From NCBI RefSeq assembly GCF_040448675.1, contig NZ_CP159289.1:7113001-7177000 (forward strand): 64,000 nt of DNA, in the 5' to 3' direction. A program made the translations under genes and the position numbers. This DNA comes from Dyadobacter sp. 676 (GTDB lineage: Bacteria; Bacteroidota; Bacteroidia; Cytophagales; Spirosomataceae). Shown one piece after another: positions 1 to 64,000 of this stretch. Positions within the stretch are counted from its first letter, which is position 1. The number at the start of each line of letters is the position of its first letter. The notes under the pieces were generated by a model, which made no database searches, was not told the DNA's origin, and worked only from the letters and a program-made list of their open reading frames with translations.

Positions 1-1083
1 GAGAACCAGCTTCTGGAATACAACATCAAAGGCCTCGACGACCAATGGTACGAGCTGAAAAACACCATGACGATTACGCTCAACCGGCTCGGTCATGGCG
101 ATTATGTATTGCAGGTCAGGAAAAAATCGGGGTTCGGGCGTGGCAATCTGGGCCTGCTGGCCAAGAAATTCACGGTAAATCCATTCTGGTACCAGACGTG
201 GTTTTTCGCGGCATTCGCATTGGTATTGCTGCTATTTTCATTCTATCTCGTGGTTAAGCTGCGTTATCATTACCTCACGCTCCGGAAAAAACAGCTCGAA
301 GCACAGGTACGGGAGCGCACCAGGCAATTGGAATACAGTAACCGGCTGAAAGAAAAGATCACCCTCCTGCTCGCGCACGATCTGCAATCGCCGATACATT
401 TTCTGAACCTGCTGTCGGACCATGTCGCCGCTTCGCTGGAAAGGAACCGCCTCGACGACGCCCGGACCGGCACCGCGGAGATCAAAAAAGCGGCAGCCAA
501 CATTCATGCGTTCGTGAAGGAGATCAACCTCTGGACCAAGTCGCAGCAGGAAGGGTTTTACCTTGTCAGGCGACCATTTCCATTCGACGACCTTGCCGGG
601 GAACTGCACTCTTTTTTCAAGGAAATGCTTTATTTAAAGAATAATACCCTCGCATTTGTCAACCCGGAGAAATCGGTACTTTTTACCAACCGCGAGATAC
701 TGAAAGCGGTCGTCCGTAACCTGATCGACAATTCGAACAAATACACAACCGGCGGCCATATCATTGTGGAGCTGGAACGGCTTGACGGGGACTTTATGCG
801 GCTGTCGGTTTCCGACAATGGCCGGGGAATGTCGCCCGCCGACCTGAGCAAGATCAACCGGCGCATAGAGCATGTGCTTACCACCGAAGGGATCGAGCAA
901 AGCGGCCGGCTCGGCTACCAGATCATTATCGACTTCGTGGCCCGCCTCGACTGCAAACTGGAAGTGGAAAGTACCGTGGGACAAGGCACGCGGGTGACCA
1001 TATCCGGGTTGCTTTCGGGACAACCCGACCATCAGGACGCCGTACTTTCCGACAGTACCCCAACCAATTTTACTACGTTATGA
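1..1083 (+). CDS. Sensor histidine kinase, C-terminal part (cut by left edge)
   Basis: The reading frame is open from base 1, so the start lies outside the window. The first ~55 residues (YNIKGLDDQWYEL onward) match the end of a Y_Y_Y domain, the last periplasmic module of propeller-type sensors. A membrane helix follows at about nt 197-262, then a short coiled coil, an H-box with phosphoacceptor His (AHDLQSPIHF, about nt 370-396), an N-box (RNLIDNSNKYT) and G-boxes (SDNGRGMS; GQGTRVTI). This is the architecture of a membrane kinase reading a periplasmic signal. It overlaps the next gene by ATGA, so the adjacent response regulator is the likely phosphorylation partner. The ligand cannot be told because the sensor part is missing. 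Confidence 0.93.
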   Translation, partial: ENQLLEYNIKGLDDQWYELKNTMTITLNRLGHGDYVLQVRKKSGFGRGNLGLLAKKFTVNPFWYQTWFFAAFALVLLLFSFYLVVKLRYHYLTLRKKQLEAQVRERTRQLEYSNRLKEKITLLLAHDLQSPIHFLNLLSDHVAASLERNRLDDARTGTAEIKKAAANIHAFVKEINLWTKSQQEGFYLVRRPFPFDDLAGELHSFFKEMLYLKNNTLAFVNPEKSVLFTNREILKAVVRNLIDNSNKYTTGGHIIVELERLDGDFMRLSVSDNGRGMSPADLSKINRRIEHVLTTEGIEQSGRLGYQIIIDFVARLDCKLEVESTVGQGTRVTISGLLSGQPDHQDAVLSDSTPTNFTTL

Positions 1084-1709
1084 AAAGGATATTGATTGCC
1101 GACGATCATTCGCTGGTCCGATATGGACTCAAAGTTGCATTGCTCAACCATTTCCCCGACGCGCATATAGACGAAAGCTGGGACGGCCAGTCGGCCATGA
1201 CATGCCTGAAAAACGCCTTCTACGACCTTGTACTGCTCGATCTTAGCATGCCCGACACCGACGCGAATACCGTTTTACATTGGATCAGAAATATGTACCC
1301 CGACACGAAAGTCCTGATCGTATCGATGAACAACGAGGCGATTTTCGGAAAAAGGGCCCTCCAAATGGGCGCACACGGCTACATCGAAAAAGACGCTTCG
1401 CCCGACGACCTGATCAGGGCCGTCAATGTCGTCTTTTCGGGGAAAAAGTATATGAGCGCCGACCTGGCGGAGATTATCGTCAACGACACGCTCAACCGGA
1501 AGTCGATGAACCCGTTCGACGAACTTACACCGCGCGAGTTTCAGGTGGCGATGTACATCATCCAGGATTACACCATCACGCAGATCAGCGAACTGATGCA
1601 GCTGCAATATACCTCCGTAAGCACATTCCGGCGCCGTATTTTCGAAAAACTGAATATTTCCGACCGCAAGGGGCTCGTTCAACTGGCCGACGCCTACAAG
1701 CTCGGCTGA
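1080..1709 (+). CDS. NarL/FixJ-type response regulator
   Basis: A 209-residue protein with an N-terminal receiver domain (acidic pair D8-D9, phosphoacceptor D54 in LLDLSMP, conserved Lys in YIEKD near 104) and a C-terminal LuxR-type helix-turn-helix (LTPREFQVAMYIIQDYT then TSVSTFRRRIFEKLN). It would bind DNA once phosphorylated. The start codon overlaps the stop of the upstream kinase by four bases, so the two are translationally coupled and form a two-component pair. Its targets are unknown. The gene ends 19 bp from the convergent TerC gene. Confidence 0.95.
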   Translation: MKRILIADDHSLVRYGLKVALLNHFPDAHIDESWDGQSAMTCLKNAFYDLVLLDLSMPDTDANTVLHWIRNMYPDTKVLIVSMNNEAIFGKRALQMGAHGYIEKDASPDDLIRAVNVVFSGKKYMSADLAEIIVNDTLNRKSMNPFDELTPREFQVAMYIIQDYTITQISELMQLQYTSVSTFRRRIFEKLNISDRKGLVQLADAYKLG

Positions 1710-1728
1710 ACCGTTGCCATCGGGAAAT

Positions 1729-2481
1729 CTATTTCGCAAGTTTCTCTTCGCCCTGCCGGTAATGTTCCCGGGTAACCACCGGCTCGCCTTTACCCTTGTT
1801 CATCCGCATCTGGAACACGTCGACCAGCAGGGAAAAGGCCATCGAGAAATAGACATAGCCCTTGGGAATTTCGAGTCCGAAACCTTCGCTGACGAGCGAA
1901 AAGCCGATCAGTAACAGGAACGACAACGCGAGCATTTTGAATGCCGGGTGGCGGTTTACGAAATCACTGATTTTTTCCGCCGCCAGAAGCATGAGCAATA
2001 CCGTCACCACCACTGCCACATACATTACCCACACTTCTTTCACCATGCCGATGGCTGTGATAATCGAATCGATCGAAAAAACCATATCCATGATCAATAT
2101 CTGGGTAATCACCTGCCCGAACGACGACACCTTGATCTGCTTGCTCTGATCGCCGGCCTCACCTTCCATTTTATGGTAAATTTCTTTCGAGCTTTTATAG
2201 AGCAGAAACAGCCCACCTGCCAGCAGTACGAGCTCCTTCCCGGAAAAACCTTCCCCAAAAACCACAAACAGGTCCTGGTCGAGTTTCATGATCAGGGAGA
2301 TAATGAGCAAAAGGCCGATCCGCAGCACCCCGGCCAGGACCAGCCCCCATTGCCGGGCCTTTTTCTGCTGATCAGCAGGCAGTTTCGCGGCGATAATCGA
2401 AATAAAGATTACATTGTCGATGCCAAGAACGGCTTCCAGGGCAACGAGGGTGAGTAGAGAAACGATGACTTCCAATTCCAT
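1729..2481 (-). CDS. TerC family integral membrane protein
   Basis: A 250-residue polytopic membrane protein with about seven hydrophobic helices. It carries the two TerC-family signatures with acidic intramembrane residues: EAVLGIDNVIFIS near residue 16 and MDMVFSIDSIITA in the second half. TerC/Alx-type proteins are linked to metal (Mn) export or tellurite resistance; the substrate here is not visible. The ATG at 2481 (MELEVIVSLL) is preferred over an in-frame TTG eight codons upstream because it begins right at the first helix. It stands alone, convergent with the response regulator. Confidence 0.9.
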   Translation of the reverse strand: MELEVIVSLLTLVALEAVLGIDNVIFISIIAAKLPADQQKKARQWGLVLAGVLRIGLLLIISLIMKLDQDLFVVFGEGFSGKELVLLAGGLFLLYKSSKEIYHKMEGEAGDQSKQIKVSSFGQVITQILIMDMVFSIDSIITAIGMVKEVWVMYVAVVVTVLLMLLAAEKISDFVNRHPAFKMLALSFLLLIGFSLVSEGFGLEIPKGYVYFSMAFSLLVDVFQMRMNKGKGEPVVTREHYRQGEEKLAK

Positions 2482-2577
2482 GTAGTTCCGAATATTTGTG
2501 AACAATACGGTTATATACGCAAGATATGTGCCAGACAGGGACCGGCCAACAACGTGGGCGGGTATTGCCGTGTCGCC

Positions 2578-3051
2578 TCAAAGCACTTTCTCCATATAGA
2601 TCGCGTCTTCGTGCGGGTTGGCGTAGTAGGCAGGTATCTCTTCGAACCCGAACGACTCATAAAGTCGGCGTGCGCCTGTCATGCCCGCAAGCGTATCGAG
2701 CCTGATTTTCCGGTAACCCAGCTCCGCCGCAACGAATATCGACCGTTCGAGCAACTTCCTGCCGAGCTGGTGCCCCCTGTATTCGGGCTGGACATACATC
2801 CGTTTCAGTTCCGCGATTCCGTCGCCCTTGCTGCGTACCCCCGCGCAGCCTACCGCCCGTTCGCCCGCGTACGCAAGCAGAAGCGCGCCCGCAGGGGGAC
2901 CATATTGCGCGCGGACGGCATCCAGCTCCCCGCTAAAATCCTGAAAGCCCAGATCTATCGGCAGCGAAGCCGCGTATTCCCGAAACAATCTTTTTGCATC
3001 TTCGTATTGCGCGTCGCTGGCGGCGGTTATCATTTTAAGCGTATTGTCCAT
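2578..3051 (-). CDS. GNAT family N-acetyltransferase
   Basis: A 157-residue single-domain GNAT fold. The acetyl-CoA pyrophosphate loop is visible as VQPEYRGHQLGRKLLE (Q/R-x-x-G-x-G/A pattern), preceded by the ELKRMYV strand and followed by YRKIRLDTLAGMTGARRLYESFGF, the usual C-terminal motif B. It should transfer an acetyl group from acetyl-CoA to a small molecule or amine; the substrate is unknown. The ATG at 3051 (MDNTLK) is preferred; a GTG 27 codons upstream stays open but adds residues with no family character. An ATG six codons further in is also possible. Confidence 0.85.
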   Translation of the reverse strand: MDNTLKMITAASDAQYEDAKRLFREYAASLPIDLGFQDFSGELDAVRAQYGPPAGALLLAYAGERAVGCAGVRSKGDGIAELKRMYVQPEYRGHQLGRKLLERSIFVAAELGYRKIRLDTLAGMTGARRLYESFGFEEIPAYYANPHEDAIYMEKVL

Positions 3052-3316
3052 AAGGAATATTGATCGATAATCCTGTTTCGAAACCACTATTTTCCGCAAA
3101 GCTCGCGAAATAATGCCAGCAGGAACAGGCACAGATCCGGATTTAGCGGCAAGAACAGGCCTTGCGGCAACCGGTCCGACTTCCCCTGGCCATCTTTTCA
3201 GCCAATCTTTTAAATTTTAGCTCCGCACCGCCCGCTGCACATCCTAAATTTTGCGCATTGATCGTTTATGCAAAAAGGTGTGCGCGGATCTGCCGAATCT
3301 AACAATCAGGAAAACC

Positions 3317-4315
3317 ATGCTGCAAAGAATACCTGAACCGCTTTTCAAAACATATTTAATCCTCAGCCTGGCTGCCTCCGGAACGGTTGCGATGGCGGCT
3401 ACTTCCTCAATTTCCGACAGCCTGGACGTCTGCCCGGCGATACCGCAGACAGCCCGCATATGGGGAAAGATAACCGACGAATCGTCGCGACCGGTGGCGA
3501 ATGCCGCCGTGCTGGTGGCGGAATCGGAGCGCGTGACGGTGAGCAACCTTTCCGGTGGTTTCGAGATAGCCGACGCGCCGCTGAACGGCGTATTACTGAT
3601 AAAACATCCTGATTTTGAAACGCGCCAGGTGCCGATTGTAAAATCTGCCGCCGAATATGCCATTATATTGAAATCCCGCACGCCGTTGACCGCGATACGC
3701 CAAAAGAGCCAGGCCAGGGCTTCCCGGAAAGATTCGGAGGTAAGCCATGCAGCCGAAAGCAGCCCTTCGATGCGCGTCGACCGGTGGCCTTACTTCCCCG
3801 GCGGCTACAAGGGGCTGAACAAATTTCTCGCCAATAACCTGAAATACCCGTCCGAGGCGCTCCAAAACCGCGTCGAGGGGGCCGTGCAGGTTTCTTTTCT
3901 GCTCGACGAAGACGGTAATGTGAGCAGTGGCCGCATTATCGACAGCCCGGGAGCGGAGCTGGACGAGGAGGCATTACGTCTCGTAAGTATGATGCCCAGA
4001 TGGACACCCGCGCAAAAAGACGGCAAGCCGATCGCCGTCTGGTACACCATCAGTATCCATTTCGATCCGCAAGTGGACAAGCTGCCATTGAAAATCAAAG
4101 AGGAAGTACCGAAATTTTTCAGCCGGAGAATGAAGCCGGACCTCTTGAAAGCCCCTTTCCCGACCAAAGACGAACTCGAAAAGCTTTTCCGGAAACACAC
4201 ATTGAACGTGTCGGTACACGAACCTCCCCGAACCAAACTCTACATGTACGGGCACGGCATCGTACCCAGGCCCACGTACGTACCGCTGCAACTCAATTTC
4301 AGGCCGCTCCCCTGA
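3317..4315 (+). CDS. TonB-like protein with carboxypeptidase-regulatory-like domain
   Basis: A 332-residue exported or membrane-anchored protein. A hydrophobic segment lies near residues 12-30, followed by a carboxypeptidase-regulatory-like beta domain (about 45-115, WGKITDESSRPVANAAV) and a TonB C-terminal-like domain (about 155-250) with the typical signatures YPSEALQNRVEGAVQVSF, DEDGNVSSGRIIDSPG and WTPAQKDGKPIAVWYTI. In Bacteroidota this layout occurs in energy-transducer TonB paralogues. A further ~80 residues of unknown character follow. The ATG at 3317 has AGGAAA a few bases upstream; the TTG further upstream is unlikely. No ExbB/ExbD genes are nearby, so a role in active transport is not proven. 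Confidence 0.8.
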   Translation: MLQRIPEPLFKTYLILSLAASGTVAMAATSSISDSLDVCPAIPQTARIWGKITDESSRPVANAAVLVAESERVTVSNLSGGFEIADAPLNGVLLIKHPDFETRQVPIVKSAAEYAIILKSRTPLTAIRQKSQARASRKDSEVSHAAESSPSMRVDRWPYFPGGYKGLNKFLANNLKYPSEALQNRVEGAVQVSFLLDEDGNVSSGRIIDSPGAELDEEALRLVSMMPRWTPAQKDGKPIAVWYTISIHFDPQVDKLPLKIKEEVPKFFSRRMKPDLLKAPFPTKDELEKLFRKHTLNVSVHEPPRTKLYMYGHGIVPRPTYVPLQLNFRPLP

Positions 4316-4433
4316 ATTAACTTCCCAAAAAATCCATTGAAAGGTGGCGAAATGAGCACTTTTGTGGTGCATATTTGTTGTTTATGGCAAAAGAATGCCC
4401 AAACAGCGAAATTTACCAGTATTAAAATCGAAT

Positions 4434-5423
4434 ATGAAACAAGTAAAAGCCTCCATTTCAGGCATCGAAGGATATGTACCCGATTACATTCTTACAAACG
4501 CCGAATTGGAGACCCTCGTCGATACCAGCGACGAATGGATCGTGAGCAGGACCGGCATCAGAGAACGCCGCATCCTGAAAGAACCAGGGCTTGGCAGCTC
4601 GCACATGGGTGCAAAAGCCGTAAAAGGCCTCCTCGAAAAAACCAACACCGATCCTGCCGAAATAGACCTCCTCATTTGCGCCACCATTACCCCCGACTTC
4701 GTTTTCCCGAGTACCGCCAACCTGATCTGCGACCAGCTGGGCATTCGCAACATAGGCAGTTTCGACGTGAGTGCGGCCTGCTCAGGCTTCATTTACGGCC
4801 TTGAACTCGGGGCACAGTTCATCGAAACCGGCAAATACAAGAAAGTAGTAGTGGTGGGCACCGACAAAATGTCGGCCGTAATGGACTATACCGACCGCCG
4901 CACGTGCATTCTGTTCGGCGACGGCGCGGGAGCTGTTTTGCTGGAACCCGATACCGAAGGCTACGGTGTAATCGATACGCTGATCCGTTCCGACGGCATG
5001 GGCTATAATAACTTACTCCAGCGCGGCGGCGGAAGCCGTTTCCCGGCGACTCACGAGACTGTCGATGCGCGCATGCATTTTCTACACCAGGATGGTCAGC
5101 AGGTATTCAAATCGGCCGTTCGCAATATGGCCGACGTGTCCGCCGAAATGATGGAGCGCAACGGCCTGCGCCACGACGACGTCGCCTGGCTGGTGCCGCA
5201 TCAGGCCAACCGCCGCATTATCGAAGCGACCGCCAGCCGGATGGGCGTCGGGATGGACAAGGTGATGATGAACATCGAACGCTACGGCAATACCACCGCG
5301 GCCACGATCCCGCTTTGCCTCTGGGATTACGAAAAACAACTCAAAAAGGGCGATAATCTGATATTCTCTGCATTTGGCGCCGGCTTTACCTGGGCTTCGG
5401 CTTATGTGAAATGGGCCTATTAA
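4434..5423 (+). CDS. fabH: 3-oxoacyl-[acyl-carrier-protein] synthase III (KASIII)
   Basis: A 329-residue ketoacyl synthase III that starts fatty-acid synthesis by condensing acetyl-CoA (or a branched starter) with malonyl-ACP in the cytoplasm. The complete catalytic triad is visible: Cys116 in SAACSGF, His256 in VPHQAN and Asn286 in RYGNTTAA. Other family motifs are present: DTSDEWI, RTGIRERR, FGDGAGAVLL and the C-terminal GAGFTWAS. The length is normal. The ATG at 4434 (MKQVKASISG) gives the standard N-terminus; a TTG start 24 codons earlier would add an unrelated peptide. It is monocistronic, without fabD or acpP neighbours, so it may be one of several FabH paralogues in the genome. Confidence 0.95.
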   Translation: MKQVKASISGIEGYVPDYILTNAELETLVDTSDEWIVSRTGIRERRILKEPGLGSSHMGAKAVKGLLEKTNTDPAEIDLLICATITPDFVFPSTANLICDQLGIRNIGSFDVSAACSGFIYGLELGAQFIETGKYKKVVVVGTDKMSAVMDYTDRRTCILFGDGAGAVLLEPDTEGYGVIDTLIRSDGMGYNNLLQRGGGSRFPATHETVDARMHFLHQDGQQVFKSAVRNMADVSAEMMERNGLRHDDVAWLVPHQANRRIIEATASRMGVGMDKVMMNIERYGNTTAATIPLCLWDYEKQLKKGDNLIFSAFGAGFTWASAYVKWAY

Positions 5424-5433
5424 TGCAAAAAAA

Positions 5434-5465
5434 GTCGGCACAGCGTTTGAGACAGCTGTGCCGAC
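5434..5465 (-). terminator. Rho-independent terminator between fabH and the LytTR gene
   Basis: A perfect 11-bp stem (GTCGGCACAGC / GCTGTGCCGAC) with a 10-nt loop. Seven A residues at 5427-5433 give the U-run for minus-strand transcripts coming from the LytTR gene. It may also stop fabH transcripts from the other side. Confidence 0.8.
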
Positions 5466-5484
5466 CGGTCGTATCTTATTTCAA

Positions 5485-5919
5485 CTACGCGGAGAGCGCC
5501 ATTCTTCCCAATATTTCATGCGTTTCGCGGATGCGCCTGCGGGCGATAGGGATCACTTTTCCACAACTGAGATGGATGTAATCGGGCCATCTCGAGGTAA
5601 TATGCCGCGCATTGATGCTGTATGATTTGTGAATGCGCAAAAAATCGCTGCTAAGTTCTTCCTGAACCTCTTTCAAACACTTCGAAACCAGGTGCTTCTC
5701 ATGTCGGGTGTACACAAACGTATAATTTCCGACACCTTCCAGACAGGTAATATCGTTCGCTTTAACTGTCATGGCTTTTCCAAACTTGTAAACGGTAATC
5801 GCCGGGGCGCTTTTCGTTTCTCCGGCAACGCCGCAAGGCATGATGGACAGATTTTTCATGGGTGAAAGGACGGATTGATTTTTCATGGTTTGATCGGGCG
5901 TTACATTGTTTGCTTTCAT
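5485..5919 (-). CDS. LytTR-domain DNA-binding protein without receiver
   Basis: A 144-residue protein whose C-terminal ~95 residues form a LytTR DNA-binding domain (ITCLEGVGNYTFVYT, FLRIHKSYSINARHI, KVIPIARRR). There is no receiver domain, and the first ~45 residues are low in known motifs. Stand-alone LytTR proteins act as transcription regulators, often controlled by protein partners. It is divergent from the LytS/LytTR operon at 6254-9185, suggesting it may share or cross-regulate that system (inference). Three in-frame Met codons lie within the first 21 residues; the first is used here, but a shorter start is possible. Confidence 0.82.
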   Translation of the reverse strand: MKANNVTPDQTMKNQSVLSPMKNLSIMPCGVAGETKSAPAITVYKFGKAMTVKANDITCLEGVGNYTFVYTRHEKHLVSKCLKEVQEELSSDFLRIHKSYSINARHITSRWPDYIHLSCGKVIPIARRRIRETHEILGRMALSA

Positions 5920-6253
5920 GGCTGAATTGTTATGATTTTCATGGCTGACTGGCGGCTTTCACTTTCGTTTTCAACCGGCCGCCTTTCATTCGGCTGTGAT
6001 ACAAAATTGGACTATCCATAAGGCAGGAGAAACACTAACCTGGGTGAATTGTAACTTTCACCTCATGAATACGCTATTTCGAGGGGTAAACTGAAAGAGC
6101 CGTTCGCTCGACCAAAGGAACCATTTGCAGCTACAAAACAGGCCGGGGTACCGTTTTACGACGGTTTGGGCTGCAAATGCGACGTTTAACCATCCCCCGA
6201 TTTCTCTTTCAGGCGCCGGCCCTTATTTTTGCGTGAAATGAAAATGCGCGTCC
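5920..6253. other. Intergenic region between divergent LytTR gene and LytS operon
   Basis: A 334-bp stretch with no convincing ORF. It should hold both divergent promoters. Visible structure is a short inverted repeat GGTGAA/TTCACC near 6045-6065 and the long inverted repeat listed separately at 6122-6179. I could not assign a -33/-7 promoter with confidence. Confidence 0.6.
6122..6179. promoter_or_regulatory. 10-bp perfect inverted repeat upstream of the LytS-type kinase operon
   Basis: The arms CATTTGCAGC (6122-6131) and GCTGCAAATG (6170-6179) are exact complements separated by 38 bp. The interior has further short complementary segments (AAAAC/GTTTT and CCGT/ACGG), so the leader RNA could fold into a long stem. 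It sits about 75 bp upstream of the first kinase start. It may be a regulator binding site or a structured 5' leader. Confidence 0.45.
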
Positions 6254-7324
6254 ATGATCCTTGAAAGTTACCTGGCGAAAATCGGCCGTAAACGGATGAG
6301 CGCCACTACGGCAGTGCTCACAGGGTCCGGGACTGTGTTGCTGGCAGGGCTGGGACTTTGGCAGGAACGCTATTTCTCCGACACTTACACGTTCATTGTG
6401 GGGAGTACTATCAACCTGGCCGCGATCTGGGCCGCTTACCGCGCCGGGAGCGCACTTTCGCCCCGGGTTACCGGACTGTTTCCGGACACCGAGCAATCCA
6501 TTTACCGGGTAGCACTCTGGTTCGGGGTGTATGGGATTGTGAATGTGGCATTTTTCTGGGTCGTGCTACCCTTGTACCACCAGGCGGGACTCGTCGAAAC
6601 GGGCTTCGACCTTTCATGGGCGTTACGCGTGAGCTTCTTCATTCTGAGCGGCTCGCTCATCGCCGCAGGGCTTACCGAGCTCGCCTATGCTTTCCGGCAA
6701 TGGCGTACGAACCAGGACGAGTTGGAACAAATGCAGGAAAAGCAACTGCAAACCGAACTGGATGCGGTAAAACAGCAGGTAAACCCCCATTTCCTTTTCA
6801 ATTGCCTCAACTCGCTCTCCGTACTGATCGCCGACGCTCCGGGCGTAGCCGAGAAATTTGTGGACGAAATGTCGAAGGTATACCGCTACCAGCTCAGCGT
6901 GAACGGCCCAGGCAAGGAAGACATCCTCGTAACGCTCGACTCCGAGCTGCGCTTCACCAGATCCTACATTTACCTGCTCGAAACCCGGTTCGAGAGCGGC
7001 ATCGACGTTACATTGGACGTCAGGGACGTATTTTTATCAGGGCAAATGGCGCCGCTAACCTTCCAGATCCTGATCGACCATGCCATCCATTATAACATGG
7101 TTTCTCCCGCACGCCCGCTCTCCGTTAAAATCACTGTCACAGAGACCGGTCAGCTTGAGTTCCGGCATAACCGTCAGCCGAAAATGCTCAGCATGCCGCT
7201 GGAAACGCCGGGCATTGATGTCCTGATCACCAAATACAAAATGCTCTTTAACCGGGCCGGTGCCGTGCAGCTCAAAGAAGACGAGCACGATTTTGCGGTC
7301 ATCCTGCCATTGATATTCACATGA
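6254..7324 (+). CDS. LytS/YehU-type membrane histidine kinase, probably a pseudokinase
   Basis: A 356-residue protein with four to five membrane helices in the first ~155 residues, then a His_kinase (LytS-type) domain with the conserved QVNPHFLFNCLNSLSVL phosphoacceptor block. The ATP-binding part is degenerate. At the N-box it reads LIDHAIHYN, where the downstream paralogue has LLENAVKHN, so the catalytic Asn is replaced by His. At the G-box it reads TPGIDVLITKY instead of RLGLANIMAKY. ATP binding is therefore doubtful. Its stop overlaps the start of the intact paralogue by ATGA, suggesting a heterodimer in which this subunit senses or supplies the His site (inference). Confidence 0.88.
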   Translation: MILESYLAKIGRKRMSATTAVLTGSGTVLLAGLGLWQERYFSDTYTFIVGSTINLAAIWAAYRAGSALSPRVTGLFPDTEQSIYRVALWFGVYGIVNVAFFWVVLPLYHQAGLVETGFDLSWALRVSFFILSGSLIAAGLTELAYAFRQWRTNQDELEQMQEKQLQTELDAVKQQVNPHFLFNCLNSLSVLIADAPGVAEKFVDEMSKVYRYQLSVNGPGKEDILVTLDSELRFTRSYIYLLETRFESGIDVTLDVRDVFLSGQMAPLTFQILIDHAIHYNMVSPARPLSVKITVTETGQLEFRHNRQPKMLSMPLETPGIDVLITKYKMLFNRAGAVQLKEDEHDFAVILPLIFT

Positions 7325-8400
7325 GTACGGCCCTGCTTTACAACAAAATCGGTCGGCAGATATGGCTGAGCCTTTTCGGCAGATGGATTTTCGCTCTGCT
7401 CGTGCCCTGGTTCGTACCGACCATCAGCTACCTGCTCATCGGGGAACCTTATTTGCAGAGCCTTTACAATTTCGCAGGCGGCACGCTCATGATCTTTGCA
7501 ATGACGATCGTGGCCTTCGTTCCGCACGACCGGGCTGCCAGGTACATTGCGCAAAAGTACCCGTCACTCGATTCTACTATCAAAAGAAGCGCCCTCACCG
7601 CTGTTGCGTTCTGGATACTGACTTTCGTGTTTGTCACTTTTTACATGTTTTTCATCATGCGTTTCCGGCCGTTTGAAGCCCGGCTCGACGCGCGTATGAT
7701 GATCAACGTGTACCTTTTCGAATTTGTGGCAGTGATTTTGCTAACCGGTCTTTATGAGATCAACTATTCGTTAAATAAATGGAAGTCATTGAAAATCAAT
7801 AAAGAGGCGATCAAACGGGCAGGTATGCAGGGACAATTGCAAAGCCTGAAAAGCCAGGTCAACCCGCATTTTTTGTTCAATAGCCTCAATACCTTGTCGG
7901 CGCTGATTTCGGACGAACCGAAGCGGGCCGAACAGTTTGTCGATGAAATGGCGAGGGTTTACCGCTATTTGTTGCAGACCAACCAGGACGAGCTGACTTC
8001 GCTTGCCGCAGAAATCCGCTTTATCCGGTCGTATTACCATCTCTTGCGCACCCGCTACGATACCGGGTTCGATCTGGTGATCGAAGTAAACGATGAGGAC
8101 CTTGGCAAAAAGATCCCGCCACTCACCTTGCAGCTCCTGCTCGAAAATGCCGTGAAACATAACAGTATCCTCGAATCCAACCCGCTGCGGGTGCAGATCC
8201 GCTCGCTGGGCGGCGATTTGCTGGAAATCAGCAACAACCGTCTCACTAAATCGACGCCCGTCAGGTCTACGCGCCTCGGACTGGCCAATATCATGGCCAA
8301 ATACGAACTGCTGTCCGACCGCCTGCCCCTGATCGATAATAATGAAGCCGTTTTCACGGTAACGTTGCCGCTGATCACGCCCAAAACCGTAAGTGCATGA
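7321..8400 (+). CDS. LytS/YehU-type membrane histidine kinase
   Basis: A 359-residue paralogue of the preceding gene. Membrane helices occupy about residues 15-150, followed by a His_kinase domain with QVNPHFLFNSLNTLSAL, an intact N-box (LLLENAVKHNSI) and a G-box-like TRLGLANIMAKYELL. Autophosphorylation is plausible. It overlaps the upstream kinase and the downstream LytTR response regulator by ATGA at both ends, so all three should be translated as one coupled operon and act together. The signal is unknown because the membrane part has no named sensor domain. Confidence 0.93.
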   Translation: MSTALLYNKIGRQIWLSLFGRWIFALLVPWFVPTISYLLIGEPYLQSLYNFAGGTLMIFAMTIVAFVPHDRAARYIAQKYPSLDSTIKRSALTAVAFWILTFVFVTFYMFFIMRFRPFEARLDARMMINVYLFEFVAVILLTGLYEINYSLNKWKSLKINKEAIKRAGMQGQLQSLKSQVNPHFLFNSLNTLSALISDEPKRAEQFVDEMARVYRYLLQTNQDELTSLAAEIRFIRSYYHLLRTRYDTGFDLVIEVNDEDLGKKIPPLTLQLLLENAVKHNSILESNPLRVQIRSLGGDLLEISNNRLTKSTPVRSTRLGLANIMAKYELLSDRLPLIDNNEAVFTVTLPLITPKTVSA

Positions 8401-9185
8401 ATATATTAATTGTTGAAGATGAGAAACTGGCCGTCCGGAAACTGACGAAATTGCTTGAAGAAACCGCGCCGGAGTTCAATGTGCGCGGCATTACGCCCAG
8501 CATTGCGGCCACCGTGGAATGGATAGCGGAAAACCGTGCCGACGGCCGCCCCGAACCGGACATTATTTTCCTGGATATCGAACTGGCCGATGGGCAAAGC
8601 TTCGAGATTTTCAACCGCATTCAGATCCGAAGTACCGTCATTTTCACGACTTCCTATGACGAATACGCGTTGCAGGCATTCAAAGTAAACAGTATCGATT
8701 ATTTGCTGAAACCGGTGCAGCAGGAAGATTTGCAGCGCGCCATCCGCAAATACTACGATCTTACCGCGGGCAAAACCGCGCCGGCCGCGCAGGTTGACCT
8801 CGAAGCTATTCTGAAAACCCTGCATTTGCAGGCACCGGTGCCGGATTACCGCAAACGGTTCCTGGTGAAACAAGGCGCCCGCCTGCTGTCCGTTGAGACT
8901 TCCGAAATCGCCTATTTCTACATCGACAACGGCCTGACCTTCTTCAAAAACCACCAGGGACAGAAGTTTGTGGTGGACTATAAAATGGACGAGCTCGACG
9001 GGTTTCTCGACCCTTCACGGTTTTTCCGCGTCAACCGTGCGCTGATCGTCACGCACCAGTGCGTAGTACAAATGCAGCCGTATTATAACCACCGGCTGGC
9101 GCTTACATTGCACCCGGCGCTCGACAAAGAAACGATCGTCAGCCGCGAACGGGCCCACGATTTCAAGATATGGATGGGTAAATAA
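8397..9185 (+). CDS. LytTR-family response regulator
   Basis: A 262-residue regulator. The receiver domain spans residues ~1-120 (VEDEKLAVRK acidic pocket, phosphoacceptor D60 in IIFLDIELADG, conserved Lys in YLLKPVQ), followed by a linker and a LytTR DNA-binding domain (~160-262, SEIAYFYIDNGLTFF, PSRFFRVNRALIV). It is the third gene of the kinase operon (ATGA overlap with the second kinase) and the evident output of that system. It converges on the ECF sigma gene with only 6 bp between stops. Confidence 0.95.
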   Translation: MNILIVEDEKLAVRKLTKLLEETAPEFNVRGITPSIAATVEWIAENRADGRPEPDIIFLDIELADGQSFEIFNRIQIRSTVIFTTSYDEYALQAFKVNSIDYLLKPVQQEDLQRAIRKYYDLTAGKTAPAAQVDLEAILKTLHLQAPVPDYRKRFLVKQGARLLSVETSEIAYFYIDNGLTFFKNHQGQKFVVDYKMDELDGFLDPSRFFRVNRALIVTHQCVVQMQPYYNHRLALTLHPALDKETIVSRERAHDFKIWMGK

Positions 9186-9191
9186 GGCGGC

Positions 9192-9791
9192 TTAAAACGA
9201 CGGTATGGCATACCGGCCGGCAAGGTCGGGGTAATGGGCCGTGATCGCCTCCTGCAATTGTGACCTCGCACGTGCGTACTGCGAGCGCACGGTGGCCTCG
9301 TTGATTTCCAGCATGACGGCGATCTCTTTATGACTGTAACCGTCCACGGCGTACATCAGGAAAACCGTCTTGTAAATCGGTTTGAGTTCGTGAATGAGCT
9401 GCATGATTTCGCCGGCCGTAATTTCGGAAACGGCGTCATCGGCAACGCCCGGCTCGGGGATTTCGTCGAACGGGGTACGCGCGGCGTAATGCTTTTTGTT
9501 TCTCCTGAAATAGCTGATCGCATTGTTGACCATCACCGTCCTCAGCCAGGCCTTGAACGGCTGCCCGGGATCGTACCTTTCCAGGTTGCTGAAAACTTTG
9601 AAAAAACCTTCGTTCAGCACTTCGTCGGCCTCTTCCGGCGAATAGGTGTAGCGCAGGCAGACGCTCTTGGCGTAACCAAAGTACTTTTTAAACAAAATAT
9701 GCTGGGCCTGACTGTTTCCTGCAACGCAGGCAGCGATCACCGACCGGAAGTCGTTCGGGTCAAAAATGATTTTATTCAGGAATTTGAGCAT
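9192..9791 (-). CDS. ECF-type RNA polymerase sigma factor
   Basis: A 199-residue sigma-70 family protein. Region 2 is near residues 25-95 (FKKYFGYAKSVCLRYTYSPEEADEVLNEGFFKVF; AWLRTVMVNNAISYFRR) and region 4 near 135-185 (LKPIYKTVFLMYAVDGYSHKEIAVMLEINEATVRSQ). It directs RNA polymerase to a specific promoter set. No FecR or other anti-sigma gene is adjacent, so its control is not visible. The ATG at 9791 is preferred over a GTG three codons upstream. Confidence 0.92.
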   Translation of the reverse strand: MLKFLNKIIFDPNDFRSVIAACVAGNSQAQHILFKKYFGYAKSVCLRYTYSPEEADEVLNEGFFKVFSNLERYDPGQPFKAWLRTVMVNNAISYFRRNKKHYAARTPFDEIPEPGVADDAVSEITAGEIMQLIHELKPIYKTVFLMYAVDGYSHKEIAVMLEINEATVRSQYARARSQLQEAITAHYPDLAGRYAIPSF

Positions 9792-9996
9792 CGTCTTCAC
9801 TTTTCAACGGATCTGTTCCGCGGGTTTACCATATTCTCGGGGGATTGCCCGACACAAAGAGAATTCATGTAAACCACGAATAAAAGCCGCATGGACAGAG
9901 AGGGCGAAAGTATAGCCGAACAGCCTGTTTTACTCGACAAACCGGCCATCGGCGGGCCTGCTTTCAGGTCAGGAATGGTCAGGTGGAGTCAGGTGT

Positions 9997-10073
9997 TGTC
10001 AGGAATGGTCAGGTTGTTTATTATCTATTTAAAACAATTCATGACTATTCCTGACCTGATGACCTCCTGACTA
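9997..10073 (+). repeat. Interspersed repeat, copy 1
   Basis: This segment matches the reverse complement of 31977-32056 with about eight mismatches and two small gaps by hand alignment. Shared blocks include TGTCAGGAAT, TTGTTTATTATC, AAACAATTCATG and TGATGACCTCC. Within this copy, GTCAGGAATGGTCA and TGACTATTCCTGAC are inverted (13 of 14 pairs) around a loop of about 30 nt. The GTCAGGAATGGTCAGG block is also duplicated just upstream at 9968-9983. There is no coding potential. It lies about 24 bp downstream of the UxuA-like gene stop. Confidence 0.7.
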
Positions 10074-10096
10074 ATCCCGGTTCCCCGTTCCGCCGT

Positions 10097-11218
10097 TCAC
10101 GCGTGCGCCTTCGCCACGGCCTCTGCCAGCCCCCGCATGTACCCTATCGCGAATAATGCTCCGTAATTGCTGTAACCGGCGTGTTCGTTGCTGTCGCCTA
10201 CGACGGTGGGAACGTGGTCGGGGCGCATCGGGCCGCGGAAACCTACTTCGTAATAGGTTTTCATGGCTTCGTACATATCGGTTTTGCCGTCGTCGTGGAA
10301 GGTTTCCTCGAAATTGGTTTTGGTGCCACGGACATCACGAAAGTGCACGAAGTGGATTTTCTTTCTGGTACCGAAGTACCTGATTACCGACGGAATATCC
10401 TCGCCCATGGTCGCGAATGTGCCCTGGCACAGGGTAATGCCGTTGCTTGGGCTGGGCACGATCTCGATCAGGCGTTTGAATGCGTTGGCAGAGGTCATGA
10501 TCCGTGGTATGCCCTGGATTTTATCGACCGGCGGATCGTCGGGATGCAATGCGAGTTTCACGCCCACCTTTTCAGCTTCCGGCACTACGGCTTTAAGAAA
10601 GTATTCGAGGTTTTTCCACATGGTTTCATGCGTGAAATCGCCGTATTTGGTGAGCGGTTTGTCCTTCACGTCCTCGTAGTCGAATGTGCTCACGAGCGCG
10701 CCCCCGCGCGAGGGTTTGTCGAGTCTTGTCCGCGCCCAGCTGATCACCGGCATCCAGTTGTAACAAACGGTGTCGATACCGGCTTTCGAAAGGTTTTGAA
10801 TAAACTTGATAAAAGTCTCGATTTCCTCGTCCCGGCCGTCGAGCCCCAGCTTGGTTTTTTCATACAACGACGGCGGGCCCTCCACCACGCGGTAAGTAAT
10901 TCCCTCTTTTTTCCAGAAATCGCGCACGGCCACAATGGCCTCGTATTCCCAGTTTCTGACGTTACCAAGCCCTACACTTTGCGGGTTAATCCCTCCTACC
11001 GCACCTAGCACATTCATTTGTTTCGAAAGTGCGATGCGCGTGGGATCGATGCCGAAGAAATGCGCGAGGCAGAATTGCATGCCTCCGTCCCTGGCAAATG
11101 CCGCCGCGGTTTGCGCAGCGACGGCTCCCGGTGCCATTCCCGTGAGCGGGGCCGTAAGGGCGGTAGTTGCCACCGCCGCGGCGCTGCTTTTTATAAATTT
11201 CCTGCGTGAATTTTCCAT
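10097..11218 (-). CDS. Mannonate dehydratase (UxuA)-like TIM-barrel protein with Tat signal
   Basis: A 373-residue protein. The N-terminus has a twin-arginine motif (SRRKFIK) and an Ala-rich hydrophobic stretch with a likely cleavage site near residue 35. The rest is a xylose-isomerase-like TIM barrel with UxuA-type motifs: VCYNWMPV, LALHPDDPP (metal/substrate loop) and HFRDVRG. Classical UxuA dehydrates D-mannonate in the cytoplasm during hexuronate breakdown; export of such an enzyme is unusual, so the substrate could differ. It is the last gene of a minus-strand run after SusC and SusD (10-bp gap to SusD), suggesting it processes the imported sugar acid. Confidence 0.85.
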   Translation of the reverse strand: MENSRRKFIKSSAAAVATTALTAPLTGMAPGAVAAQTAAAFARDGGMQFCLAHFFGIDPTRIALSKQMNVLGAVGGINPQSVGLGNVRNWEYEAIVAVRDFWKKEGITYRVVEGPPSLYEKTKLGLDGRDEEIETFIKFIQNLSKAGIDTVCYNWMPVISWARTRLDKPSRGGALVSTFDYEDVKDKPLTKYGDFTHETMWKNLEYFLKAVVPEAEKVGVKLALHPDDPPVDKIQGIPRIMTSANAFKRLIEIVPSPSNGITLCQGTFATMGEDIPSVIRYFGTRKKIHFVHFRDVRGTKTNFEETFHDDGKTDMYEAMKTYYEVGFRGPMRPDHVPTVVGDSNEHAGYSNYGALFAIGYMRGLAEAVAKAHA

Positions 11219-11228
11219 TTTGGTCCGA

Positions 11229-12761
11229 TTACTTGTCCCACCAGATACGCGTCATGAATACATCCGGTCCCTGCCGCTCGATCGCCGTTTTGAAATTGAG
11301 GTTAATACCCTCTTCGCTGAGCGGGTAACGCAGGCGGCGCGGAATCTGGCCGTTGGTATCGTTGCCCAGGTAGTTCACGGGCGTCAGTACCGGATATCCC
11401 GTTCTGCGCCAGTTGGCCCAGCCTTCGATATGGTTAAAAGTGCTGGCCGACAGCAAATATACCTCCGTGTGGATCGCATTCATCTTCGCGGCGAGTGTGC
11501 CGGCTTCGGGATAAGGGTTTTTGGCAGCGTACGCCGCGATATCCGCATTGGAAATGGTGGCATTAGCCCACGACATCTGCGCCAATGCGGCTGATTGCCC
11601 TTCCTTGAATGCGGCTTCGGCATTGCCCGTCGCCCAGCCGCGTTCGATCGCCTCGGCTTTGAGCAGCTGCGTTTCGGCGTAGCTCATGTAAATCCACGGC
11701 AGTGCGATCCCGATCACGCCCGTCGCGGGACGCGAATAATTGTCGAGGTTCTTTTCGTCCAGCGCCGCCAGGCCCGTCGCGTCGGTTGCATTGGGCAGGC
11801 CACGCTGTTTCACTACGCTGTTATCGCCGTTTTTCAGCATTGAAATAACCGGCAAACGCGGGTCCTGCCGCTCTTTCATCATATCGATGAGCGTTTTCGC
11901 CCATTGCACGCCGGCATTCGGGATGTTGGTGATATTAGAGCCGCTGGGGCCGAGTATCCATGAATTGGGATTCGAATTGATCTCCGCGCCGGTATTGGCG
12001 AACTTTACGGCGATGGTTTCCGCATTGCCGGTAATCAGCCCGCCGTCGATGGCTTTTTTAGCCCAAAGCTGCGCACTGGCCGGATCGGCTTTTTGCATAC
12101 GCATAGCCAGGCGCAGCATGAGCGAGTTGGCGGCACGTTTCCATTTGTCGAGGTCGCCGCCGTAGATGTAGTCGGCCGCTTTTGGGATGTATTGCCCCGC
12201 ATCGAAAGCCTTGCCGGCTTCTTCGAGCTCTTTCAGCATATCCATGTAGATGTCCCGCTGGGCGTCGTATTTAGGCGAAAAATTGCCGTCGATAAAGCCT
12301 TTTCCCGCTTCAAAATACGGGATATCGCCGTACATGTCGGTCGTGCGGGAAAACTCCATTACCTTTAGAATGCGCGCCATTGAAAGCACGTTTACATGCT
12401 TCGGGTCCTTCTGCGCGACGTCGATCAGGTTCACAATGCTCTTGACAGCGTACGTGTAAGAGTTGTCGAAAAAAGCGGAGTTGATCTCGCCTAAGAATGT
12501 GTAAAAACTGCCTTTATAAAACGTAGCGTCGATGGACGACATCTGCTGGATCAGGCAGGCCGCGTAGCCGAAGTTGGCACGCCAGGCTTTCGAAGCGGGG
12601 CCGCTCGCCGAGCCCGTCAGCAGCAATTGCGACTGCCCCAGCAGGTAGTCCACCGGCACGGCGGTCGGTGCATTGGGGTTGACATTGATTTCCTCGAAAT
12701 CCCTGGTGCAAGCGCCCGCTCCGGCGAGCAATGCGAGGCATATGGTTAATCTTTTAAGCAT
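11229..12761 (-). CDS. SusD/RagB-like outer-membrane lipoprotein
   Basis: A 510-residue lipoprotein: short signal peptide with lipobox AGAC (lipidated Cys18), then the SusD-type opening (FEEINVNPNAPTAVPVDYLL) and helical TPR-like body. SusD proteins sit on the cell surface, capture glycans or other substrates and form a lid over the SusC channel. The C-terminal segment (LPWIYMSYAETQLLKAEAIERG; IPRRLRYPLSEEGIN) fits the SusD-like family. It follows the SusC gene by 19 bp and precedes the UxuA-like gene, in an operon presumably governed by the ECF sigma/FecR pair upstream. Confidence 0.93.
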   Translation of the reverse strand: MLKRLTICLALLAGAGACTRDFEEINVNPNAPTAVPVDYLLGQSQLLLTGSASGPASKAWRANFGYAACLIQQMSSIDATFYKGSFYTFLGEINSAFFDNSYTYAVKSIVNLIDVAQKDPKHVNVLSMARILKVMEFSRTTDMYGDIPYFEAGKGFIDGNFSPKYDAQRDIYMDMLKELEEAGKAFDAGQYIPKAADYIYGGDLDKWKRAANSLMLRLAMRMQKADPASAQLWAKKAIDGGLITGNAETIAVKFANTGAEINSNPNSWILGPSGSNITNIPNAGVQWAKTLIDMMKERQDPRLPVISMLKNGDNSVVKQRGLPNATDATGLAALDEKNLDNYSRPATGVIGIALPWIYMSYAETQLLKAEAIERGWATGNAEAAFKEGQSAALAQMSWANATISNADIAAYAAKNPYPEAGTLAAKMNAIHTEVYLLSASTFNHIEGWANWRRTGYPVLTPVNYLGNDTNGQIPRRLRYPLSEEGINLNFKTAIERQGPDVFMTRIWWDK

Positions 12762-12780
12762 GGTTTCTCTTTTTGAAGGA

Positions 12781-15700
12781 TCAGAATTTCAGGTTCAGGT
12801 TCACGCCGTACGAGCGCGTCGGCGGCGTACCGGCAAACTCCACGCCCTGCGCATTGCCATTGTTGTAGGTAGCCTCCGGATCGATTACCGGCACTTTTTT
12901 CATCAGCACGGCCAGGTTTCGCCCCACAATCGAAACCGATGCGCCCTTGAATGGCAGCCTGCCTAAATAGCGGCTTGGGATCGAATATTGAAGGATGATC
13001 TGGCGAAGTTTGATGAAGTCTGATTTATAAACAAAAGGCGTCGCGATGGCCGAGTACCAGTTGCTGTAATAAGCCTGGGCAGGTGCCTTCGCCGTGTTGC
13101 GTTCCCCGTTTTCAGTTACGCCTTCGCCTGTAACGCCCCCTTCTCGACCCACCAACGTAGCCTCGTGCAAACCGAAGCGATAGGCCAGCGCATTGGTGCC
13201 GGAATAAATGTAGCCGCCGAATTTACCGTCTACCAATACACTGAGGCTAATGCCTTTGTAGTTGAATGTATTGTTTAAACCCAATGTGTAAGGCGATACG
13301 CCGGAGCCAAAAGTCTTGATATCGCCGGCCATAGCCAGTCCCTGGGAGTTATATACGATATTGCCGTTCGCATCGCGCTTGAAATCATAACCCTTTATCT
13401 GGCTGTAAGGCTTGCCCACGTCCTGGTGAATGAACGCCGAGCCGGGCCGCGACTGGTCCACCCGCAACGTCTGCAGGTCGCCGTAGAGGCTGAGCACCTC
13501 GCTGTCGTTGTAGCCCATGTTAAACGAAGCGTCCCACGTGAACTTCTTGCCGTTCACAATAGTAGCACCCAGGAGCAGCTCGATACCCCTGTTGCGGATC
13601 GCGCCCACGTTGAACAATGCGCTGGTATAGCCCGATGTTTCCGAAATGGTGGCGCTTACTATATCGTCGGTCGTCTTGCGATCGTAAACCGCGAAATCGA
13701 CATTCAAGAGATTATTGAACAATTTCGCCTCCAAACCCAATTCGGAGACCGTCGAAGTCAGTGGCTGCAAACCGCTGTTCGGCACACGTGTGCCGTTGAT
13801 CTGCGCCAATGCGGAACCCAAATGCGCGCCGCTGAGCGAGTAGTAAAGCGAGAGGTTGTACGGATCGGTATCCCCGCCCGCCTGCGCCCACGAGCCGCGC
13901 AATTTCAGGTAATTGATCGCCGAAGGCATTTTGAAAGCCTCGGAAGCCACGAAGCTCAGCCCGAACGACGGATAAAAAATGCTGTTTTTGCCCTTCGCCA
14001 GCGTCGAAAACCAGTCGTTACGCGCGGTTGCGGTTACGAAAAGGTAGTTGTTATAGGAAAACTCCGCCGAGCCGTATACCGAGTTGATGCGTTTCTCGAT
14101 ATAAGCTTCCGTAACCGTGCGCGCCGCAGGATCGATGTTCGACACATCGTAGAAAAACGGGATATTGAAGCTGTTGTTGGCCGAAACTTCGTTGAGGTTG
14201 GTCACCTGCTTCATCATATTGCCCCCGAAGAGGCCGTTGAACGCAAACTTCTCCCCGATTTTGCGGTTAATGCCCACCAAAAGCTCCTTGTTGGTTTCGG
14301 TAAACTCGCGCAGCGACGACGTGTAGCTTCCGCGGAGCACATAGCCGGTACCGTAAGGCTCGATGCTTTTATACCGGTAATTGAAATTGTCGAACCCGAT
14401 ACGGCCTTTCAGGTACAGCCAGTCGGTAATGGTGTATTTTGGTTCAAACGACGCTATTACGCGCTTTTTGTTGTCGTCCTGCCGGAACTGCTCCGTAGCG
14501 AAATAGGGATTTTGGGTATACTGGTTATCCGACCACACCTTTTCATTCCCGTTCGCATCGAACTGCGCGTTTTTGAGTACGTCCACGTCGAGCGACGTCG
14601 GCAACACGTACATCGTGAAGTTGGCATTCCCCGGCGAGTCGTTCACGCGCGGGCGGTTGTGGTTTTTCTCGATAATGTATTTTGCATTGGCTACGAATGA
14701 AAGACGTTTGCCGAGGTTACCATTCGTATTCAATGCGAAGTTGTTGCGGCGAAGCGTATTGTTCGGCAGCACGCCTTTGTTGTTCAAATCATTCATCGAG
14801 AGGCGGTAGGTCACTTTTTCGGTGGCGCCCGTCAGTGCGACGGAGTTAGTGAAGGTAGTACCCACATTGTAAAACTTGCGCAAATTGTCCTTCGCCGCCA
14901 CATACGGGCGCTCGACGCCGTCGTAGTTCATCGCGTTACTGCCGTCCAGGCGACCGCCCCAGCTGTTGCGCGTGGCGGTTTCGGCTACTGTGGTCGGTTT
15001 AACCCCATTGCTGCCCAGGCCGTATTCGTATTGGTAATCTTTGTAGGATTTAAACAAAAGGTCCTCGGCCAGGAAGTTGCTGTTCACTTCCACGCCAATG
15101 CCTTTGTCGGCCTTTCCCCCTTTGGTAGTAACTAAAATAGCCCCGTTCGAAGCCCGCGAGCCGTATAATGCGGCGGCCGTAGCTCCTTTCAGCACGCTGA
15201 TACTCTCGATCTCGTCGGGATTAAGGCTCGAAATGCCGTCGCCGCGGTCGGAGCCGGTCCAGGAGCCTTCGCGGTTGGCGCCGATAGCCACCGAACCGAG
15301 GTTGTCGTTGTTGATCGGAATACCGTCCACGATGATCAACGGCTGGTTATTGCCGGAAATAGAGCCGTTACCCCTGATCACTATACGCGAAGAACCGCTC
15401 GGACCGGTCGCCGTACTCGAAATATTCAAACCGGCCACTTTTCCTACAAGGCTATTGGCGATATTGGTCGAGCGCGCCTGCGTGAGTTCCTCGCCTTTCA
15501 CCTCGGAAATGGCATATCCCAATGCCTTCTTCTCTTTTTTGATACCCAAAGCAGTTACCACCACTTCGTCGAGCGTCTGCGTTTCCACAGCCATTTTCAC
15601 ATCCACCACCGAGCGCTGCCCGACGGTGACCTCCTGTTTCTGAAAACCAATGGAGGTAAATACCAGCACCGATTCCGCCGAAGGCACATCCAATACATAC

Positions 15701-16227
15701 TTCCCGTTCACATCGGTATTGGTACCGTTGATGGTGCCTTTCACCAGCACGTTCACGCCCGGCAGACCTTCGCCATTGGCGTCCGTTACCGTCCCGCTGA
15801 TCCTGATGTCGGCCACAACCGCCCGGTTATAGGCCAGGACCTGTAAATCAGCCGACGGTCGACTGCCGATAGCCGAAGTCTCAATTCTTTTCGGCAAAAT
15901 CATGTATGCGTTCTTTCGCACTTTTTTCAGCGTGAGGTTCGTCGATTTCAGCAATGCTTCCATGTTCTTTTCCGCGGAAAGATTTTTGTCGAACACAAAA
16001 TCCTGGACGGTAATGCCGCTCATCTGGCTCTCCTCGAACAGGATATCGGCATTGTAATATTTTTTGAGTTGCAAAAAGACGTCGAGCAGCTTCACCTGAT
16101 TGGTAGTTTGCTCCGGCAGCATGCGGTTTTTATGCGCATTCAAGGCCAGCACCTGCGCGTTCAAAGGCGGCGCGGCGGCGAGCATCAGGCCACAGCAAAC
16201 CAATGACAGTAATGATCTTTGTTTCAT
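12781..16227 (-). CDS. SusC/RagA TonB-dependent receptor with STN signalling domain
   Basis: An 1148-residue outer-membrane transporter. In order: signal peptide (to about residue 25), STN domain (~41-112, KLLDVFLQLKKYYNADILF), carboxypeptidase-regulatory-like domain (~140-225, SGTVTDANGEGLPGVNVLVKG), TonB box/plug (TLDEVVVTALGIKKEKK, then RIVIRGNGSISGNNQPLIIVDG and SISVLKGATAAALYGSRASNGAI), and a 22-strand barrel ending in Phe (GVNLNLKF). The STN domain is the hallmark of receptors that signal across the envelope to a FecR anti-sigma, and both FecR and the sigma gene lie directly upstream. It imports an unknown, probably sugar-derived, substrate. Confidence 0.95.
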   Translation of the reverse strand: MKQRSLLSLVCCGLMLAAAPPLNAQVLALNAHKNRMLPEQTTNQVKLLDVFLQLKKYYNADILFEESQMSGITVQDFVFDKNLSAEKNMEALLKSTNLTLKKVRKNAYMILPKRIETSAIGSRPSADLQVLAYNRAVVADIRISGTVTDANGEGLPGVNVLVKGTINGTNTDVNGKYVLDVPSAESVLVFTSIGFQKQEVTVGQRSVVDVKMAVETQTLDEVVVTALGIKKEKKALGYAISEVKGEELTQARSTNIANSLVGKVAGLNISSTATGPSGSSRIVIRGNGSISGNNQPLIIVDGIPINNDNLGSVAIGANREGSWTGSDRGDGISSLNPDEIESISVLKGATAAALYGSRASNGAILVTTKGGKADKGIGVEVNSNFLAEDLLFKSYKDYQYEYGLGSNGVKPTTVAETATRNSWGGRLDGSNAMNYDGVERPYVAAKDNLRKFYNVGTTFTNSVALTGATEKVTYRLSMNDLNNKGVLPNNTLRRNNFALNTNGNLGKRLSFVANAKYIIEKNHNRPRVNDSPGNANFTMYVLPTSLDVDVLKNAQFDANGNEKVWSDNQYTQNPYFATEQFRQDDNKKRVIASFEPKYTITDWLYLKGRIGFDNFNYRYKSIEPYGTGYVLRGSYTSSLREFTETNKELLVGINRKIGEKFAFNGLFGGNMMKQVTNLNEVSANNSFNIPFFYDVSNIDPAARTVTEAYIEKRINSVYGSAEFSYNNYLFVTATARNDWFSTLAKGKNSIFYPSFGLSFVASEAFKMPSAINYLKLRGSWAQAGGDTDPYNLSLYYSLSGAHLGSALAQINGTRVPNSGLQPLTSTVSELGLEAKLFNNLLNVDFAVYDRKTTDDIVSATISETSGYTSALFNVGAIRNRGIELLLGATIVNGKKFTWDASFNMGYNDSEVLSLYGDLQTLRVDQSRPGSAFIHQDVGKPYSQIKGYDFKRDANGNIVYNSQGLAMAGDIKTFGSGVSPYTLGLNNTFNYKGISLSVLVDGKFGGYIYSGTNALAYRFGLHEATLVGREGGVTGEGVTENGERNTAKAPAQAYYSNWYSAIATPFVYKSDFIKLRQIILQYSIPSRYLGRLPFKGASVSIVGRNLAVLMKKVPVIDPEATYNNGNAQGVEFAGTPPTRSYGVNLNLKF

Positions 16228-16258
16228 ACGGGGGATCTGGATAGGGATTATTAAGGTC

Positions 16259-17293
16259 TTATTTTTGCAAAATCAGGTATGCCTCGCCTTCGCGCGCCAG
16301 GCGGAAATCGAAAAGTTCCGAAAGCAACGTCAGTAATTCTTCCCCGCTTTCAGGCTGGAATGTGCCGCTCACCGTGCGGTTGGCGAAACGATTGTCTTTG
16401 ATCTCGACCCGGATACCGTAATGCTCCCGCAGCTGCGAGGCTACTTCCGAAAGCGGCGTTTTATCAAAAACAAAACGGTTACCGGTCCAGGCTGTCAGCT
16501 TCTGCGTGTCGGCATTGGGTTTTACAATGGGCCTGGCGGCCGATTTCTCCATCGTAACAAGGTCGCCCGGCTTCATCACCAGCTCTTTTTTCCGCTCGCC
16601 TTCCGAAAACAGTACATGTACTTTGCCTTTTTTGAGCAATACTTTTCCGCCCTTTTGCCTGGTATACACCGAAAACTCCGTCCCGAGCACCATTACTTCG
16701 AAATTGTCGTCGGTTTTGACCATAAACCGTTTATTATCGATGGTGTGGGTTACATTAAAAAAGGCTTCGCCGTTCAGCTTCACCTCTCGGGTGTTTTCTC
16801 CAAAGCCGAAGCGCGGGACCCGCATCGAGGTGTTGGCATTCAAAATAACCCTGGTGCCGTCGGATAATTCCACGGAACGCGTCTCGCCGAATTGCGTCGC
16901 ATAGGTTTTGTACAAAATCAGGTCGCGGCCAAACCAGGCGGTCATGCCCAAAACCACCACGGAAGCGGCAGCCATCAGCCAGGGACGGCGGCCGGCGCGG
17001 GTCGTTTCGACGGGTTGAAAACTCCCCTCCGCATTGTTTTCGGCCGAGGAGGCGGCACTCTTTGACTCCATATTCGGATTCTCTCGCATGTAGCGCACAT
17101 ATGCTTCGTAACGCTCCCGGCCATCGGGCAAGAACTGCGGCGATTGCGACTGCCATTCGGCGAGCCATTCAAAATACAATTCCTGGTTTTCGGCAAGGGC
17201 GAGCCATTCGGCGATCAGCCGCTTTTGCGCCGGGCTTGCCTGGCCGGCGAAGTATTGGAACAGGAGTGTTTTATTTACTGACAATGTGTTCAT
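16259..17293 (-). CDS. FecR-family transmembrane anti-sigma factor
   Basis: A 344-residue single-pass protein. A short cytoplasmic N-terminal helical region contacts the sigma factor, a membrane helix lies at about residues 105-123 (WLMAAASVVVLGMTAWFG), a FecR domain follows (SVELSDGTRVILNANTSMRVPRFG; VKLNGEAFFNV; TEFSVY), and a C-terminal STN-like DUF4974 domain closes it (NRFVFDKTPLSEVASQLREHYG). It relays the receptor signal to the ECF sigma factor. The ATG at 17293 (MNTLSVNKTLLF) is used; the frame stays open upstream but overlaps the sigma gene. Confidence 0.94.
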   Translation of the reverse strand: MNTLSVNKTLLFQYFAGQASPAQKRLIAEWLALAENQELYFEWLAEWQSQSPQFLPDGRERYEAYVRYMRENPNMESKSAASSAENNAEGSFQPVETTRAGRRPWLMAAASVVVLGMTAWFGRDLILYKTYATQFGETRSVELSDGTRVILNANTSMRVPRFGFGENTREVKLNGEAFFNVTHTIDNKRFMVKTDDNFEVMVLGTEFSVYTRQKGGKVLLKKGKVHVLFSEGERKKELVMKPGDLVTMEKSAARPIVKPNADTQKLTAWTGNRFVFDKTPLSEVASQLREHYGIRVEIKDNRFANRTVSGTFQPESGEELLTLLSELFDFRLAREGEAYLILQK

Positions 17294-17346
17294 GATCAGT
17301 GTTTTTAAATGTCGGATAGTGTTAAGGATGTTATGCAAATGCGTGT

Positions 17347-18063
17347 TCAGCTGAAAACCGAAGCCAGCGCGATGAGCCACGACCAATGGTCTTTCAGCCC
17401 CTGGCGCAATGTGCTCAACGCCTTGCTGATGTGCCCTTCGACCGTCCGGCTCGAGAGGTTCATTTCCGTCGCGATCTCCTGTATTTTTTTGTTTTCGAAC
17501 CGGTTGAGCATGAACGCCTTCTGGCATTGCGGAGGAAGTTGCTCCACAAGGCGGTCAATGCGGCTCGCCAGCTCTTCGAAGTACATCAGCGCCTCGGGCC
17601 GTTCGGTCGACGCGACATCGTAATGCGGCATGATTTCGAACGAATCGGTGTTTTTAAGCTCGCTGGCAAGGAAGTTATAAGCCCGGTTCTGCACCGATTT
17701 GAAAAGGTAAGCCCTGTAAGACGATTTCACGGATTCATAGGAACGGTTTTTCCAGAACGCATAAAACATCTCCGAAACCAGGTCGGCCGCGGCGTCTTTG
17801 GAATACAAAAACCGCACCGCATAGGAACACAAAGAACTGTAATACAGCCGGAAAAGCAACGCGCAGCCCTCCTCGGGACTTTCCTCGAATGTCTTACGGA
17901 TAAAAAGCTCCCGGTCTGGATAGACCCGGTCTGGATAGACCCGGTCTGGCAGGACCCGGTCTGACGCGACCCGGTCTGCCTCCTTATGTTCCTGCGGTTC
18001 TTCCCTGCCTACCTCCCAGGAAGCCCCCTTCTCGTTGTACTCCGAACCCGGTGATGAAAGCAT
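17347..18063 (-). CDS. ECF sigma factor with repeat-expanded N-terminus
   Basis: A 238-residue sigma-70 protein of the Bacteroidota FecR-linked type. The sigma core starts near residue 50: region 2 (LFRLYYSSLCSYAVRFLYSK, DLVSEMFYAFW) and region 4 (LPPQCQKAFMLNRFENKKIQEIATEMNLSSRTVEGHI). The preceding ~50 residues are not a sigma domain and contain five near-identical pentapeptides of the DRVYP type, encoded by the 15-bp tandem repeat at 17911-17978. No ATG lies between the repeat and the core, so the extension is probably translated. It heads the sigma-FecR-SusC-SusD-UxuA run and should drive the SusC operon. Confidence 0.92.
   Translation of the reverse strand: MLSSPGSEYNEKGASWEVGREEPQEHKEADRVASDRVLPDRVYPDRVYPDRELFIRKTFEESPEEGCALLFRLYYSSLCSYAVRFLYSKDAAADLVSEMFYAFWKNRSYESVKSSYRAYLFKSVQNRAYNFLASELKNTDSFEIMPHYDVASTERPEALMYFEELASRIDRLVEQLPPQCQKAFMLNRFENKKIQEIATEMNLSSRTVEGHISKALSTLRQGLKDHWSWLIALASVFS
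17911..17978. repeat. 15-bp tandem repeat with palindromic core in the sigma gene
   Basis: Four 15-bp units and a partial fifth: CCGGTCTGGATAGAC twice, then CCGGTCTGGCAGGAC, CCGGTCTGACGCGAC and CCGGTCTG. Each unit junction contains the odd palindrome AGACCCGGTCT or a close variant. Because the unit is five codons, copy-number changes keep the frame and only lengthen the N-terminal peptide. A related repeat occurs at 56097-56156. Confidence 0.88.
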
Positions 18064-18142
18064 TGGTAAACTTTAAATATAAATGGGGATATTTCTAAAA
18101 CAGGCTTTTAGAAGTAAGACAGGAAAAGAAGGGACGACACGT

Positions 18143-18154
18143 GGTCAATTGACC
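18143..18154. promoter_or_regulatory. Perfect 12-bp palindrome upstream of the ECF sigma gene
   Basis: GGTCAATTGACC is self-complementary and lies 80 bp upstream of the sigma start codon, in an AT-rich non-coding stretch (18064-18318). It is a candidate operator for a dimeric regulator of the sigma-FecR operon. No regulator is identified. Confidence 0.4.
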
Positions 18155-18318
18155 TATTATTTTAAAAAATTGCATTATTCGATACTGTTTGTGTCGTAGT
18201 GACAGAATTTGATTGGCTTGATCACCAGTATCTTATAATGTCCGGCGCGGCGTACGGGATAACCAAAAAAGTGCAGAAAAATTTCGGTTTGATACAAAAT
18301 GACGGTCGGCAGCGGGCG

Positions 18319-19005
18319 TCAAAACGTCACGCCTATTGCCACCTGAATCGTCCGGGAGCGGGGAATGGTGTATTGCATACCGGTGAAGGCATCGTCGAAC
18401 CTTTCTATTTTTTTGAGTTGCTCATTCCAGCGTACCGTAACGGGAATCGTGATTTTCCCCAGACCGAACTCCACGCCGACGCCCGCCAACGCGGAAAACC
18501 GGCCTTTTTCGAGGCTGCTATTACCCTTGTCATCGAATTCGTTGGGATAACATGTTTCATTCTGGCAGGTCTGCCCCGAGCCTTTCACTTTCCAGTAGTT
18601 GCGGACCAGGTAGCTGGCGCCCATTTCGGCAAATGGCCGCACTCTGCCTTGGAGGATCGTATAGCGGACCAGTAACGGCAAATTAATCGTCGCCGATTTC
18701 CACTTCCATTCCAAGTAGTAATCGCTCCCCTGTTCGCCATTCACCTGGTTGGTTTTCCATCGGTTGACGCCCGGTTGAAAGTGCAGCGACCAACCTTTAT
18801 GGGAATTTTGCAGGGCATAACCCACATCCGCCGCCGTCATAATTCCGACCGTCTGATCGACACCGGGAATTTCAGGTACCTGTATTGTAAGATGCGGCCC
18901 CGTCATAACTCCCGCGCGCCACCGCCGGAACCCTTCTTCCAATTGTCCAAACGCGGAACCTTGTGCGATGACAGTCAATATAATGAGAGCGTAATATCGT
19001 TTCAT
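18319..19005 (-). CDS. Outer-membrane beta-barrel protein (PorT-like)
   Basis: A 228-residue exported protein with a signal peptide (residues 1-21, ending AFGQ) followed by alternating hydrophobic/polar beta strands (WSLHFQPGVNRW, SATINLPLLVRYTIL, RVRPFAEMGASYLVR, FSALAGVGVEFGLG, KITIPVTVRWNEQL) and a terminal aromatic (QVAIGVTF). This is typical of small eight-strand porin-like barrels of Bacteroidota. It includes a Cys-containing loop (TCQNETCYPN) that may form a disulfide. The ATG at 19005 (MKRYYALI) is used because it starts the signal peptide; the frame upstream is open but hydrophilic. It is monocistronic and its function is unknown. Confidence 0.85.
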   Translation of the reverse strand: MKRYYALIILTVIAQGSAFGQLEEGFRRWRAGVMTGPHLTIQVPEIPGVDQTVGIMTAADVGYALQNSHKGWSLHFQPGVNRWKTNQVNGEQGSDYYLEWKWKSATINLPLLVRYTILQGRVRPFAEMGASYLVRNYWKVKGSGQTCQNETCYPNEFDDKGNSSLEKGRFSALAGVGVEFGLGKITIPVTVRWNEQLKKIERFDDAFTGMQYTIPRSRTIQVAIGVTF

Positions 19006-19309
19006 GGCGACGCAGGATTTAATTGTAACCCATTGACACATAAATGTAAATATTTGTTGCCTGAAATCGTGCCGGGCTTTACATTTCCTCAATAAAAAAT
19101 ATAAACTTATAGTCGCATAAACCTTGATTTTGCATTGGGGCGCGTATGGAACAAACGAGTATCACGAAGCATGCGTTGCCTCGGTTGTTACGGGTCCGGG
19201 GCATTATAAGCACGAATAACGCCTGGCTGTCGGAATACTTACACAGCGGCATTTGTTGCCCGATTCCGCAATCACGACGATTTATCTACTTTAACCCGAC
19301 GACACAGAT
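19006..19309. other. Intergenic region between beta-barrel and VOC genes
   Basis: 304 bp between divergent genes. The first half is AT-rich and probably holds both promoters. An ORF crosses the second half but it is a shadow of the VOC gene in another frame with no protein-like features. I see no hairpin or repeat of note. Confidence 0.5.
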
Positions 19310-19678
19310 ATGGAATTTAAGATCAATCAAATCACTCCGCTGCTTTTGGTGCGCGATCTGGACGGAAGCATTGCATTTTACACGCAGCAGTTGGGCTTCG
19401 CGCTCGCGTTCCGTTATGAGGATTTTTACGCAGGCATTGAAAACGACGGGCATTCAATTCATTTAAAAACCACTTACAAGCCGGAACAAGGAGAGGCCCG
19501 GCCAAAAAACAAGGAAGAAATCGACCTGCTTTTCGCAGTTGACAATATTACTTCGCTCTTCGAAACAATTTCGAAAAAGGGCGTTCAGATTGTTCAGCCG
19601 CTTCGGGAAATGCCTTACGGCAACGAGTTCTACATCGCCGACCCGGACGGGCATGTGATAGCGTTTGTGGACAGATAA
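19310..19678 (+). CDS. VOC superfamily (glyoxalase/bleomycin-resistance-like) protein
   Basis: A 122-residue protein with the paired beta-alpha-beta modules of the vicinal oxygen chelate fold: ITPLLLVRDLDGSIAFYTQQLGF at the start and EMPYGNEFYIADPDGHVIAFVD at the end. The terminal motif (Y-x-x-DPDGHVI) is typical of VOC proteins. Some bind metals and act on glyoxal adducts or antibiotics, others only bind ligands; the substrate is not visible here. It is convergent with the epimerase gene and is probably monocistronic. Confidence 0.88.
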   Translation: MEFKINQITPLLLVRDLDGSIAFYTQQLGFALAFRYEDFYAGIENDGHSIHLKTTYKPEQGEARPKNKEEIDLLFAVDNITSLFETISKKGVQIVQPLREMPYGNEFYIADPDGHVIAFVDR

Positions 19679-19719
19679 TGACAGTCCCTGACCGCAAATG
19701 ACAAAACCTGGCGCGCGCC

Positions 19720-20742
19720 CTACCCCAGCTCCTGCAACACTCTTTCCAACAACGCCTTCGTTTTCCGGATACCTTCGTCATTCGTCGGTTTCGCCATGTC
19801 CCCGCCCATTTCCCGCATTAAACCACCTTCGTATTCGATGCCTACGATGCCATTGTTCCAGCCGGAATCCTTAATGATTTTGAACATTTTGATAAAATCG
19901 GTTTCAGGGTCGTTACCCCTCGCGTCGAACTGGTGCGTTTTGGCGCTGATGCCCCTCGCATAAGGCATCATTTTCTTCACCCCTTCGTATTTATCGTGCT
20001 CTTTTACGCATTTGGTAGCCATAAAGCCCTTGATATCCATCGTTTCCGGCTTGCTTCTTTCGGCACAGAAATTCCCGAAATCGGGCAACAACCCCTTGTT
20101 AGGCGCTTTCAGTTGCTTCATCACGCCCACCAGCCAATCGGGGTCCGTTGAAACGCCGAAATGGTTCTCGACAATCACATTCAGGCCTGCTTTGCCCGCG
20201 TATTCCAGCAGTTTGCCATAGCCATCCACGGCAGCTGTCGCCAGTTCGGCGGGTGTTCCTTCCTCTTTTTTGCCCGACAACATCGCCATAGCGTCGCCCA
20301 GGTTCACACGAATGGCCGTGCAACCGAGGAATTTAGCCGCGTCCACCCACGGATAATGCGCTTCCACGGCTTTTAAACGCGCCGTGTCGTTAAGGGCCGT
20401 CAGGTTTTCGCCATCGACCATAATGAGGTGATTTCTCATTCCAAGGTCGTCGCAGCGCTGTTTCAGCTCTTTGAGGTAAGCGGGATCTTTGTGTTTGTTA
20501 TTAAAAAACCCGGAAACGTATTCGAGTATCGTGATACCATATTCATTTTTGGCTCGGGCAGGGAAATCCATATTGCTCATTTTGCCGCTGAACAGCTCGG
20601 AGGCGAACGAAAACTCCGCCAGCGAAATGTCGAAGCTGAATTTGGCGCGGGATCCAGCCGTTAGCGAACCGGAGGAAGCGAAACCCAGGCCCGCTGTTAC
20701 CAGTCCGAGCCGACCCAGAAATTGACGACGTGAAGTGTTCAT
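19720..20742 (-). CDS. Sugar phosphate isomerase/epimerase-like protein with Tat signal
   Basis: A 340-residue protein. The N-terminus has a twin-arginine signal (TSRRQFLGRLGLVTAGLG), then an AP-endonuclease-2-like TIM barrel (ISLAEFSFASELFSG; LEYVSGFF; LIMVDGE; AIRVNLGDAM; VIVENHFGVSTD; LLPDFGNF; GIVGIEYEGG). Such exported epimerase-like proteins are common in Bacteroidota sugar loci. Metal-binding Glu, Asp and His candidates are visible in VENHFG and LPDFGN. The ATG at 20742 is used; the frame is open upstream but overlaps the promoter region. It is divergent from the Nudix-like regulator, which may control it. Confidence 0.88.
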   Translation of the reverse strand: MNTSRRQFLGRLGLVTAGLGFASSGSLTAGSRAKFSFDISLAEFSFASELFSGKMSNMDFPARAKNEYGITILEYVSGFFNNKHKDPAYLKELKQRCDDLGMRNHLIMVDGENLTALNDTARLKAVEAHYPWVDAAKFLGCTAIRVNLGDAMAMLSGKKEEGTPAELATAAVDGYGKLLEYAGKAGLNVIVENHFGVSTDPDWLVGVMKQLKAPNKGLLPDFGNFCAERSKPETMDIKGFMATKCVKEHDKYEGVKKMMPYARGISAKTHQFDARGNDPETDFIKMFKIIKDSGWNNGIVGIEYEGGLMREMGGDMAKPTNDEGIRKTKALLERVLQELG

Positions 20743-20903
20743 ATCAGGTTGGTTAAATTGAAAAATCGTTCTGAACGAATGCGCATAAGCCGGACGAATT
20801 CCCGCCTTCCACGGCGCCGTTTTTTGGCTGGCAGCAACTATCTTGCAAAAAATTGAGTTCAACAATCCAGCGTATCGATACAATGATAAGGAAAATTTTC
20901 TTT

Positions 20904-20918
20904 GTGTAAAATTTACGC
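20904..20918. promoter_or_regulatory. Palindromic operator candidate in front of the Nudix-like regulator
   Basis: GTGTAAAATTTACGC is palindromic around a central A with one mismatched pair. It lies 35 bp upstream of the regulator start codon and 160 bp upstream of the divergent epimerase start. A second, smaller palindrome, GAAAATTTTC, sits at 20891-20900. Placement fits an autoregulatory operator. Confidence 0.5.
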
Positions 20919-20952
20919 ATTGAAAATTTTTCCAACGACCCGCCCGATTACT

Positions 20953-21717
20953 ATGGAGCATAATTTAAAGGAGTTTTTCGACAAGGCGTTGAAGGAAGTT
21001 TCGCTCGATTGCACAGTCTTCGGTTTCCACGACGGCGAACTGAAAGTGCTGCTGCTGCGGTGGAAAGGCACCGGCGAATGGAGCCTCCCCGGCGGGCATA
21101 TCCTCCTCGACGAGTCGGCCGACGACGCCGCAAACCGCATTCTCACGGAACGGACCGGCCTGACGGAAGTTTACCTGCAACAATTTTACACATTCGGTAA
21201 TGTAAACCGCTACGTGTACCATTCCGAGAAAGAGCTGCTGGAAAAGCTGGAAGGAACATTTGGAAAAGGCTTTTTCGATGGCATCATATTCCGCCGGACG
21301 GTATCCATCGGATATTTCGCGCTCGTGGAATTCGCCCAGGTGAATCCGGCCCCCGACTGGTTTACCGACGAATGCCGCTGGTGGTCGCTCGCCGACGTTC
21401 CCCATCTGCTTTTCGACCATAACGAGATGATCGAACGCGCATTGAAGGCCCTCCGCCAGCGCATCCGCAACCAGCCTGTTGGCTATAACCTCCTGCCGGA
21501 GAAATTCACCATGCCCGAACTCCAACGGCTATACGAAACCATCCTCGGCCGCCAGTTCGACAGGCGTAATTTTCAGAAACTGCTTTTGAGTTACGACATC
21601 CTGGAACGCCTCGACGAAAAACGCGTCGGCGCTGCCAACAAATCGCCCTACCTCTACCGTTTTGTAAAAGAAAAGTACGACAGGGCCGCAAACGAAGGGA
21701 TTTCATTTTCTATGTAG
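20953..21717 (+). CDS. Nudix-related transcriptional regulator (AraR/NrtR-like)
   Basis: A 254-residue protein with an N-terminal Nudix fold (~15-150) and a C-terminal winged-helix domain (~175-245, EKFTMPELQRLYETILGRQFDRRNFQKLLLSYDIL). The Nudix box is degenerate: it reads RILTERTGL where the catalytic consensus is REUXEEXGU, so two of the metal-binding Glu are missing. That favours a ligand-sensing regulator over a hydrolase, as known for Nudix-related regulators of sugar and NAD genes in Bacteroidota. The ATG at 20953 follows the palindrome at 20904-20918. Likely targets are the flanking sugar genes (inference). Confidence 0.85.
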   Translation: MEHNLKEFFDKALKEVSLDCTVFGFHDGELKVLLLRWKGTGEWSLPGGHILLDESADDAANRILTERTGLTEVYLQQFYTFGNVNRYVYHSEKELLEKLEGTFGKGFFDGIIFRRTVSIGYFALVEFAQVNPAPDWFTDECRWWSLADVPHLLFDHNEMIERALKALRQRIRNQPVGYNLLPEKFTMPELQRLYETILGRQFDRRNFQKLLLSYDILERLDEKRVGAANKSPYLYRFVKEKYDRAANEGISFSM

Positions 21718-21809
21718 GTTTTTGGGGAAATAATCCGACAGTAACATCTCACCCTGTTTATCCTTTTTACATTACCAATTCAATCAGCCCAACTTCCTGA
21801 ACCAATCCT

Positions 21810-23094
21810 ATGAACCAATCCACCAACCGCCGCGATTTTCTTAAAACAGCCGGACTTACCGCGCTCGGGCTGACCGTTTTGCCTAATCTGATCACCCGCG
21901 CCGCGCCGAGCGACCGTGTGCGTATAGCGCATATCGGCCTGGGCGGAATGGGAAACAACCATATGAAGTGGTTTGCGGATTTGCCTGATGCTGAAATAGT
22001 TGCGCTTTGCGACGTAGATGAACTGCATTTGGGAGAAACAAAGAAACGGCTCGAAGAAATGAAGCCGGGCATCAGGGTGGATACTTACGGCGATTTCCGG
22101 CGCATTCTCGAACGAAAGGATATCGACGCCATTACCGTGGCTACGCCGGACCACTGGCACGCGCAGATCGCTACACTCGCATTTCAGGCTGGGAAAGATG
22201 TATATGGAGAGAAACCGCTTTCATATTGCCTGAAAGAGGGCAAAATGATGCTCAAACACCTTGAAAAACACAACAGGGTTTTCCAGATGGGAAACCAGAT
22301 CCATGCAGGCGATAATTTTCACAGGGTCGTCGAACTGATCCAGTCGGGATCGATCGGGAAAGTACATACGGTGAGGCTTTGGAAAAAGCCGTCAACGAAG
22401 GAACTGGGCTCTCCTACGGTACAGCCTGTGCCCAAAACGCTGAATTGGGACATGTGGCTCGGCCCGGCGCCTTTCACGGATTACATCCCAGAGAAGTGCC
22501 ATTTTACCTATCGCTATTTCCTCGATTATTCCGGCGGCGAGTTCGCGGACTTCTGGTGCCATATTGCCGACGTGATGTATTCGGCCATCCATCCGCAGGG
22601 ACTGACGAAGATCAGCGCACGCGGGACCGCCTACGAAGGCATCGCCGATGCGCCTAAAACGCTCGATGTGGATTATGAGTTCGGCGGGCTGAAAGTATAC
22701 TGGTCGTCCAATCCCCCCCGACGTCCCCGGCGCGGCAGAGCGGGGTATCGGCGCATTCTTCGAGGGCCATAAGGGTACGCTGATTTGCGATTACAATACC
22801 CGCGAACTGACGATCAATGGCGAAAAAATGACCGATATAGCGTCCGTCCCCATCACCAACCCGCGCTCGCCCGGCCACCAGCAAAACTTTATCGATTGCG
22901 TAAAGTCGCGCCGGCAACCTGAATCCAACCTTGCCTATGCGCGCGAAATGACCATTCCGATGCATTTGGGACTGATTTCCTACCGGTTGAAACGGGAGCT
23001 TACCTGGAATGCGAAGAAGGAAAAGTTTGTGCACGACCAAGAAGCGAACCGACTGCTGAACCGCAAGCCGCGGAAGGAATGGGACCTGGTATAA
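21810..23094 (+). pseudogene. Gfo/Idh/MocA-family oxidoreductase with Tat signal, frameshifted at C7
   Basis: NAD(P)-dependent sugar dehydrogenase-like protein. It has a Tat signal (NRRDFLKTAGLTALGL), a Rossmann fold (RIAHIGLGGMGNNHMKWF; VALCDVDE; ATPDHWHAQIA), the catalytic-region motif GEKPLSYCLKEG and a C-terminal substrate domain. The frame breaks at a run of seven C (22713-22719): the first part ends out of frame after SSNPP, and the rest (RGIGAFFEGHKGTLICDYNTR to the end at 23094) continues in the next frame. Removing one C gives a clean 427-residue protein of normal length. The lesion is either a homopolymer sequencing error or a real slippage mutation. Confidence 0.88.
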
Positions 23095-23110
23095 TGTAAC
23101 CATTGTCAGC

Positions 23111-23118
23111 TATTTTTG
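23111..23118 (+). promoter_or_regulatory. Bacteroidota-type -7 promoter element TATTTTTG
   Basis: TATTTTTG fits the TAnnTTTG consensus of the Bacteroidota housekeeping sigma factor and lies 25 bp upstream of the lipoprotein start codon at 23143. A clear TTG -33 element at the right spacing is not obvious. Confidence 0.45.
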
Positions 23119-23142
23119 TATATTGAACAGAAATAACTAGCA

Positions 23143-23826
23143 ATGTCCATGAAACATTTACTACTGATTGTCGTACTCGCCGGCAGTTTGCTTTGCGGAT
23201 GTAAAGATTCGTCGGAACCGCTCGGCGATATGCCTGCCATCAAAAGCATTTCGTTCGAGGGGCTGTCCGACGAACACGTCACGTTCGATGCCGGCAATTC
23301 CGTAATCACCGTCAGGATGCCGGCAGTGCTCCCGGGTGGTTTGAAGCCTGTCATGAAACTAACGGAAGGGGCACAGCCTGTCGGCCTGCTCCCCGACGGG
23401 ACTATCGACATCTCCGCGTTTTGTGCTTGCAGCAAGCCCACGCAGGACGTTTTTCTGCGTATCGGCAACCAGGCGAAAACTGCCACTTACCGCCTGAACA
23501 TCGTTGCTACCGGGCCCATCGCGCCTCAGGACGTTTACGAAGAGACAACCTTCTCGCTCAAAACCGGCGTTTTGAAACTGAATTTGCCGGTTAAGAACCT
23601 TTATAACAACTACCGTTTCGACCAGATTTCCTTCAAGGGCGAAGACGGTAAAAGTGGGGCATGGATATATGCCGATGGCGCGTGCCTCGCAGGCTGCCGG
23701 GCCGAACAACCCAACCGCCTCGCCATTACATTGTATTCGCCCGTTGAAAAAGAACTCAAACCGGGAAAGTACCGGATCGAGATCGGGGATATGAAATTTC
23801 CGCAAAGGCTGATAGTCGTCGACTAA
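23143..23826 (+). CDS. Lipoprotein of unknown function
   Basis: A 227-residue lipoprotein: signal peptide with lipobox LLCGC, lipidated Cys near residue 20, followed by beta-rich sequence. Repeating patterns such as ITVRMPAVLPGGLKPVMKLTEGAQPVG and FCACSKPTQDVFLRIGNQAKTATYRLNIV suggest immunoglobulin-like or DUF5018-like beta domains that bind other surface molecules, but no family is certain. Four Cys residues in the mature part (FCAC and GACLAGC) could form disulfides. A second Met two codons in is an alternative start. The upstream promoter element suggests it is transcribed alone or with the START gene that follows. Confidence 0.8.
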   Translation: MSMKHLLLIVVLAGSLLCGCKDSSEPLGDMPAIKSISFEGLSDEHVTFDAGNSVITVRMPAVLPGGLKPVMKLTEGAQPVGLLPDGTIDISAFCACSKPTQDVFLRIGNQAKTATYRLNIVATGPIAPQDVYEETTFSLKTGVLKLNLPVKNLYNNYRFDQISFKGEDGKSGAWIYADGACLAGCRAEQPNRLAITLYSPVEKELKPGKYRIEIGDMKFPQRLIVVD

Positions 23827-23962
23827 CGTGCCGGAAAACATATTCGGAAACCCGTTTATTAACGCACCGACAGGAATTTAATGCAATTTTTAGGGGTTGT
23901 TGGAATCGGGTTATCATGCTGGAAAGCCTGCATGCACAACCGAACGATACTTCATCCGACAA

Positions 23963-24601
23963 ATGCAAAAATTCATCCTGTTACTCGTTACTGTTGTAAT
24001 TTCCTGGCCGGCCGCGGCCCAAACAAAATGGAAGCTGATCGCCGAAGAAGACCAGATCCGCATTTACTCCTCCGCAGTTCCCGATTCGAAGATCAAGGCC
24101 ATTAAAGTGGATTGTGTGGTGGACGCCTCGCTGGTGCAGGTGGTAGCGCTGATCCTGGACGTGGAGGCAGGCACGCAATGGGTTTACAAAACCAAGTCTT
24201 GCACGCTGCTCAAAAAGGTCTCCCCCACCGATTTGTATTACCATTCCGAAATAAGCCTGCCGTGGCCGCTGGATAACCGCGATTTCGTGGCGCACCTCGT
24301 GGCAAAGCAAAATCCGGCCACCGGCGTGGTCACCATCGATGGCCCGGTGGTAGCGGGAATGGCTCCCGTGAAAAAGAATGTGGTGCGGGTAAAGGATTCG
24401 AAAGGCCGATGGGTGCTCACCCCGGCAGCCGTCAAAGTGCGTATCGAATACATGCTCCATACCGATCCCGGCGGCTACCTGCCAGCCTGGGCAGTGAATG
24501 CCTTTGCGGCGGAAGGGCCTATGGAAACATTTAAAAAAATGAAACAACAGCTCAAATTGCCGAAATATAGCAACGCCTCCCTTACATTTATAGCCAATTA
24601 G
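23963..24601 (+). CDS. Exported START-domain-like lipid-binding protein
   Basis: A 212-residue protein with a signal peptide (MQKFILLLVTVVISWPAAAQ) and a START/SRPBCC-type hydrophobic-ligand domain filling the rest: WKLIAEEDQIRIYSS, VALILDVEAGTQWVYKTKSC, YYHSEISLPWPLDNRDFV, RVEYML-like strands and a C-terminal helix (AEGPMETFKKMKQQLKL). These domains hold lipids or sterol-like molecules in a deep pocket. An upstream in-frame Met 22 codons earlier would bury the signal peptide, so the ATG at 23963 is used. It ends 29 bp before dgoD, so both may be co-transcribed, although no functional link is evident. Confidence 0.85.
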   Translation: MQKFILLLVTVVISWPAAAQTKWKLIAEEDQIRIYSSAVPDSKIKAIKVDCVVDASLVQVVALILDVEAGTQWVYKTKSCTLLKKVSPTDLYYHSEISLPWPLDNRDFVAHLVAKQNPATGVVTIDGPVVAGMAPVKKNVVRVKDSKGRWVLTPAAVKVRIEYMLHTDPGGYLPAWAVNAFAAEGPMETFKKMKQQLKLPKYSNASLTFIAN

Positions 24602-24630
24602 CAAGGTTAAGAATGTAAAAGAAAATTAGA

Positions 24631-25779
24631 ATGAAAATCAGAAGTTACGAGCTGTTCCAGGTTCCTCCCAGGTGGTTGTTTTTAAAAATCGAAACGGACG
24701 AAGGCATCGTCGGATGGGGCGAGCCGGTGATCGAAGGCAAGGCGGCGACGGTAGCGGCGGCGGTGCGCGAACTGATGGAAGCGTTGATCGGCAAAGATCC
24801 CCTCGATATCGAAGGCCATTGGAACACGATGTACCGCGGCGGCTTTTACCGCGGCGGGCCAATCCTGATGAGTGCCATCGCCGGTATCGACCAGGCATTG
24901 TGGGACATCAAGGGCAAGTTCTTCGATGCGCCTGTTTACCAGCTGCTTGGCGGCAAATGCCGGGACAAGATCAAGGTTTACTCCTGGATCGGCGGCGACC
25001 GGCCGGATGAAGTCGCAGGCGCGGCAAGAGAATGCTTCGACCGGGGTTTCAAGGCCATTAAAATGAATGCTACCAATGAAATGCAATACATCGACTCGTT
25101 CGAAAAGGTCGATCTGGCGATCAAAAGGGTGGCGTCGATCCGTGAGGCTTTAGGCTACGGCCTCGAAATCGGGGTTGATTTTCACGGGCGGCTGCACAAG
25201 CCGATGGCAAAAGTACTCGCCAAAGAGCTGGAAGCTTTCCGTCCGATGTTTATCGAAGAGCCTGTTCTGCCGGAAAATAACGAGGCATTGCGCGAAATTG
25301 CGCAGCATACTTCCATCCCCATAGCGACCGGCGAGCGGATGTTCAGTCGCTGGGATTTCAAAAATCTGCTCATGGACGGCTATGCCGACATTATCCAGCC
25401 CGACCTCTCCCATGCAGGCGGCATTACCGAATGCAAGAAAATCCTTTCTATGGCCGAAGCGTTCGACGTCGCGGCGGCACCACATTGCCCGCTTGGCCCC
25501 ATTGCGTTGGCGGCATGCCTGCAAGTCGACGCTACTTGCCACAATGCATTTATCCAGGAGCAGAGCCTCGGCATTCACTACAACCAGGGCAGCGATCTGA
25601 TGGATTACCTGAGCGACAGAACGGTATTCGATTACCACGATGGTTTCGTGAACATCCCCTCCGGCCCGGGCCTTGGCATCGAAATCGACGAAGAGCAGGT
25701 ACGGAAAATGGCCGCCGTCGGCCACAACTGGAAGAACCCGTTGTGGTCGCACGACGACGGCAGCGCAGCGGAGTGGTAG
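24631..25779 (+). CDS. dgoD: D-galactonate dehydratase
   Basis: A 382-residue enolase-superfamily enzyme, the same length as E. coli DgoD and closely similar along its whole length. It dehydrates D-galactonate to 2-dehydro-3-deoxy-galactonate, the second step of the DeLey-Doudoroff galactose route, in the cytoplasm. The Mg ligands Asp183, Glu209 and Glu235 and the catalytic His185 and His285 fall at exactly the family positions ([26 protein letters not shown]). Other signatures are [32 protein letters not shown] and the C-terminal [14 protein letters not shown]. No dgoK or dgoA is nearby; the Gfo/Idh/MocA oxidoreductase upstream might supply an aldonate (inference). Confidence 0.96.
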
Positions 25780-25783
25780 GAAC

Positions 25784-25849
25784 GGAGGAAAGGGAAATGC
25801 CCTTGGGCGTGTAACAACAACGGACTGCATTCCATCCTCCCTTTCCTCC
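25784..25849. terminator. Inverted repeat between convergent dgoD and PhyH genes
   Basis: The arms GGAGGAAAGGGA (25784-25795) and TCCCTTTCCTCC (25838-25849) are exact complements, with a smaller GCCC/GGGC hairpin in the loop near 25799-25808. The position between two convergent stops fits a bidirectional terminator, although the loop is long and no U-run follows. Confidence 0.5.
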
Positions 25850-25864
25850 CTCCTCCTCTCCTTA

Positions 25865-26632
25865 CTAACCCACCGCCAGCCGAATAGCCCGCTCGACCGG
25901 ACTGTTGCCCTTAACCGACAGCTCGTCCCGCAACAGCAATGGCGGTTGGGCCATGAATTTGGGCTCGGTGCCTTGGTGAGGCTGGGCGGCGTGGGCGATG
26001 AATGGGTGACAGAGGTATACCGTACCCGCTCTGCCCGTCGCCAGCGCGATTTCCCTTTCCGGCATTTCGCTCAGTTTCCCGGCGAGTTCCAGAAATGCCA
26101 GTCCCGTCTCCCCTTCCGGTTGCAAAACCCGCGCGACGTCCGCATGTGAGCCTATGCGTATACGTGTAGGCGCATCGTATTCGCCCACGTCCGAGTACAG
26201 GAAGAGCATCAGCAGGCCACGGCCTTTGGAGTTGATATTAACCCGCCATTCCCAGTAGTCGGACGGATCGTCCCCCGGAAAGCTGGCGTCGACGTGCCAG
26301 CCGGTATCTCCGGGATCTTCATCGGACGGGAAACGCACCGGGAAAGTGCCCATACTTCGGCAGGGCAACCATTTTCCTATGCCCACCAACTGGTCGAAAG
26401 CGGCATGTAAAACGGGCGTATTCGCCGAAACGACGAATGGTTCCTGGCTGTACATACCCAGCCGGACGACGGGTTTCGTCCACGTCGAGGGATCGTTGCG
26501 GTCGAGCGCGAGATCGTTCCACAAAATATCGCGGACCTGCGCGGCTGTCTCGGTTGAAAAAGCATTATCGATGCGTACAAAGCCTTGCGTAACAAATTGC
26601 GCTATTTGCCTGGCATTCAGTATTCCTTCCAT
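25865..26632 (-). CDS. Phytanoyl-CoA dioxygenase (PhyH) family protein
   Basis: A 255-residue Fe(II)/2-oxoglutarate-dependent dioxygenase. The iron-binding motif His-x-Asp is visible in GWHVDASFPG, the distal His in LCHPFIAHAAQPHQG, and a downstream Arg (LLLRDEL) can bind 2-oxoglutarate. The N-terminus (QIAQFVTQGFVRIDNAFSTE) is the usual PhyH opening. These enzymes hydroxylate small molecules, from fatty acyl-CoA to ectoine or phosphonates; the substrate is not evident. It is monocistronic, convergent with dgoD. Confidence 0.88.
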   Translation of the reverse strand: MEGILNARQIAQFVTQGFVRIDNAFSTETAAQVRDILWNDLALDRNDPSTWTKPVVRLGMYSQEPFVVSANTPVLHAAFDQLVGIGKWLPCRSMGTFPVRFPSDEDPGDTGWHVDASFPGDDPSDYWEWRVNINSKGRGLLMLFLYSDVGEYDAPTRIRIGSHADVARVLQPEGETGLAFLELAGKLSEMPEREIALATGRAGTVYLCHPFIAHAAQPHQGTEPKFMAQPPLLLRDELSVKGNSPVERAIRLAVG

Positions 26633-26918
26633 AGGATTTCAAAAGTAAATGATTGAAAAAATGTGGTAATAAAATCCCTCTCCCCGGAAGCCGGGGATCA
26701 TGTGCAAGAGCTGCACGGAAAGAATATCAGAGTGTCGGCGCGAATCTCATGGTTACAAATTTAAGCTTTCCTGTCGATTTTGCCCGGTAATATTCCAAAT
26801 TCAAATCGAAAAGTGCCATATTCAGTTTTGGTCGGCCGGCTGCGGGCGCGGGAGCGAATTTGCGGCAGAATCAGACCATTACATCACATGAAAAAAATTA
26901 CGCTCCTTTTTGAACAAG

Positions 26919-27845
26919 ATGCATTCACCCAACCTGCTCATTGCCGCACTGCTATTTTTTTTCGTCGGTCCCCCAACGGCGCAATCTCTTTATTCGAGAG
27001 CTTTCGGAAAAGTAACTGACGAGCCCATCATATTTCTGCACGGCGGCCCTGGAAGCAGCTCCGTTTATTTCGAAGCAACAACTGCTCAAAAGTTAGCGGA
27101 CGAGGGATTTTATGTCGTAGTATATGACCGCCGGGGCGAAGGCAGATCGAAAGACAGCACCGCAAGAATGACTTACGAAGAATTTTTCGAAGACCTGAAT
27201 TTGATTTATCAAAAATATCGCATTCCGCAAGCGCATCTGATCGGTTTCAGCTTTGGCGGACTTGTGGCTACGCTTTACGCCGAGCAACAACCCAGTCGAG
27301 TCAAATCCATTATTCTTGTGAGTGCATTGGTTTCTCAGCAAGAATCCTATAATACCATTCTTGACTCCGTCGCGCGCATCTATATAGATCAAAACGATGT
27401 GGCAAGTCTTGCAGCATTAAATAAAATCAGGGAAATGGATACCCATTCGCTTGACTACCGGACAGCGGTTTTTGCCCACGCTTCCAGAAATGGCTTTTTC
27501 AATCTTTCACAACCCGATCCGGAGGCCCGGCAAATCTATTCAACCTATCTTTCGGATACATTGATAGCCAACTATGTTAAAAACGACCGGGCAGTAGAAA
27601 CTCTTTGGAAAAATGAAGCACGGAAGAACATCGATGTAATACCGACTCTGACAAAACTGGCGGTGACCATTCCTGTTTATGCGGTCTATGGGAAACAGGA
27701 CGGCCTTTACTCGCGACACCAGATTACGGCGTTACAAAAGCTAACCGGCCGGACGCGAATGCAATATCTCGACAATTGCTCCCATACCGTTTTTATAGAT
27801 CAGCAAGCGAAATTTATCGGAATATTAAGGGACTGGATTAAATAG
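26919..27845 (+). CDS. Alpha/beta hydrolase, proline-iminopeptidase-like, exported
   Basis: A 308-residue hydrolase with a signal peptide (NLLIAALLFFFVGPPTAQS), the oxyanion motif LHGGPGSS, the nucleophile elbow GFSFGG, an acid in YGKQDGLYS and the catalytic His in NCSHTVF. This fits the S33 peptidase/hydrolase group. The start is uncertain. An ATG at 26888 followed by seven A is out of frame by one base; with six A it would read MKKLRSFLNKM and join this frame, giving a more basic signal peptide. This could be another homopolymer over-call. TTG at 26910 is also in frame. Confidence 0.85.
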   Translation: MHSPNLLIAALLFFFVGPPTAQSLYSRAFGKVTDEPIIFLHGGPGSSSVYFEATTAQKLADEGFYVVVYDRRGEGRSKDSTARMTYEEFFEDLNLIYQKYRIPQAHLIGFSFGGLVATLYAEQQPSRVKSIILVSALVSQQESYNTILDSVARIYIDQNDVASLAALNKIREMDTHSLDYRTAVFAHASRNGFFNLSQPDPEARQIYSTYLSDTLIANYVKNDRAVETLWKNEARKNIDVIPTLTKLAVTIPVYAVYGKQDGLYSRHQITALQKLTGRTRMQYLDNCSHTVFIDQQAKFIGILRDWIK

Positions 27846-27864
27846 CCCCATTCCCCCAAAATGA

Positions 27865-27896
27865 AAAGAGCGCGGGTCACAGGTACCGCGCTCTTT
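27865..27896. terminator. Bidirectional rho-independent terminator
   Basis: A perfect 11-bp stem (AAAGAGCGCGG / CCGCGCTCTTT) with a 10-nt loop between two convergent genes, followed by A7 on the right, which supplies part of the U-run for the minus-strand gene on that side only if read before the stem, and TTTAAAA for the plus strand. GC-rich stem and position make it a strong terminator. Confidence 0.85.
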
Positions 27897-27913
27897 AAAA
27901 AAACCGAAAACGA

Positions 27914-28624
27914 TCACTTCGCAGGTGTTACTTCCGTCAGTTTCACTTTGACCGAAGTATAATACAACGTGGTTGTCGCCTCGAAGCCGGAATCTGTTCC
28001 GAAAATAAGCCAGAGATTACCGTTTGCGTCGGTTTTCCCCTTGAACTCGCCCGTCTTCGTGAGCAGTTTGTAACCTACCTTATCGGTGCCGTTACCGATG
28101 TCGCCGATCACTTTCATGTCTTTACCGTCGTTTTTCTGCTGGATTTTATCGATGTTCATACGGTAATGATCCAGGTTATCGACAGTCGTTTTCGGTTCGA
28201 CAGGCACCACGCCGATGCCCACACTCACCGCATTCGGCGCGCCACCTACACCGGCCCACCCTTCCGACGGCGCGTCGGAAGCGAACTCCAGCGTGAATGC
28301 CGCATTGTACTCCCGGTTAGGTTTCAGGCCCGATACCTTCTTTTTGAAATACATAAAAAGGTCGTCGCTGTGATTGTTGCCCGAAATGCGAAAACCTTTT
28401 TTCTGGGTATCGAGCGGTGCCGGCAAGTTAGCGATACCTTCTTCCAGTTTCCAATCCGATTCCATTTTCACGGGATAGTCGGAAAAACCGGCCGTCCAGC
28501 CTCGCTTGTCGCCGTTAAACTGATCGTTAAGCTCCATCTGCGGCGGCGGTACAACCTCTTTATCGTCGTCGTTGCAGGAAAGGAACAAAAACGGCAGTCC
28601 GAGCATTAAAACTAACTTTTTCAT
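27914..28624 (-). CDS. Lipoprotein of unknown function
   Basis: A 236-residue lipoprotein with signal peptide and lipobox LFLSC (lipidated Cys17), then a short acidic linker (NDDDKEVVPPP) and one beta-rich domain (FNGDKRGWTAGFSDYP; YFKKKVSGLKPNREYNAAFTLEFASDAP; YYTSVKVKLTEVTP). The pattern resembles carbohydrate-binding or jelly-roll-like surface domains, but I cannot name a family with certainty. It stands alone between a terminator and the efflux operon, 124 bp from the pump gene end. Confidence 0.8.
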   Translation of the reverse strand: MKKLVLMLGLPFLFLSCNDDDKEVVPPPQMELNDQFNGDKRGWTAGFSDYPVKMESDWKLEEGIANLPAPLDTQKKGFRISGNNHSDDLFMYFKKKVSGLKPNREYNAAFTLEFASDAPSEGWAGVGGAPNAVSVGIGVVPVEPKTTVDNLDHYRMNIDKIQQKNDGKDMKVIGDIGNGTDKVGYKLLTKTGEFKGKTDANGNLWLIFGTDSGFEATTTLYYTSVKVKLTEVTPAK

Positions 28625-28748
28625 GAGCTGTTATTTGGTTTTAAAATCAGCTAAGTGATGCAAAACCGTGTTGTTTTGGTTGGAAAGCCCTTTCAAAAGT
28701 TGTCGTTGCCCGGAATCGCCTGCCTGAGAATGAACGATCTAGGTTATG

Positions 28749-31700
28749 TTAATTTTTTGTATCATCCGAAAACCGGCTTGGCCGCCAGGTGGTCAGCCGG
28801 GCCGTACCACCCTGTTTTTTCCTGTTGAAAAATGTGTAGATAATCGGGAAAACAAGCAGGGTCAGCACGGTTGCGGTGATCAGGCCACCAATCACGACAA
28901 TTGCCAGCGGCTTCTGCGTTTCGGAGCCTATACCCGTCGACATGGCAGCAGGCAGCAACCCGATAGCCGCCATGAGGGCCGTCATCACGACGGGCCTGAT
29001 CCGTGACTTTACTCCCTGCCTTACCGCCTCTTCCAGCGGCATCCCGGCTGCCAGGTTTTTGTTGAAAACCGAAATCAATATCACGCCATTCTGCACACAA
29101 AGCCCGAACAGGGCGATAAATCCTACGCCTGCCGAAATCCCGAAGTTCATATGCGTAACGTGCAGCGCAAGGATACCGCCCACCAATGCGAACGACACAT
29201 TGGCCAGTACCAGCCCGGCGTCCCGGGCATTGCTGAACATGATAAATAGCAGAATGAAAATCCCGGCAAGGCTTACCGGCACCACTTGCGCCAGCCGGTC
29301 GGTAGCACGTACCTGGTTTTCAAATTCCCCCACCCATTCCACCGAATATCCCTTGGGTAAATTCGTCAGTTTTTCTTTTACGCGTTTCTGTGCTTCGGCA
29401 ATCGTTCCGCCGAGGTCTCTTCCGCGAACAGAAAATTTAACACCGATAAACCGCTTGTTATTATCACGGTAAACAAATGCCGGCCCCGTGACTTTCCGGA
29501 TCGTCGCGATCTCTTTCAGCGGGATTTTGCTGCCGGTAAGCGTCGGCACCATCAGCTGGCGGATATTCTGCTCGTCCTGACGGTATTCCTGCTTGTAGCG
29601 CAGGCGAATATCGAATTTCCGCTCGCCTTCGTAAAGGATAGAGGCCGTTTTCCCCCCCTATTGCCATTTCGATCACCGCCTGGGCATCGGCCGTACTGAC
29701 GCCGTATTGTGCCATTTTATGGTCGTGGAGGATGACGCTGATTTCCGGCTGGCCGATGTTCCTGATCAGCCCCAGATCCCTGATCCCGTCCACATTCCGG
29801 ACGGCGTCCATGGCAATATTGGCGTACTTTTCCAACTCCTGCAAATCGGATCCGAAGATTTTAATACCATTGCTCGCCTTGTATCCGGCCACAGCCTCAG
29901 CCACGTTATCGACGATCGGCTGCGAGTAGTTGTACAAAACGCCCGGATAGTTGCTCAGCAGCTTGTTCATCTCGTCGGTCAACTGCTCCACGTTAATTTG
30001 CCGTTTCCACTCCTTCTGTGGTATCAGGTCCACCTGAAACTGACAGAAGTAGAACCCGTTTGGATCCGTACCGTCGTTGGAACGGCCTACCTGCGAAAGT
30101 ACCTGCTTTACCTCGGGGAATGTTTTCAGGTCGCGGCGGATTTTTTGGGACATTTTCACGCTTTCAGGCAGCGACATACTCATCGGCAGCTCAGCGGTAA
30201 CCCATAATGCGCCCTCGTTGAGCTGCGGCAGGAATTCCGTTCCCAGCATGGTTGCGGAGAACAATGAAGCACCCAGGAACGCGGCCGCGGCAATCATACT
30301 CACCTTTTTGTGCGTATAACACCACTCAAATCCCTTTGAAACCGTTTTGTCGAAGAAATTGACAACAGGATTGTTCTTCTCGCGCACATTCCTGTTCAGT
30401 AAAAAGGAGCAAAGCACGGGCACGAGCGTAAGCGTGTAAAACAATGCGCCAAGCAATGCAAAACCCAGCGTGTAAGCCAGCGGACTGAACATCTTCCCTT
30501 CCACTTTCTGGAAACTGAAAATGGGTATTAAAGCGGTGATAATGATAAGTTTGGAAAAGAAAATGGCTTTCCCCAGCTCACCGCCCGTCTTTTTGATCAA
30601 TCCCAGTTTCGACAACCGGTTGAACCGCTCCATGCCGCGCTTATGGGCCATGTGGTCCAGCGCAACAAAAATGCCTTCCACCATCACCACGGCACCGTCA
30701 ATGATGATCCCGAAGTCGATGGCGCCCATCGACAGCAGGTTAGCCGACATTCCCTTGAGGTGCAGACAAGTGAATGCAAACAGCAGCGCAAGGGGAATGA
30801 TGATCGACACGATGACCGTCGTGCGCCAGTCGGCCATGAATAAAAACACGATAACTGTCACAAAAACAATCCCTTCCACGAGGTTGTGCTTCACCGTGTC
30901 GGCGCAGAATTCAATGAGGTTGTCGCGATCATAGAATGTGGCCATCTTCACATCCGGCGGCAATATCTTCGTATTCAGTTCGGTGATTTTTTCCTTGATT
31001 CGCGCCAGCACCTCGCTTGGGTTCTCCCCTTTCCGTTGTACCACGATGCCTTCCACCACATCGTCCCGGCCGTCGAGCCCCACCTGTCCTACACGCGGCA
31101 AATCGGACTCCCGCACGTCGGCCACGTGCTTCACCAGCACCGGGTAATCCTTCACATATTCGACGATGATATTCCCGATATCCTGTGCGGATTCCAGTAA
31201 ACCAATCCCGCGCACGACGTAAGCCTGACCGTTCTTCTCGATCACGTCACCGCCTACGTTGATATTGCTTTTGGCAACAGCCTCGTAAACATCGAGCGGC
31301 GTGATGTTGTATTTCGCCAACGCCGTCGGGTCTACCTGCACTTCGTATATCTTCTCCCGCCCACCGAATGCGACCACGTCGGCAACACCCGGAACGCTTC
31401 TTAGCTGGCGGTCGATGACCCAGTTCTGCAATGTCAGCAACTCGCGGCTATCGCGGTCCCTGCTTTCGAGGGTATACCTGAAAATTTCGCCGGTTGGCCC
31501 GTAAGGCGGCTGAACTTCCGGATCGACCCCCTCGGGCAGCGACACCGTCCGTAGCTGGTTGTTCACCTGCTGCCTGGCAAAAAAATCTTCGACACCATCG
31601 TCGAAAATGATCTTGATCACCGACAACCCGAACATCGTCACGCTCCGGACATTGGCTTTCTTTTGTACGGAATTCATCGCAATCTCGATGGGCTGGGTCA

Positions 31701-31902
31701 CAAACCGCTCGATTTCCTCCGCGCTCCGGCCGTTCCATTGCGAAACGATGATGATCTGGGTGTTAGTAATATCCGGAAATGCTTCCAGCGGCGTGGCACG
31801 ATAGCTCGCAACACCGGCCACCACCAGCAATCCCGTGAGAAAAAATATGAAAAAGCGATTCCGAAGGGAGAAACCGACGATTCCCCTGATGAACTTGTTC
31901 AT
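28749..31902 (-). pseudogene. CzcA-type heavy-metal RND efflux pump, frameshifted at G7
   Basis: Inner-membrane RND proton/metal antiporter. Visible features are the N-terminal helix (RNRFFIFFLTGLLVVAG), the motif TNTQIIIVSQWNGRSAEEIERFVTQPIE, the TM4 proton-relay motif DFGIIIDGAVVMVEG (CzcA-like rather than the CusA-like DA type), PVLCSFLL and a complete C-terminal transmembrane half ending at 28749. The frame breaks at the C7 run 29652-29658 (G7 on the coding strand, after EMAIGG). Removing one base restores a 1050-residue protein, normal for the family. As the sequence stands, the pump would be truncated after TM segments 1-6 and much of the second periplasmic loop. Confidence 0.93.
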
Positions 31903-31976
31903 GGTTCAGTTTTAAATGAGTCAATGGATGAATGATTGAATGATTGAATGAACCACCGTAGAACGGGAATGGAAGC

Positions 31977-32056
31977 TAGTCGGGAGGTCATCAGGGTCAA
32001 GATTAGCCATGAATTGTTTGAAATGGATAATAAACAACACCCGACTATTCCTGACA
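31977..32056 (-). repeat. Interspersed repeat, copy 2 (inverted relative to copy 1)
   Basis: The reverse complement matches 9997-10073 over the whole length. It lies between the pump gene start and the adaptor gene end, about 28 bp downstream of the adaptor stop. It is flanked by short ATGATTGA direct repeats on the left (31929-31945) and by CATTCACTCATTCA on the right, which partly mirror each other. No ORF is present. Confidence 0.7.
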
Positions 32057-32084
32057 ACCCTCGACTACATTCACTCATTCAAAG

Positions 32085-33170
32085 TCACTGAATCAGCGCG
32101 TTATAAATCAGCAATTGATTCTTTGACACAACGGCTTCGCCGTCTGCCAGGCCACTGCTGATGTAGGCCCGTTTCGAAAGGTTCCTGAAAATCTCCACGG
32201 GACGGGCTTCGATTTTGCTTTTGCTCGTAAAAACAAGCACCCAGTTTTTGCTCCGGTCGAAAATCACCGCTTCGGATGATATCGACTGCATTCGGATGTT
32301 TTCCTCGAAATTCAGGTTCACCGTGGCATGCATTTCCGGTTTAAGCCGGTAACTGGCATTGGAAAGCTGTATCCTGATCTTCATCGCCCGTGTTTCGGGA
32401 TCCAGGACGTTGTATATCTTGTCCACCCTTCCTTTGAAAACTTCGTCCGGGAAGCTGATCGTCTTGATGTCGGCGGGCATACCGAGATGGATTTTGGGAA
32501 TATCGCTCTCGTTCACATTCGCCATCACCCACACGTCCGAAATCTGGCCGACGGTGAAAAGACTTTCCGCGTTGTCGGAGCGCAGCTGCGTGCCGCGGTT
32601 CACATTTTTGTCCACGATAAAGCCGTTGATCGGCGAGCGGACCACGTAGCCGGCCGCTTTGGAAACCCCGTAAATCGAAAACATAGCCCTGACACGGTCG
32701 AGCTCCGCCTGCGACTTATCGACCATCTGCCGTGCGGTAATCACATCCTTTTCCGGCACTAGCTTGCTTTCAAACAAGTCTTCGGTCGACGACAGGTTCT
32801 TTTGTGCGATCAGCAGATCCGACTGGGCCTCGATCAGCTGGCGTTCCAGGTCTGCCACCTCTCCCGACCGGATCGTTGCGAGCTCCTGCCCCTTTCTGAC
32901 ATGGTCTCCGAGCTCTACTTTCACATCTTCGACATTCCCGCCAACCAGCGGAAACACCCGGATCACCCGATTTTCGTCCGGCACGACCTTTCCGACGAGG
33001 GTAAGCTCATTCCGGACCTTTTCTGTTTTGACCGTATCGAGCGCGATCTGCCGCATCATCGAATCCGACAACATGAACGCCGTCGACTCTTCCTCGGGGC
33101 TGGTTTGTTTCCGACAGGACATAGCCCACACCACCATTCCGCCCAGAATGGCATAACATATTTTTCGCAT
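32085..33170 (-). CDS. RND efflux periplasmic adaptor (CzcB/CusB-like) lipoprotein
   Basis: A 361-residue membrane-fusion protein that links the inner-membrane pump to the outer-membrane channel. It has a lipoprotein signal (MRKICYAILGGMVVWAMSC), a barrel-sandwich/lipoyl half-motif (GGNVEDVKVELGDHVRKGQELATI), a coiled-coil hairpin (DLERQLIEAQSDLLIAQKNL to KSQAELDRVRAMF), the second lipoyl half (VVRSPINGFIVDKNVNRGTQL) and a beta-barrel domain (GMPADIKTISFPDEVFKGRVDKIYNVLDPETR). The ATG at 33170 is used as it begins the signal peptide. The gene is 16 bp after the TolC-like gene. Confidence 0.94.
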   Translation of the reverse strand: MRKICYAILGGMVVWAMSCRKQTSPEEESTAFMLSDSMMRQIALDTVKTEKVRNELTLVGKVVPDENRVIRVFPLVGGNVEDVKVELGDHVRKGQELATIRSGEVADLERQLIEAQSDLLIAQKNLSSTEDLFESKLVPEKDVITARQMVDKSQAELDRVRAMFSIYGVSKAAGYVVRSPINGFIVDKNVNRGTQLRSDNAESLFTVGQISDVWVMANVNESDIPKIHLGMPADIKTISFPDEVFKGRVDKIYNVLDPETRAMKIRIQLSNASYRLKPEMHATVNLNFEENIRMQSISSEAVIFDRSKNWVLVFTSKSKIEARPVEIFRNLSKRAYISSGLADGEAVVSKNQLLIYNALIQ

Positions 33171-33186
33171 TGTGTTTTTTTGATAT

Positions 33187-34437
33187 TTAAAAACCGAATA
33201 ATTCCCCTCCCACCACAAAGTTCAGTTCCTCGTAGACCTTGATACGGTCGGATTGCAGGCGATTGAACTCGCGAATGCTTTCATTATAAGTTTCGATAAA
33301 GTCGATGAATTCGAGGAGGGTTATATTCCTTTTTTGAAAATTATCGTACATCCCCCGGTTAAGCTGCAAGAACTGGTCGGTAAATCGGTCTTCCACACTT
33401 CGGTAGGCGCTTTCGGCCACGTTTACCTTGTTCCAGGCGGCATTCACCTCGTTGGCGATGCTATTCCGCTTAGCCGTTTCCTGTGTTTTGAAATAACTGA
33501 TGCCGCTTTTCGCCGCTTTGATATTCCCTTGATTCCGATTGAAAAACGGCAGCGCCATGGATGCCGAAATGCCGAAATAGTTGTTCTGGTAATTACTTGC
33601 CTGATCGTACACCGCCCCTATTTCAATGTCCGGCTTCGCCAGTGCCTTTTGCAGGTTATAATTCAGCTCCGCCTGCTTTACGGCCGATTCCGTCACTTTC
33701 AGATCGGTACGGCGCGTTAATGCCAGCTCCCGCAACTGCTCCGGCGTTTGCGCTTCGATCCGGTAACGGACAAGGTCGGTGCTATCGATCAAAGGCACGA
33801 CATATGCCTCGCTGTTGAAATAAATGCGCAGGTCTCGCTGGTTCTCGGTGATTTCAAACAGCAAATCGGCCCGGTTGTTGCGCAGCTGAAACAGCAAGGC
33901 TTTCAGTCGCACCACTTCTTTGAGCGATACGTTGTTGCGGCCATATTCTTTATCGAACGCCTCCACCGTTGTTGCCAACGTGGTAATCTGGTTATCCAGC
34001 AGCCCGAGCGTCTGGTTCAGGAAGTAGGTTTCGAAAAATACCTGCCGAAGGTCGAATTTCAGCGTCCGGGCCAGGTCGAAGAATTCCAGCTCCGTTTTCC
34101 GCGTCGTTTCCACATCCAGCGCCACCTGCTTCGTCCGCTTCCCGGCCCGGGTAATGACCTGTTGCAGACTGAGAAACTTCTGTCCGTGCTTTCCCACGTC
34201 CAGCCAGCCTCGCGACGGGTTATAAGCGCTCATTTCGACATTCAGGTTAGGATTATTCCAAAGTTTATCCTGAATTTCCGCTGCCCTGGCCATATCGATC
34301 TGGTATCGTTCGGCCAGCAGGGTCAGATTGTTCGTTAGAAACAGGCTGTCCGCCTGCCGGACGGTAACTTTCAGGGTGTCCTGCCCCCATGAGACCGTGC
34401 TCATACAGGTAAGCAACCCTATCAGGTAAAATCGCAT
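33187..34437 (-). CDS. TolC-family outer-membrane efflux protein (CzcC-like)
   Basis: A 416-residue outer-membrane channel protein with a signal peptide (MRFYLIGLLTCMSTVSWGQ) and two repeats of long amphipathic helices typical of the family: RYQIDMARAAEIQDKLWNNP and LTRRTDLKVTESAVKQAELN, with GISASMALPFFNRNQGNIKAAK in the second half. It is the first gene of the efflux set channel-adaptor-pump. The ATG at 34437 is used, not upstream in-frame Mets which lie before the signal peptide. Confidence 0.93.
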   Translation of the reverse strand: MRFYLIGLLTCMSTVSWGQDTLKVTVRQADSLFLTNNLTLLAERYQIDMARAAEIQDKLWNNPNLNVEMSAYNPSRGWLDVGKHGQKFLSLQQVITRAGKRTKQVALDVETTRKTELEFFDLARTLKFDLRQVFFETYFLNQTLGLLDNQITTLATTVEAFDKEYGRNNVSLKEVVRLKALLFQLRNNRADLLFEITENQRDLRIYFNSEAYVVPLIDSTDLVRYRIEAQTPEQLRELALTRRTDLKVTESAVKQAELNYNLQKALAKPDIEIGAVYDQASNYQNNYFGISASMALPFFNRNQGNIKAAKSGISYFKTQETAKRNSIANEVNAAWNKVNVAESAYRSVEDRFTDQFLQLNRGMYDNFQKRNITLLEFIDFIETYNESIREFNRLQSDRIKVYEELNFVVGGELFGF

Positions 34438-34572
34438 AGCTCTTGTTTTTGACATTGCAAAGATTGGGAAACGAGTCGTTTCCGGCACAATCAATGCATT
34501 TAGAAAATCATTAAAAGTATATTAGGAAAAAATTAAAAAGGCCGTTTCCAAAATAGAAATGCCGGTTTTACC

Positions 34573-35262
34573 CTACCCTTCCATGAGAATGTAGCCCAGT
34601 CCCGGCCGTGTCTGGATCAGTTTCACATCAAATCCCCTATCGATTTTTTTCCTCAGGTAATTGATGTATACCTCCACGAAATTCGTCCCTGGATCGAAGT
34701 TCAGATGCCAGATATTCCTGGCTAGGTCCATCTTTGAAATAACCATCCCCGGATGGAGCAGAAAATATTCCAGCAGCGCGAACTCCTTGGCAGTGAGGCC
34801 AATAAACTTCCCGCCGCGCGTCACCACTTTCGTATCGACATTCAGTTGAAGGTCGGCGATGCTCAGCACCCGCCTGCCGGTCTCGGGCATCCCGGCATCC
34901 GACAGCCGCAATGCCGCATTAATTCGCGCGATCAGTTCCCGGAAATCAAATGGCTTGACGATGTAATCGGTAGCACCTTTCCCGAGCCCTTCCACCTTAC
35001 CTTCCACTTCCCCATAGGCCGTCAGCATGATCACCGGCAACAACGGCTTGAACTGCCCGATTTGCCGGCAAACTTCGAAACCGTTTAGTCCGGGCAGGTT
35101 AACATCCAGCAAAACAAGGTCATAACGCCCTTCCAATGCCATTTTTTTCCCCGAAAGGCCGTCCCGCGAAATCTCCGCTCCGAAACCTTCCGAATGCAGG
35201 ACCTTGTAAATGTTTTGCGCAATGCGCAGGTCGTCCTCGATAATCAGTATCGTCTTCGTCAT
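34573..35262 (-). CDS. OmpR/PhoB-type response regulator
   Basis: A 229-residue regulator: receiver domain (acidic pocket E9-D10-D11, phosphoacceptor D53 in LLDVNLPG, Lys in YIVKPFD) and OmpR-type winged helix (FIGLTAKEFALLEYFLLHP; ISKMDLARNIWHLNFDPGTNFVEVYINYLRKKID; TRPGLGYIL). It lies directly upstream of the channel gene on the same strand and is likely to control the metal efflux operon, as CusR/CzcR-type regulators do. No histidine kinase gene is adjacent, which is unusual for this arrangement; an unlinked kinase must supply the phosphate. Confidence 0.94.
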   Translation of the reverse strand: MTKTILIIEDDLRIAQNIYKVLHSEGFGAEISRDGLSGKKMALEGRYDLVLLDVNLPGLNGFEVCRQIGQFKPLLPVIMLTAYGEVEGKVEGLGKGATDYIVKPFDFRELIARINAALRLSDAGMPETGRRVLSIADLQLNVDTKVVTRGGKFIGLTAKEFALLEYFLLHPGMVISKMDLARNIWHLNFDPGTNFVEVYINYLRKKIDRGFDVKLIQTRPGLGYILMEG

Positions 35263-35492
35263 TTTCTTACATGTTCTGATCAGGTTTGCGTCAAAAGCAG
35301 AGCCAGGAGCGATGCAAAGATTTATATTTAGGAATTGCCAATACCACTAACCTTGATTAGATTTTAATTAAATATTGATTTATTTTAACGTAAAAATCTT
35401 TATATCAGCACCTTAGGTGTTTCATAACCGATAACTGCAAAAAGCCGCCGACAACTAACCTACCTTTATATACGTAACCTTTTCCCACACCT

Positions 35493-36398
35493 TTGAAATC
35501 TCTCGCCAACATCAGATTAATGCAACCCGCCGACATACCGTTCGGGATGAACCTTGTGCAGCAAGCAGGCTGGAACCAGGTGGAAGCAGACTGGCGCCGG
35601 GCGCTGGCGCTTCAACCGGAAGGCTGTTTTGTAGCCGAGCAAAGCGGGACCCCGGCCGGTACCGTCACGACCTGCCGCTTCGGTAGCGTAGCCTGGATCG
35701 CGATGGTCCTTGTAGATACCGCTGCACGGAACCAAGGCATCGGCAAAAGGTTGATGGAACACGCCATGGCCCACCTCGACGGCCTCGGCGTGGAAACCCA
35801 GCGGCTGGATGCCACCGTTTTGGGAAAGGGCCTGTATGAAAAACTTGGATTTACGGCCGAATACGAAGTCGTACGCATGAAGGGCATTGCGAAAGCCGCG
35901 GAGGACATCGAAACCGACGCCATGCGCTGGACATCCGACACGCGCGACGCCACGCTTCTCGCCCTGGATGCGCGCGTCACTGCGACCGACCGCACCATAT
36001 TCCTGCATGAGCTGGCCGGGTCGCATCCGTTTTTTTATTCGCTTTTCGAGGATGGCCTCGGCTATGCAGGCTCCCGAAAGGGGCGCAATGCGGTGCAAAT
36101 CGGCCCGGCAGCGGCATCCGGGCCGGAAGTGGGCCGGCAGCTTTGCAATGCGATGCTGCACCATTTCAGCGGGCTCCCGGTTTTCGTCGACATTCCGGTT
36201 CCCAACAAAGCCGCACTGCGCTGGGCACGGTCGGTGGGGTTGGAAGAGCAGCGGCGATTTGTGAGAATGTACCGGGGGAAAAAATTAAGCGATTGCCCGG
36301 AAATGATCTGGGCCAAGCTCGGGACCCGAAAAGGGTTAGGGATATTGAAATCTGTTATTCAACTTTCCGTAAAAAAATTGTCAGGGGCTATTCGTTGA
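35493..36398 (+). CDS. Two-domain GNAT-family N-acetyltransferase
   Basis: A 301-residue protein with two GNAT-like halves. The N-terminal one (~1-130) has the acetyl-CoA loop ARNQGIGKRLMEHAMAHL and LYEKLGFTAEYEVVRM; the C-terminal one (~150-285) resembles the Acetyltransf_18 type (YAGSRKGRNAVQIGPAAA; FVDIPVPNKAALRWARSVGLEEQRRFVRMYRG). The start codon is apparently TTG at 35493, since the typical opening IRLMQPADIPFGMNL precedes the first ATG (35520). The substrate is unknown. Its stop lies 71 bp before the protease cassette on the same strand. Confidence 0.85.
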   Translation: MKSLANIRLMQPADIPFGMNLVQQAGWNQVEADWRRALALQPEGCFVAEQSGTPAGTVTTCRFGSVAWIAMVLVDTAARNQGIGKRLMEHAMAHLDGLGVETQRLDATVLGKGLYEKLGFTAEYEVVRMKGIAKAAEDIETDAMRWTSDTRDATLLALDARVTATDRTIFLHELAGSHPFFYSLFEDGLGYAGSRKGRNAVQIGPAAASGPEVGRQLCNAMLHHFSGLPVFVDIPVPNKAALRWARSVGLEEQRRFVRMYRGKKLSDCPEMIWAKLGTRKGLGILKSVIQLSVKKLSGAIR

Positions 36399-36469
36399 AT
36401 TTAATTGATTCCCTGTTTATTTGTCTACTACAAGTTAGTTTGACTGGAAGTGCCTGGCAGATTACCGAT

Positions 36470-37594
36470 ATGAACCCTCTCGCGACACGCGGCCTTAATG
36501 CATTGTGGGCAATATTAATCACCTTATTGACCAGTTCATTAGGTCGCGCCCAAACTTTCTATGCGGTAATCGTCGCCGACGTGAGTGACCCGCTCATCGG
36601 GAAAAGCTGCGAAAAAGACTTGCAGGAAATGTCCGGGACCTTACAAAGCATTTCCAGAAAAATCGAATACAATTACCGGGAGATAATTTGTCCCAGGGAA
36701 AAATTTGGAGAAGCGGGCATCCGGGAAGCCATTTCGCAAGTCGAATGCAAACCGGAGGATATCGTTTTCTTTTATTACACCGGCCACGGCATCAATACCG
36801 CCGCCGGAAATACCCGTTTTCCTGTACTTTATCTCAACAACGAAACCCTGGAACTCGAAACCGTGCATAAGCTTTTAAAAGACAAAAAGCCGCGTTTCTG
36901 CCTTACATTCGGCGACTGCTGCAATCACTTGTCGGGCGATGCGCACAGGGTGCGCCCGGCCAGGCCTGTAACGAGGGGGATTACCGTCACGAACGATACC
37001 GCGATATTACGCCGGCTTTTTGTGCAGGCGAACGGCGATCTGCTTCTCAGCAGCGCCAGAAAAGGCGAAAAAGCGACGGCCCATCCCGATGACGGCAGCT
37101 TTTACAGCCAGACGTGGATGCAGGCGCTTGCATACGCAGGAAGCCACAATACGAACATTTCGTGGCAAACCTTCCTTACCGACACCGAAAACCGCTTGCA
37201 GGAAAGCCTGAAAGGTCTCCCCGATTCGTTGAAACACCATTCGCAATGGATAGGGAATTTCTCCGCGGAAACGATGCCCTGCCCGGAAGCCGATTTCGCG
37301 GAAATCAACAAATTCCTGAACACGCTGGCCGACGAAAAACGGCCTTTCCACGACCGTAACAAACTCCGGCTATCCCGGCAAAAGAGCTTGTTCGGCCCGG
37401 CCGCGCAAGTCAGCATTTATATGAACGATCCCGAAAGACCCGTAGAAACGCAGCCGATCGATCAATTTCTGAAACGTGTCCTGAACACTGCGGCGCTGAT
37501 CGACGAATTCAATTTTGTGGAACGCCTCTCGACGCCGGGAAAGGGGTGCGCCTATGACCTGGTGACGTTGCAGGAAATACGCAAGGCAAATTAA
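36470..37594 (+). CDS. Exported caspase-family (C14) peptidase
   Basis: A 374-residue protein with a signal peptide (LWAILITLLTSSLGRAQ, cleavage near residue 29), so it should act outside the cytoplasm. A caspase-like p20 fold follows: FYAVIVADVSDPLIG, catalytic His106 in FFYYTGHGI and catalytic Cys151 in FGDCCNH (preceded by Asp, as in the DxC motif), then LLLSSARKGEKA and FYSQTWMQAL. The final ~130 residues have no recognised domain. It begins the cassette of seven plus-strand genes; the next gene starts 10 bp after its stop. The ATG at 36470 is used because the upstream frame has no signal peptide and overlaps the GNAT gene. Confidence 0.88.
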   Translation: MNPLATRGLNALWAILITLLTSSLGRAQTFYAVIVADVSDPLIGKSCEKDLQEMSGTLQSISRKIEYNYREIICPREKFGEAGIREAISQVECKPEDIVFFYYTGHGINTAAGNTRFPVLYLNNETLELETVHKLLKDKKPRFCLTFGDCCNHLSGDAHRVRPARPVTRGITVTNDTAILRRLFVQANGDLLLSSARKGEKATAHPDDGSFYSQTWMQALAYAGSHNTNISWQTFLTDTENRLQESLKGLPDSLKHHSQWIGNFSAETMPCPEADFAEINKFLNTLADEKRPFHDRNKLRLSRQKSLFGPAAQVSIYMNDPERPVETQPIDQFLKRVLNTAALIDEFNFVERLSTPGKGCAYDLVTLQEIRKAN

Positions 37595-37604
37595 CCGGAC
37601 AAAC

Positions 37605-38210
37605 ATGGCAAGCTATTTTACCGCCCTCCTTATCATATTTTCAAGCCTGGCCGGATTGCGTGCGCAGCCTGTAATGGATCGCAAACGACTGGCCGAGTTC
37701 CACGAATTGACGGAGCGGCGCGTCACCGACCTGCAACTCTACATTTCAATGATCGCCGACAAAAGCCTCTCGCCCGAGCAGCGTGAACAGGCGGTAGAGC
37801 TCGCCCTGAGCCTTTTTGAAAAGGATTATGAAGTAAATGGCGCCAGACGGTCGCCCTACGTGCAGGTTTCGCGCAGGGACGGCACGGTATCGGCCGTTCC
37901 GGTCGGGATCTATTTCAAAAACCTCATGCGGGTGAAATTCGACAAGGTGGAGATCACTTATTACGACGCGGCGGTGGTGTCCGGGTTTGAAAAAGGCGCC
38001 GACGGCAGCTACCACGCCACAGCGACGTATTACCAGCAATTCAAGGGAATGGATAAGAACGGCAATCTCGTTTACGGCAGTCGGGACCGGAAGGACATCA
38101 GCGTTTCGGCCCGGAGCGCGGCTGTGTATGCGCACGCGGGCAAGGAGGATTTGAAGGTATTCTTTGGCGACATTACCGTCAAAGACACAGTTCCGATTCC
38201 GGGTTTTTAA
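37605..38210 (+). CDS. Exported protein of unknown function in protease cassette
   Basis: A 201-residue protein with a signal peptide (FTALLIIFSSLAGLRAQ). The mature part starts with a helical region (LAEFHELTERRVTDLQLYISMIADKSLSPEQREQAVELALSLF) and continues with a beta-rich part (VGIYFKNLMRVKFDKVEITYYDAAVVSG; YHATATYYQQFKGMDKNGNLVYG). The helix-then-sheet order recalls NTF2-like folds, but I recognise no family. It shares its general layout with the next gene. The gaps on both sides are 10 and 14 bp, so it is part of the operon. Confidence 0.8.
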   Translation: MASYFTALLIIFSSLAGLRAQPVMDRKRLAEFHELTERRVTDLQLYISMIADKSLSPEQREQAVELALSLFEKDYEVNGARRSPYVQVSRRDGTVSAVPVGIYFKNLMRVKFDKVEITYYDAAVVSGFEKGADGSYHATATYYQQFKGMDKNGNLVYGSRDRKDISVSARSAAVYAHAGKEDLKVFFGDITVKDTVPIPGF

Positions 38211-38224
38211 TAACGATTGTCACG

Positions 38225-39031
38225 ATGAAAGGCTTGCTGCTGGCATTGCTCGCCATGTATGCGCAGGTGAACGCGCAAGTCGCATATCCAGGGAGCGAGG
38301 CGGCTGGCCATACCCTGAGGAGCGACAATACCCGGAGGCCCGAAAAATTCATGACGGGTCAAATCCTGCATGTGAGCGAGTTCATCCGGCGGTTTAATGA
38401 CGCTGTCGGGCGGAGAGACGGACGTAGGGCCGCATTGTGGGACCTGTTCGACGAGGACGACAAGCGCCTGACCGGCAGCGGCGGGGCGCGTCACCCATAC
38501 ACCAGCCAGATCGGGGCATTTGTGCAGGAGGTCGCTGCCCGGCGCATCACGATTCCCGAACGGCCCAGTATGGAAGCTATCGCAGGTATTAAAATGAATT
38601 ACAAAGGTTCGGGCGACACTTTGGTCGTGCATTTGCGAAAGGGCTATACCGCGGACAGTGCTTCTTTCTGGCAGATCGCGAGGGTTATCCCACCGGGAAC
38701 ATGGACAAACGCCAAAGCAGAAATGCAGAAAGCAACGGCACGCCGGCCGGAAGCCATACTTCCGCCCAATGCACACGAGGTGAGTTTCCTGCCTTTGCTT
38801 CGGGGGCTGCACGATTACCGCAGCCTCACCCCTTTTACCCTGTGCCACGATTGCCGCGACGAGGCGTGGTGGCAGGTCGAAAATGCATTGCGAAAAGGCT
38901 GGCTGATACCCGAGGCCGTTGTATCGAACCAGATTTACCTGAGAGTCGGAAACTGGCGGATCGAGTTGAGCGAATTCATCAGGGAGAAAGAAAATTCGGG
39001 TTGGCTGATCAGCAACCTTGCTGAGGAATAG
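38225..39031 (+). CDS. Exported protein of unknown function in protease cassette
   Basis: A 268-residue protein with a signal peptide (MKGLLLALLAMYAQVNAQ). An N-terminal helical part (VSEFIRRFNDAVGRRDGRRAALWDLFD) leads to beta-rich segments (HPYTSQIGAFVQEVAARRITIPERP; LVVHLRKGYTADSASFWQIARV) and a C-terminal part with a CHDCRD motif and IYLRVGNWRIELSEFIREKENSGWL. The CxxC pair could bind metal or form a disulfide. No family recognised. Its helix-then-sheet layout resembles the preceding gene. Co-transcription is likely (14 bp before, 44 bp after). Confidence 0.8.
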   Translation: MKGLLLALLAMYAQVNAQVAYPGSEAAGHTLRSDNTRRPEKFMTGQILHVSEFIRRFNDAVGRRDGRRAALWDLFDEDDKRLTGSGGARHPYTSQIGAFVQEVAARRITIPERPSMEAIAGIKMNYKGSGDTLVVHLRKGYTADSASFWQIARVIPPGTWTNAKAEMQKATARRPEAILPPNAHEVSFLPLLRGLHDYRSLTPFTLCHDCRDEAWWQVENALRKGWLIPEAVVSNQIYLRVGNWRIELSEFIREKENSGWLISNLAEE

Positions 39032-39075
39032 CCTGGCGGCCGAAATTTGTTTTACCAAATCCTGTTTATCCTGAA

Positions 39076-40551
39076 ATGAGATCTTCCATAAAAATAGCAG
39101 CCTTCGCGGTGCTCACATGGACGCTGGCCGGCCCGGTGGCACCATCGCAGGCGCAAACCCGGGGCATGGGCCTGAAAATGGATGACTCGAAATACCTCCG
39201 CCTGCCCCGCAAATCGCCGGATGTTCTGCTCAAAGGGCCGCTCCCGGGGTCGTTCAGTATCCGGGGCCTCTTGCCTGAAATCGGCGATCAGGGGATGGAC
39301 GGCACCTGCGTAGGCTGGTCGGCCGCCTACTATATGCGTACAGCCATGGAAGCCCGCAAAACGGGGCTTGGCAACCAACCGGAGAAAATCACGGCAAAGG
39401 CATTTTCACCCGGCTGGCTGTACGGGCAGCTCAAATCCGGGCTGGGTACCGAATGTACCGAGGGCGTTTACCTCGAAGACGCCCTGGAAGTGATGAAAAC
39501 CAAAGGGGCCGCGCTCCTCAGCTGCGCGCCGGGGAGCTGCGATGTTCGGTATGGCCAATGCGACGACCAGGCCGCCAATTATACAATCGCCGACTATGCC
39601 ACGCTTTTTAACCCGAACGACAACAACACGACGCCCGAACAACGTATTGCGGCTATTAAGTCGGCCCTGGTCGAAAGCGGCAATGCCGTGCTGATCGGTA
39701 TGCTGGTACCGCCGTCGTTTATCGAGGCGGTTGGCGAGCATTGGCAACCGGCGGCCGGAGAAACGATTGAAAATGCCGCCGGAGGGCACTCGATGGCTGT
39801 GATCGGCTATGACGACCATGTCCGGAACGGCTCGTTCCTTATCGCCAACAGCTGGGGAAAAAGCTGGGGTGCCGGTGGATACATCTGGGCCAGCTATGCC
39901 GATATCGCCCGCTTTACAAGATATGCCTATCAGGTTTACACGGAACCTGCCGTAAAACCAACGCCGCAAACGGTTTCCCTCAAAGGGAATGTCGATTTTG
40001 TAACCGGAAACGGTGCAATGCCCGTCCGATCGACGCTTCTGAAAGGCGCGCAGGTAACCCCGGCGCATGCCGGGAGCGGAACAGGGATGATCAGCTACAC
40101 CATGAGCCGGCCTTACGCTTCCGGAACGCGGTTCAAAATGGTAATCAACAACACCAGACAAGCCTATGTGTACATCCTCGGCTCCGATATGGATAACCGG
40201 GTTTCGCCGCTTTTTCCGTACAACTCGGGGGACATTACCACCAGCGCTGTGGTGCCCGCCAACAGCCAGGTACTCATGCCGTCCGCACACACTTCCTTTA
40301 CCCTCGACGATGTAAAGGGAGAAGACTATTTCATCATTTTTATTTCCCGAAACCAGCTGAACCTGACGGAACTCGCCGCGAAAATCAAAAATGCGGAGGG
40401 TACGATCGTTCAAAAAGTTTATACGGCGCTGGGGGAAGACTTTATCTCACCGCACGCAATTGTATACGAGCCAGGGAAAATCTCCTATGAAGTAAAAGGG
40501 GCGCCGAAAGGAAGTGTGGTACCAATGCTTGTAAGGATAATACATCAATAA
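39076..40551 (+). CDS. Exported papain-like (C1) cysteine peptidase with DUF4384-like tail
   Basis: A 491-residue protein. After a signal peptide (to about residue 27, ending SQAQ), a papain-fold peptidase spans ~55-295 with a complete catalytic set: Cys78 in DGTCVGWSAAY (preceded by GDQG), His238 in GGHSMAVIGYDD and Asn258 in IANSWGKSWGAGGYIW. The C-terminal ~170 residues (SRPYASGTRFKMVINNTRQAYVYILGSD; LFPYNSGD; LDDVKGEDYFIIFIS) match the DUF4384 style also seen in the last gene of the cassette. It is the only papain-like enzyme here and lies between the two caspase genes. Confidence 0.9.
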   Translation: MRSSIKIAAFAVLTWTLAGPVAPSQAQTRGMGLKMDDSKYLRLPRKSPDVLLKGPLPGSFSIRGLLPEIGDQGMDGTCVGWSAAYYMRTAMEARKTGLGNQPEKITAKAFSPGWLYGQLKSGLGTECTEGVYLEDALEVMKTKGAALLSCAPGSCDVRYGQCDDQAANYTIADYATLFNPNDNNTTPEQRIAAIKSALVESGNAVLIGMLVPPSFIEAVGEHWQPAAGETIENAAGGHSMAVIGYDDHVRNGSFLIANSWGKSWGAGGYIWASYADIARFTRYAYQVYTEPAVKPTPQTVSLKGNVDFVTGNGAMPVRSTLLKGAQVTPAHAGSGTGMISYTMSRPYASGTRFKMVINNTRQAYVYILGSDMDNRVSPLFPYNSGDITTSAVVPANSQVLMPSAHTSFTLDDVKGEDYFIIFISRNQLNLTELAAKIKNAEGTIVQKVYTALGEDFISPHAIVYEPGKISYEVKGAPKGSVVPMLVRIIHQ

Positions 40552-40691
40552 TTTCCTTTCATTTGCTTATTTTTAACTCCAGTTATAACCCGTAAATCCT
40601 CTTTGCTTTGGATAAATTTTGCGCCGACAGTCGAAGTACAAATAAAACATTAGGTTTTCGCGAAACGGTTTCCGTTTCGAAAGAGCTTGCT

Positions 40692-41403
40692 ATGTTCGTT
40701 TTAATGGCATTCTTTTGCCTCATGTTTTCGACCACTATCAATGCGCAGGACAGGATCATTCGCAAAGACGGAAAACAAATAGACGCGAAAGTGCTCGGCA
40801 CGGATTCCAAATATGTGCGTTACAAAAGAGCCGATAACCCGGATGGCCCCGATTATTTCCTTTTCCATTCGGATATTCTGAAAATCGAGTATCAAAACGG
40901 TACTGCGGAACAAAAAGGGGATCCTTTGAAATTGGGAAGGGAACCGGCGAACGGCGCGGCAATCGATATAAAACTTTTTGGAAAAAAAAGTCTCGCAGTT
41001 TAGAAAACGCGGTACCATTTATCTCACCGCCGGCACGGCGGCAATTGTTGCGGGAGCTGCCACGATAATCAAACTGAACAGCGATTACCGCGATTATAAA
41101 AGGGAAATTCAAAATACAAACGACACCTATACCGCGTGGTACCAGGCAAACTACAAGACTGCCCCACCAGCCGGCGATCTTCAGAAGCTGGAAAACTTCG
41201 GCAAATTTGCATCGCCGGGCATTTATTTCGGAGCTGTGGCGGTAGTCGGAGGAGTTGCACTGGAATTAATGGGCCTTAAAAATATACAACTGGCAAAAAA
41301 AGTACGTGCGGAGCTCGACCGGAAAAAGAGGGAACTCTCTTTTCAGCCCTACTACGAAGCGCCTCACCGGGCGGGCGGCCTGCGTATTGCGCTTTCGTTT
41401 TAA
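40692..41403 (+). pseudogene. Exported membrane protein of unknown function, frameshifted at A8
   Basis: Two overlapping ORFs join into one 236-residue protein if one A is removed from the A8 run at 40982-40989. The first part has a signal peptide (MFVLMAFFCLMFSTTINAQ) and a beta domain (DRIIRKDGKQIDAKVLGTDSKY; SDILKIEYQNGTAEQ). The second has two hydrophobic helices (GTIYLTAGTAAIVAGAATII; GIYFGAVAVVGGVALELMGL) and a basic tail. The small N-terminal domain resembles the start of the following caspase gene (LYLRNREKKIVSIREIYPD; LPIAEIAGIVYRNGTRD). The ATG at 40692 is used. Without the frameshift it would be membrane-bound. Confidence 0.75.
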
Positions 41404-41434
41404 ACCACGCTTCCATTATCCGCTTTTCGACGTT

Positions 41435-42697
41435 ATGAAGCACATTTTTACATTCCTTGCGTTAATATGCCCTCTTCTCGGTCCGCAACTATGCCGTGCC
41501 GCGGATAGCGACCCGTCCGCCGATACGCTCTATCTGAGAAACCGGGAAAAGAAAATCGTATCGATCCGTGAAATATATCCTGACATTGTAAAGTACAAAA
41601 CCGGCGAAAAACTCGTGTCTTTGCCCATTGCCGAGATAGCGGGTATCGTTTACCGCAACGGGACAAGGGACCTTTTCAATACTTTCGACGCCGGCAGCAA
41701 ACCGGAAATCAAATGGCTTACCGACGTTACTTCCAGCGACAAGCCGGAAATAAGGCTGAATGCATGTGTGCTGAACGAAGCGGAAAACATCCGCATGGAG
41801 GTCAACGGAATGCTCTCCCCTGTTGCTACACGCTCGTTCAAGGCGGTGCCGGCGAAGGAGGAAAGCTGCCTCGGCGGCACGTATATTTCCCATCAGGTGA
41901 TACTGAATGAGGGAAAAAATACCGTGAGGCTCCTGGCGGGCAACGCCTCGGGAGCAGGCAGTTCCGACACGCTCACCATCGTGTACGACAAGGCTAAAAA
42001 ACGCATTGCGCTGGTAGTGGGCAATTCTGCCTATGAAGGCGGTTCGAGGCTGCAAAATCCCGTGAACGACGCGAAGGCCGTTACCCGAAAGCTGACCAGC
42101 CTGGGATTCGAAGTGATCGAGCGGATCGATGCCCGGCAGAGCGATCTGCGTGCCGCGGTAGCGCAGTTCGGCAGCAGTATCCAGGGACAGGCCCTGGAAG
42201 TTGCCCTGTTTTACTACGCGGGCCACGGTATTCAGGTAGGTGGTAGAAATTACCTGGTGCCCGTCGATATCAGCCCGCAATCGGAAATGGAACTGAAAGT
42301 GCTGGCCGTTTCGGCAGACGATATCCTGGACCAGATGTCGGCGGTGGACGAAGATTCCCAGCGGACCAACATCATGATCCTCGACGCCTGCCGCGACAAT
42401 CCGCTGAGCCGCAGCTGGACTCGCAGTTCCGGCGCCAAGGGCCTGGCGAGCATGAGCGCCCCGCCGGGTTCGCTCATTACGTTCTCCACAAAACCCGGTT
42501 TTACGGCCCTGGACGGCGACGGTAAAAACAGTCCCTACACCGCCGAATTGCTAAAAGCGCTCGATGTGCCGGGCCTGCGGCTCGAAGACATTTTCCGCAC
42601 CGTCCGGATACGGGTAATGGAGCTGACCAACCGGCAGCAGGTCCCGATGGAAAACAGCCTGCTCACGCGCGAGGTGATCCTCAATCAATCCAACTAG
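41435..42697 (+). CDS. Exported caspase-family (C14) peptidase with N-terminal beta domains
   Basis: A 420-residue protein: signal peptide (FTFLALICPLLGPQLCRA), a small beta domain (~25-85) shared with the preceding gene, an Ig-like segment (~88-185), and a canonical caspase domain (~190-415). Catalytic His264 lies in FYYAGHGIQVGG and Cys319 in ILDACRDNP; ALVVGNSAYEGG, LQNPVNDAKAVTRKL and LITFSTKPGFTALDG are the other family signatures. This is the classical bacterial caspase-like (orthocaspase) sequence, but with export. Gaps are 31 bp before and 33 bp after. Confidence 0.93.
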   Translation: MKHIFTFLALICPLLGPQLCRAADSDPSADTLYLRNREKKIVSIREIYPDIVKYKTGEKLVSLPIAEIAGIVYRNGTRDLFNTFDAGSKPEIKWLTDVTSSDKPEIRLNACVLNEAENIRMEVNGMLSPVATRSFKAVPAKEESCLGGTYISHQVILNEGKNTVRLLAGNASGAGSSDTLTIVYDKAKKRIALVVGNSAYEGGSRLQNPVNDAKAVTRKLTSLGFEVIERIDARQSDLRAAVAQFGSSIQGQALEVALFYYAGHGIQVGGRNYLVPVDISPQSEMELKVLAVSADDILDQMSAVDEDSQRTNIMILDACRDNPLSRSWTRSSGAKGLASMSAPPGSLITFSTKPGFTALDGDGKNSPYTAELLKALDVPGLRLEDIFRTVRIRVMELTNRQQVPMENSLLTREVILNQSN

Positions 42698-42730
42698 CCC
42701 TTACGGCCACCGCCTTCCCCGAAAACCGCT

Positions 42731-44194
42731 ATGAAACGGCTGCTGATGGTCCTGATCTTCGTCCTTCCGTTACGATGTTCATTCGGGCAGGGGTTGAGCG
42801 CCTATTACAGGGTCCGGGCTGCGGAACGCGCCAAACAAGTGTTGAAAGACTTTGAATCGGCGTTCGGCCTCCTGACCAACCCTTACGTGACCGACACCGG
42901 GGAGCGTGAAGAAGCGGAATATCGCATGCAGGCCAACCTCCGCCCCGACGCCCGCTTCGAAAACGACCTGCTACCCGACAATAAGGGCACTAAAACGATC
43001 GATTTCGACGAATACAAGCGTATCGCATTCATCGGCTACCAAAAAAGCGGGCTTACCTGCCATTTCGACTGGGAAGAGGCTGAATTCAGGGCGGTCCCGG
43101 AAGGATACCTCGTATCGTTTTATGGTAAAAAGACGCTCTTTGGCCGTTATCAGGGCAATAAACCACTGGAACTAAAAGATATTCCCTGCCGTGCCGGCGT
43201 ATTTCTCCGAATGGACGGAAACCAGGTAGCAGAGGCGCGGATAGGCTTTCTGGATACCAACCTGAAAGAAAAAGGCACAGAAACGCTTTCACTTACCGAC
43301 CGGCGTAACCCGCTTGAATACATCACATTACCGGAAGTGATTGACAAACTGTCGGAAAAAATCCTCCGCTCCATTACCCAAAACGGTGTCCGTGAACTTT
43401 TTATCGAAGAAATTACCTTTCAGGGGCTGGGTATCTCCAACGATTTTTCAAAACAATTGACGGGAACGTTGAAATCGTCGCTGACACGAATGAACAACGG
43501 CATCCGGATCGACCTGCTTACGCGGGGGCTTGAACCGATGCTGAAACTGAGAGGCGGCTACGCCACATCGGGCAACTTCCTGAAAATCGGCGTGCAGCTC
43601 ATCAACGACCGCGAACAACCGGTGGGCCCGGCGCTATTGGCAGAGATATTGCTCTCTAACATCCCGAATGCCGAAATCGAACCCGATACGCAGCTTATGC
43701 AAGAGGCGTCGCACGCCCAGGCGATTACTGCAACGGACGACGACCGGCCCGGCAACGGGGAGGAACTGGTGCTTGAAGTAATCACCAATAAAGGCTACGG
43801 GCCGCAATCCTACCGGGAAGGCGACAGGATGACGCTGAAAGTGCGGGCGAACAAGCCTTGTACCGTCCGGATGATTTATCAGGACGCTTCGAGGAACCTG
43901 ATCCGCCTGCGAAACGACGATTTCGCGATTGTCCCCGATGCCGTCGGCAAATGGATTGGCCTGCCCGAACAATTCGAATGCGCGGCCCCTTTTGGATTTG
44001 AATTGCTGCTGGCCTATGCTACCGAAGGTAAATTCAAACCCATTGAAAAAACGCAATGGCAAAATGGTTTTACATTTATTCTTGACGACCTGAAAAACGT
44101 AGTGGAACTGACGACCGAACAAGGGAAAAAAAAACAAATCGCAAAATCTATTATTCCCATTACAACCCAGCCCCGCAGAAACACATTTAAATGA
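42731..44194 (+). CDS. Exported DUF4384-like protein in protease cassette
   Basis: A 487-residue protein with a signal peptide (LLMVLIFVLPLRCSFGQ). The first ~270 residues are unknown. The C-terminal ~150 residues contain a DUF4384-type domain (YGPQSYREGDRMTLKVRANKPCTVRMIYQDASRNLIRL; GLPEQFECAAPFGFELLLAYATEGKF). That domain is found with bacterial caspase-like and papain-like proteases and is thought to be a beta-sandwich binding module. The same type of tail ends the papain-like gene. The A9 run near 44126 is in frame here. The stop codon overlaps the first base of the terminator hairpin. Confidence 0.82.
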   Translation: MKRLLMVLIFVLPLRCSFGQGLSAYYRVRAAERAKQVLKDFESAFGLLTNPYVTDTGEREEAEYRMQANLRPDARFENDLLPDNKGTKTIDFDEYKRIAFIGYQKSGLTCHFDWEEAEFRAVPEGYLVSFYGKKTLFGRYQGNKPLELKDIPCRAGVFLRMDGNQVAEARIGFLDTNLKEKGTETLSLTDRRNPLEYITLPEVIDKLSEKILRSITQNGVRELFIEEITFQGLGISNDFSKQLTGTLKSSLTRMNNGIRIDLLTRGLEPMLKLRGGYATSGNFLKIGVQLINDREQPVGPALLAEILLSNIPNAEIEPDTQLMQEASHAQAITATDDDRPGNGEELVLEVITNKGYGPQSYREGDRMTLKVRANKPCTVRMIYQDASRNLIRLRNDDFAIVPDAVGKWIGLPEQFECAAPFGFELLLAYATEGKFKPIEKTQWQNGFTFILDDLKNVVELTTEQGKKKQIAKSIIPITTQPRRNTFK

Positions 44195-44226
44195 AAGAGG
44201 CCCGTCGAAACCGTCGGGCACTCTTT
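44194..44226 (+). terminator. Rho-independent terminator at the end of the protease cassette
   Basis: Stem AAAGAGGCCCG / CGGGC-A-CTCTTT (one bulged A) around a 10-nt loop, starting at the stop codon of the DUF4384-like gene and ending in CTCTTTGGTT. It separates the cassette from the sigma-factor gene. Confidence 0.75.
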
Positions 44227-44425
44227 GGTTAGTAATAACCCACACCCCAAAAACGTCCGGCCTGCATGGTGCGCGGGCACGCGCGGGCTTCCGGTTTTGG
44301 GGATGAACATTTATCCGCCCAGGTTTCGAAACATTATCACCGTTGGGCAATCTTTTTTGAAATTGTTTTGTAGCAGGCTTCCCGAACCGGCTCTTTTTTG
44401 TTTTTTTGCAGAAATATCGAGGCGA

Positions 44426-45103
44426 ATGACATTCCAAGATTCCAGCAAACGCTACCTTGATTCCGACCGGTTGTTTTATGAAGAATTGCTTCGGGAAAAT
44501 CGCGATGCATATTCTTTCCTGTATTTTCAAACCTACCGGCAATGCATTCCCTATGTTTTAAAAAGGGGCGCCGACCAACAGCAGGCGGAAGACCTTTTGC
44601 AGGAATGCCTGGCCATTTTTCTGGTTAAAGTGCGTGACGGAAGCTTCGTGTATCAGGAAAGTACGCGCATTACCAGCTATTTTTTTCGCATTTACATTAA
44701 TCAATGGAAAAAAAGCCTCGAACAGGCCAACCGCCGTAATGAAGTACGGTTGGAAAGCCGGCTTGCGGCAGAAGACGACGGTGAAGAATCGTATAAAGAC
44801 GGAAGTGCCACCGGCACTTTTAAAATTACGGGCTTTGACGACGACGGCAACGCATTTGAAACGGCCCTGCCGGAGGCCGTTCTGCAAGCCTATGACAGCG
44901 ACGAACGCCACTGGATTTTCCGGAAGCTGGACCGCGCTTTTCAACTGCTGGCTGACGATTGCCGGAAAGTGCTGCGATGGTTTTACGTCGACGGCTGGTC
45001 GCTGCGGGAGATCGCGGGCGAACTTGGCATGACCGAGGCTTCGGCGATGGTGAAGCGGTTCAAATGCGCGAAGTACCTGAGGGAAAAATTTCATTTGCAG
45101 TGA
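44426..45103 (+). CDS. ECF-like sigma factor next to the protease cassette
   Basis: A 225-residue protein with sigma-70 features: a region-2-like part (YSFLYFQTYRQCIPYVLKRGADQQQAEDLLQECLAIFLVKVRDGSF; RITSYFFRIYINQWKKSLEQ) and a region-4 helix-turn-helix near the end (VLRWFYVDGWSLREIAGELGMTEASAMVKRFKCAKYLR). An unusual ~50-residue acidic insertion (AAEDDGEESYKDGS) separates the two. The ATG at 44426 (MTFQDSSKRYL) is used. It is followed by a membrane anti-sigma-like protein, so the pair probably regulates the envelope genes nearby (inference). Confidence 0.85.
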   Translation: MTFQDSSKRYLDSDRLFYEELLRENRDAYSFLYFQTYRQCIPYVLKRGADQQQAEDLLQECLAIFLVKVRDGSFVYQESTRITSYFFRIYINQWKKSLEQANRRNEVRLESRLAAEDDGEESYKDGSATGTFKITGFDDDGNAFETALPEAVLQAYDSDERHWIFRKLDRAFQLLADDCRKVLRWFYVDGWSLREIAGELGMTEASAMVKRFKCAKYLREKFHLQ

Positions 45104-45165
45104 TAAGAATCAGCGGAAACGCGTATCAACCAGTATAACCTACCAGCGAATCACGATTGGAGCAT

Positions 45166-46047
45166 ATGGAATTATCAGAGGAAGCCTTTCATGAAATTCA
45201 CCGCTACCTGGCCGGACAGGGCACTGCGGGGGAACGGGCGGATTTCGAAAGACGCATGCAAGCGGACGAGGCACTCGCCCGGGAAGTCGAAACCCAACGC
45301 CGCATTCGTGACGGACTGAAAGCGAATGAATACAAAAAACTTTTTAAAGATATTCACGCCCAGCTAAAAAGCGAAGGGGCGCTGTATGAACACCACGACC
45401 GGGATGAAACCGGGATTACACCTCTTAACGCGGATAACAGCTCCCCAACCGGCATTCGCTGGCCGTACATCGCCGCCGCCGCAAGCATTCTCGTCGCGGC
45501 CGGATTGGTGTGGTATATCAACTTCGCTCCGGACAACACGCAGATAGCCTCGGAAACCCCTGCCAGGGAACTACCCGTAATGCCCGATACCGCCGCTACG
45601 AAGGGCGGGACCGATGAAAGCGCCGATACTTCGAAAACGCCCGTACTAAAACCGAAAAGGCCGGCAAAAACGGAACCGGTCGTTAGCAACACCGATTTTT
45701 TTGCCCAATATTTCCGCCCCGACTTGGAGCTGGAAAGTCCGTTTCCGAAGGACAAGCTTGGCATAAGTCCCTCCGCATTCCGGCAATGGCGGTCGGATAC
45801 TACACATATACGCCAGGGCGTGCGTTACCTCGCGCAGCGCGAGGCGACTGCGGCACTGCCGGAGTTCCGGCAGGCTGAGGCCAGCCAGTTCAGGCAGGTC
45901 AGAGATGCGGCGGAATGGTTCGCCGCCCTGGCCTATCTGCAACAAAACGACCTGAAAAACTGCGAAGAACAACTGAAAAAGATCAGCGCCAATCCGGAAA
46001 ATATATATAACAAACAGGCCGTGGAATTGCTTGCCAAAATCCGTTAA
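45166..46047 (+). CDS. Membrane anti-sigma-like protein with TPR-like tail
   Basis: A 293-residue protein. The N-terminal cytoplasmic part (EIHRYLAGQGTAGERADFERRMQADEALAREVETQRRI) matches the anti-sigma type domain in Bacteroidota regulators, without a zinc-binding His/Cys set. A single helix spans about residues 100-118 (WPYIAAAASILVAAGLVWYI), then a proline-rich linker and a periplasmic helical region (ATAALPEFRQAEASQFRQVRDAAEWFAALAYLQQNDLKNCEEQL) of TPR character. The ATG at 45166 has GGAG upstream; TTG at 45157 is less likely. It lies 62 bp after the sigma gene, so they form a pair. Confidence 0.82.
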   Translation: MELSEEAFHEIHRYLAGQGTAGERADFERRMQADEALAREVETQRRIRDGLKANEYKKLFKDIHAQLKSEGALYEHHDRDETGITPLNADNSSPTGIRWPYIAAAASILVAAGLVWYINFAPDNTQIASETPARELPVMPDTAATKGGTDESADTSKTPVLKPKRPAKTEPVVSNTDFFAQYFRPDLELESPFPKDKLGISPSAFRQWRSDTTHIRQGVRYLAQREATAALPEFRQAEASQFRQVRDAAEWFAALAYLQQNDLKNCEEQLKKISANPENIYNKQAVELLAKIR

Positions 46048-46080
46048 CTTTACCTATACCTCCCTACCGACGTTCATTCT

Positions 46081-47731
46081 ATGAAGAAGGCTTTTACATA
46101 TTTTCTGCTGATATCGGTGGCTGTTGCCTGCCATGTGGATATACCGCAAAAACCGCTTTCACTGTTCAGATTTACACCTGAAAACGGATGCAAGGCTCCG
46201 TGTACCGTGACATTTACGAGCCAGTCGGAGAATGCTGCGAGCCTACTTTGGGATTTCGGCGATGAAACTGAACTCGTAAGCGGCGACTCAGTGACACATG
46301 AGTTTTTGTCGGAGAAAATTTACCAGGTAAAATTAATCGTGAGAGGTATCGATGGCGGCAGTAGCGGCAATACACAAGCTGTAAAAGTCGACCGAGCTGA
46401 TCCTAAGGAAACATTCGGCATATCGGGCGATAATAACTTCCCAACGGACATTGTTTCCGACGCTAATGGCAATATCTACATTTCAGGAACTGGCAAAGGC
46501 ACAATACAATTTGGAACCGGCAAGGTATATCACTCGGTAGGCGGCTCGGACGACTTTTTTGTTGCCAAGTTCAATAGTTCGGGCCAATGTCAATGGGTAT
46601 ACATGGACGGCAGCACAGGGGACGATCACGCTAACGCATTGGCGCTAGGCAATAATAACGATGTGTATGTGACCGGTTTCATTAGTGGCTCGGTTAATAA
46701 ATCGGATGTTGTTCCAAAAGGCAAGATAGATGGATTTGTCGCAAGACTTAATGGCCTAACCGGTGCCCCCCCAATGGTTTAAAACTTTTGGAGGGCCACT
46801 GGAAGATCAGGGACGATCACTGGCATTTGATGAACGAGGTGAAGGTCCTAAAATTTACATGGTAGGCGTTGTAGAAGGTGATAATAAAAACAAAAACATC
46901 GATTTGAACGGCGTATCGGTTCCAGCTAACGAGCGGGATGGATTCCTTGCCGTTTTGGATGCTCGCAATGGTGAATTTCAACGCAGGAGTATGATCACAG
47001 GGCCGAACGCGCAAGTGCCCGAAACAATAACTGTCGATAATGAGGGTAATGCCTACGTTGCCGGCGCATTCCTTGAATCCGTAAGTTTTTCGTCACCGGA
47101 CCAGACGCTCAGCGGTGTCGATAGTGTCGATATTTTTGTGGCGAAATGGGGGCTCATCGACACCGGATTTTTATGGGCGCGTCGTGCAGCCTCGGCACGT
47201 GTCGACTTCGCATATGATATTGAAGTAGATAACGACAAAAATGTGTATGTTACCGGAATGCATAACGGTGACATTACCGAGCTATCACTACACAGCCGGG
47301 GCGATGAAAACGCTTACCTTGCAAAATGGAACGCCCAGGGCAAGGTAGTGGCGGCGAGCAATGGCTTCCATAACGGGAACCGCGATTACCACGGTGGCAT
47401 AGCTCGAACGAAGGAAGGGAATATTGTATTGGCCGGTTCATTCAGTAGTACAACTGCTCAATTTCCAATGGTCGGAGGGAAATCGGTGCAAGGCAAAGGG
47501 GTTACAGACATCATTCTCACCGAGGTGGAGCCCAACCAGCTAACCCCTACCGGCTTTCTTGTCTCCGACGGCGGAGCCTATGAAGACCGGGTGAATAAGA
47601 TTTGCATTACCAACACGGGATATGTATATGCTGCTGGTTGGTTCAAAACCAATTCCAATTTCAATGAGATCAATATAAACGGCAAAAGTGACGAGCGAAA
47701 TACATTTATTACACGTTATAAGCTTCATTGA
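46081..47731 (+). pseudogene. PKD/SBBP-repeat lipoprotein, frameshifted at C7
   Basis: A lipoprotein (lipobox AVAC, Cys17) with a PKD domain (FTPENGCKAPCTVTFTSQSENAASLLWDFGDE; THEFLSEKIYQVKLIV) and a string of SBBP/propeller-like repeats (IVSDANGNIYISGTG; VAKFNSSGQCQWVY; ALGNNNDVYVTGF; VDNDKNVYVTGMHN; VYAAGWF). The frame breaks at C7 (46766-46772); with six C it reads GAPQWFKTFGGPLEDQG and gives 549 residues to the end at 47731. Such proteins are usually surface-exposed binding proteins. Its position, 33 bp after the anti-sigma gene, suggests the same operon. Base composition here is slightly more AT-rich than in the neighbours. Confidence 0.83.
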
Positions 47732-47758
47732 CAAGATTCCTTTCCGAAGCAGTTCAAA

Positions 47759-47787
47759 AAAAGAGCAGGCGAAACGTCTGCTCTTTT
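47759..47787 (+). terminator. Rho-independent terminator after the PKD/SBBP gene
   Basis: A perfect 10-bp stem (AAAAGAGCAG / CTGCTCTTTT) with a 9-nt loop followed by GTTTTTGG, 28 bp after the stop codon at 47731. Confidence 0.88.
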
Positions 47788-47922
47788 GTTTTTGGATGTG
47801 AAGCCGTTGCTTACACTTGACATTAGGTAGACGATCGACTTGCCTTTTTGTTACAATCCGTTTTATTCGAAATGCATTGTCCCCGTTTCCGTCGACCGGT
47901 CGTCATAGGGTAAATCAAACCA

Positions 47923-48267
47923 ATGTACATCATGAAAGAATTCGCATTAATCTTCCGGCTCAACAACCAGACCGACTTCAAACCCACGCCTGAGCAAATG
48001 CAGGAGCGTATGAACTGGCTCGCGGGTATCGCCGCACAGAACAAACTCGCCGATAAAGGCAATACGCTGTCCGTCGAAAGCGCGAAAACGGTTTATGCCG
48101 ACAATGTGGTTACCGATGGCCCATTCACTGAAATCAAGGAGTTTATCAGTGGTTATGTGATCGTCAGGACCGGGACGATCGAGGAGGCCATAGAGCTCGC
48201 AAAGGCCAATCCGATATTCAAAATCGGCGGGAATATCGAAGTCCGCGAGGTTTTGCAGCGCAAATGA
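47923..48267 (+). CDS. YCII-related DGPF-domain protein
   Basis: A 114-residue protein of the YCII-like fold with the DGPF signature in ADNVVTDGPFTEIKEFISGYVIV and the family opening EFALIFRLNN. A conserved His/Asp pair of active YCII enzymes is not obvious. Such genes are commonly next to ECF42-type sigma factors, as here, and their stop/start overlap (ATGA at 48264-48267) shows coupled translation. A second ATG at 47932 is an alternative start. Confidence 0.9.
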   Translation: MYIMKEFALIFRLNNQTDFKPTPEQMQERMNWLAGIAAQNKLADKGNTLSVESAKTVYADNVVTDGPFTEIKEFISGYVIVRTGTIEEAIELAKANPIFKIGGNIEVREVLQRK

Positions 48268-49511
48268 ATGTTGAAATGGTGGAAAGAACTGAAATAATGT
48301 CAGACCTTTTCAGGAGGGAGTATACCAAAATGACGGCGGTATTGTGCCGTCATTTTGGATTAAAACACATTGAAATCGCCGAAGATATCGTCAGCGAAAC
48401 GTTTCTGAAAGCCACCGAAACCTGGAAAACACAGGACATTCCCGAAAATCCGGTCGCATGGCTGTACGCCGTCGCCCGCAACAAAACCAAAGATTACCTC
48501 AAACACGCGCAGGTGTTCGAAAACCAGGTTTCCCCCGCCCTGTCGCGCGGGAACAACCCTATCGAGCCCGATTTCGACTTCACCGACGAAACCATTACCG
48601 ACAGTCAGCTCGCTATGATATTCGCGGTTTGCAATCCCGCCAATCCGCCCGAAAGCCAGATCAGCCTTGCCTTGCAGATCCTGTGCGGTTTCAGTGTGGC
48701 CGAGATCGCCGATGCATTTCTCGCAAAACCGGAAACGGTCAAAAAGCGTCTGCTCCGGGCGCGGGCGAACCTGCGCAACGACCAGTTCCGGATCAGTCCG
48801 CTACACCCCGACGACGTACAGGCCCGTCTGGATGTGGTACTTCGCACGCTCTACCTGCTTTTCAATGAAGGCTATTTTTCGAAATCGGGCAATATGGTTA
48901 TCCGCAAAGACCTTTGTGCGGAAGCGATGCGGCTCGCATTGATGCTGGCGGAAAATCCGTTGACCAACACCCGGCATGTGGAGGCATTGCTCGCGTTGAT
49001 GTGTTACCAGAGTTCGCGGTTCGATGCCCGGCTGGACCATGACGGTGAGACTGTCCTTTTCGAAGCCCAGGACCGGGGTTTGTGGAACAGCGAGCTGATC
49101 GACAGGGGGAATTACTACCTGATTAATGCCTGCTCGGGCAATACGGTATCCAAATACCACATCGAAGCCGGCATTGCGTATTGGCACACTACCCTTTCCC
49201 CCGCCAAATGGGAGCACATCCTGCATTTATATAACCAGCTGATCATCATAGAATATTCCGAAATGACGGCGTTGAACCGCACATTCGCATGGGCCCGGGT
49301 GCACGGCAACGAAGCGGGGCTGGCCGAAGCCCGGAAGCTCGGCCTTGACGGCAATGCCTACTACCACGCCCTCGTCGCATACCTGTACGTACCCCTGTCG
49401 CGCGAGCTCGCCGGGAAGCATTACCGGCGGGCTATCGACCTGTCGAAGTCGCCCGGGGAGAAACAGACGCTGAGCCGGGAATATGCCCGGTTGCTGGTAT
49501 CTAACGCATAA
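48264..49511 (+). CDS. ECF42-type sigma factor with C-terminal TPR-like extension
   Basis: A 415-residue sigma factor. Regions 2 and 4 are in the first ~190 residues (RREYTKMTAVLCRHFGLKHIEIAEDIVSETFLKA; VAWLYAVARNKTKDYLKHAQ; SLALQILCGFSVAEIADAFLAKPETVKKRL), followed by a long helical extension (YLLFNEGYFSKSGNMVIRKDL; GNYYLINACSGNTVSKYHIEAGIAYWH) typical of the group. In ECF42 the extension controls activity, and no classical anti-sigma is needed. Its linkage to the DGPF gene is the group hallmark. The stop overlaps the convergent hydrolase by 11 bp. Confidence 0.92.
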   Translation: MNVEMVERTEIMSDLFRREYTKMTAVLCRHFGLKHIEIAEDIVSETFLKATETWKTQDIPENPVAWLYAVARNKTKDYLKHAQVFENQVSPALSRGNNPIEPDFDFTDETITDSQLAMIFAVCNPANPPESQISLALQILCGFSVAEIADAFLAKPETVKKRLLRARANLRNDQFRISPLHPDDVQARLDVVLRTLYLLFNEGYFSKSGNMVIRKDLCAEAMRLALMLAENPLTNTRHVEALLALMCYQSSRFDARLDHDGETVLFEAQDRGLWNSELIDRGNYYLINACSGNTVSKYHIEAGIAYWHTTLSPAKWEHILHLYNQLIIIEYSEMTALNRTFAWARVHGNEAGLAEARKLGLDGNAYYHALVAYLYVPLSRELAGKHYRRAIDLSKSPGEKQTLSREYARLLVSNA

Positions 49512-50310
49512 CGTTAACTTCCAGCACGCTGTCGATTACCTCATCCAATGCCTCGTTCAACGCTTTTGGTGATTCCAGCATCGGGTAATGGCAAGTGCCC
49601 GCCAGGGTGATCAATGCATAACCATTCACCGCATGCTTTTCCAGCGCAGCGACGTTCGTAGGCATATAATTGACATTGATGAGATTCATTCTGACCCTCA
49701 GCAACGGCATGCATTCCCGCTCGATCCGGTCCATTTCAAAGAACTGCGGCAGCGTTTGCCGGCCCATGGGCTCATACGAATTACGGTAGGCAGCCACAAT
49801 CTTGTCGGTTATCCACCGGGGCGTAGTCGGGGTGAGCAGCACCATGCGGGCATAATGCTCATTGGTATCGGCATAAGCCACTTTCGAGCTTTCGATGATT
49901 GCCGCTACCTGACTTTCATATTCCCGGGGAAGAGGTGTGGCTAGGTTTTTAAAATTATCTATCGCAATGAACCCGATTACCGAGCCGGGATATTGCGCTG
50001 CCGCCATGAGAATCAGGTTTGCGCCGAGGGAATGCCCGACAAGGATCACGTTTTCGAGCTGCAACTCCCTGATCACGATCACAACGTCGTCGGCCATACC
50101 GTGCAGCGTCCAGGTATCACGGTTAGTGCCGGATTCGCCGTGACCCGCCAGGTCCATCGTCACGACCTTGTATTTCTCTTTAAAAAAGGAAACCTGCTCC
50201 TTCCAGTAGGTTTGATCGATGAAAGAACCATGGACAAAAAGCAGCGTCGCCGGGCCGCTTCCGTAAATGTGGTAACTAATCGGGGTACCATTGCTGATGA
50301 TTGTGTTCAT
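49501..50310 (-). CDS. Alpha/beta hydrolase
   Basis: A 269-residue alpha/beta-fold hydrolase. Visible are the oxyanion motif VHGSFIDQTYW, the nucleophile elbow GHSLGAN with the active Ser, and the catalytic His in GTCHYPMLESP. No signal peptide, so it should be cytoplasmic. The substrate is unknown; the sequence fits the large haloalkane-dehalogenase/epoxide-hydrolase-like group. Its 3' end overlaps the ECF42-type sigma gene by 11 bp in a convergent arrangement. Confidence 0.88.
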   Translation of the reverse strand: MNTIISNGTPISYHIYGSGPATLLFVHGSFIDQTYWKEQVSFFKEKYKVVTMDLAGHGESGTNRDTWTLHGMADDVVIVIRELQLENVILVGHSLGANLILMAAAQYPGSVIGFIAIDNFKNLATPLPREYESQVAAIIESSKVAYADTNEHYARMVLLTPTTPRWITDKIVAAYRNSYEPMGRQTLPQFFEMDRIERECMPLLRVRMNLINVNYMPTNVAALEKHAVNGYALITLAGTCHYPMLESPKALNEALDEVIDSVLEVNVMR

Positions 50311-50697
50311 AGGGTTGTCTGTTGAAGTGAATATTTAATTTCCCTCAAAGAAACCGGGCCTGAATGACAACCCTTTGTCAGTAACAAAATGAATGTAATG
50401 AAAATACCAGATTGCCGGCTGCGATCTGCCGTTACATGCGCACGGCATTTTCGAAACGAATCATACAATGCACGTTCCACCGATATTACATCGCTAACGC
50501 GATTGGGCTTCCGCCGCAACCGGCACCGCAAGGCACTCGTCGAGAGATAAATACCCGACATATAATTAGTTATAACAAATACATCGCCGTCAACATGATG
50601 CTGAATGGAGGTAAGATGCCGTCGCACGAGGTATTCGTAATGTGCGGGCAGGTTATTTAGATCTCACTTAGGGAGGGCAGCAACAGCAAGAAAGTCG
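50311..50697. other. Intergenic region upstream of the alpha/beta hydrolase
   Basis: 387 bp between the hydrolase start and the peroxidase stop, both on the minus strand. It should hold the hydrolase promoter. A perfect 9-bp inverted repeat AGGGTTGTC / GACAACCCT (50311-50319 and 50366-50374) adjoins the hydrolase start. An ORF of 106 codons on the minus strand crosses the region but has no protein-like character. Confidence 0.5.
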
Positions 50698-52527
50698 TCA
50701 CAAAATTTTCATAAATGCGATCAACGCCTTTTTCTCGGAATCCGACAAGTTGAGCTTATCAAAGGGCAATGTCTGGTTTTCGAGATTGAAACCCAGGCCG
50801 TTTCCCCCGCCACGGTCGTAAAAATCGACCACTTCTTCCAATGTCCGGAAAACCCCGTTGTGCATATAGGGCGCTGTGAGGGCAACGTGGCGGACAGTCG
50901 GCGTTTTGAATGCGTAGCGGTGCGGTTCGCGTTTGGTAAGCATAAATTTGCCCAGATCGGGATCGACAGCCTTGCCCTCGGCCGTTGCGGGCGTTCCCAG
51001 CACTTCGCTTTCGGTTTCGAGGTAAGCAGGCGGCACGGTACCATTGAATAGCGGAAAGAAATGGCAGGTAGCGCATTTGGCCTTCCCCATAAAGAGGTTA
51101 AAACCCGATTTTTCCTGGGCAGTCAGCAGGTTCTCCGAACGCCGGAAATGCCGGTCGAGGCGGGAATCCAGAGAGGACAGCGAGCGGATGTAGCTGGCAA
51201 TGGCGTTTTTGAGGTTGCTTTCGTTAACGCCGTCAGGATAAGCCTCTTCGAATAGTTTACGTGACCCCGGCTGCCTGCTAAGAGCCGCAACAGCGTCGGG
51301 CAGCGATCCGTGCATTTCTTCGGGATTCCGGATCACGTCGCTGGCCTGGTCTTCGAGGAATGTGACACGCGAATCGGCAAACTGCGCAGCCTGAAATGAC
51401 GCGTTTAACAATGTAGGGGCATTCCGGCTGACGCGCATACCGTTAAACCCGAGCGCAAAGCTTCGGGGCTCGCCATCGGTAAAGGCCTTCCCCGGCTGAT
51501 GACAGGTGGCACACGTGCGTCCTGAATTATTAGACAATACCGGACTGAAAAACAGCATTTTACCCAAAGCTATCCGCTCGGCGGTCATAGCCTGCTCTTC
51601 GAAGTTGACAAAGTAACCGGCATCGAACGCACCCGAATCGGTGAGCGTGCGCGCGGAAGCCGACAGCAATCTTTTCTCGGTGAATACGGGGATACCAAGC
51701 GCCTTCTGCGCATCGAGCAATCCGCTGCTGAGCGGATTGGCGTAGTATTTAATGAATTCCAACCGGTCGAACGCATTGAAATCCGACGATTTGCGGATAT
51801 ACGCGATCGCCGCGTCGAATGCACTATCCAGTTCTGCCATCTTGGCATTATTCCCGTCTCCGGAAGGATATCGGGCCAACTGATCTCGCATACCCGATAA
51901 TGCCGAAGCTACTTCGGGCAGGGAATGAAAAGCGACCGGCGAGTCGAAACCCGTAATTCCCATTGAAACGATCCGGAAAACTTCGAGCCGCATTGCATCA
52001 AATATATGGCTGTCCGTCAGCTCATTGGTTTCGGAAATCTTTCGCAACCGGTTAACATTCGAGCGAATGACGTTGGCTGTGTGCAGCATCCCGGGATAAG
52101 CATCCGTAGCGACCTCGGGAAACACCATTTCCTCCAAAACCTGGAACCCCTGCGGCTCGTTTACGCGCAGGTCGTCGTCCACTTCGGGAATGTTGGGGCC
52201 GTTCAGCGCACGGGTGGTTTCGGGGCTATAATAGGCCGATATGAATTCCAGGCGCTTATAAGCCAGCCGGGCCCGTTTGAAGGATTCCTGAATGGCTGCC
52301 GGCCGTTTGGCGCGAATGTCGGTCTGCAGGCGGCTCACGGCGCTGTCGAGCGTTATGATATCCTGCAAGAAGGTCTGTTTTATCCTCCTCACAGGCGTGG
52401 ATTCCGGGCGGGTCAGCCACCAGATCAGGCAAACGATCAGCGGAATTACGATGATCAGGAAGAGCGAAAAAAGCAGTCTCCGGTGCCGGTAGACAAATGA
52501 ATTGGGGTTACGCGCGAATTTCAGCAT
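50698..52527 (-). CDS. Di-heme cytochrome c peroxidase (MauG family) with imelysin-like N-terminal half
   Basis: A 609-residue protein. One membrane helix near residues 18-40 (LLFSLFLIIVIPLIVCLIWWL) anchors it. About residues 50-300 are helical and imelysin-like (AVSRLQTDIRAKRPAAIQESFKRARLAYKRLEF). The C-terminal half is a cytochrome-c-peroxidase module with two heme-binding motifs, CATCH at 339-343 and CATCH at 485-489, and family segments (GKMLFFSPVLSNNSGRTC; SRNAPTLLNASF; TPTVRHVALTAPYMHNGVF). It should act in the periplasm, reducing peroxide or oxidising a partner. The combination appears in iron- or phosphate-related loci. It lies downstream of the DUF839 gene. Confidence 0.9.
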   Translation of the reverse strand: MLKFARNPNSFVYRHRRLLFSLFLIIVIPLIVCLIWWLTRPESTPVRRIKQTFLQDIITLDSAVSRLQTDIRAKRPAAIQESFKRARLAYKRLEFISAYYSPETTRALNGPNIPEVDDDLRVNEPQGFQVLEEMVFPEVATDAYPGMLHTANVIRSNVNRLRKISETNELTDSHIFDAMRLEVFRIVSMGITGFDSPVAFHSLPEVASALSGMRDQLARYPSGDGNNAKMAELDSAFDAAIAYIRKSSDFNAFDRLEFIKYYANPLSSGLLDAQKALGIPVFTEKRLLSASARTLTDSGAFDAGYFVNFEEQAMTAERIALGKMLFFSPVLSNNSGRTCATCHQPGKAFTDGEPRSFALGFNGMRVSRNAPTLLNASFQAAQFADSRVTFLEDQASDVIRNPEEMHGSLPDAVAALSRQPGSRKLFEEAYPDGVNESNLKNAIASYIRSLSSLDSRLDRHFRRSENLLTAQEKSGFNLFMGKAKCATCHFFPLFNGTVPPAYLETESEVLGTPATAEGKAVDPDLGKFMLTKREPHRYAFKTPTVRHVALTAPYMHNGVFRTLEEVVDFYDRGGGNGLGFNLENQTLPFDKLNLSDSEKKALIAFMKIL

Positions 52528-52555
52528 GGTGCAGGAGCGGGTATTGAATCAAAAA

Positions 52556-52592
52556 GGAAAAAACTCCCGGCCCGAAAATTCCGGCCAGGAGT
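52556..52592 (-). terminator. Rho-independent terminator after the PhoX-like gene
   Basis: On the minus strand the stem ACTCCTGGCC / GGCCGGGAGT (one G-U pair) is followed by a run of T, formed by the A-rich stretch at 52556-52563. It lies 16 bp downstream of the PhoX-like stop and separates it from the peroxidase gene. Confidence 0.75.
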
Positions 52593-52607
52593 CTGAAAAC
52601 TATATAA

Positions 52608-54077
52608 TTAACGAGGCAGACCTTCGATAAGGATCAGCTGGCTGGCCTGATTTTCCGATTTACGGACAGAGCCGCCATCCACACCCTTGTATTTATCGCC
52701 ACGCCATGTGTGCGCCTGAATGCCGAGCATGAACGTATTAGGCCGGCCGGTCACGTCCGACACGTCGATCATACCACTGCTTTCCCACGACCCGAGCGCG
52801 GACGTTCCGCCTACATTGTATTTGGCGGCATCGGCCTCGTTACGGCGGTGATCGATTTCAAGGACGGGCGTCAACTGTTTGGTATTGAGATTATATTGAT
52901 ATACATAACCATCGTGCTTCTCGTCGCCGTAACCGTTCGGGTCTTCCATAATGTAGACGTAATCGTAGGTAGCGCAAACGTTATCGGGGTTTTGGAAGGT
53001 TTTCGCAATGCCGTTGCGGTCGTCGCCGTCGAGCAGCACTTCCAGCTTGCCTTTCGTCGGATCGTTGGCATCAAGTATCATGCGGTAAACGCGGCCGTAT
53101 TTGGAACGGGAATAATCGGCATTCGGGCCGGTGTTGTCCTGGCCTGTTACCGCAAAAATCACCTCACGGCCCTGCACTCCGCCCCCTTTGCGGTAATCGA
53201 CGTCCTCTACCCGCCCGAATTTGATGGCTTTCAGATCATTCACCTTTGCGTTGATCTGCGCCCCGGTCAGTGTCTTGTGGTTGTCGATCCTGACGAATTC
53301 CACGTCATACGCCGAGCCGGGTTTCATATCCATTTCTTTTTGGTTGTTATCGGCGCGTTTGAGCATATAAAGCGTACCGTTGTCGAGATCGCCGATGGTG
53401 TTGGACATATACATGGCTAGCTGGCCGCCATTTACGTCCGAATCGTCGTCACCGATCACAATCACGGTTTTTCCCGGATAAGCGGTCTTGGGAAGCGGGA
53501 CCGCGTTCTCGGCGCTCCAGCGGCCCAGGCCCGCCACCTCGCGGGAGATATTCGCCTGGCTTACATCCGAATCCACGTTCAACGCGTGTGTGCGCGATTC
53601 CTGGCCGCTTTCCCCGGAAGTTAGGAACACAGGCCCGAAGCCGTGCTCAATCGGCGTTACCAGCGTTGCGGAACACAGACGCCACGTGCCGCCGTCCGAA
53701 TTCAGCACGTATTCGCCTTTTACGGGTTTGAAGCCTTTGTCCAATGTAATGCGCGACACCGAAAAGTTGTCTTCGTTGTTGACCAGGATGGTGTAGTTAC
53801 CATCGGGGTTCTGGAAGAGGCCGGCGCCATCCGCGGAACCACCGAACACGTAGCTGGGCGATTGTTCGAGCTGGTCATCGCTACTGAGCAGCGAATAGAG
53901 CCTCACATTGCTGGCCGAAACACGTCCGTTGGTAGCGCCGGGAAGCAATTTCGCAAGTACGGGCGTCACGGAACGGTTTTGCAGGGTAATGTCCGGGCTG
54001 TTTGGATCGCGGTGGTCCTGGCATGCGCCGAGTGCCAGAAGGCCGGCCAGCGCGGTGTAGGTAAACAAAGGTCTCAT
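52608..54077 (-). CDS. DUF839/PhoX-like secreted lipoprotein
   Basis: A 489-residue lipoprotein (signal MRPLFTYTALAGLLALGAC with lipobox) whose mature part is a propeller-like domain of the DUF839/PhoX type (SPSYVFGGSADGAGLFQN; NNEDNFSVSRITLDKGFKPVKGEY; EHGFGPVFLTSGESG; DDDSDVNGGQLAMYMSN; FQNPDNVCATYDYVYIMEDPNG). Some members are calcium-dependent alkaline phosphatases; acidic loops such as GDDDSDVNGG fit metal binding, but catalytic residues cannot be confirmed by eye. The ATG at 54077 is used because it starts the signal peptide. It lies between the second SusCD pair and the peroxidase gene, which suggests a nutrient-acquisition role. Confidence 0.82.
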   Translation of the reverse strand: MRPLFTYTALAGLLALGACQDHRDPNSPDITLQNRSVTPVLAKLLPGATNGRVSASNVRLYSLLSSDDQLEQSPSYVFGGSADGAGLFQNPDGNYTILVNNEDNFSVSRITLDKGFKPVKGEYVLNSDGGTWRLCSATLVTPIEHGFGPVFLTSGESGQESRTHALNVDSDVSQANISREVAGLGRWSAENAVPLPKTAYPGKTVIVIGDDDSDVNGGQLAMYMSNTIGDLDNGTLYMLKRADNNQKEMDMKPGSAYDVEFVRIDNHKTLTGAQINAKVNDLKAIKFGRVEDVDYRKGGGVQGREVIFAVTGQDNTGPNADYSRSKYGRVYRMILDANDPTKGKLEVLLDGDDRNGIAKTFQNPDNVCATYDYVYIMEDPNGYGDEKHDGYVYQYNLNTKQLTPVLEIDHRRNEADAAKYNVGGTSALGSWESSGMIDVSDVTGRPNTFMLGIQAHTWRGDKYKGVDGGSVRKSENQASQLILIEGLPR

Positions 54078-54405
54078 GGTGAAGATAAACTGATTAAGTG
54101 AAATGGTTTCCACAAAGAACAGCCATTCACTTTTCGCAGAGTTTACGCATTTATTATCAGTTTATTAAGTTGGCGTTACGTTGCCCGTAGCACGCATTCG
54201 CAGCCCGATACATTTTGTTTCGGGATCGTAACGCCTCTATCTTTAAGAGCTTACGACATCCTTGCCGACAGCCCCTATAAAAGCAATGTGCCGGGCGGCG
54301 AAGCAGGCGATCCTGCTCCGCACAGCCACGGCAGCTATCATCGGTTTTAGTTTTAAAATCTTGATTTCTCCTTGCCGTCGACTTAAATCGACGGCAACAG
54401 AATTA
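54078..54405. other. Intergenic region between SusD-like and PhoX-like genes
   Basis: 328 bp. It should hold the promoter of the PhoX-like gene. No ORF with protein character. The hairpin at 54372-54397 near the SusD end is listed separately. An approximate inverted repeat GGCGTTACG / CGTAACGCC lies at about 54171-54180 and 54227-54236. Confidence 0.5.
54372..54397 (-). terminator. Hairpin downstream of the second SusD-like gene
   Basis: A perfect 10-bp stem TTGCCGTCGA / TCGACGGCAA with a 6-nt loop, 9 bp after the SusD stop. There is no long U-run, so it may be a weak terminator or an mRNA 3' stabiliser. Confidence 0.6.
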
Positions 54406-56193
54406 TTAGTAGCCTGGGTTTTGTTTCAACTGCGGCGACGAGTTGAGTACTGTCTGCCCGATAGGGAAGATCTCGGTGTGATTATCCGCATCCGGGGTCT
54501 TATCCCACCAGCTTCCTTTGGTAAACACGCCCCAACGAATCATATCTGTGCGGCGGCGGCCCTCCACCAGGAACTCCCTGCCCCATTCGTCGAGCATTTC
54601 CTGGTCGGTAAGCTGGCTGCCGTCGGCCTTGTACAGGCTGGGTGAATTGGCCGGATAATTGCGCTTGCGCACCGCATTCAGCAACGCGGCAGCGGCAGCT
54701 TTGTCTCCCGCGCGGTATTTGCATTCTGCCAGCGAATAGTAAATCTCCGCAAAACGTATCTCCGCGTAGGCCGAAGAAATCTTGTTGGGATCGTCGCTCG
54801 GATAGAACGGGTATTTCACCGGGAATATCCCCGAATTGTTATCCGCATTGTTCATATTGGAAGTCTTGTCCGCAATAGGCGTTCCCGGTTTCGCATCGAG
54901 GAATTTGCCCACCTGGTCGCGGAAATACAGTGCGTACGGCCCCTTGAAACCGCGAACCGTGTCCGGCTTGCCTGCTGAATTGATATACGGCAGATAACCG
55001 TAAAGGAACATCCCCTCGCGTTTGCTGTTGCCCAGGTTTTTGTATTTTTTCAACCGAACATCGTCCGGGTACTTCTGGAACTTCACGAACGGCTTGCCCA
55101 ATGCGAACGGATACTCGTTGCCATCCACGTCGCGACCCGGCTGCATGGCGTATTTAGGGTTGGCATTACCGAAATCGGTAAATCCGAAGTAGCTCGGTGC
55201 CAGGTTTGGCAACATCCAGAAATACATGCCGCCGTCGTACTGCCAGTGCGTGAGCCCGAAGCTGCCCGGGAAACCGAATACCGTTTCCTTCGACCTGGCA
55301 TTATTGTAATCGAATGGTGCGTCCCAGCGCGATTCGAGGGCATATGCGCCATATTTTCCATCGATTAGCTCCTGGCAAAGTTTCGCACAATCGGCGAAAC
55401 GGTCGGTGCCGGTGTACACTTTTGCATTCAGGTACAGGCGCACGAGCAGCGAAGCGGCGCCGCCCTGCGTCCACCGACCGACCGCATTCTCGCCGAGGCT
55501 CTGGACTGTCGGCAATTTCGGCAACGATTCTTTCAGCTCCGTTTCGATAAATGTAAATGCTTCCTGCGGTGTTACCTGGGGCCCGCCGGTCGTTTCGCCC
55601 TTCACTTTGGTGACGATCACGATGTTGCGGTAAAAATCGAGCAAGCGCAGGTTCAGCCACGCACGGAGCGTCCGTAGTTCGGCGATCATGCCGTCGAGCT
55701 CAGCCTGCGTCATGTCGAACTTCGAAGGGTCTTTAATACCCTGCAAATCTTCCAGCGAGTTGGTAGCCAGCGTTACACCGCCGTACAACGCGTTCCAGGG
55801 ATCGGCGGTGAAGCCGTCGTTGGGCGTCCAGGTGTGGTAATGCACACGCTGGAACTGTCCGCCGTCGAACCAGTCGCCCTGGCGGTTCGGTGTCATGATC
55901 TCGTCGGAGCTGTTTTCCTGCAACATAAAAGTGTTCCCGCCCTGAATGCTCCAATAGCTGTGTTCGAATGCACGCAGGAAGTCGCGGGTGACGTCCTCGC
56001 GGGTTTGGAGAAAGTTTTCGGAAGTAATGCGGTCGTAAAGCTCCTCGTCGAGGTTGGTACAGCCTACGGTCGCCAGCAACAGCATGCCCGCCCCGATCCG
56101 GGACAGTCCAGTCCGGGACAATCCAGTCCGGGACAGTCCAGTCCGGGACAATGCTGTTGCGGTAATATGCTTGAATATTTTATTCCTTTTCAT
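54406..56193 (-). CDS. SusD/RagB-like lipoprotein with repeat-expanded signal peptide
   Basis: A 595-residue SusD-family protein (NLDEELYDRITSENFLQTREDVTRDFLRAFEHSY; ISSAYAEIRFAEIYYSLAECKYRAGDKAAAAALLNAVRKRNY; DEWGREFLVEGRRRTDMIRWG). The lipobox is ATVGC. The signal peptide is odd: between the basic start (MKRNKIFKHITATA) and the hydrophobic core (MLLLATVG) lie four LSRTG-type pentapeptides encoded by the 15-bp repeat at 56097-56156. This adds about 20 residues to the n-region. It follows SusC by 14 bp and is probably regulated by the divergent hybrid two-component protein. Confidence 0.93.
   Translation of the reverse strand: MKRNKIFKHITATALSRTGLSRTGLSRTGLSRIGAGMLLLATVGCTNLDEELYDRITSENFLQTREDVTRDFLRAFEHSYWSIQGGNTFMLQENSSDEIMTPNRQGDWFDGGQFQRVHYHTWTPNDGFTADPWNALYGGVTLATNSLEDLQGIKDPSKFDMTQAELDGMIAELRTLRAWLNLRLLDFYRNIVIVTKVKGETTGGPQVTPQEAFTFIETELKESLPKLPTVQSLGENAVGRWTQGGAASLLVRLYLNAKVYTGTDRFADCAKLCQELIDGKYGAYALESRWDAPFDYNNARSKETVFGFPGSFGLTHWQYDGGMYFWMLPNLAPSYFGFTDFGNANPKYAMQPGRDVDGNEYPFALGKPFVKFQKYPDDVRLKKYKNLGNSKREGMFLYGYLPYINSAGKPDTVRGFKGPYALYFRDQVGKFLDAKPGTPIADKTSNMNNADNNSGIFPVKYPFYPSDDPNKISSAYAEIRFAEIYYSLAECKYRAGDKAAAAALLNAVRKRNYPANSPSLYKADGSQLTDQEMLDEWGREFLVEGRRRTDMIRWGVFTKGSWWDKTPDADNHTEIFPIGQTVLNSSPQLKQNPGY
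56097..56156. repeat. 15-bp tandem repeat with palindromic core in the SusD signal-peptide region
   Basis: Four units of 15 bp: TCCGGGACAGTCCAG, TCCGGGACAATCCAG, TCCGGGACAGTCCAG and TCCGGGACAATGCTG. Each carries the odd palindrome GTCCGGGAC. The unit CCAGTCCGGGACAAT matches the unit of the sigma gene repeat (CCAGACCGGGTCTAT) at 12 of 15 positions, with changes that keep the palindrome. Confidence 0.88.
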
Positions 56194-56207
56194 TGTATTT
56201 CAAAAGA

Positions 56208-59200
56208 TTAGAAGGTGAGCTGAACGCCCAGCAGCAGCTGGGTGGTCGACGGGTAGTAATCGAGCGTGCCGTTGTTATCGCTGTTTTTGTTGACACCCGG
56301 GTAGAGGCCATTGACCTGGATCAAGTCCGGATCGCCGCCCGTAAACTTCGTGAACGTCGCCAGGTTACGGCTCGTCGCGTAAATGCGCACCGATTGCAGG
56401 AATTTCGTCTGGACCGGTTGGGTATAGCTCAGCGTCACGTTGTCGATTTTCAAAAATCCACCCGGTTCGAGGAAATAATCGGATAGTGTCGAATAGGTGG
56501 TCGGGCTCGTCAGTTTAGAGTATTTACCGCCATCGTAAGCCGATTTCAGTACGTTCGCATTCTCTTGTGTGGCGGGTGTGCCCAGGTAGAATGCGTAGGT
56601 ATTGAACAGCTTATAACCGAATGCTCCCCGCAGGAACACGCTCAGGTCCCATTTTTTGTATTTAAAGTTGTTGGAAAGACCCATTGTAAACTTCGGAAGG
56701 CCATTGCCTACAAACTGCTTGTCGTCGTTGGTCGCCTGGTTTCCGGGGATTACTTCGCCCTTTTTGTTGTACACCAGCAGTGCGCCCTGGTCGTTCACGC
56801 CGGCCGATTTGAGCGCATAGAAGCTACCAATGCGGGTATCCTCCTGCAAGCGCTGCATCGTCCCCGGACTACCCGGTGCGGGCATACCCACCACATCGAT
56901 GTATTTCTGGCCCTGGAAAAGCGCGTTCGAGAAGGATACGAACTTGTTGTTGTTATAAGCGCCCGTAAAACCGAGGTCGTAAGTAAAATCACCTTTCCGA
57001 AGCACCGACGCGTTCAATTGCAGCTCAAAACCGGTATTGCGCATGGTACCCACGTTCGCAAAAGTCTGGCCCTGAATGTTTGGCGGGTTGGATACATTAT
57101 AATTACCCAGCAAATCCCTGTTGGTACGGATGTAATAGTTCAGGCTACCTGAAAGCTTGCTTCCGAACAGTTCGAAGTCGACGCCGGCATTAAAGTTGGC
57201 CGCTTTTTCCCAACGCAGATCATAATTGGTATTCTGATTAGGCCCCCCAAACCTGGTAGTAGGTGCCATTGTACAGGTAATAGCCATAACCGCCGTAAGT
57301 GTCCAGCGACAGGTAGTTTCCGAAATCCTGGTTCCCCGTTTCACCATAATCCGCACGCACTTTCAGTTCGTTCAGCCACGGAATGTCTTTCAGGAAACGC
57401 TCCTGCGTGGCACGCCATGCCACCGATGCAGCCGGGAAATAACCCCACTTGTTGGAATAGCCGAACTTGGAGGAACCTTCGCGGCGCAAGCTGGCCGAGA
57501 GGTAATATTTCTGGTCGAAATCATAATTCAGACGGCCAAAGAATGCGATCAGTTTCGACGAATTCTTGTAGGAACCCACGTTGTTGATTCCCTGCTGCAG
57601 GTTCCACAACCCGCTGCCCAGGTTATTGTAGGTCAATACGTTGGAAGGGAAATTCTCATTCTTCGCATTGAAACCCGACGAGGTGAAATACTGGAACGAA
57701 TACCCGCCCAGCAATTTGACCGAATGCTTGTTCAGGTCCAGATAATAATTACCGATCCATTCGAAGCTCTTCTGATCATTCTCTTCGAGGACCTGCTCGC
57801 CCGTGTTCCGTTTGCTGCCATTGACGATGGTCGTCAGCGTCGACGGCGAAAACAGATACCTTCTCATCGACGAGCTCACTTCCCCGAGGGTGATTACGGT
57901 ATTCAGGTTCTCGAGAATGTTGATCTTTGCAGAACCGTTCATATCCAGCAGCTTGTACTCGCGGTCGGATTTCACGCTCTTCGCGACTTCAACCGGGTTG
58001 TTGGCAAAGAATCCGGATGTCAGATATGCGTACTTGCCGGTTGAGTCGTGAACGGAGAGCGTCGGGTTCAGGGTCAGTGCGTAGTTAAAACCGCTGTAAT
58101 CGGCATCGCTGGTTTTCGAAAAGCGCGGCGCGGCGGTGAAAGTCAGTTCGACCAGATTATTGGCCGTTTTATGATTGATATTGATCCGGCCACCATACTC
58201 GCGCTTGGCCGAACGGAGGTCGAGACCATTCGCATCGCGGTAATCGAGCGAGGTGAAATAGTTGGTTTTGCCGTTACCTCCCGAAAACTGGAGCGTATGC
58301 TTGTGTGAGAACGACGGGTTACGTTTCACCTCCTTCATCCAGTTGGTGTTGCCACCGAAATCCACGCCACGCTTATGGGCAAGGAACTCGTCTTTTGAAA
58401 GTACTTCGAGCTGGTTGGTCGCGTAATCGAAAGTGGTGTACCCATCGTAGAATAAGCGCGATTCCGCCGAACCTTTCTTCGTCGTGATCACGATCACCCC
58501 GTTGCTGCCGCGCGTACCGTAAATAGCGGATGCCGCACCGCCTTTTAGGACGTCGATCGACTCGATTTCGTTCTGGTTGATGTTGTCGATATTACCACCC
58601 GGCACGCCGTTGATCACAAACAACGGGCCCAGACCGGCGCTCCTCGACGAGGCCCCGCGAAGCTGGATATTAGGCGAAGAGTTGGGATCCGCCGCCGCCG
58701 TATTGGTTACCGACAAACCCGCCACTTTACCCTGAATGGCCATCAGCGGGTTATTGCTTCCCACGCGGAGCAAATCCTTGCCCGAAAGGTGCGTAATAGC
58801 ACTGGAAACCTCCTTTTTGTTCAACGATCCGTAACCGATCACCACCACTTCGTTGAGCGTTTTCTGGTCTTCCACCAGCACGATTTCCAGATTGGTTTTA
58901 CCGGCGACACTGATTTCCTGGCTCACATAACCCACATTGGAGACTATGAGCGTTGCGGAAGGATTGCTGACTTGCAGTTTGAAGGTACCGTCGGCCCCGG
59001 TAACCGTTCCGTTGCTGGTGCCTTTTTCCAGGATCGATACGCCCGGCAGTACGTCCTTCGCATCGGAAACCTTTCCGGAGATTTGGACGGTGTTCTGTGC
59101 GACGGCCTGCATAGCCGAAAGAAGCAACAGCATGCAGCCCAGCCAGGTAGCTGCCCGTGCCAGCGATTTCCTTACCGGCCGCTGGCATTTGCCATGACCG

Positions 59201-59226
59201 GCAGATTTGTATAAATTCATTTTCAT
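56208..59226 (-). pseudogene. SusC/RagA TonB-dependent receptor, frameshifted at G6
   Basis: Outer-membrane transporter. Signal peptide to about residue 44 (LLLLSAMQAVAQ), carboxypeptidase-regulatory-like domain (SGKVSDAKDVLPGVSILEKG), plug (TLNEVVVIGYGSLNKKEVSSA; IQLRGASSRSAGLGPLFVINGVPGG; IDVLKGGAASAIYGTRGSNGVIVI) and barrel; there is no STN domain. The frame breaks at C6 (57243-57248; G6 on the coding strand) after YYQVWG; with five G it reads VWGPNQNTNYDLRWEKA and gives 1005 residues ending in a terminal Phe (LLLGVQLTF). Without repair, the last ~350 residues including the barrel end are lost, so the pair could not work. Confidence 0.92.
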
Positions 59227-59243
59227 GAAGGATTAATAGGGTG

Positions 59244-59305
59244 AACGCTTCGCAGCGTTGTTACTATTTGATTATAATATTGGATTAATTAAGAATGCTG
59301 CGAAG
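59244..59305. promoter_or_regulatory. Alternative hairpins in the SusC 5' leader
   Basis: The local hairpin AACGCTTCGCAGCGTT (59244-59259) shares its arm CTTCGCAGC with a second complement, GCTGCGAAG at 59297-59305. On the minus-strand transcript either the short stem or the longer stem could form, just upstream of the SusC start. It could be a binding site for the divergent regulator or a leader RNA switch. Confidence 0.4.
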
Positions 59306-59457
59306 TTCCGGCTTTGGCGCGTAACCGGATGATCGTTTTGTCTCAATTTTGAATCAAAATGTCTCACCCGAAATTTTTATGATTTAACTAGGATTTTAGT
59401 GGATATCTTTATGCACCGGTTGTGCCAGGTCGTGATTAATATTGAAGTTCAAAATTG

Positions 59458-62400
59458 GTGAAAACAGTCTTTTCCTTCCTGCTTTTTTCCCTTGTTCTGG
59501 CGGGGGTCCATGCGCAGGAGATCCCTTTCTATTTTCGCAGTTATCAGGTCGCCGATGGCCTTTCCGGCAATGCAGTGGGCAAAATGCTGCAAGACAAGAA
59601 GGGTTTTATGTGGTTTGCGAGCCGCAATGGTCTTAACCGCTTCGATGGACATTCGTTCAGGATTTTCAGGAACGTAGCCGGCGATTCCACGAGCATCGGG
59701 AGCAACTCGATTTTTGCACTATACGAAGATGCGGCCGAAAAACTCTGGGTGGGTACGCACAAGGGCGTATACCGTTACGACCCCGTTCAGGACCGCTTCG
59801 ACGCGTTCAGGCTCATCCCTGCCGGCGAGATACTGGAAATCCGGGGCGACCGCAACGGGAACATCTGGATCATCTCCAATCTGACGCTTTACCGCTACCA
59901 CCTCCGCACAGGCCGCGCGGCACGCGTCGACCTTGGCAACGACCAACCCGTATCGCTGCACGTTTCGCCCGCCGGGGCCGTCTGGGTCGCCTGTAACAAT
60001 GGCGTGGTGCGCCATTACCAGCAAAGCACGGGCCGGTTCGAAGCTTTTGATTTGGGCGCGTTGTCGGGTATCAGGGATATTTACGGCTCAATGACCCTGC
60101 ACGCGGTCGGCGACTCGTCGTTGCTGATTGGCTCCATGAAGAAAGTTCTGCTTTTAAACTTTTTGAAAAAACAGGTCCGTAACCTCACTGCGGCGGGCCT
60201 GCCGGCAGAGGACGTGCAGGTGCATACCATTTTCCGGAAAAGCAGCCGCGAGTTCTGGCTCGGCACCGAATCGGGGCTTTATATCCTGGACCTGGTCTCG
60301 GGCCATTCCCAGCATATTGTCCGTGAACAGTTTAACCGCTATTCGATTACCGACAACATTATCAACGCCATTTTCCGCGACCGCGAGGGCGGTATCTGGA
60401 TCACGACCCAGTTTGGCGGGATCAATTATTACTCTACGCAATTCAATAATTTCCGCAAGTTCTTTCCAAAACCCGGTAACGGCATCAGTGGCAGCATCGT
60501 GCATGAAATTACGGCGGATAAATATGGCAGGCTCTGGATCGGGACCGAGGACGCGGGGCTCAACCGGCTCGATCCTCGAACGGGTATATTTAAAGCGTTT
60601 GTTCCGGATGGCCGTCCGGGCAGTATCTCCTACCACAACATACACGGACTGGTGGCCGACGGCGACGAGCTGTGGGTGGGTACCTACGAGCACGGTCTCG
60701 ATGTGCTCGACCTCCGCACCGGGCGCGTAATCCGGCATTACAACGCCTCGTCCAATCCGCGCTCGCTCAGCAGCAATTTCATTGTTACATTATATAAAAC
60801 CCGCGACGGCGATATCCTGGCAGGCACCTGGATGGGCCTTTGCAAATACAACCGCGCTACCGACGATTTCACGAGAATACCATTCTTCAATGCGCAGGTA
60901 CAAAGCATTCACGAAGACGCCGAAGGAACCATTTGGGCAGCCAGCTACGGCGGCGGCGTTTATTATTTCAACCCGAAAACCCGAAAACAGGGGCACCTCC
61001 GCCAGAATGCCGACCGCCCCGACGGACTCCCGGACAATTACGTGAACAGCATTTATCAGAGCTCCGACAAGAGCATCTGGCTCTGCACCGAACACGGGCT
61101 TTCGCGCTACAACCCGGAAACCGGGCAATTCAGGAATTACCGCATGACCGACGGCCTGCCCGACAACCAGGTATTCCGCGTTTTGGAGGACGAGTCGGGC
61201 AATTTCTGGATTTCGACTTCCCGCGGGCTCGCACGGCTCGACGGCCACACCGACCAGTTCACTACCTTTCACACCGGCAATGGCCTGCCCACGGACCAGT
61301 TCAATTACAACTCATCCTACAAAGATCCCGACGGCACATTGTATTTCGGCACGGTGGCCGGAATGGTCGGTTTCAAACCGGCCGCATTGCTTCGGAACGC
61401 ATTCGTACCACCGGTTTACATTACGCGTTTGCAGGTCAACAACCACGATGTGGACGTGCGGCAGGCCGACTCGCCCCTCAGGCAATCGGTCGTTTACGCG
61501 AGCGGGCTCACCCTCCCCTATCAAAGCTCGGGTGTAAGCTTCGAAGTGGCCGTGCTGAGCTATGTCATTCCTGAACGGAACAGCTATCAATACCAGCTCG
61601 AAGGACTTTCGAAGGAATGGGTACCGTTCCAGGGCAGCCGGCGCATTCATTTTGCGAAGCTCCCGCCCGGCGAGTACACGCTCAGAATCCGCGGCGCCAA
61701 CAACGACGGCCTTTGGAACACCCGTGAAAAACGGCTGAATATTACCATTCTACCGCCGTTCTGGGCGACTGGCTGGGCATATTCGTTTTATGTGGTGCTG
61801 ATTGTGAGTATTATTGTGGTAATTTTTCGTTATTATTTCCTCGCCCTCCATGAAAAAAACCGCCGGCAGATCGAGACGATTGAAATGGGAAAAGAGCGGG
61901 AAATTTATAATGCCAAAATCGACTTTTTCACCAATGTGGCGCACGAGATCCGTACGCCGTTGACGCTGATCAAAATGCCGCTCGACAAGCTGCTGGCGAG
62001 TGTAAAGTCGGACCCTGAAATGATTGAGCGTTTGAATATGATTGATAAAAACACCTCCCGGCTGATCGACCTGACCAACCAGCTCCTCGATTTCAGAAAA
62101 GCCGAGGCAAATAATTACAGCCTTAATTTTACCAAAACCGATATTAACGAACTGCTCAACGACGTCTTCGCGACCTTCCGCCCCGCCGCGGAGCAAAAGC
62201 AGTTGCAATACAAACTGGAATTACCGCGCATTACATTGCAGGCGTTTGTGGACGAGGAAGCCTGCAAGAAAATCACCAGCAACCTGATCAGTAACGCGAT
62301 CAAATATGCCGAAAGCCGCGTCAAAGTGAAGCTTTCTCCATTCAACAGCGACGACCTCCTTTTCCATATCGAATTCTCCAACGACGGCCCGCTGATCGAA

Positions 62401-63426
62401 TACCAGGACCGCGACCGCATTTTCGAGCCGTTTTACCGCGCGGAAGGCAATAGCAAGGAGCAGGGAACAGGCATTGGCCTGCCGCTCGCCCGGTCGCTCG
62501 CCGAGTTGCACAAGGGCTCGCTCGAACTGAAACGGTCGGAAATGGATCAGAACACATTCCTGTTGTCCATCCCGATCCACCAGGATTACGAGCTCGACCT
62601 CAATAAGGAGAACGAAGGAACCGCCGCGGAAAACAATGCCGGCGAAAATGAACAAAGTTCGGCTAACCCGAATAAACCCAATGTATTACTTGTAGAAGAT
62701 AACACTGAAATTCTCGGGTATCTCGGCCGCGAACTAAGCCTGGATTATAATATTTTCAGGGCGGGCGACGGCCGGCAGGCCATCGATCTGTTGCAGGAAG
62801 AACAAATCCATCTGGTAATCTCCGACATTATGATGCCTGTGATGGACGGTATCGCATTATGCCGGGAAATGAAAAATGATGTGCGTTTCAGCCACATCCC
62901 AATCATCCTGCTGACCGCCAAAAACTCGATCAGTTCCAGGATCGAAGGACTGGAAGTAGGTGCGGACGCTTACATCGAAAAACCGTTTTCGCTCGAACAT
63001 TTATCCGCGCAGATCTCGAACCTGCTCCATAACCGCGATATTATCAAAGATTATTTCGCGCGCTCGCCGCTTACCCACATCAAGGGCATCGCATTCTCGC
63101 GTGCGGACAAGGACTTTCTCGAACAGCTGAATGCCATCATCACCGCCCACATCGCCGACAGCGATCTGGATGTGGATATGTTGTCGTCCAAAATGAACAT
63201 GAGCCGCCCTACCCTATACCGGAAGATCAAGGGCATTTCCGACATGACGCCCCATGAGCTTATTAACCTGTCGCGGCTCAAAAAAGCGGCCGAACTGCTT
63301 GCCGAAAAAAATTACAAAATCAACGAAGTGGCCGACATGGTGGGATACAGCGTGCCTACCAACTTCTCGCGCGATTTTCAAAAACAGTTCGGCGTGAGCC
63401 CTTCCGGTTACATGAATGCATTGTAG
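59458..63426 (+). CDS. Hybrid two-component system regulator (one-protein sensor/regulator)
   Basis: A ~1322-residue hybrid protein. In order: signal peptide (TVFSFLLFSLVLAGVHAQ), 14-blade type periplasmic sensor propeller of repeated YRYDP/LWIGT-like units (~30-690), Y_Y_Y domain (~690-760, YQYQLEGLSKEWVPF), membrane helix (~772-795), HisKA with His ~829 (VAHEIRTPLTL), HATPase (ISNAIKYAE, GTGIGLPLARSLAE), receiver (Asp ~1124 in VISDIMMPVMDG) and an AraC-type HTH (SRPTLYRKIKGISDMTPHELINLSRL). Such proteins sense glycan breakdown products and switch on nearby susCD. It is divergent from the second SusCD pair. No ATG fits: the start is GTG at 59458 or TTG at 59455, as an in-frame stop lies just upstream. 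Confidence 0.95.
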   Translation: MKTVFSFLLFSLVLAGVHAQEIPFYFRSYQVADGLSGNAVGKMLQDKKGFMWFASRNGLNRFDGHSFRIFRNVAGDSTSIGSNSIFALYEDAAEKLWVGTHKGVYRYDPVQDRFDAFRLIPAGEILEIRGDRNGNIWIISNLTLYRYHLRTGRAARVDLGNDQPVSLHVSPAGAVWVACNNGVVRHYQQSTGRFEAFDLGALSGIRDIYGSMTLHAVGDSSLLIGSMKKVLLLNFLKKQVRNLTAAGLPAEDVQVHTIFRKSSREFWLGTESGLYILDLVSGHSQHIVREQFNRYSITDNIINAIFRDREGGIWITTQFGGINYYSTQFNNFRKFFPKPGNGISGSIVHEITADKYGRLWIGTEDAGLNRLDPRTGIFKAFVPDGRPGSISYHNIHGLVADGDELWVGTYEHGLDVLDLRTGRVIRHYNASSNPRSLSSNFIVTLYKTRDGDILAGTWMGLCKYNRATDDFTRIPFFNAQVQSIHEDAEGTIWAASYGGGVYYFNPKTRKQGHLRQNADRPDGLPDNYVNSIYQSSDKSIWLCTEHGLSRYNPETGQFRNYRMTDGLPDNQVFRVLEDESGNFWISTSRGLARLDGHTDQFTTFHTGNGLPTDQFNYNSSYKDPDGTLYFGTVAGMVGFKPAALLRNAFVPPVYITRLQVNNHDVDVRQADSPLRQSVVYASGLTLPYQSSGVSFEVAVLSYVIPERNSYQYQLEGLSKEWVPFQGSRRIHFAKLPPGEYTLRIRGANNDGLWNTREKRLNITILPPFWATGWAYSFYVVLIVSIIVVIFRYYFLALHEKNRRQIETIEMGKEREIYNAKIDFFTNVAHEIRTPLTLIKMPLDKLLASVKSDPEMIERLNMIDKNTSRLIDLTNQLLDFRKAEANNYSLNFTKTDINELLNDVFATFRPAAEQKQLQYKLELPRITLQAFVDEEACKKITSNLISNAIKYAESRVKVKLSPFNSDDLLFHIEFSNDGPLIEYQDRDRIFEPFYRAEGNSKEQGTGIGLPLARSLAELHKGSLELKRSEMDQNTFLLSIPIHQDYELDLNKENEGTAAENNAGENEQSSANPNKPNVLLVEDNTEILGYLGRELSLDYNIFRAGDGRQAIDLLQEEQIHLVISDIMMPVMDGIALCREMKNDVRFSHIPIILLTAKNSISSRIEGLEVGADAYIEKPFSLEHLSAQISNLLHNRDIIKDYFARSPLTHIKGIAFSRADKDFLEQLNAIITAHIADSDLDVDMLSSKMNMSRPTLYRKIKGISDMTPHELINLSRLKKAAELLAEKNYKINEVADMVGYSVPTNFSRDFQKQFGVSPSGYMNAL

Positions 63427-63485
63427 GTTGTCCGGCGCCTTCGCAGATTTTGAAAACCGGCTAAGGACATGCCGTTGCACAGGCC

Positions 63486-64000
63486 TCAGATCGCCTCCGA
63501 ATCGTAGGCGTTGAACCGGATGTTATCGAACGTCACCGGCGCTTTGCTGACAATGTAGATGTCCTGTAAACCGGAGCTGATCTTCCTGTAACGCGTGTAG
63601 TTTTCTTTTGCCAGGCCGAGATCGGAAAAACAACGGCTCAGGTAATTTTCGCTTACAAACGTCGTCCCATATACGCTGGCGTTTTTGATACTGTCTTCCA
63701 CGACACTGTCGCTGTCTTCGCTTTGCGTCGAATAGATGAAGTCGTCGTCCGAATTGCACAGGGACGTATCATGCACCGTAAATGCGAGGACACCAAGCGG
63801 CGCCAGGCAATTCAACAGCTGTATCAGCCACCTCCGGAAAAGGTCTTCGGGCAAATGGCTGAACAGGGAAGCCACAAAGATAAACGGGAACTTCATTCCC
63901 GGCCGGAACTCCTCGGGGATAAACGAGGAGACGATCCCGTTGACCCCGAATCTTTCGATCTGGAAATCCACCCCATGTTTTTTAACATCGGCCGTGTAGA
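63486..64000 (-). CDS. Methyltransferase-like protein, C-terminal part (cut by right edge)
   Basis: The frame is open to the right edge (through codons for YTADVKKHGVDFQIERFGVNG), so the start lies outside. The visible ~170 residues include FPFIFVASLFSHLPEDLFRRWLIQLLNCLAPLGVLAFTVHD, which matches the post-motif region of class I SAM-dependent methyltransferases (motif post-II Asp/hydrophobic strand), then YLSRCFSDLGLAKENYTRYRKI. The SAM-binding glycine motif is not in the window. The substrate is unknown. It is convergent with the hybrid regulator gene. Confidence 0.75.
   Translation of the reverse strand, partial: YTADVKKHGVDFQIERFGVNGIVSSFIPEEFRPGMKFPFIFVASLFSHLPEDLFRRWLIQLLNCLAPLGVLAFTVHDTSLCNSDDDFIYSTQSEDSDSVVEDSIKNASVYGTTFVSENYLSRCFSDLGLAKENYTRYRKISSGLQDIYIVSKAPVTFDNIRFNAYDSEAI

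Follow-up and report, generated by a model that had tools for sequence, protein, structure and literature searches.

The window analysed here, a 64,000-nucleotide stretch of Dyadobacter sp. 676 (contig NZ_CP159289.1, positions 7,113,001 to 7,177,000 of the forward strand), carries seven plus-strand genes, g1 to g7, at 36470-44226 with intergenic gaps of 10-140 nt, a placement which the open reading frame coordinates bear out. The original prediction had treated these seven genes as the entire unit, ending at 44226; the genes stand but the boundary does not, and the unit is larger, comprising g1 to g7 followed on the same strand by genes for an ECF-type sigma factor, an anti-sigma-like protein with one transmembrane segment and a PKD/beta-propeller-repeat protein (36470-47731). 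Comparison of the flanks revealed that the block (36336-47751) is missing in one piece from a congener, G027, in which about 20 nt separate the two flanks (empty site L119); since this absence includes the sigma, anti-sigma and PKD genes, the end of the unit was placed at about 47731. The direct flanks of the block encode a response regulator, a GNAT acetyltransferase and a YciI-type protein, none of which is a defence gene. A hairpin is present 3' of g7 as predicted (-24 kcal/mol), but its role as a terminator closing the set was not upheld, as it lacks a good T-run and the sigma gene begins 25-42 nt past g7 in 5 of the 8 relatives measured. The gap preceding g5 measures 135-194 nt in 10/10 loci, and the blocks upstream of g1 and of g5 are each conserved in sequence, which suggests that g1-g4 are transcribed as one unit and the genes from g5 on as another. 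These two upstream blocks were not found to be one element, so a sigma-factor promoter shared by both was rejected.

Two of the genes encode caspases (C14) with putative leader sequences, g1 (36470-37594) and g6 (41435-42697), both matching Peptidase_C14 (PF00656) above its cut-off of 21.4 bits (46.4 bits for g1 and 131.1 bits for g6). The dyads proposed beforehand, His106/Cys151 in g1 and His264/Cys319 in g6, were confirmed in the active-site alignments: among orthologs both are invariant (10/10 each), and among the wider sequences left after score and length cuts the g1 dyad is kept in 27/27 (37/37 in total) and the g6 dyad in 36/37 (46/47 g6-type sequences in total). The C-terminal tail of g1 is homologous to g2. 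A papain-family protease is encoded by g4 (39076-40551), also with a putative leader, which matches Peptidase_C1 (PF00112) at 35.4 bits (cut-off 20.7) and carries Gln72 together with the complete Cys78/His238/Asn258 that had been read from the sequence; these three residues are invariant in 10/10 orthologs, and the g4-type active site is retained in 23/24 wider sequences surviving the same cuts (33/34 in total).

The g4 protein also matches DUF4384 (PF14326; 49.1 bits, cut-off 27). A DUF4384-like tail had been proposed for two proteins, and this holds for g4, whereas g7 (42731-44194) falls below the cut-off (21.9 bits against 27), though several of its relatives are annotated PF14326/DUF4384 by source. 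Profile-profile comparison of g4 and g7 gave no such likeness in narrow alignments and 16.4% and 6.2% in wide ones, so the DUF4384 link between them rests on Pfam. In its AF2 model (pLDDT 83.7), g7 appears to consist of an NTF2-like part (residues ~23-177), a part which is LpoB-like by fold comparison (198-308) and the DUF4384-like part (360-432).

Profile-profile comparison revealed a domain common to the g1 tail, g2 and the N-terminus of g7, and fold matches over this domain in the models of g2 and the g7 N-terminus indicate an NTF2-like fold. The g2 gene (37605-38210) encodes a putatively leader-bearing protein of this kind, and in two loci, L028 and L030, g1 is fused to a g2 domain. Only g1-g6, g2-g7 and g1-g2 exceeded 90% among the 36 family pairs compared. 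Because two early g1 profiles contained both fusions, their cross-matches to g2 are confounded, and the later comparisons of the tail left the fusions out; g2 and g7 were linked in a wide comparison; in narrow ones g2 matched neither g7 nor g3. The g3 gene (38225-39031; putative leader, fold unknown) is present in 6 of the 9 congeners carrying the cluster and shows weak similarity to g2 (51.7%, profile-profile), and g2-g3 pairs were found without caspases in other genomes. The g5 gene (40692-41403) encodes a putatively leader-bearing, probably membrane protein by hydrophobicity; a shift of frame at an A8 run near 40982 breaks it into two open reading frames in the assembly (40692-41003 and 40978-41403), and it is a single frame in 9/9 relatives. 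The original prediction had assigned a small N-terminal beta domain to two proteins, but profile comparison of g5 and g6 did not support it (hhalign probability 0.2%); the prediction's suggestion that shared domains point to interacting products retains a basis in the domain of the g1 tail, g2 and g7.

A hydrophobic stretch, as judged by eye, opens all seven products, in agreement with the signal peptides first proposed, but two crude leader rules applied to the families conflict in part. The first was passed by 8/10 sequences for each of g1, g4 and g6 and 10/10 for g7, with low counts for g2 (2/7), g3 (1/7) and g5 (2/9), and by 9 of the 49 open reading frames in the window; the second was passed by 7/10 for g1, 7/7 for g2, 7/7 for g3, 8/10 for g4, 7/9 for g5 and 10/10 for g6, with g7 low (4/10). 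No sigma or anti-sigma protein passed either rule. Judging from their leader-like starts, g1, g4 and g6 are apparently exported and would thus be envelope proteases. The accompanying remark that bacterial caspases are mostly described as cytoplasmic was too strong, as the published texts we drew on already predict exported ones (PMC3501461, PMC3355149).

The sigma factor gene (44426-45103, with an ATG start picked by comparison with relatives) matches TIGR02937 at 60.2 bits (cut-off 42.9) and adjoins g7 in 9/9 congeners. The following gene (45166-46047) is designated anti-sigma-like from its position, its topology and weak model matches (NF052375, 26.5 bits against a cut-off of 100); one hydrophobic segment lies near residue 102, and a single best segment near residue 100 recurs in 10/10 orthologs. 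Its close form was found in 10/48 congeners, the same ten that carry the cluster and in each case inside it. In the window the next gene is the PKD gene and no protease; this gene (46081-47731) has a lipobox by eye, and a C7 run near 46770 marks a break in it in the assembly, PKD and SBBP matches being seen in intact relatives (loci L023 and L027). In the loci scanned, the next downstream same-strand gene after 18 anti-sigma genes encoded a g4-like protein 12 times and a caspase 3 times (15/18 together), and some anti-sigma and papain genes nearly overlap. Two of the 12 g4-like neighbours, in L032 and L033, are of doubtful activity, one having been scanned without a Pfam C1 match, and the gene 5' of the anti-sigma gene in these two loci gave only a GerE-type Pfam match below cut-off, so that it was called a sigma gene there by position. 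Across the family, anti-sigma matches at E<=1e-60 had a papain match within 12 kb in 30/30 cases (the search model had been built without 15 of them), and in the weaker tier a papain lay within 300 nt in 6/46; the model's own rows included 9 of the 15 short-type papains.

Conserved co-occurrence and gene order had been set beforehand as a test of the grouping, and both were found: order is kept in 9/9 congeners having an ortholog of the papain gene, and the same gene content recurs across the family in reshuffled order. Among the strains that carry the block is D. fermentans JDP9 (locus L026). Of 41 close g1 caspases, 39 have g7 within 15 kb, the remaining two genomes having g7 on another contig, and a close g1 is found near 39 of the 44 g7 places, against 3 of the next 29 caspases among the matches listed being near g7 (counts which, the loci being related by descent, do not represent independent events). 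Since order varies while content stays in the wider loci, more than recent shared ancestry is indicated. A sigma or anti-sigma gene was present in 15 of 31 wider loci within the stretch of each locus examined, and 16 of 31 had neither nearby, so the protease/NTF2 genes can occur with neither in their vicinity.

Two caspases, a papain and the NTF2-like g2 and g7 are thus inherited together, and in the Dyadobacter clade the ECF-type sigma factor and the one-transmembrane anti-sigma-like protein are inherited with them. The genetic linkage is observed, and from it we infer, tentatively and with slightly less than even confidence, that the block encodes an extracytoplasmic signalling module built on proteases and coupled to an anti-sigma/sigma switch, in which export, cleavage and a cascade would all take part. 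The domain common to g1, g2 and g7 would bring the caspase together with a g7 adaptor in the periplasm; a cue from the envelope would then trigger the caspases and papain, which may cut the anti-sigma factor on its periplasmic side or pass the signal on to it, and the freed sigma factor could alter transcription, perhaps also of its own block. The narrower version, in which the caspases and papain make the first cut in an ECF sigma/anti-sigma switch outside the inner membrane and a two-caspase periplasmic cascade held by NTF2-like domains relays an envelope signal to transcription, is rather doubtful.

The enzymes could instead form a degradative or processing set acting on envelope or external proteins, with the sigma/anti-sigma pair regulating expression only and the anti-sigma factor not a substrate. 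The leader-like starts on all of the enzymes and the 16/31 wider loci with neither regulator nearby agree with this, and sigma/anti-sigma genes beside the genes they regulate are an ordinary arrangement in Bacteroidota. We nevertheless consider it fairly unlikely, as caspase-fold enzymes generally act in specific processing, the domain common to the caspase tail, g2 and g7 and the near-overlapping anti-sigma and papain genes fit signalling better, and no match to a T9SS sorting-domain model (presumably part of the NCBIfam library) was listed in the NCBIfam scan of ten window sequences, a set that did not include the PKD gene.

An envelope conflict or cell-death system, in which a rival, predator or phage is sensed and the caspases bring about lysis or envelope damage, would agree with the patchy presence (10/48 congeners), with the absence of the whole block from G027 and with the frequency of bacterial caspases in conflict systems, one kind of which has an ECF sigma gene according to the portion of the source used here (PMC8195603). 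Such a system is unlikely, however, given that the only PADLOC matches, from a library without cut-offs, were weak and partial ones to caspase models in 2/10 window sequences (30.3 and 39.7 bits), that scores with the EACC1-associated caspase model NF047832 were 26.8 and 49.7 bits (curated score 140), that the flanking genes are of the kinds named above, and that searches of plasmid and phage records gave no match to g7. Lastly, descent and shared expression may keep the genes together with no common function, and order within Dyadobacter could indeed reflect recent ancestry, but the retention of content across genera despite reshuffling, the g1-g2 fusion, the absence as one block, the proximity counts for g1 and g7 and the shared domains make this highly improbable.

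The signalling module favoured here resembles the EACC2-caspase/TRADD-N systems with an ECF sigma factor and a DUF1822 TPR protein (eLife 2021, PMC8195603), in which a caspase gene likewise lies beside an ECF sigma gene and, in the part of that paper drawn upon, peptidase activation is proposed to feed into transcription. It differs in the leader-like starts of the caspases, the papain, the NTF2-like/LpoB-like/DUF4384 proteins and the membrane anti-sigma-like protein, and a Pfam scan of ten window sequences gave no DUF1822 match. A survey of prokaryote metacaspase operons (PLoS One 2012, PMC3501461) reports, in the text available to us, likely signal peptides, Bacteroidetes operons that hold several caspase genes, and operons in which sigma factors, OmpA or other protease domains are encoded; the gene set of the Dyadobacter block is not described in that text, although Table S2 of the survey may list such an operon. 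The proposed switch would act in a manner analogous to regulated proteolysis of the sigma-E/RseA type, a cut on the periplasmic side of the anti-sigma factor freeing an ECF sigma factor. The known first cleavers of those pathways are DegS-type serine proteases, whereas in Dyadobacter-type loci papain or caspase genes adjoin the anti-sigma gene in many cases. We know of no description of caspase signalling through sigma/anti-sigma factors outside the cytoplasm, and a search of the open literature, beyond whose reach supplements lay, found none and no account of the Dyadobacter gene set. The conserved set itself suggests that bacteria have a way of signalling by proteases in the envelope that has yet to be described.

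Bacterial caspases are widespread and few have an assigned role. The compact, conserved set in this environmental genus links apparently exported caspases with conserved active sites to a papain, adaptors and often a sigma/anti-sigma pair, so that the question of what exported bacterial caspases cleave becomes testable: the anti-sigma factor is a candidate substrate, the NTF2-like domains are the likely assembly part and G027 offers a natural empty-site comparison. Other exported caspase-fold proteases are the secreted clan CD peptidases gingipains and clostripain, which belong to families C25 and C11 rather than C14 and are not, to our knowledge, associated with sigma/anti-sigma genes. By profile, the solved structures closest to g6 are those of the MALT1 paracaspase (E 2.7e-13), a cytosolic human signalling enzyme, from which g6 differs in its leader-like start and in the remainder of its N-terminus.

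The genes at 36470–44226 encode a caspase (g1), g2, g3, a papain-DUF4384 protein (g4), a membrane protein (g5), a second caspase (g6) and a DUF4384-like protein (g7), and are followed by sigma, anti-sigma-like and PKD genes. They were found to be linked, with conserved active sites and with a domain common to some of their products, and they were absent as a block from one congener. The genes, gaps, families and catalytic residues of the original prediction were borne out, subject to corrections at g5 and at the hairpin proposed to terminate the set after g7; the hairpin is present but is without a good T-run, and the sigma gene starts 25–42 nt past g7 in five of the eight relatives measured (congener locus L030 left out). 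In the window, g5 is broken at an A8 run (~40982) and the PKD gene at a C7 run (~46770), each being a single frame in 9/9 relatives. Two more genes of this one-contig genome (G000:C1:124736-125934 and G000:C1:5044651-5045875) are split into adjacent frames, four in total, and genome completeness is 95.3 compared with 99–100 in most relatives. Because both breaks lie in homopolymers, two other genes are split and completeness is low, the g5 and PKD breaks are likely sequencing errors (indels). Inspection by eye and two crude rules, the latter agreeing only in part, indicated leader-like starts of the products. Conserved blocks upstream of g1 (about 36425–36465) and g5 (40560–40625), seen in most of 10 aligned loci, are possible promoters.

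A papain search of the genus matched 15 of 48 genomes (E≤0.001), of which 10 (own plus nine) carried close orthologs (E≤2.4e-216), and close anti-sigma matches were confined to the same 10 of 48. The predicted conservation of gene order held within the genus, the arrangement g1...g4-g5-g6-g7-sigma-anti-sigma-PKD being the same in all nine close-ortholog congeners; g3 was found in six of these, an additional small gene lay ahead of g4 in 6/9, and in loci L028 and L030 the g1 tail is replaced by a fused g2 domain. Flanking genes, named by Pfam, were GNAT (9/9), response regulator (7/9) and YciI (6/9). At the empty site of congener G027, the GNAT and YciI sides are only ~20 nt apart and the equivalent of window 36336–47751 is wholly missing, which defines the edges of the unit, with the sigma, anti-sigma and PKD genes falling between them. 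The flanking genes in G027 resemble the window's as closely as do those in species that carry the cluster, which would favour loss, rather than primary absence, as the origin of this site.

Across the family Spirosomataceae, g7 was found at 44 places in 38/222 genomes and 12/36 genera. Apart from the 10 orthologs there are 34 places, of which 31 (all but G207:C353, G125:C307 and G108:C51) formed a wider set; as these were picked by g7, its own count is uninformative, and after score cuts they held g1 (27), g2 (28), g3 (20), g4 (19), a g6-type caspase (29), sigma (15) and anti-sigma (14), the loci being interrelated so that family counts are not independent events. At E≤0.001 the g1 profile matched 93/222 genomes; 35 genomes hold the 41 close places (E≤1.6e-46), after which the next row drops to 5.1e-27. 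Close g1 occurred at 39/44 g7 places, and g7 lay within 15 kb of 39/41 close g1 places, the other two genomes (G207, G139) having g7 on a separate contig; only three of the next 29 caspase rows were near g7. Gene order varies among the 31 wider loci. Among orthologs and wider loci passing score and length cuts, His and Cys were present in 37/37 g1 proteins, and the active site was kept in 46/47 g6-type caspases (one has Thr in place of Cys) and in 33/34 g4-type papains (one is without Cys and His). Seven wider loci (L071, L074, L082, L084, L091, L093, L098) encode a leader-bearing protein (~300–349 aa) in a ~0.9–1.03 kb gap after g3, which the window does not have.

In all 10 orthologs the best hydrophobic segment of the anti-sigma-like protein falls at about residue 100 and is followed by ~165–175 residues. 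For 18 anti-sigma genes (loci L032-L034 and L071-L101), the next same-strand downstream gene was g4-like in 12, g1 in two (L075, L076), a g6-type caspase in one (233 nt off) and other in three; the gap to the g4-like gene was -4 to 30 nt in 11/12. Two of the 12 come from L032 and L033, loci chosen on account of g4, and their activity is doubtful, the L032 neighbour having no Pfam C1 match; in g7-chosen loci alone, a papain came next in 10/15. Family-wide, anti-sigma matches at E≤1e-60 had a papain match within 12 kb in 30/30 and within 300 nt in 14/30, and short-type papains (E≤1e-100) had anti-sigma within 300 nt in 14/15 (exception G159:C351), although 15/30 and 9/15, respectively, are rows of the search models, which were built from cluster members. 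Outside the models, the figures were 15/15 (≤12 kb) and five (≤300 nt) for anti-sigma and 5/6 (≤300 nt) for papains; in the weaker anti-sigma tier (1e-60 to 1e-30), a papain lay within 300 nt in 6/46. L032 and L033, from two other Dyadobacter genomes, represent a second cluster type with a ~515-aa caspase (Pfam C14 in L032), a regulator-like gene, an anti-sigma-like gene and two tandem g4-like genes, among which the papain motif searched for was found only in the second gene of L032.

We infer a mechanism in which NTF2-like parts would join g1, g2 and g7 on the outer side of the inner membrane and a cue, perhaps via the PKD protein or g7, would trigger the proteases. The anti-sigma factor would be cut by the papain or by a caspase, and the sigma factor would then act on transcription. 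The same genes might instead form a degradative protease set under ordinary ECF control, or an envelope conflict or death system. No account of this gene set was found in the open literature searched; caspase export, and operons that combine caspases with sigma factors, are already known in outline (PMC3501461, PMC3355149 and PMC8195603). A bolder reading would make the caspases and the papain, acting outside the inner membrane, the proteases that cut first in the sigma/anti-sigma switch.

Parts of the cluster occur more widely, the g7 profile matching 46/341 genomes of the order Cytophagales (many matches partial) and g2 12/395 genomes of the phylum. As g2-g3 pairs also occur elsewhere with no caspase match in the stretch (L104-L107), g2 and g3 look like general exported parts that may have been recruited into the cluster. 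In L104-L107 the pair adjoins a leader-bearing protein of 811–829 aa, with leucine-rich repeats (Pfam) in L104, the sole one scanned. Two loci from another family of the order, L109 (assigned by Pfam) and L111 (by profile alone), have a g7-like gene near a caspase gene, which in L109 is a caspase-TPR gene accompanied by an OmpA-PD40 gene. A second g2-domain protein of the Dyadobacter sp. 676 genome was located in L102 (G000:C1:3345001-3365000), a locus that also encodes an OmpA protein, a ClpB-like AAA protein and a small protein with a match to the AIM3/BBC1 cysteine-proteinase-fold model.
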